DNA of 22,818 nucleotides from NCBI GenBank assembly GCA_023460715.1, contig JAEWPH010000003.1, positions 1-22,818 on the forward strand. Direction: 5' to 3'. This DNA comes from Pseudomonadota bacterium. GTDB lineage: Bacteria > Pseudomonadota > Gammaproteobacteria > Burkholderiales > Burkholderiaceae_C. Made by a program: the position numbers and the translations under genes. The notes under the pieces are model-generated. The model did not search any database. It worked only from the letters and a program-made list of their open reading frames with translations, and was not told the origin of the DNA. Positions within the stretch are counted from its first letter, which is position 1, and each line of letters begins with the position of its first letter. Below are positions 1 through 22,818 of the stretch, in pieces.

Positions 1-1017
1 CTGGGGCTGAACGTCAGCTGGGCGCCCGACCTGTGGGGCCGCGTGGCGCGCCAGGTGGAGGCCGACCAGGCCCGCCTGCAGGCCAGCGACGCCGACCGCG
101 CCGCCGCCCGGCTCGCGCAGCAGGTGCTGGTGGCGCAGGCGTACTTCCAGCTGCGCATCCTCGACCGGCAGGATGCCCTGCTGCAGCAAACCCTGGTGGC
201 GTACGACCGGGCGCTGCGGCTCACGCGCAACCAGTACGAGGCCGGCCTGGTGGCGCGCGCCGACGTGATCCAGTCCGAAACCCAGCGCGAGTCGCTGCGC
301 GTGCAGATCTTCGCGCTGCAGCGCCAGCGCACCCAGGCCGAACACGCCATCGCCGTGCTGCTGGGCCGCGCGCCCGGCCAGTGGCAGCTGGCGCCGGCGC
401 TGGACACGCCGCTGGCGCTGCCCGCCCTGCCGGCGCAGCTGCCGTCCGAGCTGCTGTTGCGCCGGCCCGACATTGTTGCGGCGGAGCGACAGGTGGCGGC
501 CGCCAACGCCACCATCGGCGTCGCCCAGAGCGCCTGGTGGCCCGAGCTGACGCTGGGCGCCAGCGTGGGCGGCAATGCCGCGCGCTTCGCCCAGTTGCTC
601 GATACGCCGAACCGGGTGTGGTCCCTGGGCCCCAGCCTGGCGGCCACGCTGTTCGATGGCGGCCGCCGTGCCGCCGCCACGCAACAGGCCGAGGCGGTGT
701 ACGACGAGCGCGTGGCCGCCTACCGCCAGAGCGCCCTCACCGCCTGGCAGGAGGTGGAAGACGCCCTGGCCGGCCTGCAGTCGCTGCAGGCCCAGGCCGC
801 GCAGCAGCAGCGCCTGGTGGCGCTGGCGCAGGAGAACGAGCGGGTGGTGACCAACCGCTACCGCGAGGGGCTGGTGAGCTTTCTGGAGCTGAGCACGGCG
901 CAGAACCTCACCTACACCAGCCAGCGCGCCGCCCTGGACACGCTGGGCGACCAGCTCGCCACCGGCGTGCGGCTACTGGGAGCGCTGGGCGGCGGCTGGG
1001 CGACGCCGGGCTCTTAG
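1..1017 (+). CDS. RND efflux outer-membrane factor, NodT/OprM family (5' end outside window)
   Basis: The frame is open from base 1 to a TAG at 1015-1017, giving 338 residues of an outer-membrane channel protein whose N-terminus (lipoprotein signal and first repeat) lies before the window. Such proteins form the trimeric TolC-like exit duct of tripartite RND pumps. Visible hallmarks are the early LGLNVSWAPDLWGRV stretch (normally W-x-x-DLWGRV/R), the ELLLRRPDIVAAE signature that opens the second OEP repeat, the SLGPSLAATLFDGGRR strand region, and GLVSFLELSTAQN near the end. Long Ala/Gln/Arg-rich helices between them match the periplasmic coiled-coil barrel. The adaptor and pump genes would be expected upstream, outside the window. 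Substrate cannot be judged. The gene is followed by a reversed copy of the repeat element described elsewhere. Confidence 0.93.
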   Translation: MGLNVSWAPDLWGRVARQVEADQARLQASDADRAAARLAQQVLVAQAYFQLRILDRQDALLQQTLVAYDRALRLTRNQYEAGLVARADVIQSETQRESLRVQIFALQRQRTQAEHAIAVLLGRAPGQWQLAPALDTPLALPALPAQLPSELLLRRPDIVAAERQVAAANATIGVAQSAWWPELTLGASVGGNAARFAQLLDTPNRVWSLGPSLAATLFDGGRRAAATQQAEAVYDERVAAYRQSALTAWQEVEDALAGLQSLQAQAAQQQRLVALAQENERVVTNRYREGLVSFLELSTAQNLTYTSQRAALDTLGDQLATGVRLLGALGGGWATPGS

Positions 1018-1032
1018 AACGTGTTCAAAGGC

Positions 1033-1086
1033 TTTTCAGCCTCTGGCGCTTTGCCAGCAAGCGCAGTACGCTATCGATTCAATAGC
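1033..1086 (-). repeat. Repeat element copy A (about 50 bp, imperfect palindrome)
   Basis: Read on the minus strand this segment contains GATAGCGTACTGCGCTTG, then an AAGCGC arm and AGAGGCTGAAAA, closely matching the copy at 21867-21917. The core is an inverted repeat GCGCTT (1046-1051) and AAGCGC (1059-1064) with a 7-nt loop. It lies between the stop of the efflux gene and the convergent small membrane gene. I group it with copies B-E by eye; function is unknown. Confidence 0.65.
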
Positions 1087-1106
1087 ATCATCTGACGCAC
1101 AGAAAT

Positions 1107-1130
1107 GCAAAAGGGCACCCGAAGGTGCCC
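1107..1130 (-). terminator. Intrinsic terminator of the small membrane-protein gene
   Basis: On the minus strand the sequence reads GGGCACC-TTCG-GGTGCCC followed by TTTT. This is a 7-bp perfect stem with a stable UUCG tetraloop and a short U tract, 39 bp after the stop codon of the leftward gene ending at 1169. It is the clearest intrinsic terminator in the window. Confidence 0.85.
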
Positions 1131-1168
1131 TGGTGGCGCGGAAGGGGAACCCTTCCTGCGGCGGCCGC

Positions 1169-1609
1169 TCAGTAGTAGCGGCGGATGTTGTCGACGGCGA
1201 TGCCGTTCATGGCGCGGCTCAGGTCGGCCATGATGCGGGCGTCGTGCAGCGCGGCGTTCCAGGTCTTTTCGTCTTCGGCCTGGCGGCGGCGGGCTTCGGC
1301 CCAGCCGCGGCTGGCAGCGCGCAGGGAGGACACGGCACGGCGCACGGGCGTGGCCAGCAGGGCCAGGCCGGTGAAGGCGATCACCCACAGCACCATCCAG
1401 GCAGCCAGCAGGTGGCCATCGCCCCAGGTGTCGATGACCTGATTGGCCACCACCAGGAGGGCGGCCACGACGGCGGCCAGCAGCATGGAGGCGGCGCCAC
1501 GGGCGGCGTCGAAGCCGGTTGCCACGTTCTTGAAGGCGGTGGCGGCCTGTTCCAGGCGGGTCACGCCGGGATGATCGGTACGGTAGTCGATGTGAACGAA
1601 GCTGGTCAT
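1169..1609 (-). CDS. Small membrane protein of unknown function, two TM segments
   Basis: A 146-residue protein that I do not recognise as a named family. It starts with a soluble N-terminus (MTSFVHIDYRTDHPGVTRLE), then has two hydrophobic segments at about residues 38-58 and 68-87 separated by a short loop containing DTWGDGH. A basic, amphipathic Arg/Ala-rich stretch follows (about 90-115) and the protein ends in Tyr-Tyr. This suggests an inner-membrane hairpin with both long ends in the cytoplasm. The ATG is preceded on the minus strand by AAAAGGGTTCCC, a plausible ribosome site. It is monocistronic: divergent from the LysR gene and closed by a strong terminator. Similar short hypothetical proteins occur in Comamonadaceae genomes to my memory, but I assign no function. 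Confidence 0.75.
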   Translation of the reverse strand: MTSFVHIDYRTDHPGVTRLEQAATAFKNVATGFDAARGAASMLLAAVVAALLVVANQVIDTWGDGHLLAAWMVLWVIAFTGLALLATPVRRAVSSLRAASRGWAEARRRQAEDEKTWNAALHDARIMADLSRAMNGIAVDNIRRYY

Positions 1610-1686
1610 GATGGGAACCCTTTTAAGCCGCTTGTGGCGAAATTGCCGGGCTAGTGGGATGAATCTTAGGGTTTACCCCATGGTTG

Positions 1687-1727
1687 TTCAACTTTATATG
1701 TTGAATCTCAGTCATTCATTTGAATGA
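1687..1727. promoter_or_regulatory. Two palindromes in the divergent promoter region before the LysR gene
   Basis: Inside an AT-rich stretch stand TTCAAC-N7-GTTGAA (1687-1705) and, 6 bp on, TCATTCA-TT-TGAATGA (1712-1727), a perfect 7-bp inverted repeat. They lie between the leftward gene starting at 1609 and the rightward LysR gene starting at 1738. LysR proteins commonly bind dyads next to their own gene, so these are candidate operators for autoregulation. The second dyad overlaps an upstream TTG that could otherwise be read as the LysR start. Confidence 0.5.
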
Positions 1728-1737
1728 TGATTGGCGC

Positions 1738-2751
1738 ATGCAACCCATCAACTTCCGCACGCTGGACCTGAACCTGCTGCGCGTGTTCGACGAGATCATG
1801 GCCGAGCGCAACCTCACGCGCGCGGCCGAGAAGCTGTCGCTCACCCAGCCGGCCGTGAGCAACGCCCTGCGCCGCCTGCGCGAGGTGCTGGGCGACGACC
1901 TGGTGGTGCGCAGCGGCCAGGGCGTGCAGCCCACGCCCCGGGCGCTGGCGCTGTGGCCGTCGGTGCGCGGCGCATTGGCGCAATTGCAACAGTCGCTGGC
2001 GCCGGGCGCATTCGACCCGGCCTCGGCCAACTCCACCTTCGTGGTCGCCATGGCCGACGCCACGGGCGCCACGCTCATTCCACCGCTGGTGGAGATCATC
2101 GAGCGCGAGGCGCCCGGCGTGTCGCTGCGCGTGGTGCCGCTCACCACGCGCGACCCGCGCCAGCTGCTGGACGACGAGAGCGCCGACATGGCCGTGGGCT
2201 ACTTCCCTGCCGTGATGGCCGACCTGACGGCCCGCGCGCAGAGCGACAGTCTGGTGGCCTACGAGAGCGCCCGCCTGTACGACGGCGAATACGTCTGCGT
2301 GATGCGGCGCGAGCACCCGCTGGCGCAGGCGCCGCTCACGCTCGACCAATACTGCGCGGCGCGCCACCTGCTGGTGAGCTTCTCGGGCAAGCCCTATGGC
2401 TTCATCGACGAGGCGCTGACGGCGCTGGGCCGCGAGCGGCGCATCGTGCTCACCGTGAACCAGTTCTTCACCGCCGGGCGGGTGGTCGTCAACACCGACC
2501 TGCTGACCGTGCTGCCGCGCCACTTCGTCGGCGTGGCCAGCCTGGAGGGCGACCTGGCCTGGCGCCCGCTGCCCATGCCGCTGCCCACGGTGCACGTGGA
2601 CGCGCTCTGGCACCGCCGCCGCCGGCACGACCCGGCCCATCGCTGGCTCCAGGACGCCCTGGGCCGCGCCGCCCGGCACACGGCGCCGGCGGTGTCGGAA
2701 CGGGCGGATCTCATCAAAAATAATAGCTACTGGCGCTTGATAGACGGGTGA
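1738..2751 (+). CDS. LysR-family transcriptional regulator (NahR/NodD-like subgroup)
   Basis: A 337-residue regulator with an N-terminal winged HTH (about residues 6-65: LDLNLLRVFDEIMAERNLTRAAEK, then SLTQPAVSNALRRLRE) and a C-terminal periplasmic-binding-like effector domain. The recognition-helix style TQPAVSNALRRLR with a preceding DLNLLRVF is typical of the NahR/DntR/NodD group, which often senses aromatic compounds. I place the start at the ATG at 1738; an in-frame TTG at 1720 would add six residues but lies in a palindrome. The last residues, NNSYWRLIDG, are encoded by a repeat element rather than by family sequence, so the native stop has apparently been replaced. Its target is not evident: the closest downstream gene is a Bug-type binding protein over 400 bp away. 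Confidence 0.9.
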   Translation: MQPINFRTLDLNLLRVFDEIMAERNLTRAAEKLSLTQPAVSNALRRLREVLGDDLVVRSGQGVQPTPRALALWPSVRGALAQLQQSLAPGAFDPASANSTFVVAMADATGATLIPPLVEIIEREAPGVSLRVVPLTTRDPRQLLDDESADMAVGYFPAVMADLTARAQSDSLVAYESARLYDGEYVCVMRREHPLAQAPLTLDQYCAARHLLVSFSGKPYGFIDEALTALGRERRIVLTVNQFFTAGRVVVNTDLLTVLPRHFVGVASLEGDLAWRPLPMPLPTVHVDALWHRRRRHDPAHRWLQDALGRAARHTAPAVSERADLIKNNSYWRLIDG

Positions 2752-2755
2752 TTGA
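2714..2755 (+). repeat. Repeat element copy B, overlapping the LysR stop codon
   Basis: The sequence AATAGCTACTGGCGCTTGAT (2722-2741) matches the consensus left half of the element family. It begins within the LysR coding region and contains its TGA at 2749-2751. Its right half (ACGGGTGATTG) is more diverged than in other copies. With copy C it forms a head-to-head inverted pair. Confidence 0.65.
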
Positions 2756-2800
2756 AACTTCTACGATCTTCAAACGCTTATAGATCAAGCGCTAACAGCT
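2725..2800 (+). terminator. Long stem formed by inverted repeat pair B/C after the LysR gene
   Basis: Bases 2725-2741 and 2784-2800 are complementary over 17 positions with two clear mismatches and one wobble pair, including a 9-bp perfect block GCGCTTGAT/ATCAAGCGC. The long loop holds a second inverted pair, TTGAA/TTCAA. The transcript could fold into a large hairpin starting inside the last codons of the LysR gene. No U tract follows, so it may act as an mRNA 3'-end stabiliser rather than an intrinsic terminator. Confidence 0.45.
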
Positions 2801-3176
2801 CTTCTATTCATAGCGCGATCGTGTTTTGTGGCTTCGCCGCCAGATCGGACGGCGGCATCGCCCCCGCGCAGCCCGCTGGGACAGCGGCGCGACAGCGCAA
2901 TGCGGGGCGGTCCTGGACCGTAGCCTCGGCCATCTGCGGCGGCTGCGCCCACCCTTTTCCGAGACAGCGCAGGATCGTCTTCCGACGCCCAGGGGCCGGC
3001 GAGGCAACGACGGCGCAGACAGGCCCGGCGTTACGCCCTGCGCGCGCAACGCCCCGGTGCGTGCGCCCCATCCATGCCCGAACGCTATACCTGCTGTGCC
3101 GATCTCCCGGTATCGCGCAGGTCCGTCCCCTGCCACAGTCGGCCGGAGGGCGGCGCTGGGCCGGCCGGGAGACACC
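2752..3176. other. Gene-free interval of 425 bp
   Basis: No coding sequence with credible family sequence or a ribosome site is seen here on either strand. The left 65 bp carry the inverted repeat pair. The remainder is GC-rich and open in several frames, but the translations are low-complexity Arg/Pro/Ala-rich, as expected for shadow frames. The promoter of the Bug gene at 3177 must lie in it; I do not see a convincing -35/-10 pair. Confidence 0.6.
2768..2815 (-). repeat. Repeat element copy C, inverted partner of copy B
   Basis: On the minus strand it reads AGAGCTGTTAGCGCTTGATC, then TATAAGCGTTTGAAG, matching the family core (AGCTG-T-AGCGCTTG, short loop, AAGCG). It faces copy B across about 15 bp, giving a BIME-like inverted pair downstream of the LysR gene. 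Confidence 0.6.
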
Positions 3177-4145
3177 ATGCGCAGGCGACAGTTCGGACAG
3201 TGGGGCCTGGCCCTGGGCGCCGGTGCCACCCTCGCCCCGGCCGGGGCGCAGGCGCCGGGCCCGCTGCGGATAGTGGTGCCCTTCGGCGCCGGCGGGATCG
3301 CCGACCTCACGGTCCGGGTGCTGGCCCAGGAATGGTCCCGTTCGTACCAGCAGAGCGTGGTGGTCGACAACCGGCCGGGCGCCGGCGGCGTGGTGGCGAC
3401 GGATGCCGTGGCCAAGGCGCCGGCGGACGGCAAGACGCTGCTGCTCCTGTCCAACGCCACCGCCATCAGCGCCGGGCTCTTCCGGTCGCTGCCCTTTGAT
3501 GTGCGCACCAATCTGCAGCCCATCTCCCTGCTCGGGGTCTTCGACTTCGCGGTGCTGGTGCCGGGCCAAAGTCCGCTGGCCTCCTTCCAGGCCTTTCTCG
3601 CCGAAGCCCGGCGGCGGCCCGGTGCGCTCAACGTGGGCACCATCAACAAAGGCAGCACGCAGCACCTCAGCGCCGAGCTGCTGCTCAGCACGCTAGGAAT
3701 CCGCGCCGAGGTCGTCCCGTTCAACGGCTCCCCGGCGCTCCTGAACGCGCTGCGGGGGCAGCAGGTGGACATCGCCGTGGAGGGGCTCGCGCCGACCCTG
3801 GGCGCGGTGCGGGACGGCGCGCTGCGGGCACTGGCCACGCTGGGGCTGCAGCGATCGCAGGCGATGCCGCAGACCCCCACCGTCGCGGAGAGCGACCCGC
3901 GCGCCAAGGGCTTTCAGGTGACCTCGTGGAATGCCCTGGCCGCGCCCGCAGGCACGCCGGCGGAGGCCATCGCCCGCCTCCACCGGATGGCCAGCGAGGC
4001 GCTGGCAACGCCGCGCGTGCAAGAGGCCCTGCGCCACTTGGGCGTGGAAGCCCGCAGCAGCACGCCGCAGGAACTGGCGGCGCTGCTGGCGCAGGAGACG
4101 GCGAAATGGAAGGCCGTCATCCAGCGGTTGGGGCTGGCGCAGTGA
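3177..4145 (+). CDS. Bug-family (TctC-like) periplasmic substrate-binding protein
   Basis: A 322-residue solute-binding protein of the tripartite tricarboxylate transporter (TTT) type. The N-terminus MRRRQFGQWGLALGAGATLAPAGAQA looks like a signal peptide, with an RRRQF start that is Tat-like. Mature-domain landmarks are RIVVPFGAGGIADLTVRVLA, VVVDNRPGAGGVVATDAVAKAPADG, PQTPTVAES and GFQVTSWNALAAPAGTP near the C-terminus. The ATG follows GGGAGACACC. No TctA or TctB membrane gene is nearby, so like most Bug proteins it is an orphan that would need membrane partners elsewhere. It converges on pobA, the last gene of the protocatechuate cluster, so an aromatic or dicarboxylate ligand is possible but not shown. 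Confidence 0.92.
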   Translation: MRRRQFGQWGLALGAGATLAPAGAQAPGPLRIVVPFGAGGIADLTVRVLAQEWSRSYQQSVVVDNRPGAGGVVATDAVAKAPADGKTLLLLSNATAISAGLFRSLPFDVRTNLQPISLLGVFDFAVLVPGQSPLASFQAFLAEARRRPGALNVGTINKGSTQHLSAELLLSTLGIRAEVVPFNGSPALLNALRGQQVDIAVEGLAPTLGAVRDGALRALATLGLQRSQAMPQTPTVAESDPRAKGFQVTSWNALAAPAGTPAEAIARLHRMASEALATPRVQEALRHLGVEARSSTPQELAALLAQETAKWKAVIQRLGLAQ

Positions 4146-4330
4146 GGCATGCGCTGCGGCGAACCAGGCGCTAGAGCCGCGCGGACACGCCGCGCGTCCG
4201 GCGATGGCGCTCATCCGTGGCACGGATGGCACCGCCGCAGGCCCACCGGAATGGCGCGCCCTGGGTTTGCCGCGTAACGGCTGTGGCCCGTGGCCCGTGG
4301 ATGGCCGCTGCCGCGCCGGCGGCGCGCCGC

Positions 4331-5593
<1,263 letters not shown>

Positions 5594-6559
5594 TCAGGCG
5601 GCTGCGTTCAGTTGCTGCTCCAGCTGGTGGAGCACGCGGTAGCACGGCAGGACCTGCGCGATGCTGGCATTGGGTTCGCGCCCTTCGCGGATGGCGGCGA
5701 AGAATTCACGGTCCTGCAGCTCGATGCCGTTTATCGACACATCGACCTGGGACACGTCGATCTTTTCTTCGCGGCCGTTCACCAGATCGTCGTACCGGGC
5801 CACGTAGGTCGCCGAGTCGCCGATGTAGCGGAAGAAGGTTCCGAGCGGCCCGTCGTTGTTGAAGCTCAGCGACAGCGTGCAGATCGCTCCGCTGCGGCTG
5901 CGCAGCTGGATGGACATGTCCATGGCGATGCCCAGCGTCGGATGGATGGGGCCCTGCAGGGCATGCGCCTGGACGATCTCGCCCGCCTGGTACGCGAAGA
6001 GATCCACCGTATGCGCCGCGTGGTGCCACAGCAGATGGTCGGTCCAGCTGCGGGGCTCCCCCAGCGCGTTCATGTTGGTGCGGCGGAAGAAGTACGTCTG
6101 CACGTCCATCTGCTGGAGGTTGAACGCCCCGGCCTGGACCTTCCGGTGGATGTACTGGTGGCTGGGGTTGAAGCGGCGCGTGTGCCCGCACATGGCCACC
6201 AGGCCGGTGCGCTGCTGGGCCTGCAGCACCTGCTCGCCGTCCGCCAGCACGTCGCACAGCGGGATCTCGACCTGGACGTGCTTGCCGGCGTTCAGGCATG
6301 CGATGGCCTGGGCCGCGTGCATCTGGGTGGGCGTGCAGAGGATGACGGCATCCACGGCTTGGTCGGCCAGCACGTCGTCCAGGTCGGTGGTGGCGTTCGG
6401 TATGCCGTACTTGTCAGCGATGGCGCGGGTCTTCTCCAGGTCGCGGCTGACCAGCCAGGCCACCTCGACGCCGTCGATGTTACGGATGCCGTCCAGGTGC
6501 TTGATGCCGAAGGCGCCCGCACCGGCGAGCGCGACCTTGATGGGGGGGGTAGGGCGCAT
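5594..6559 (-). CDS. ligC: 4-carboxy-2-hydroxymuconate-6-semialdehyde (CHMS) dehydrogenase
   Basis: A 321-residue Gfo/Idh/MocA-type NAD(P)-dependent oxidoreductase (PmdC in Comamonas). It oxidises the cyclic hemiacetal form of CHMS, the ring-cleavage product of protocatechuate 4,5-dioxygenase, to 2-pyrone-4,6-dicarboxylate. An N-terminal Rossmann motif is seen at VALAGAGAFGIKHLDGI (about residues 9-25), followed by VILCTPTQMHAAQA and KHVQVEIPLCDVLADGE where the family has the E-K-P-like catalytic region. The C-terminal domain carries RRFNPSHQYIHRKV and HHAAHTVDLFAYQ, which resemble LigC of Sphingobium. The ATG at 6559 lies 5 bp past the ligB stop, so translation is probably coupled. Family and context agree strongly. 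Confidence 0.95.
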   Translation of the reverse strand: MRPTPPIKVALAGAGAFGIKHLDGIRNIDGVEVAWLVSRDLEKTRAIADKYGIPNATTDLDDVLADQAVDAVILCTPTQMHAAQAIACLNAGKHVQVEIPLCDVLADGEQVLQAQQRTGLVAMCGHTRRFNPSHQYIHRKVQAGAFNLQQMDVQTYFFRRTNMNALGEPRSWTDHLLWHHAAHTVDLFAYQAGEIVQAHALQGPIHPTLGIAMDMSIQLRSRSGAICTLSLSFNNDGPLGTFFRYIGDSATYVARYDDLVNGREEKIDVSQVDVSINGIELQDREFFAAIREGREPNASIAQVLPCYRVLHQLEQQLNAAA

Positions 6560-6564
6560 GGGTT

Positions 6565-7879
<1,315 letters not shown>

Positions 7880-7881
7880 GG

Positions 7882-8799
7882 TCACGCCTCCTCGGGCCAG
7901 TACAGCCGCATGGGGTTGTCGACGAGCAGCTTGCGCTGCAGCGCTTGCGTTCGGGCGATGTGGGGGATGAAGTACACCAGCAGGCCATCGTCGGGCATGT
8001 GGTCCTTGAGGTTCGGGTGCGGCCAGTCGGTACCCCAGAGCACCCGGTCGGGAAACTGCTCCACCACGCACCGTGCGAACGGGACCACGTCGCGGTACGG
8101 GTGCTGCTCGCCGTCCACCGCCTTCGGGCCGCTGACCGAGAGCCGTTCGGGGCAACTCACCTTGCTCCACACGTGGGGGTGTTCCCGCAGGAAGCGCAGG
8201 AAGAGCGCGAACTCCGGGCTGTCCACGCCCTTGCCCACATCGGGACGCCCCATGTGGTCCACCACGACGTCGGTAGGCAGCGCGGAGAAGAAGTCCCACA
8301 GCTCGGGCAGGTCCACGGCCTCGAAATAGACGACGATATGCCAGCCCCAGTGCTTGATGCGCTGCGCAATCTCCAGCAGCTCGTCCCGGGGCGTGAAGTC
8401 CACCAGCCGCTTGACGAAGTTGAACCGAACGCCGCGCACGCCGGCCGCGTTCAGTGCTTCCAGCTCCGTATCGGTCACCGAGCGGCGAACGGTGGCCACG
8501 CCCCGCGCCCGCCCGGCCGAATGGGTCAGGGCATCGACCATGGCCCGGTTGTCGTCGCCATGGCAGGTGGCCTGGACCACCACATTGCGCGCAAAGCCCA
8601 GGTGGTCGCGCAGCGCGAAGAGCTCCTGGCGGGACGCATCGCACGGGGTGTACTTGCGCTCCGGGGCATAGGGAAACACGTCGCCCGGCCCGAACACGTG
8701 GCAATGCGCGTCGACGCTGCCCGGCGGCAGCGTGAAGCGGGGCCGGCTCGGTGCCGCATGCCAGTCGAGCCAGCCCGGGGTCTTGGTGAAGTTTTCCAT
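7882..8799 (-). CDS. ligI: 2-pyrone-4,6-dicarboxylate (PDC) hydrolase
   Basis: A 305-residue amidohydrolase-superfamily lactonase (LigI; PmdD in Comamonas) that opens PDC to 4-oxalomesaconate. The N-terminal HxH motif is in GSVDAHCHVFGPGDVFPYAP (about residues 28-47). RNVVVQATCHGDDNRAM, VRGVRFNFVKR, VVVDHMGRPDVGKG and the late WGTDWPHPN, which carries the conserved Asp, are all as in LigI. LigI-type enzymes work without a tightly bound divalent metal, to my knowledge. The start at 8799 is 9 bp after the stop of the Bug gene. The protein is full length and shows no damage. Confidence 0.96.
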   Translation of the reverse strand: MENFTKTPGWLDWHAAPSRPRFTLPPGSVDAHCHVFGPGDVFPYAPERKYTPCDASRQELFALRDHLGFARNVVVQATCHGDDNRAMVDALTHSAGRARGVATVRRSVTDTELEALNAAGVRGVRFNFVKRLVDFTPRDELLEIAQRIKHWGWHIVVYFEAVDLPELWDFFSALPTDVVVDHMGRPDVGKGVDSPEFALFLRFLREHPHVWSKVSCPERLSVSGPKAVDGEQHPYRDVVPFARCVVEQFPDRVLWGTDWPHPNLKDHMPDDGLLVYFIPHIARTQALQRKLLVDNPMRLYWPEEA

Positions 8800-8808
8800 C
8801 GCGTGCGG

Positions 8809-9807
8809 TCAGTCGAGGGCCACGTTGGCGGCCCGGATGACGTCACCGAAGCGCCGGCTCTCGTCCTGGATGAACTGAGCGAACTGGGCGCGGGTGGTGA
8901 CCGGAAAGGGCTCGTAGGCAAAGCTGCCGAACTTGGCGCGCACTTCGGGCGTCTGGAGCGCCTCCTCCACGTCCCGCTTGATCTTGTCGGCCGTGCCGGC
9001 CGGCAGACCCGCAGGCGCGACCAGGGCATTCCAGCCCGTGACCTGGAAGCCCGCCGGGCCGCCCGATTCGCCCACGGTGGGCACGTCCGGGTAGTCGGCC
9101 GACCGCTGCGGGGCCGCGATGGCGAGGAACCGCAGCCGGCCTGCGCGTTGCAGGGGACCGGCGGTCGCCGCGCTGCCCAGGGCAAAAGCCAGATCGCCCG
9201 TGGAAACGGCGGTGTATAGCTGCGTCGTTTCCTTGAAGACCACATGCTCCATCCGGGTGCCGGTCGTGGACTCGAAGAGTTCCGAGCCCAGATGCACCGG
9301 ATTGCCCACGGACCAGGAGCCGTAGTTCAGCTTGCCGGGATGGGCCTTCGCATCGGCGATCAGCGCGCCCACGGACTGGTACGGGCTGTGGGTCGCGACG
9401 GTGAAGAAGAAGTAGGTCTTGAAGAGCGGGAGCAAGGCCTCGAAGTCCTTGGCCGGGTCGTACGGAAGTTTCTTGAACAGGCTGGGGTAGGCTGCCAGGT
9501 GGACGTTGTCCACCACCATCAGGTCCGTGCCATCCTTGGCCCCGCGCTTGAAGGCATCGATGGCGATGAAGCCGTTGCCCCCGGGGCGGTTTTCCACGGT
9601 CACAGGCTGGCCCCACATGCGCGACAGGCGGTCCGCCATCAGCCGGGCGACGCCATCGGGCCCGCCGCCCACGGGGAAGGGGGTGATGATGCGCACCGGC
9701 TTGGCCGGGAACTGCTGCGCGAAGCCCGTGTGCGGCTGGGCGAATAGGCCCATGAGGCACACCATGCCTGCGTGCGTGAGCCAGCGAATGCGTCGGGTCC
9801 CTGTCAT
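8809..9807 (-). CDS. Bug-family periplasmic binding protein within the protocatechuate operon
   Basis: A 332-residue TTT-type solute-binding protein with a Sec signal peptide (MTGTRRIRWLTHAGMVCLMGLFAQPHTGFAQQ, cleavage probably after FAQ). Family landmarks are KPVRIITPFPVGGGPDGVARLMADRL, VTVENRPGGNGFIAIDAFKRGAKDG, YPDVPTVGESGG and FQVTGWNALVAPAGLP. The ATG follows GGAGACACACGC. It is inserted between the aldolase and PDC hydrolase genes, 32 bp and 9 bp from its neighbours, so it is surely co-transcribed with them. A periplasmic role in capturing protocatechuate, 4-hydroxybenzoate or a related carboxylate is a reasonable inference. No TctA/TctB permease is present in the window. Confidence 0.93.
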   Translation of the reverse strand: MTGTRRIRWLTHAGMVCLMGLFAQPHTGFAQQFPAKPVRIITPFPVGGGPDGVARLMADRLSRMWGQPVTVENRPGGNGFIAIDAFKRGAKDGTDLMVVDNVHLAAYPSLFKKLPYDPAKDFEALLPLFKTYFFFTVATHSPYQSVGALIADAKAHPGKLNYGSWSVGNPVHLGSELFESTTGTRMEHVVFKETTQLYTAVSTGDLAFALGSAATAGPLQRAGRLRFLAIAAPQRSADYPDVPTVGESGGPAGFQVTGWNALVAPAGLPAGTADKIKRDVEEALQTPEVRAKFGSFAYEPFPVTTRAQFAQFIQDESRRFGDVIRAANVALD

Positions 9808-9839
9808 GCGTGTGTCTCCGTGGTCGCTCGTTGGTGGTT

Positions 9840-10523
9840 TCAGTCGATGTAGCGCAGGCCCGCGGCAGCGAGCGGCTCGCGCATCTTGTACATGTCCAGA
9901 CCCAGCACGCCAGAGGCCAGTTTCAGGCGCTTTTCTTCTTCGAGCGAAGCGCGTTGCCGCGCGGCCTCCAGCGTCTGGCCGGCGCGGGCGGCAGGAACAC
10001 AGACCACGCCGTCGTCATCGGCCACGATGACGTCGCCGGGCGTGATCCACATCCCGGCGCACACCACGGGAATGTTGACCGAACCGATGGTGCCCTTGAT
10101 GCATCCCTTGCTGCTCACGGCCTTGCTCCACACCGGGAAATCCATGTCCTGCAGCGTGCGGACGTCGCGCACGCCGGCGTCGATGACCAGGGCCCGCGCG
10201 CCGCGGGCCTGGAAGCTGGTGGCCAGCAGGTCGCCGAAGTACCCGTCGCTGCAGTCCGCGGTGATGGCGGCGACCACGATGTCGCCGGGTTGGATCTGCT
10301 CCGCCACCACGTGCATCATCCAGTTGTCTCCCGGGTGCAGCAGCACCGTGACGGCCGTGCCCGACACCGCGGCGCCCGGGTAGATGGGGCGCATGTAGGG
10401 CTTGAGCAGGCCCACCCGCCCCATGGCCTCGTGCACGGTGGCAGACCCGAATGCACCGAGACCGTCGGCAGCGCCGCGGTCTGCGCGCTGGATGTTGCGA
10501 TAGACAACGCCGAGTTCGTACAT
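9840..10523 (-). CDS. ligK: 4-carboxy-4-hydroxy-2-oxoadipate (CHA) aldolase / oxaloacetate decarboxylase
   Basis: A 227-residue class II, metal-dependent pyruvate aldolase of the HMG/CHA family (LigK; PmdF in Comamonas), related in fold to RraA. It splits CHA into pyruvate and oxaloacetate, the last step of the pathway. Landmarks are [25 protein letters not shown] (about residues 26-50), [32 protein letters not shown] containing the GDLLATS and catalytic Arg-Asp (VRD) motifs, and [24 protein letters not shown]. The ATG at 10523 follows AGGAACTGCCC. Neighbouring hydratase and lactonase genes fit the pathway. Confidence 0.96.
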
Positions 10524-10541
10524 GGGCAGTTCCTGTGGGTT

Positions 10542-11570
10542 TCAACGGCCGCGTGACTTCAGCGCAGCATCGAGGCGCGGAAACACGCGGCGGGCATTGC
10601 CCTCGAACACCTTGAAGCGGTCGGCCTCATCGAGATGGGCGGTGGCGTCGATGTACCGCCTCGTGTCGTCGTAGTAATGGCCGGTTTCCGGGTCGATGCC
10701 CCGCACCGCACCGATCATTTCCGAAGCGAACAGGATGTTGTCGACCGGAATCACCTGGGTGAGCAGATCGATGCCGGGCTGGTGGTACACGCAGGTGTCG
10801 AAGAAGATGTTGTGCAGCAAGTGCTCCTGCAGCAGCGGTTTCTTCATCTCCTGCGCCAGCCCCCGGAAGCGCCCCCAGTGGTAGGGCACTGCGCCGCCGC
10901 CGTGGGGAATCACGAACTTCAGCGTCGGAAAGTCCTTGAAGAGGTCGCCCTGGATGCACTGCATGACCGCTGTGGTGTCCGCATTCAGGTAGTGCGCCCC
11001 CGTGGTGTGAAAGCAGGCGTTGCAGCTGGTGCTCACATGCACCATGGCCGGAATGTCCAGCTCCACCATCTTCTCGTAGATCGGGTACCAGTGGCGGTCG
11101 GTGAGGGGCGGGCTGGTCCAGTGCCCGCCGCTGGGATCGGGATTCAGGTTGACGCCGACGAAGCCGTAGTCTTTCACGCATTTCTCCAGCTCCGCAAGGC
11201 AGTGCCTGGGGTCGCTCCCGGGCGACTGCGGCAGCATGGCGGCGCCCGCGAAATGCGCGGGAAAGAGCTGGCTGACGCGGTAGCACAGCTCGTTGCAGAT
11301 CGCGGCCCAGGTGCTGGAGACTTCCTGGTCCCCGATGTGGTGGGCCATGAAGCTCGCGCGGGGGCTGAAGATGGTCAGATCGCAACCGCGCTCGCGCATC
11401 AGACGCAGTTGGTTGCTCTCGATGGATTCGCGCAGCTCGTCGTCGCTGATCTTCAGGTCCGCGACCCGCGGGCGGACCGACGGGTCCTGGATGCCGGCGA
11501 TCTGGGCGTTGCGCCACCGCTCCAGCGCCGGGGGCGCCGTGGTGTAGTGGCCGTGGCAGTCGATGATCAT
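10542..11570 (-). CDS. ligJ: 4-oxalomesaconate (OMA) hydratase
   Basis: A 342-residue amidohydrolase_2-fold hydratase (LigJ; PmdE in Comamonas), which adds water to 4-oxalomesaconate (enol/keto form) to give CHA. It opens with MIIDCHGHYTTAPPAL (HxH metal motif) and continues with LTIFSPRASFMAHHIGD, YGFVGVNLNPDPSGGHWTSPPLTD, MVHVSTSCNACFHTTGAHY, FVIPHGGGAVPYHWGRFRGL, LFASEMIGAVRGIDPETG and a C-terminal FEGNARRVFPRLD. All are typical of this family and the length matches LigJ. I chose the ATG at 11570 because the family starts there; the frame is open further upstream but overlaps the next gene. It lies 25 bp downstream of the ModA-like gene. Confidence 0.95.
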   Translation of the reverse strand: MIIDCHGHYTTAPPALERWRNAQIAGIQDPSVRPRVADLKISDDELRESIESNQLRLMRERGCDLTIFSPRASFMAHHIGDQEVSSTWAAICNELCYRVSQLFPAHFAGAAMLPQSPGSDPRHCLAELEKCVKDYGFVGVNLNPDPSGGHWTSPPLTDRHWYPIYEKMVELDIPAMVHVSTSCNACFHTTGAHYLNADTTAVMQCIQGDLFKDFPTLKFVIPHGGGAVPYHWGRFRGLAQEMKKPLLQEHLLHNIFFDTCVYHQPGIDLLTQVIPVDNILFASEMIGAVRGIDPETGHYYDDTRRYIDATAHLDEADRFKVFEGNARRVFPRLDAALKSRGR

Positions 11571-11595
11571 GGAAGGTTCCAGAGTGAGGGGCGAT

Positions 11596-12285
11596 TCAGG
11601 CAGGCGCCATCCCGTGCCGGCGCTTGGTGGCAGCCGTCTCGGCAGAAGACAGAAACTCCAGCAGGCGCGCCGCATCGTCACGCCGGGCGCTTTCTCGGGT
11701 GATGGCCCCGCTGAAAACGGTGGTGACTTGGGTGCCGGGCGGCAGGTCCCGGAGGACCTGGATCCCGGCGACATGCATGAGCTCGCTGTACTGCTGGAAT
11801 CCCAGTTCTACGGTGCCGTCCGCGATCAGGCTGCCCACCGGCGTGCCCGGCGGCGCCTGGACCACCTTCGCGCGGACGGCATCCGCGATGCCCCACCTCT
11901 GGAACAGCTGCTGCAATGCCACGCCGCTGGGACCGGTCGAATAGCCGATGGATGCGGCGGCCAGCACGGCGCTCCGAAGTTCCGCCTCGGTGCGCGCGGG
12001 GGGGAGCGCAGCGCCCGTTCTCACTGCCATGGCCACCGACGACTTCGCCAGAGGCACCGCGCCGGGTGGGGCCAGGCGGCCTTCGTCGCCCAGGGCGGCG
12101 ATGGCGTCCGAGGCCAGGATGACCACATCGAAGGCCGCGCCGGCCCGCACGCGCTTCAGCGCCTCCACCCCGCCGAGCGACTCCAGGGTGGCCGGGGGCG
12201 TGCGGTGGGCCGTCCACTGCTGCAACAGCTCGGCCATGAGGGCACGGGTGGCCATGGACGAAACAGTGCAGACAGCAGGGGCCAA
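11596..12285 (-). CDS. ModA-like periplasmic-binding-fold protein without signal peptide
   Basis: A 229-residue protein resembling the substrate-binding domain of molybdate-type ABC transporters: VCTVSSMATRALMAELLQQW as first strand and helix, AAFDVVILASDAIAALGDEGRL, SSVAMAVRTGAALP, SIGYSTGPSGVALQQLFQRWGI, and VELGFQQYSELMHVAGIQVLRDLPPG. I place the start at TTG (12285) because GGAGA lies 7 nt upstream and the core fold begins at once. An internal ATG at 12255 would cut the first strand; a farther ATG at 12369 would add Arg/His/Cys-rich sequence overlapping the regulatory region. No hydrophobic signal is present with the chosen start, so the protein is predicted cytoplasmic. It is the first gene of the protocatechuate operon. 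Function is unknown; it occupies the place of a tautomerase gene (pmdU) in Comamonas. Confidence 0.82.
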   Translation of the reverse strand: MAPAVCTVSSMATRALMAELLQQWTAHRTPPATLESLGGVEALKRVRAGAAFDVVILASDAIAALGDEGRLAPPGAVPLAKSSVAMAVRTGAALPPARTEAELRSAVLAAASIGYSTGPSGVALQQLFQRWGIADAVRAKVVQAPPGTPVGSLIADGTVELGFQQYSELMHVAGIQVLRDLPPGTQVTTVFSGAITRESARRDDAARLLEFLSSAETAATKRRHGMAPA

Positions 12286-12458
12286 GGGAATGTCTCCATG
12301 AAGGCGCTGGCTGGAATGCCGGCGTCGGAGTGCATTCTGCGTGGCGTGGCAGCCAGCGCATACGGGCATGTACCACTACCTGATATAGCGTGTTGGCATA
12401 CCATGCGGACGCGTGGCCGGGGTCCTGTAGTGCCTGCTGGCGCGCAGAAGGAACGGCC
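12286..12458. promoter_or_regulatory. Divergent promoter region between the protocatechuate operon and its LysR gene
   Basis: This 173-bp interval separates the leftward operon from the rightward LysR gene. It holds GGCATGTACC (12365-12374) and GGCATACC (12395-12402), two related half-site-like words about 30 bp apart. The second is part of a small dyad, GCAT-ACC-ATGC (12396-12406). This spacing fits the recognition and activation sites of a LysR tetramer, but it is read by eye only. The TTG start of the leftward operon has a clear GGAGA (12293-12297). Confidence 0.45.
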
Positions 12459-13376
12459 ATGGACCTCAAGCAAATCGAATATTTCGTGCGCGTCGCAGAG
12501 CTGGGGAGCTTCACGCGCGCGTCGGTCGCCCTGTCCATCGCGCAACCGGCGCTGAGCCGCCAGGTGCGGGAGCTGGAGGTGGACCTGCGCCAGCACCTCC
12601 TGCAGCGCCATGGCCGCGGGGTCACACTCACCGACGCGGGCAAGCTCATGCTGGAGCATGGGCGCGGGATCCTCCACCAGGTGGCACGCGTGCGCGAGGA
12701 CCTGGACCGCGCCCGGGGCGCGCTGACCGGCCAGGTGAGCGTCGGGCTGCCGCCCAGCCTGGCCCGGGTGCTGACCGTCCAGGTCTGCCGGGCGTTCCGC
12801 CAGCACCTCCCGGAGGCCACGCTGTCCATCACCGAAGGGCTCTCGGCACAGATGCAGGACTGGCTGCAGACGGGGCGGCTGGACGTGGCCCTGCTCTACA
12901 ACGCGCCGGTGTCTTCGGAACTGTCGGTGGACCCGTTCATGGAGGAAGAACTCTTCGTGGTGTCGCCCCGTCCCGACACGCGCGCGGGCCTGGGCGAGGA
13001 CACCGAGCGACCGGCGCGGCTGGAGGAGCTGGCACGCGATCCCCTGATCGTTCCCAGCCGCCCGAACGCGCTCCGCATGGTCGTCGAACGGCGCATGGCC
13101 GACCTCGGCCTGGCGCCGCGGATCGCCATGGAGATCGATGGCGTTCCGGCGATCCTGGATCTGGTGTCGGAAGGCCTGGGCTACGCCGTGCTTCCGCGCC
13201 ATGCCGTCCTCACCGCCACCAAGCCCGAGCGCTATCTGCTCCGCCCCGTCCGCCCGGCCCGCCTGGTGGCAGAGGTTTCCATCGTGACCTCGACCCGGCG
13301 GATCACCACGGCGACCCAGCAGCGGACCATCGAGCTGGTCAAAGCAGCGGCCCTCTCGCTCCAGGCCAAGCCTTGA
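12459..13376 (+). CDS. LysR-family regulator, probable activator of the protocatechuate operon (PmdR-like)
   Basis: A 305-residue LysR protein with an N-terminal winged HTH (MDLKQIEYFVRVAELGSFTRAS, then LSIAQPALSRQVRELEVDLRQHLLQRHGRGVTLTDAG; about residues 1-66) and an effector-binding domain with SVGLPPSLARVLTV, LDVALLYNAP, EELFVVSPR and EIDGVPAILDLVSEGLGYAVLP. The start ATG follows AGAAGGAACGGCC. Divergent placement opposite the leftward catabolic operon is the classical LysR layout, so it is the likely sensor of protocatechuate or a pathway intermediate and also autoregulates. In Comamonas a LysR protein (PmdR) controls the pmd genes; I cannot tell from sequence alone whether this is the ortholog. 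Confidence 0.9.
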   Translation: MDLKQIEYFVRVAELGSFTRASVALSIAQPALSRQVRELEVDLRQHLLQRHGRGVTLTDAGKLMLEHGRGILHQVARVREDLDRARGALTGQVSVGLPPSLARVLTVQVCRAFRQHLPEATLSITEGLSAQMQDWLQTGRLDVALLYNAPVSSELSVDPFMEEELFVVSPRPDTRAGLGEDTERPARLEELARDPLIVPSRPNALRMVVERRMADLGLAPRIAMEIDGVPAILDLVSEGLGYAVLPRHAVLTATKPERYLLRPVRPARLVAEVSIVTSTRRITTATQQRTIELVKAAALSLQAKP

Positions 13377-13459
13377 GAGCGTGTTGAGATCTCCCAGGAG
13401 TTGCGCGGGGAAGCGCGGGCAGGGCCGTCGCGGCGGACCGATTTCCCCCGCGCACCAGG

Positions 13460-14296
13460 CTAACGGACCTCGATCACCATCGGATCCACGAAGGTCTCCT
13501 GCTCGCCCTTGCTGCGATAGCCTCGCGGGTTCGCCAGCACCCTGCATTTGCGGGGGCCTGCAGCGCTCTCCGTGGTCACCAGATAGTCATTGGGGCAGTG
13601 CAGATGGCCGTGAAACCACCAGTCGGCTTGGCTGAACAGTGCGTCCAGGCTGTTGCAGAAACCTGCCGTGCCTGGGCTCAGGCCGTACCGGGGGTCGGCA
13701 CTTCGCAGGCTGGGGGCGAAATGCGTGACGACGACCGTCGTCCCCTCGAACGGGACCTCCAGCGTGGCCGACAGCCAGGTCTGGCACTCCAGCGCCAACT
13801 CTCTCAGATCCGCCGCCAGCATTTTTTCACCGCCCGCGAGCGTGGAGTACTTCTGCAGATAGAAGTTGGCCGCCCGGTACGCTTTCTCCCGCACCTGCAA
13901 TTGGCGGGTGAGGCCATCGGAAGGCTCGACCATCGCGTCGAAATCGCTCCACAGCGTCGTGCCCACGAAGCGGATGCCATCGATGACGACCACCTGCTTC
14001 TCCAGCCATTCGATGCCCAGGCGCTGGCACACCTCTTGGAGACGCCCGTGGGTCTCCAGGTAATCCAGGCCGTCGTATTCATGGTTGCCCGGGGTGAACA
14101 ACACCCTCTTCCACCGCGCGTCGGCGCCCAGGGGCGAAAACTGGGCAAGGCCGAAGCAGCCATCGTCGATGCCGGATCCCTCCTGGTAGGACCCGATGTC
14201 GCCGGCCAGGATGAGGAGGTCGGCATCTTGGGCCGCGGCAGGACGGAAGTCGGGATACCTCTCCAGATGCAGGTCGGACAACAGTTGGATCTTCAT
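13460..14296 (-). CDS. Calcineurin-like metallophosphoesterase
   Basis: A 278-residue cytoplasmic metallophosphoesterase with the full set of dinuclear-metal motifs in order: D-x-H (SDLHLE, Asp8/His10), GD-x (LAGDIGS, Asp33), GNHE (residues 70-73), a later conserved His in VVVTHFAPS, and GHLH (WWFHGHLHCPND) near residue 230. These motifs support phosphodiesterase or phosphatase chemistry, but the substrate is not predictable. The start at ATG 14296 is set by the family start (MKIQLLSDLHLE); the ribosome site before it is weak. It converges with the LysR gene ending at 13376, and its stop lies 83 bp away. I see no operon partner. Confidence 0.92.
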   Translation of the reverse strand: MKIQLLSDLHLERYPDFRPAAAQDADLLILAGDIGSYQEGSGIDDGCFGLAQFSPLGADARWKRVLFTPGNHEYDGLDYLETHGRLQEVCQRLGIEWLEKQVVVIDGIRFVGTTLWSDFDAMVEPSDGLTRQLQVREKAYRAANFYLQKYSTLAGGEKMLAADLRELALECQTWLSATLEVPFEGTTVVVTHFAPSLRSADPRYGLSPGTAGFCNSLDALFSQADWWFHGHLHCPNDYLVTTESAAGPRKCRVLANPRGYRSKGEQETFVDPMVIEVR

Positions 14297-14493
14297 CGTG
14301 AAGGAGTTTATCCAGCCGGCCTGCCGCGCCGGGCGCCGCAGGCCCGTGGTCGGGCGCGCGCGATGCGGCCATGCCCTCAAGGGCGAGCAGGCCTCCTACC
14401 AGCCGCACGGGCCCGCCGCCGTATGATGGCCGCGGACCGGCGCCGGGGCAGCGCCCCGCAGGCCGGCCTAACGCACCGCGCGGCATAACAAAG

Positions 14494-14533
14494 ATGACCC
14501 AGGTCAAGACAACAGACGCAAGCGCCCTTTAGT
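14494..14533 (+). promoter_or_regulatory. Candidate FNR/Anr-family site and -10 before the universal stress gene
   Basis: ATGAC-CCAG-GTCAA (14494-14507) is a near match to the FNR-type dyad TTGAT-N4-ATCAA. A TTTAGT at 14528-14533 can serve as a weak -10, which puts a start near 14541 and the dyad centre at about -41, the class II activator position. Universal stress genes are common Anr/FNR targets in proteobacteria. No good -35 is present, as expected for an activated promoter. Confidence 0.5.
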
Positions 14534-14561
14534 CTGAGCACCTACCTATCGGAGTCATCGC

Positions 14562-14984
14562 ATGAACATCCTGCTCGCCGTCGACGGCAGTCCCTACACC
14601 AAGAAGATGCTGGCCTACCTGGCCACGCACGACGAACTGTTCGCCGGCTCCCATACCTATACCGCGATCACCGTGCAGTCCCCGCTGCCGCCCCGGGCCC
14701 GCGCCGCGCTGGGCAAGGAAGTGGTCGAGAAGTACTACGCCGAAGAGGGCGACAAGGTCATCGCCCCGGTGGCCAAGTTCCTGGGGCGCCACGGCCTGCA
14801 GGTCAAGAGCCTGGTGAAGGTCGGCGCCGTGGGCGAGACCATCGCCAAGGCCGCAGAGAGCGGCAAGTACGACCTGCTCATCATGGGCACGCACGGCCAC
14901 GGCGCCTTGGGCAAGCTGGTGATGGGCTCGGTCAGCACGCAGGTGCTGGCCAACAGCACGGTGCCCGTGCTGTTGGTGCGCTGA
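14562..14984 (+). CDS. Universal stress protein, UspA family (ATP-binding type)
   Basis: A 140-residue single-domain Usp protein. It begins with MNILLAVDGSPYTKKMLAYL, giving the first strand and the conserved Asp8, and has the ATP-binding signature G-x2-G-x9-G-S at residues 109-123 (MGTHGHGALGKLVMGSVS), then STVPVLLVR at the end. This makes it an ATP-binding rather than UspA-type non-binding member. The ATG follows GGAG. Such proteins aid survival under stress, often oxygen limitation; a candidate FNR-type site lies upstream. It converges with the TetR gene at 15019, and the 34-bp gap is GC-rich with a GCCGGC palindrome. Confidence 0.95.
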   Translation: MNILLAVDGSPYTKKMLAYLATHDELFAGSHTYTAITVQSPLPPRARAALGKEVVEKYYAEEGDKVIAPVAKFLGRHGLQVKSLVKVGAVGETIAKAAESGKYDLLIMGTHGHGALGKLVMGSVSTQVLANSTVPVLLVR

Positions 14985-15018
14985 TTCCTGCGGGCGCGGA
15001 GGCCGGCGGCGCCGGCGC

Positions 15019-15663
15019 TCAGGCGCCCGGCGCAGCGGCCTGCAGCGGACGTGCCGCCAGGCCGTTCATGCAGGTTTCCAGGGCCCATTCCAGGATCTGC
15101 GCATCGCTGTAGGTACCGCGGTCGCGCAGCATGGTCAGCAGCGGATCGGCCGACCGGGCCAGCAGCGCGCACAGCACCACGTCCGGTGGCAGCTCGGGGT
15201 TGATCTGGCCGGCCTTCTGGGCCTCGCCGATCCAGCCCAGGATCTGCACGCTAATGTGTTGCAGCGACTCCTGGTAGGCGCCGCATTCCTTGAGCGGCCC
15301 GGCCAGGCCCGAGTTGCGGCTGAGCAGGATGGGCATGTCGTCGGACAGCTGCATCTCGATCGTCCAGCGCAGCAGCGCCCGCAGGCGCTCCATGGCGGGA
15401 AGGCCCGCCGGCTGCGCGGCGATGAAGCGCTGCACGCGCTCCACCACATGCACCATCGCCGCGGCGCACAGGTCGTCCTTGCCGGCAAAGTGCTTGTACA
15501 GGCTGGCCTTGGCGATGCCCACGGCGGCGGCCACCTCGTCCACCGTCATCGCCTCGAAGCCCTTTTCGCCCAGCAGCCGGCTCGCCGCGGCCACGATGGC
15601 TTCTTCGCGCGCATGGTGCATCTGCTGCTTGAAGGAGTGGCGGGGCTGCTGAAGGGAGTTCAT
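15019..15663 (-). CDS. TetR-family transcriptional regulator
   Basis: A 214-residue repressor-type protein. The N-terminal HTH lies at about residues 18-65: REEAIVAAASRLLGEKGFEAMTVDEVAAAVGIAKASLYKHFAGKDDL, with the tyrosine-helix YKHF typical of TetR. The C-terminal ligand domain is not diagnostic (LRALLRWTIEMQLSDDMPILL, GWIGEAQKAGQINPELPPDVV). I chose ATG 15663 (MNSLQQPRHS) rather than an upstream ATG because the added residues are Pro/Arg-rich and lack a ribosome site. It stands alone between a convergent usp gene and a tandem LysR gene, so the target cannot be inferred from context beyond likely autoregulation. Confidence 0.92.
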   Translation of the reverse strand: MNSLQQPRHSFKQQMHHAREEAIVAAASRLLGEKGFEAMTVDEVAAAVGIAKASLYKHFAGKDDLCAAAMVHVVERVQRFIAAQPAGLPAMERLRALLRWTIEMQLSDDMPILLSRNSGLAGPLKECGAYQESLQHISVQILGWIGEAQKAGQINPELPPDVVLCALLARSADPLLTMLRDRGTYSDAQILEWALETCMNGLAARPLQAAAPGA

Positions 15664-15745
15664 CGGCCGCGATCTTAGCGAGAGCAGCCGCGGCGGCCGG
15701 GGGAAAAACCCCAGGCCCGGCGGCGGGCTGTGGCGCAACGGTCAC

Positions 15746-15776
15746 GGTCTGCGGGCGGGCCCTCCCCGCGCAGACC
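15746..15776 (-). terminator. GC-rich hairpin after the ArgP-like gene
   Basis: GGTCTGCG (15746-15753) and CGCAGACC (15769-15776) form an 8-bp perfect stem extended by further GC pairs around GGGCCC, 25 bp after the ArgP-like stop. There is no T tract on the minus strand, so it is only a possible terminator or 3'-end structure. Confidence 0.4.
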
Positions 15777-15800
15777 GGGCAGGGCGGCAAGGCCGCGTGT

Positions 15801-16712
15801 TCAGGCCACCAGCGTACGCCGCGCGGCCGCCGTGAGCGCCTCGGTCAGCGCGTTCAGTACCACGGACTCCAGGTTCCAGCAGTGCCAGTACAGCTGCACC
15901 GGCAGGGTGTGGCCGGGCGCCAGGTCCACCAGTTGGCCCGCGGCCAGCAGCGGCTGGGCGAGCAGCTCGGGCACCACGCTCACGCCCCACCCAGCGGCCA
16001 CGGCACGCACCTGGCCTTCCGAACTGGGCACGAACAACTGGTTGAGCGTGACGCGCTTGAGTCCGAAGGTGCGGGCGACGAACTCGGCCTGCAGGTCGTC
16101 CTTGCGGTTGAAGGCGACGAAGGCCACGTCGCGGAAGTTGTGCGCCGTCAGCCCCTGCGGCAGGTAGCGGTTGGCCAGGTCGGGCGCGGCCACGGCCACG
16201 TAGCGCATGGCGCCCAGCGGCACGACCCTGCAGCCGCGCAGCGCGTTCTTGAGCGTGGTGACGCAGCCCAGCACCTGGCCGGAGCGCAGCCATTCCTGCG
16301 TGAAGTCTTGGTCGTCCGCGATGATCTCCAGCGGCAGCCGCTCGCGCACCAGGCCCTGCAGCGCGTCCAGCGCCCAAGTGGCGATGCTGTCGGCGTTGAT
16401 GGCGATGGAGATGCGTTCGTCCTCGCGCCCGCCGCCGGGCGCGCTGGGCGCCAGCTCCTGCAGATCGCGCTCCAGATCGGCGCGCAGCAGGCGCAGTTGC
16501 TTGGTGTGCTTGAGCAGCAGCTGCCCCGCGCTGGTGGGCTTGAGCGGCCGGCTGCGCACGATGAGCACCGACCCCACCTGCGCCTCCAGTGCGCGCAGGC
16601 GCTGCGACACCGCCGACTGCGTGACGTTCAGCCGCTGGGCGGCGCGCTCGAACCCGCCCTCCTCCACGATGGCGGCCAGGCATTCCAGGGCGGCGGGGTC
16701 GTAGCTGCTCAT
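15801..16712 (-). CDS. argP: LysR-family regulator, ArgP/IciA type
   Basis: A 303-residue regulator that resembles ArgP/LysG. The N-terminus is YDPAALECLAAIVEEGGFERAAQRLNVTQSAVSQRLRALE (HTH about residues 4-43), followed by SRPLKPTSAGQLLLKHTKQLRLLRADLERDL. The effector domain has ISIAINADSIATWALDAL, IIADDQDFTQEWLRSGQVLGCVTT and PSSEGQVRAVAAGWGVSVVPELLAQPLL, very similar to ArgP/LysG (NADSLATW, DQDHT, G.VLGCV). ArgP proteins sense arginine or lysine and normally activate the exporter gene argO/lysE. Here the divergent gene is a D-amino-acid dehydrogenase, suggesting control of amino-acid catabolism. A T-N11-A dyad lies between the two. The symbol reflects family, not proven orthology. Confidence 0.88.
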   Translation of the reverse strand: MSSYDPAALECLAAIVEEGGFERAAQRLNVTQSAVSQRLRALEAQVGSVLIVRSRPLKPTSAGQLLLKHTKQLRLLRADLERDLQELAPSAPGGGREDERISIAINADSIATWALDALQGLVRERLPLEIIADDQDFTQEWLRSGQVLGCVTTLKNALRGCRVVPLGAMRYVAVAAPDLANRYLPQGLTAHNFRDVAFVAFNRKDDLQAEFVARTFGLKRVTLNQLFVPSSEGQVRAVAAGWGVSVVPELLAQPLLAAGQLVDLAPGHTLPVQLYWHCWNLESVVLNALTEALTAAARRTLVA

Positions 16713-16721
16713 GGCACTCTC

Positions 16722-16742
16722 TTCATTAGTCGTTCTGATGAA
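16722..16742. promoter_or_regulatory. LysR-type T-N11-A dyad between argP-like and dadA-like genes
   Basis: TTCAT-N11-ATGAA forms a 5-bp perfect inverted repeat with the exact T-N11-A core of LysR-type boxes. It sits 10 bp upstream of the argP-like start and 60 bp before the dadA-like start, the normal place for the divergent recognition site. Confidence 0.6.
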
Positions 16743-16801
16743 TTTGGAGGAAGTTTAATTTCACTTTTCAACGCCGGCAACGCGCTCCACACTCCGGCCC
16801 C

Positions 16802-18145
16802 ATGAAAACCATCGTTCTCGGCGCCGGCATCATCGGCATCTCCACCGCCTGGCACCTGCTGGAGCGCGGCCATGAGGTCGTCGTCGTCGACCGCCAGCCC
16901 GACGCCGCGCTGGAGACGAGCTTTGCCAACGCGGCACAGATCTCGGTGAGCTACTGCGAGCCCTGGGCCAACCGCGAGGCGCCGTGGAAGGCGCTGAAGT
17001 GGATGTTCGACAAGGAGGCGCCGCTGCTGTTTCGCCCGCAGCTCGACTGGGACCAGTGGCGCTGGGGCCTGAAGTTCCTGGCGCAGTGCAACGACGCGGC
17101 CTTCGAGCGCAACGTGCAGCAGATCGTGGCCCTGGGCGCCTACAGCCATGCGGCGCTCAAGGACGTGGTGCGCGCCACGGGCATCGACTACCACCGGCTG
17201 GAGCGCGGCATCGCGCACTTCTATTCCGACCAGCAGTCCTTCGACGCGGCCGGCCATGCCGTGGAGGTGATGCGCCAGTTCGGCGTGCAGCGCCGGCTGG
17301 TGAGCCGCGAGGAGCTGCTGCAGATCGAGCCGGCCTTCCGCGCCTACGGCGACCGCATCACCGGCGGCACCTACACCAGCACCGACGAGAGCGGCGACGC
17401 CCGCGTCTTCACCCAGGCCCTGGCCCGGCGCTGCGCCGAGCGTGGTGTGCAATTCCTCTACGGCCACGATGTGGTGCGCTTGAACCAAGTCGGTGGCGCT
17501 ATCGAATCCGTAGCTGTACGCGCCCGTGGATCAAGCGCTGCAGGCCAAAACAACCAAAACCTCAAGGCCGATGCGGTGGTGGTGGCCTGCGGCACCTACA
17601 GCGCGCCGCTGCTGCGCACGGTGGGCGTGGACCTGCCCATCTACCCCGGCAAGGGCTACAGCGCCACCTTCAAGCTGCTGAAGCCCGAGGCGGCGCCGAT
17701 GGTGTCGACCATCGACGACGCCAAGAAGCTGGCCATGAGCCGGCTCGGCGACACGCTGCGCGTGGCCGGCACCATCGAGCTGGGCGGCTACGACCTGTCG
17801 CTGGACAGCCCCGTGGCGCGCGCGCGCTGCCACCTGCTGTCGCGCCGCATCGAGGCCATCCTGCCCGGCGTGTGCGACACCCGCACGCCCGAGGAAGGCG
17901 GCGATCCGCAGTACTGGACGGGCCTGCGCCCGGCCACACCGACCAACATCCCGTTCATTGGCCGCACCAAAGTGAACAAGCTCTGGGTGAACGCCGGCCA
18001 CGGCACGCTGGGTTGGACGCACGGCGCGGGCTCGGGCAAGGCGATGGCCGAGCTCATCAGCGGCGAACGCCCGGCAATGGCCTTCGGCTTCCTGGGCATG
18101 GAGTCCGCCGCGCGCACGGCACCCGCTGCGGCGCTCGCGGCCTGA
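16802..18145 (+). CDS. dadA: D-amino-acid dehydrogenase (DadA family)
   Basis: A 447-residue membrane-associated FAD enzyme of the DadA/DAO family that oxidises D-amino acids to 2-oxo acids plus ammonia and passes electrons to the respiratory chain. The N-terminal dinucleotide fold is VLGAGIIGISTAWHLLERGHEVVVVDR (residues 5-31), then ETSFANAAQISVSYCEPWANREAPWKAL, TDESGDARVFTQALARR, VDLPIYPGKGYSATF, YWTGLRPATPTNIPFIGRT and GHGTLGWTHGAGSGKAMAEL (about 398-417), as in E. coli DadA. Around residues 233-250 the loop IESVAVRARGSSAAGQNNQNL is about 11 residues longer than in E. coli DadA and is encoded by repeat element copy D. The reading frame stays intact. No clear ribosome site precedes the ATG. 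Divergent from the ArgP-like gene. Confidence 0.93.
   Translation: MKTIVLGAGIIGISTAWHLLERGHEVVVVDRQPDAALETSFANAAQISVSYCEPWANREAPWKALKWMFDKEAPLLFRPQLDWDQWRWGLKFLAQCNDAAFERNVQQIVALGAYSHAALKDVVRATGIDYHRLERGIAHFYSDQQSFDAAGHAVEVMRQFGVQRRLVSREELLQIEPAFRAYGDRITGGTYTSTDESGDARVFTQALARRCAERGVQFLYGHDVVRLNQVGGAIESVAVRARGSSAAGQNNQNLKADAVVVACGTYSAPLLRTVGVDLPIYPGKGYSATFKLLKPEAAPMVSTIDDAKKLAMSRLGDTLRVAGTIELGGYDLSLDSPVARARCHLLSRRIEAILPGVCDTRTPEEGGDPQYWTGLRPATPTNIPFIGRTKVNKLWVNAGHGTLGWTHGAGSGKAMAELISGERPAMAFGFLGMESAARTAPAAALAA
17500..17550 (+). repeat. Repeat element copy D, in frame inside dadA
   Basis: The words GTAGCTGTACGCGC, GTGGATCAAGCGCTGCAGG and CCAAAA match the family order seen in other copies: AGCTgTaCGCGC arm, short spacer, AAGCGCT arm, AGGCC-AAAA tail. 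The 51-bp stretch corresponds to 17 codons and coincides with the extra loop in the dehydrogenase. Confidence 0.6.
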
Positions 18146-18173
18146 ACGCGCCCCGGCGCGGTCGCCCGCCCGC

Positions 18174-19778
18174 TCAGACCGGCTGCGGCCCGGGCACCCC
18201 GTCTTCCACCACGAAGCGCGCGAGCGTGGACACGCCGCTGTCCTCGCGCGCCACGTCGTCCACCACGCGCAGCGCCGTATGCCAGCGCTGGGGCGTGACC
18301 TCCGCCACCGCGTAGCCGCGCCGGTCGGGCCGCGCCAGCAGCACGTGCGGGTTGGCGGCCACGATCTGCTGCGCCCGCTCCAGCGGCACCTGGCTGGCCG
18401 AGGAGATGGACGTGCCGCAGAACTCGCTGGCCAGCACCGGCGATGCGGCGTCGGCAAAGTCCGCCATGACCCGGCACACGTAGTTCTGGTGGATGTCGCC
18501 GCCGATGAAGACCGCATTGCGCGGCTGCGCGGCCTGCAGCGCGTCCAGCACGCGCTGGCGGCCGGCGGGGTAGCCGTCCCAGGCATCGGTGCCGACCCGG
18601 TGCTGCGCGCCGGCCCGGGCGTTGCGCGGCGAAAACAGCGTCTGCTGCGCCAGCACGCTCCAGCGCACGCCGCCAGCCGCATCGGCTGCCAGCCCCTGGG
18701 CCAGCCAGCGCTCCTGGTCGGCGCCCAGCAGCGAGCGGGCCGGGTCGCGCAGCTCCGGGCAGCGGGCGGCCGATACGGCGCCTTCGGCCGGACTGCCGGG
18801 CGTGCGGCAGGCCTGGCGGTCGCGGTACTGGCGCGTGTCGAGCACGTGGAAGTCCAGCAGCCGGCCCCAGCCGTAGCGCTCGTGCACGCGCAGCGCGTCG
18901 TGCGTGCCCAGGCCGGCCAGCCCGTGGCGCAGGGCCGTGGCGCGCAGCGGCATGTTCTCGTAGAAGGCCTGGTAGCCGGCGTTGCGCCGCTGCAGGAAGG
19001 CTTCCGCCGCGCCCAGCCCGCCCAGGCCCGCGTAGTCGTTCTGCACCTCGTGGTCGTCCCACGTGACGATCCACGGGCAGGCGCGGTGCATGGCCTGCAA
19101 ATGCGGATCGCTGCGGTACAGCGCGTAGCGGTCGCGGAAGTCCTGCAGCGAGGCGGCCAGCGGCAGCGTGTGGGTGCGCACCAGCGGCGTGGCCGGCGGC
19201 GTGCGCGGCATGGCGTATTCGTAGATGTAGTCGCCCAGGAACAGCACGGCGTCCAGGTCTTCATGCTGCATGTGGCGATAGGCGGCGTAGTGGCCCTGCT
19301 CCCAGCGCTGGCACGACGCGAAGGCGAAGCGCAGCCTGCGCGGCAACGCGTCCGGCGCAGGTGCCGTGCGGGTGCGCGCGGCGGGCGTGGCCGCATCGCC
19401 GTGCAGGAAGCGGTAGAAGTACCAGCGGTCCGGCGCCAGGCCCGCCACCTCTACATGCACGGCATGGCCGAGCTGCGCCAGCGCCGTGGCCTGCCCCTGG
19501 CGTACGATGCGGCGAAAGCCCTCGTCCTCGGCCACCTCCCAGCCCACCGTCACGGTCGGGGGGAGCGCGGTGCGCGGCGTGCCAAAGGGCACGCTGCCCG
19601 GGACGGGGCCATCGAGCAGCCGTGTCCAGAGCACGAAGCCATCGTGCGACGGCGCACCGCTGGCCACGCCCAGCGGGAACAGGTCGCGCCCGCGCACCGG
19701 GTTGGACCAGGCCCAGCGCGGCAGCGTGCCGGCCACGGCCAGGGCCGAGGCCAGGCGGATGAGTTCACGGCGTTGCAT
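18174..19778 (-). CDS. phoD: PhoD-family alkaline phosphatase/phosphodiesterase, exported
   Basis: A 534-residue secreted metallophosphatase. The N-terminus MQRRELIRLASALAVAGTLPRWAWSNP has twin arginines before a moderate hydrophobic core, consistent with Tat export as for other PhoD enzymes. The PhoD N-terminal domain carries LFPLGVASGAPSHDGFVLWTRLL, and the metallophosphatase domain carries RFAFASCQRWEQGHYAAYRHM, LFLGDYIYEYAMP, VTWDDHEVQNDYAG, NAVFIGGDIHQNYV and SEFCGTSISSA. These enzymes use Ca/Fe to release phosphate from mono- and diesters in the periplasm. It lies 47 bp downstream of chrA on the same strand and may share its transcript. I see no clear Pho box in the gap. Confidence 0.94.
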   Translation of the reverse strand: MQRRELIRLASALAVAGTLPRWAWSNPVRGRDLFPLGVASGAPSHDGFVLWTRLLDGPVPGSVPFGTPRTALPPTVTVGWEVAEDEGFRRIVRQGQATALAQLGHAVHVEVAGLAPDRWYFYRFLHGDAATPAARTRTAPAPDALPRRLRFAFASCQRWEQGHYAAYRHMQHEDLDAVLFLGDYIYEYAMPRTPPATPLVRTHTLPLAASLQDFRDRYALYRSDPHLQAMHRACPWIVTWDDHEVQNDYAGLGGLGAAEAFLQRRNAGYQAFYENMPLRATALRHGLAGLGTHDALRVHERYGWGRLLDFHVLDTRQYRDRQACRTPGSPAEGAVSAARCPELRDPARSLLGADQERWLAQGLAADAAGGVRWSVLAQQTLFSPRNARAGAQHRVGTDAWDGYPAGRQRVLDALQAAQPRNAVFIGGDIHQNYVCRVMADFADAASPVLASEFCGTSISSASQVPLERAQQIVAANPHVLLARPDRRGYAVAEVTPQRWHTALRVVDDVAREDSGVSTLARFVVEDGVPGPQPV

Positions 19779-19825
19779 GGATCAGGCTCCTCGGCTTGGC
19801 GGGCGGGTAGGTGTCGCCGTGGGGC

Positions 19826-21199
19826 TCACAGCCCCGACAGCCGCACCGCGGCACCCAGGGCGCCGCACAGCGCCAGCACCGGCACCACACCCCAGCGCAG
19901 CCGCATCAGCGCCACGGCGGCCAGCAGGCCGATGCCGGCCGCCAAGGCATCGAACCCGCCGCCGGGGCCGTGCGGCCACAGCACGTGGCAGGCGAAGAAC
20001 ACGGCCAGGTTGGCGATGACGCCGACCACGGCCGCCGTGATGCCGGTCAGCGGCGCGGTGAAGCGCAGCTGGCCATGCGTGGATTCGATGAACGGCCCGC
20101 CGACCAGGATGAAGACGAACGAGGGCAGGAAGGTGAAGAAGGTGACCACCACCGCCGCCGCCGCGCCTGCCAGCCACAGCGCCTCGGGGCCGAACAGCGC
20201 CTGGCCCCAGCCGCCGACGAAGGCCACGAACGCCACCACCATGATCAGCGGCCCGGGCGTCGATTCGCCCAGCGCCAGCCCGTCCATCATCTGCGCGGCG
20301 CCCAGCCAGTGGTAGTGCTCCACCGCGCCCTGGTAGACGTACGGCAGCACGGCATAGGCGCCGCCGAAGGTCATCAGCGCAGCCTTGGTGAAGAACCAGC
20401 CCATCTGCGTCAGCGCCCCGTGCCAGCCCCCCAGCGCCCACAGCCCGCCCAGCGCAGCCAGCCACAGGCCGGCGCCCACCACCAGCACCCGCCGGCAGCG
20501 CTGCCAAAAAACGCGCGCAGGCGCCGGCGTGGGCGGGGCGTCGGCGATCAGCGCGGGCGCGGCCGGCTGCGCCGCGGCGTGGGCGTGGACGGCCTGCCCC
20601 GCAAACGCCTGTGGCACGTAGCGCCCGCCCAGGTGCCCGGCCAGCGCCGCAGCCAACACGATGAGCGGAAACGGCAGCCCGAACGCCAGCAGCGCCACGA
20701 AGGCCGCCACCGCAATCGCCCAGAGCCACCGGTTGTGGAGCGTGCGCGAGCCCACCCGCCAGGCCGCCTGCACCACCAGCGCCGTCACGGCCGGCTTGAT
20801 GCCGTAGAACACGCCGGCCACCAGCGGCACGTCGCCCTGCGCCATGTAGAGCCACGACAGTCCGATCATCAGCACCAACGAGGGCAGCACGAACAGTGTC
20901 CCGGCCAGCAGGCCGCCCCAGGTGCGGTGCAGCAGCCAGCCGATGTAGGTGGCCAGTTGCTGCGCCTCGGGCCCGGGCAGCAGCATGCAGTAGTTCAGCG
21001 CATGCAGAAAACGCTTCTCCGAGATCCACCGCCGGCGCTCCACCAGCTCCTCGTGCATGAGTGCGATCTGCCCCGCCGGGCCGCCGAAGCTGATGCAGCC
21101 GAGCTTCCACCAGAAGCGCAGTGCGTCGGACAGGCGCAGCGGCGCGGGGGCCGCCGGGATGAGGGCAGGATCGCCGGGGGCAGACGACGTGGGTTCCAA
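19826..21199 (-). CDS. chrA: Chromate transporter ChrA, two-domain (long-chain) type
   Basis: A 457-residue inner-membrane protein of the CHR superfamily with two homologous halves. The first has the signature FWWKLGCISFGGPAGQIALMHEELVERRRWIS and YCMLLPGPEAQQLATYIGWLLHRTWGGLLAG; the second has FFTKAALMTFGGAYAVLPYV and GLALGESTPGPLIMVVAFVAFVGG. A hydrophilic, His/Ala/Pro-rich linker (about residues 205-245) joins them. Ten or so membrane spans are visible. ChrA exports chromate by proton motive force; some homologs have other roles. I place the start at TTG (21199): AGGAG lies 5 nt upstream and the longer frame has no better start. No chrB regulator is adjacent. Confidence 0.93.
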   Translation of the reverse strand: MEPTSSAPGDPALIPAAPAPLRLSDALRFWWKLGCISFGGPAGQIALMHEELVERRRWISEKRFLHALNYCMLLPGPEAQQLATYIGWLLHRTWGGLLAGTLFVLPSLVLMIGLSWLYMAQGDVPLVAGVFYGIKPAVTALVVQAAWRVGSRTLHNRWLWAIAVAAFVALLAFGLPFPLIVLAAALAGHLGGRYVPQAFAGQAVHAHAAAQPAAPALIADAPPTPAPARVFWQRCRRVLVVGAGLWLAALGGLWALGGWHGALTQMGWFFTKAALMTFGGAYAVLPYVYQGAVEHYHWLGAAQMMDGLALGESTPGPLIMVVAFVAFVGGWGQALFGPEALWLAGAAAAVVVTFFTFLPSFVFILVGGPFIESTHGQLRFTAPLTGITAAVVGVIANLAVFFACHVLWPHGPGGGFDALAAGIGLLAAVALMRLRWGVVPVLALCGALGAAVRLSGL

Positions 21200-21319
21200 G
21201 AAAACTCCTGTGCGCAGGGAACGGGCCGGGCCGCCAAAGCCCTCGCTTCGGCTGGCGCGCATCTTAGAACGCCTCGCAGCACAAGACGTAGCGGCTCCTT
21301 CCATCCGGGCACCGCTACC

Positions 21320-21898
21320 ATGCGCGCCATGCCTTCCCCGCACCATCTTTTCCTGACCACCTCCACCCGCGAGCCGGGCCATGTCGGCAACACCGAATGG
21401 CTGGCGCGCCAGGCCGCGGCCGCGCTGCCGGCCGATGGCGCCCAGACCTGGCTGCACCTGGCGCAGCTGGAGTTGCCGCCGTTCGTGGACCTGCGCCACA
21501 CGGCTGGCCAGTACCCCGCGCCCACGGGCGACATGAAGACGCTGCTGGACGCCACGCTGGCGGCGACCGACATCGTGTTCGTCGCGCCGGTCTACTGGTT
21601 CAGCATCCCCTCGCCGCTCAAGACCTATCTGGACCACTGGAGCGGCTGGATGCGCGTGCCCGGCCTGGGCTTCAAGGAGGCGATGGCGGCCAAGACGCTG
21701 CACCTCGTCACCACCAGCGGCGACCGCGCCAAGGCCCAGCCCATGGTCGATTCGGTCCAGCTGTGCGCGCAGTTCCTGGGCATGCGCTTCGCCGGCGCGC
21801 TCTGGGGCAAGGGCGGCCCGCCGGGCGCGGTGCAGGCCGACGCGGCCGCCGTGGAGGCTGCCGCGTCATTTTTGATAGCTTACTGCGCTCATCCATAA
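21320..21898 (+). CDS. Flavodoxin-fold NAD(P)H-dependent FMN oxidoreductase
   Basis: A 192-residue protein of the NADPH-dependent FMN reductase / flavodoxin-like fold. It begins HLFLTTSTREPGHVGNTEWLARQAA (phosphate-binding loop STREPGHVGNTE), then ATDIVFVAPVYWFSIPSPLKTYLDHWSGW, the typical isoalloxazine-binding P-x-YWFS-P-LK-x-x-D motif, and KTLHLVTTSGD. ATG at 21320 and at 21329 are both possible starts; neither has a strong ribosome site. The last residues, SFLIAYCAHP, derive from repeat element E and not from the family, so the protein has acquired a new C-terminus. Substrate is unknown. It diverges from chrA across 120 bp. Confidence 0.88.
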   Translation: MRAMPSPHHLFLTTSTREPGHVGNTEWLARQAAAALPADGAQTWLHLAQLELPPFVDLRHTAGQYPAPTGDMKTLLDATLAATDIVFVAPVYWFSIPSPLKTYLDHWSGWMRVPGLGFKEAMAAKTLHLVTTSGDRAKAQPMVDSVQLCAQFLGMRFAGALWGKGGPPGAVQADAAAVEAAASFLIAYCAHP

Positions 21899-21917
21899 AG
21901 CGCTGGGGGGCCTTTTC
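21867..21917 (+). repeat. Repeat element copy E, overlapping the oxidoreductase stop codon
   Basis: TTGATAGCTTACTGCGCTC (21872-21890), AAAGCGCTGGG and GGCCTTTT follow the order seen in other copies. The TAA at 21896-21898 lies in it, so the final codons of the upstream gene are read from the element. Confidence 0.65.
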
Positions 21918-21923
21918 GCTTCA

Positions 21924-21966
21924 AGAACGTAGGGGCGATCTCGCCAGGGGATCGTCCCTACGTTCT
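21924..21966. terminator. 17-bp stem hairpin between convergent genes
   Basis: Arms 21924-21940 and 21950-21966 (AGAACGTAGGGGCGATC with its complement) pair over 17 bp with a single G-U wobble and a 9-nt loop. It sits 25 bp after the oxidoreductase gene and 40 bp after the end of the leftward peptidase gene. With no T tract on either strand it is either a bidirectional terminator of unusual form or a separate repeat. Confidence 0.55.
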
Positions 21967-22006
21967 AAGGCCCGGCGCAACGCAGGGCCGCCGCAGCGGC
22001 GGGGCT

Positions 22007-22818
22007 TCAAGGCTCCGCCAGGTGGCGGTCCATCCAGCGCAGCAGGTCGCGCCACATGGTGCGCACCTCGTCGTCCTGCGGCATCTTCAGCTCGTGCTGC
22101 AGCTCGATGGTGACCACGGGCAGCCCCAGGTGCACGCTGCCGTAGTGGCCCAGCGAGCCCGGAAACACGCCCAGCTGGTCCAGCCGCAGGCGGCCCAGGC
22201 GGCTGGGCGGCGGCTGCGGGCCGTCGAAGTCGAGCACGCCATAGGGCGCATGGATGCTCACCACCAGATCGGGATCGAACTGCGCCATCTGCGCGTGCAG
22301 GAACTGCGACTCGGGCTCGGACAGCGGCGTGGGGCCCGGCCAGCGGCGCGGGTCCTTGCGGGTGCGCTTGTCCCAGTAGATGGGCGCGTCGCGCTCCCAG
22401 TTCGGCGTGGGGAAGTTGCGGTTCAGGTCCACGCCGCGCGCGTTCACGCGGGTGGGCTTTTTCGCCAGCATGCCGTCGGGGTTGAGCACGGGAATGAAGC
22501 GCCAGTGCACCGGCCGCCGCGTGGGCAGGGCCTGCGACTCGGCCAGCGCGATCCAGCGCAGCGCGAGCGAGGCGGCGGTGAGTTCGTCGCCGTGCATGGC
22601 GCCCACCACCAGCACCTGCAGGGGCGTGCCCTCCACGACCCCCCGTGCGCCCCGGGGCGGCGGCGGCACATCGCGCCAGTACAAGGGCATGCCGTTGACG
22701 GAGCGGGCACCGCTGTCGACCAGGCGGGTCTGCGCGCACTGCGCGGCCTTGATGCCGGGCAGGCGGGGCAAGAGCGGCTTGCAGGCCTGCTCGGCCATGG
22801 CGCGCGCGGCTTCCTCGC
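22007..22818 (-). CDS. M14-family zinc carboxypeptidase (5' end may lie outside window)
   Basis: At least 263 residues of an M14 peptidase. The zinc and catalytic signatures are present: H-x-x-E in VVGAMHGDELTAASLALRW, NPDGM, RGVDLNRNFPTPNWERD (substrate-binding Asn-Arg), SIHAPYG (third zinc ligand His) and VTIELQHEL with the catalytic Glu. This pattern resembles bacterial murein-peptide-type amidases (MpaA-like) more than pancreatic-type carboxypeptidases. An ATG at 22798 is available, but the frame stays open to the window edge and the sequence there (EQACKPLLPRLPGIKAAQC) is not an obvious start, so the true N-terminus, perhaps with a signal peptide, may be upstream. It converges with the oxidoreductase gene. 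Confidence 0.88.
   Translation of the reverse strand, partial: EEAARAMAEQACKPLLPRLPGIKAAQCAQTRLVDSGARSVNGMPLYWRDVPPPPRGARGVVEGTPLQVLVVGAMHGDELTAASLALRWIALAESQALPTRRPVHWRFIPVLNPDGMLAKKPTRVNARGVDLNRNFPTPNWERDAPIYWDKRTRKDPRRWPGPTPLSEPESQFLHAQMAQFDPDLVVSIHAPYGVLDFDGPQPPPSRLGRLRLDQLGVFPGSLGHYGSVHLGLPVVTIELQHELKMPQDDEVRTMWRDLLRWMDRHLAEP

Follow-up and report, generated by a model that had tools for sequence, protein, structure and literature searches.

Short repeats that lie in frame within protein-coding genes are best known from Rickettsia, together with the ERIC and YPAL fusions of enterobacteria (PMC2229807). In the part of that paper available to us, the RPE of Rickettsia are given as 105-146 bp long and described as Rickettsia-specific, and ERIC (127 bp) and YPAL (168 bp) are reported to be fused in frame, with some of the fusions forming signal peptides. 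Another family, BRE, has copies of 75-91 bp with a mean GC of 69.0% in Bordetella and was also counted in Comamonadaceae; the portion of PMC3110155 at hand describes some copies as "located entirely within coding sequences". Closest in sequence to the repeat described below are motif pairs listed in PMC5217627, whose accessible text gives GCTTAT(N)5AAGCG in Acidovorax ebreus TPSY, with 114 copies (107, or 94%, intergenic and 5 in genes) that are generally less than 50 bp from gene ends, and ATAGCT(N)22CAAAAG in Polaromonas naphthalenivorans CJ2, with 125 copies, 18 of them in genes. As presented there, the motifs are unnamed, are offered only as potential novel motifs, and are not connected with a reading frame, dadA or RAYT.

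We analyzed a window, by which we mean the whole 22,818-nt stretch of DNA, that carries a repeat copy in frame within a dadA-like gene. We consider it likely that a dispersed, partly palindromic, REP-like element of about 60 bp, at home in Comamonadaceae, entered dadA ahead of the divergence of Acidovorax and its neighbours, where it would have replaced a surface hairpin, been tolerated as a linker and been kept recognisable, in a family probably spread by RAYT.

A dispersed repeat family with a copy in dadA

The sequence-only reading had grouped a 51-bp segment of dadA, 17500-17550, with four other repeat copies in the window. We built a profile HMM from 56 of the 60 copies retrieved outside dadA in the nearest genome, G001, whose dadA has 98% DNA identity to the window gene; the dadA copy and four ORF-internal copies were excluded, so that the profile held other copies only. 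The search space was 63 sequences, comprising 62 ortholog loci and the window. The grouping was confirmed, with ends that proved nearly exact, and the segment does lie in frame within an intact gene, as had been read (Table 1). None of 500 synonymous-codon shuffles of the window dadA attained the real score. Across the 63 sequences there were 29 matches at E < 0.01, and the same sequences reversed gave 0, with a best E of 1.7, which places the match far from chance. The copy supplies residues 233-250 of the protein (A-I-E-S-V-A-V-R-A-R-G-S-S-A-A-G-Q-N).

Table 1. Coordinates of the host gene and of the repeat copies in the window
Feature	Position	Strand	Details
dadA-like gene, FAD-dependent D-amino-acid dehydrogenase	16802..18145	+	447 aa; PF01266 DAO 226 bits; hosts in-frame repeat
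Repeat copy inside dadA, in frame	17498..17550	+	HMM positions 3-55 of 71; 33.6 bits, E 8.1e-9
Repeat copy between OEP (outer-membrane efflux) gene 43-1017 and convergent small ORF 1169-1609	1023..1087	-	HMM 32.6 bits
Half copy in C-terminal tail of LysR-family gene (..LIKNNSYWRLIDG, stop at 2751)	2716..2743	+	HMM 16.1 bits
Partial copy, inverted relative to 2716-2743	2775..2815	-	HMM 22.0 bits
Copy holding C-terminal codons and stop of flavodoxin/FMN-reductase-like gene 21329-21898 (..FLIAYCAHP, stop)	21868..21927	+	HMM 28.6 bits

The consensus of the 60 non-dadA G001 copies is ttGCTattnaattnATAGCTgcntGCGCTTgntgnatAAGCGCTggAGGCCnAtttggCttgaAatc, in which the first letters and the lower-case places are variable. 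It describes a full unit of about 60 bp, longer than the 51-bp segment in dadA, and the core spacing, of 36 bases, was identical in all 60 copies. Using the strict pattern TAGCT-N-GCGC-N-AGCGCT-NN-AGGCC, we counted 61 copies in G001 and 0 with the reversed pattern, and the strict pattern was present in 10 of the 40 genomes searched, G001 counted. Copies with at most one mismatch occurred in 35 of 49 ortholog genomes, ranging from 0 to 300 per genome, with controls at 0. Over 59 bases and 140 copies the mean GC was 0.487. The consensus starts with ATAGCT, a G stands at the tag place in a minority of the 140 copies, and the ATAG of the consensus differs from the GTAG or CGTC tetranucleotide of classical REPs.

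An Rfam scan of the window returned no family above its threshold, generic repeat finding in the window did not isolate this one, and short pattern scans gave mostly background. When three hairpins were examined in the 140 copies, no covariation was detected and pairs were no commoner than with independent columns, four core G-C pairs being fixed by the search pattern itself. A structured-RNA reading gains no support from this. The window dadA copy has a degenerate palindrome arm (GCGCCC versus AAGCGC). Elsewhere, in a genome recorded as Acidovorax defluvii (L024; record UNVERIFIED_CONTAM), a repeat cluster was seen near a contig end (G056:C1:751-7542), with at least 10 copies within 7 kb, some of them identical over 36 bases.

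A RAYT-like Y1 transposase was found in 58 of 60 family genomes (as a single match in 42 of the 58) and in 26 of 28 ortholog genomes. We examined 56 RAYT loci, that is, 30 of the 58 plus the 26 from ortholog genomes, and of 17 element matches of at least 10 bits in them, 16 were within 300 bp of the gene; these came from 12 different genomes, one genome appearing twice and three loci being matched on both strands. A neighbouring copy was present in 8 of 23 genomes (one of the eight weak, at 10.3 bits), against a rough expectation of 1.1-1.8 that uses the copy counts at up to one mismatch and assumes 950 genes per Mb. Most RAYT loci have no element copy, and RAYT is also present where copies are absent, as in the genomes of L012, L017 and L044. 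The enrichment beside RAYT suggests an element of the REP type, and the RAYT-like transposase carried by most of these genomes probably spread the family, which we offer as a lead rather than proof.

Repeat copies in dadA orthologs and in other genes

A genome scan yielded 61 dadA relatives, which together with the window and G001 gave 63 alignment rows; one locus with a broken frame (L064) was left out of codon and tree work. Fourteen of the 63 dadA loops matched the family at E < 0.01, and 20 of 62 (L064 excluded) did so at 10 bits or more. The window loop was ranked among those of L014 (44.5 bits), L059 (42.3), L011 (41.0), L008 (34.0) and L045 (31.3), and the loops of these five loci and of L039, L036 and L043 all fell at 27-45 bits. 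Among the high-scoring loops are those of Diaphorobacter nitroreducens (L011), of Paenacidovorax caeni (L059) and of a MAG grouping with Simplicispira (L043), and the dadA copy is common to several genera. In L053 (11.6 bits) and L054 (12.5 bits) only the left half matches. A similar loop, spelled in GC-rich codons and without a family match, is present in most Paracidovorax and in some Acidovorax. When 26 orthologs were put through the shuffle test, 21 had 0 of 500 shuffles at the real score; L013, L012, L010, L016 and L061 failed, three of them having no match at all. The locus with the broken frame is that of Paracidovorax valerianellae DSM 16619 (L064, 3001-4340), in which dadA is apparently frame-disrupted in the assembly and the match length is not a multiple of three; it still has a 12.3-bit repeat match.

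If a palindrome had simply dropped into the gene, a sharp boundary and close orthologs without the loop would be expected, and this is what the sequence-only reading had predicted. The prediction found no support in dadA. Across the 63 rows of the alignment we saw no obvious clean empty site, and the Acidovorax relatives carry either recognisable repeat DNA or the GC-rich version. Against the 41 residues 222-262 of the window, 29 order-level orthologs have an aligned stretch of 31-40 residues (36 in 17 of the 29). The sequence-only reading had estimated an excess of roughly 11 over the E. coli DadA loop. The net gain is thus about 5 residues relative to most of these orthologs, for an element that spans 18-20 codons. 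What holds of the original picture is that an intact live gene contains a true member of a dispersed, partly palindromic repeat family; a clean insertion is not supported, the gain being about 5 residues and not 17.

In a predicted DadA structure (mean pLDDT 80.2; the fold search confirms a DAO-type fold only), the left half of the element codes for a predicted strand, 233-241, and the right half for a turn, with pLDDT below 50 at residues 245-247, ahead of the next predicted strand at 252-255. The region of the first of these strands is aligned in orthologs that lack the repeat as well. Because the gain of about 5 residues is small beside 18-20 codons and the left part lies on a predicted strand, the repeat more likely replaced or overwrote an existing loop than was simply inserted, and the older surface hairpin would have been replaced more than extended. 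The element would have been tolerated in dadA because one of its frames, ..nTA GCT..GCG C..AGC GCT nnA GGC CAA AA.., has no invariant stop and spells a linker rich in Ala, Ser, Gly, Gln and Asn, which here would join the two predicted strands. Many copies of the family carry TGA in the variable middle of that frame.

Intragenic cases in G001 were chosen by eye from the longest ORF over each copy, read in one frame (nTA GCT). The linker of a UvrA-like protein of 1984 aa contains the element in G001 (42.9 bits), G005 (33.6) and G002 (31.6) and a decayed one in G015 (2.7 bits). There was no match in 13 of 17 congeners, whose linkers are shorter, by 18-31 residues for 12 of them in our own count. 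Here the element is polymorphic for presence and absence, with an empty site in 13 of 17 congeners. The N-terminus of CysN contains it in G001 (25.7 bits), G005 (26.9) and G002 (32.0), with a partial match of 10.8 bits in G014; the CysN N-termini of other congeners are similar but GC-richer, where their DNA was listed. An SCO1/SenC protein of G001 starts within a repeat copy, and an ABC-auxiliary lipoprotein of the same genome, for which the start codon is uncertain, may do so too. These four and dadA share one frame, in a search that was partly aimed at that frame and is not an unbiased count.

Other frames are used as well. Two window copies form C-terminal tails, those of the LysR gene and of the flavodoxin/FMN-reductase gene, and the LysR tail is read in a frame other than that of the dadA copy. 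Near position 5000 of locus L144 (G001), a copy read on the opposite strand seems, by eye, to supply a receptor-like protein with its signal peptide, in yet another frame. The half copy at the LysR end (window 2716-2751) was seen, among 19 rows, in the window and G001 (locus L352) only, and the element was absent near the LysR end in all 17 of the other orthologs read. At the flavodoxin/FMN-reductase end (21868-21898; loci L336-L348), four congeners (L337, L340, L341 and L343) end in FLIA and a stop, and the repeat match at these ends is missing or reaches 11.7 bits at most, which looks like decay.

Persistence of the repeat spelling in the dadA loop

The repeat DNA of the dadA loop can still be made out in several genera, even though the protein has no need of that spelling. 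GC3 exceeds 0.8 in 52 of the 62 orthologs, and in these no stretch of the gene is richer in A/T-ending codons than the loop, at 0.45 against a gene mean of 0.13 and 0.21 for the next best stretch. Third positions with an A/T majority made up 14 of 24 in the loop and 15 of 422 elsewhere (36 orthologs; Fisher p 9.5e-13); these 36 are the 39 of 62 that are gap-free over the loop, minus three, and rows with shorter loops, such as Paracidovorax, are absent from them. In 11 hand-chosen carriers, A/T-ending codons were kept at identical residues at 0.77 in the loop versus 0.23 elsewhere. Over all pairs of at most 85% identity, the loop again gave the maximum of the gene, 0.47 versus 0.23, with other stretches reaching 0.42 and 0.38. 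The third positions of the loop track conservation in the family (Spearman 0.48, n=21, p 0.026), and the first and second positions do not.

Loop score also rises with the number of copies in the genome, with a Spearman coefficient of 0.71 in 49 genomes, 0.69 in the 36 of the Acidovorax clade, and 0.70 in 48 genomes after removal of GC3. The trend is confounded by kinship; among the pairs listed, 2-4 are independent and supported, too few for a test. Exceptions were copy-rich genomes with a weak loop match (L031, 118 copies, 4.9 bits) or none (L016, 86 copies; L023, 48; L015 and L026, 30 each; L013, 27), and, in reverse, L053 with 0 copies and 11.6 bits. In six close pairs pooled, the loop differed at 16 of 450 bases and the rest of the gene at 218 of 7575; the loop was faster in two of the six and slightly slower in four. 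Between the window and G001, one of the two faster pairs, 5 of 75 loop bases differ and 17 of 1266 in the rest of the gene. In the pooled close pairs the loop changes no more slowly than the rest of the gene, which led us to reject strong purifying selection at the DNA level as the main explanation.

How the copy came to be there, and why it can still be read, may be explained in several ways. A chance resemblance between an A/T-rich codon stretch and the repeat would accommodate the five of 26 orthologs that fail the shuffle test, three of which lack a match, but it is hardly credible beside an E of 8e-9, a best reversed E of 1.7 and the 21 orthologs in which no shuffle reached the real score. 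We think it very improbable that a mobile palindrome entered dadA recently and by clean insertion. Such an event would suit a true family member that lies in frame, and captures confined to single lineages do occur elsewhere, in the LysR tail of the window and G001 and in the UvrA-like linker of 3 of 17 congeners plus the decayed fourth. The loops of several genera carry the element, however, and this shared presence refutes a recent date for dadA; the small net gain speaks against it as well, as does the failure to find any obvious clean empty site among the 63 rows. Alternatively, selection might act in dadA on the DNA of the element, for instance because a protein binds there or because the RNA is structured. 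The agreement between third-position conservation in the loop and the family profile points that way, but selection of this kind is unlikely given that the family shows no covariation, the window copy has a degenerate palindrome arm, the window and G001 already differ at 5 of 75 loop bases, and most Paracidovorax have no match left.

A more substantial contender, to which we give rather less than even weight, is a single ancient capture followed only by vertical descent, with uneven decay or amelioration of the codons. The scores across orthologs are graded, from 44 bits down to none, the loop evolves at ordinary speed in the pooled close pairs, and in some repeat-rich genomes the loop matches weakly (L031) or not at all (L016, L023). 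Paracidovorax loops, with similar protein and GC-rich codons, also fit. The sequence-only reading had named orthologs with the same loop in unrelated codons as evidence against an inserted element; such loops are what Paracidovorax has, and we read them as decay because five such genomes have 0 copies (G045, G050, G052, G060 and G061), P. wautersii (G058) being an exception with 30 copies yet no loop match. What decay by itself accounts for poorly is that A/T-ending codons are kept more in the loop (0.47, or 0.77 in the chosen carriers) than elsewhere (0.23), and that copy number predicts the loop score even after GC3 is removed. We slightly favour conversion or re-seeding from other genomic copies, over uneven decay and over selection on the DNA, as what would keep the dadA copy recognisable. 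A bolder and more tentative form of this idea is that a REP-type palindrome keeps rewriting coding genes: the dadA, cysN and uvrA-like copies might be repeatedly converted from or re-seeded by other copies in the genome, so that the spelling of the loop would follow the mobile family instead of the gene and decay once the family dies out in a lineage.

Comparison with described repeats

The family has been noticed before but not explained. The A. ebreus motif of PMC5217627, as given in the text available, matches the core GCGCTTAT-N5-AAGCGC of the present family. The Polaromonas motif from the same text has the same ATAGCT start, but its 22-base spacing misfits the G001 consensus and its identity is uncertain. 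GC (0.487 versus 69.0%) and length make identity with BRE unlikely, in a comparison made with the description in the accessible part of PMC3110155 only. Core 14-mers of the family were found in no paper, nor was any paper found that describes the repeat inside dadA, in a search that did not extend to subscription journals. Here a copy forms part of a protein, as an in-frame palindrome whose DNA spelling persists to an unusual degree.

REP sequences and their RAYT/TnpAREP partners, as portrayed in the parts of PMC8266576 and PMC3733652 that we could consult, resemble this family in being short, palindromic and high in copy number, with copies near a Y1 transposase gene. The present family differs in having ATAG instead of GTAG or CGTC, and its mobilisation by RAYT is only putative. 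None of the genera Acidovorax, Delftia, Polaromonas, Comamonas and Variovorax appears in the main text of PMC3733652, so far as available. With their 0 to 300 copies per genome, the relatives provide a natural series for asking how a mobile repeat gets into coding sequence, rewrites it and disappears from it again, and whether RAYT is the driver.

In the pages of PMC2229807 at our disposal, ERIC and YPAL are likewise small repeats in frame with other ORFs, to which the two lipoprotein starts of the present family may be compared; they belong to other sequence classes, and those pages do not describe them as recurring in the same enzyme from genus to genus. The comparison with Rickettsia RPE, drawn from the window alone at the outset, fits in kind, as other genes also have in-frame copies. 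Judged from the same pages, both families lie in frame inside conserved protein genes and also between genes. The present one differs from RPE in its length of about 60 bp, its occurrence in Betaproteobacteria, its enrichment beside RAYT, and a dadA copy that is shared across genera with little gain in length. Here a Betaproteobacterial REP-like element does in conserved enzymes what RPE does in Rickettsia, with its DNA still readable in several genera.
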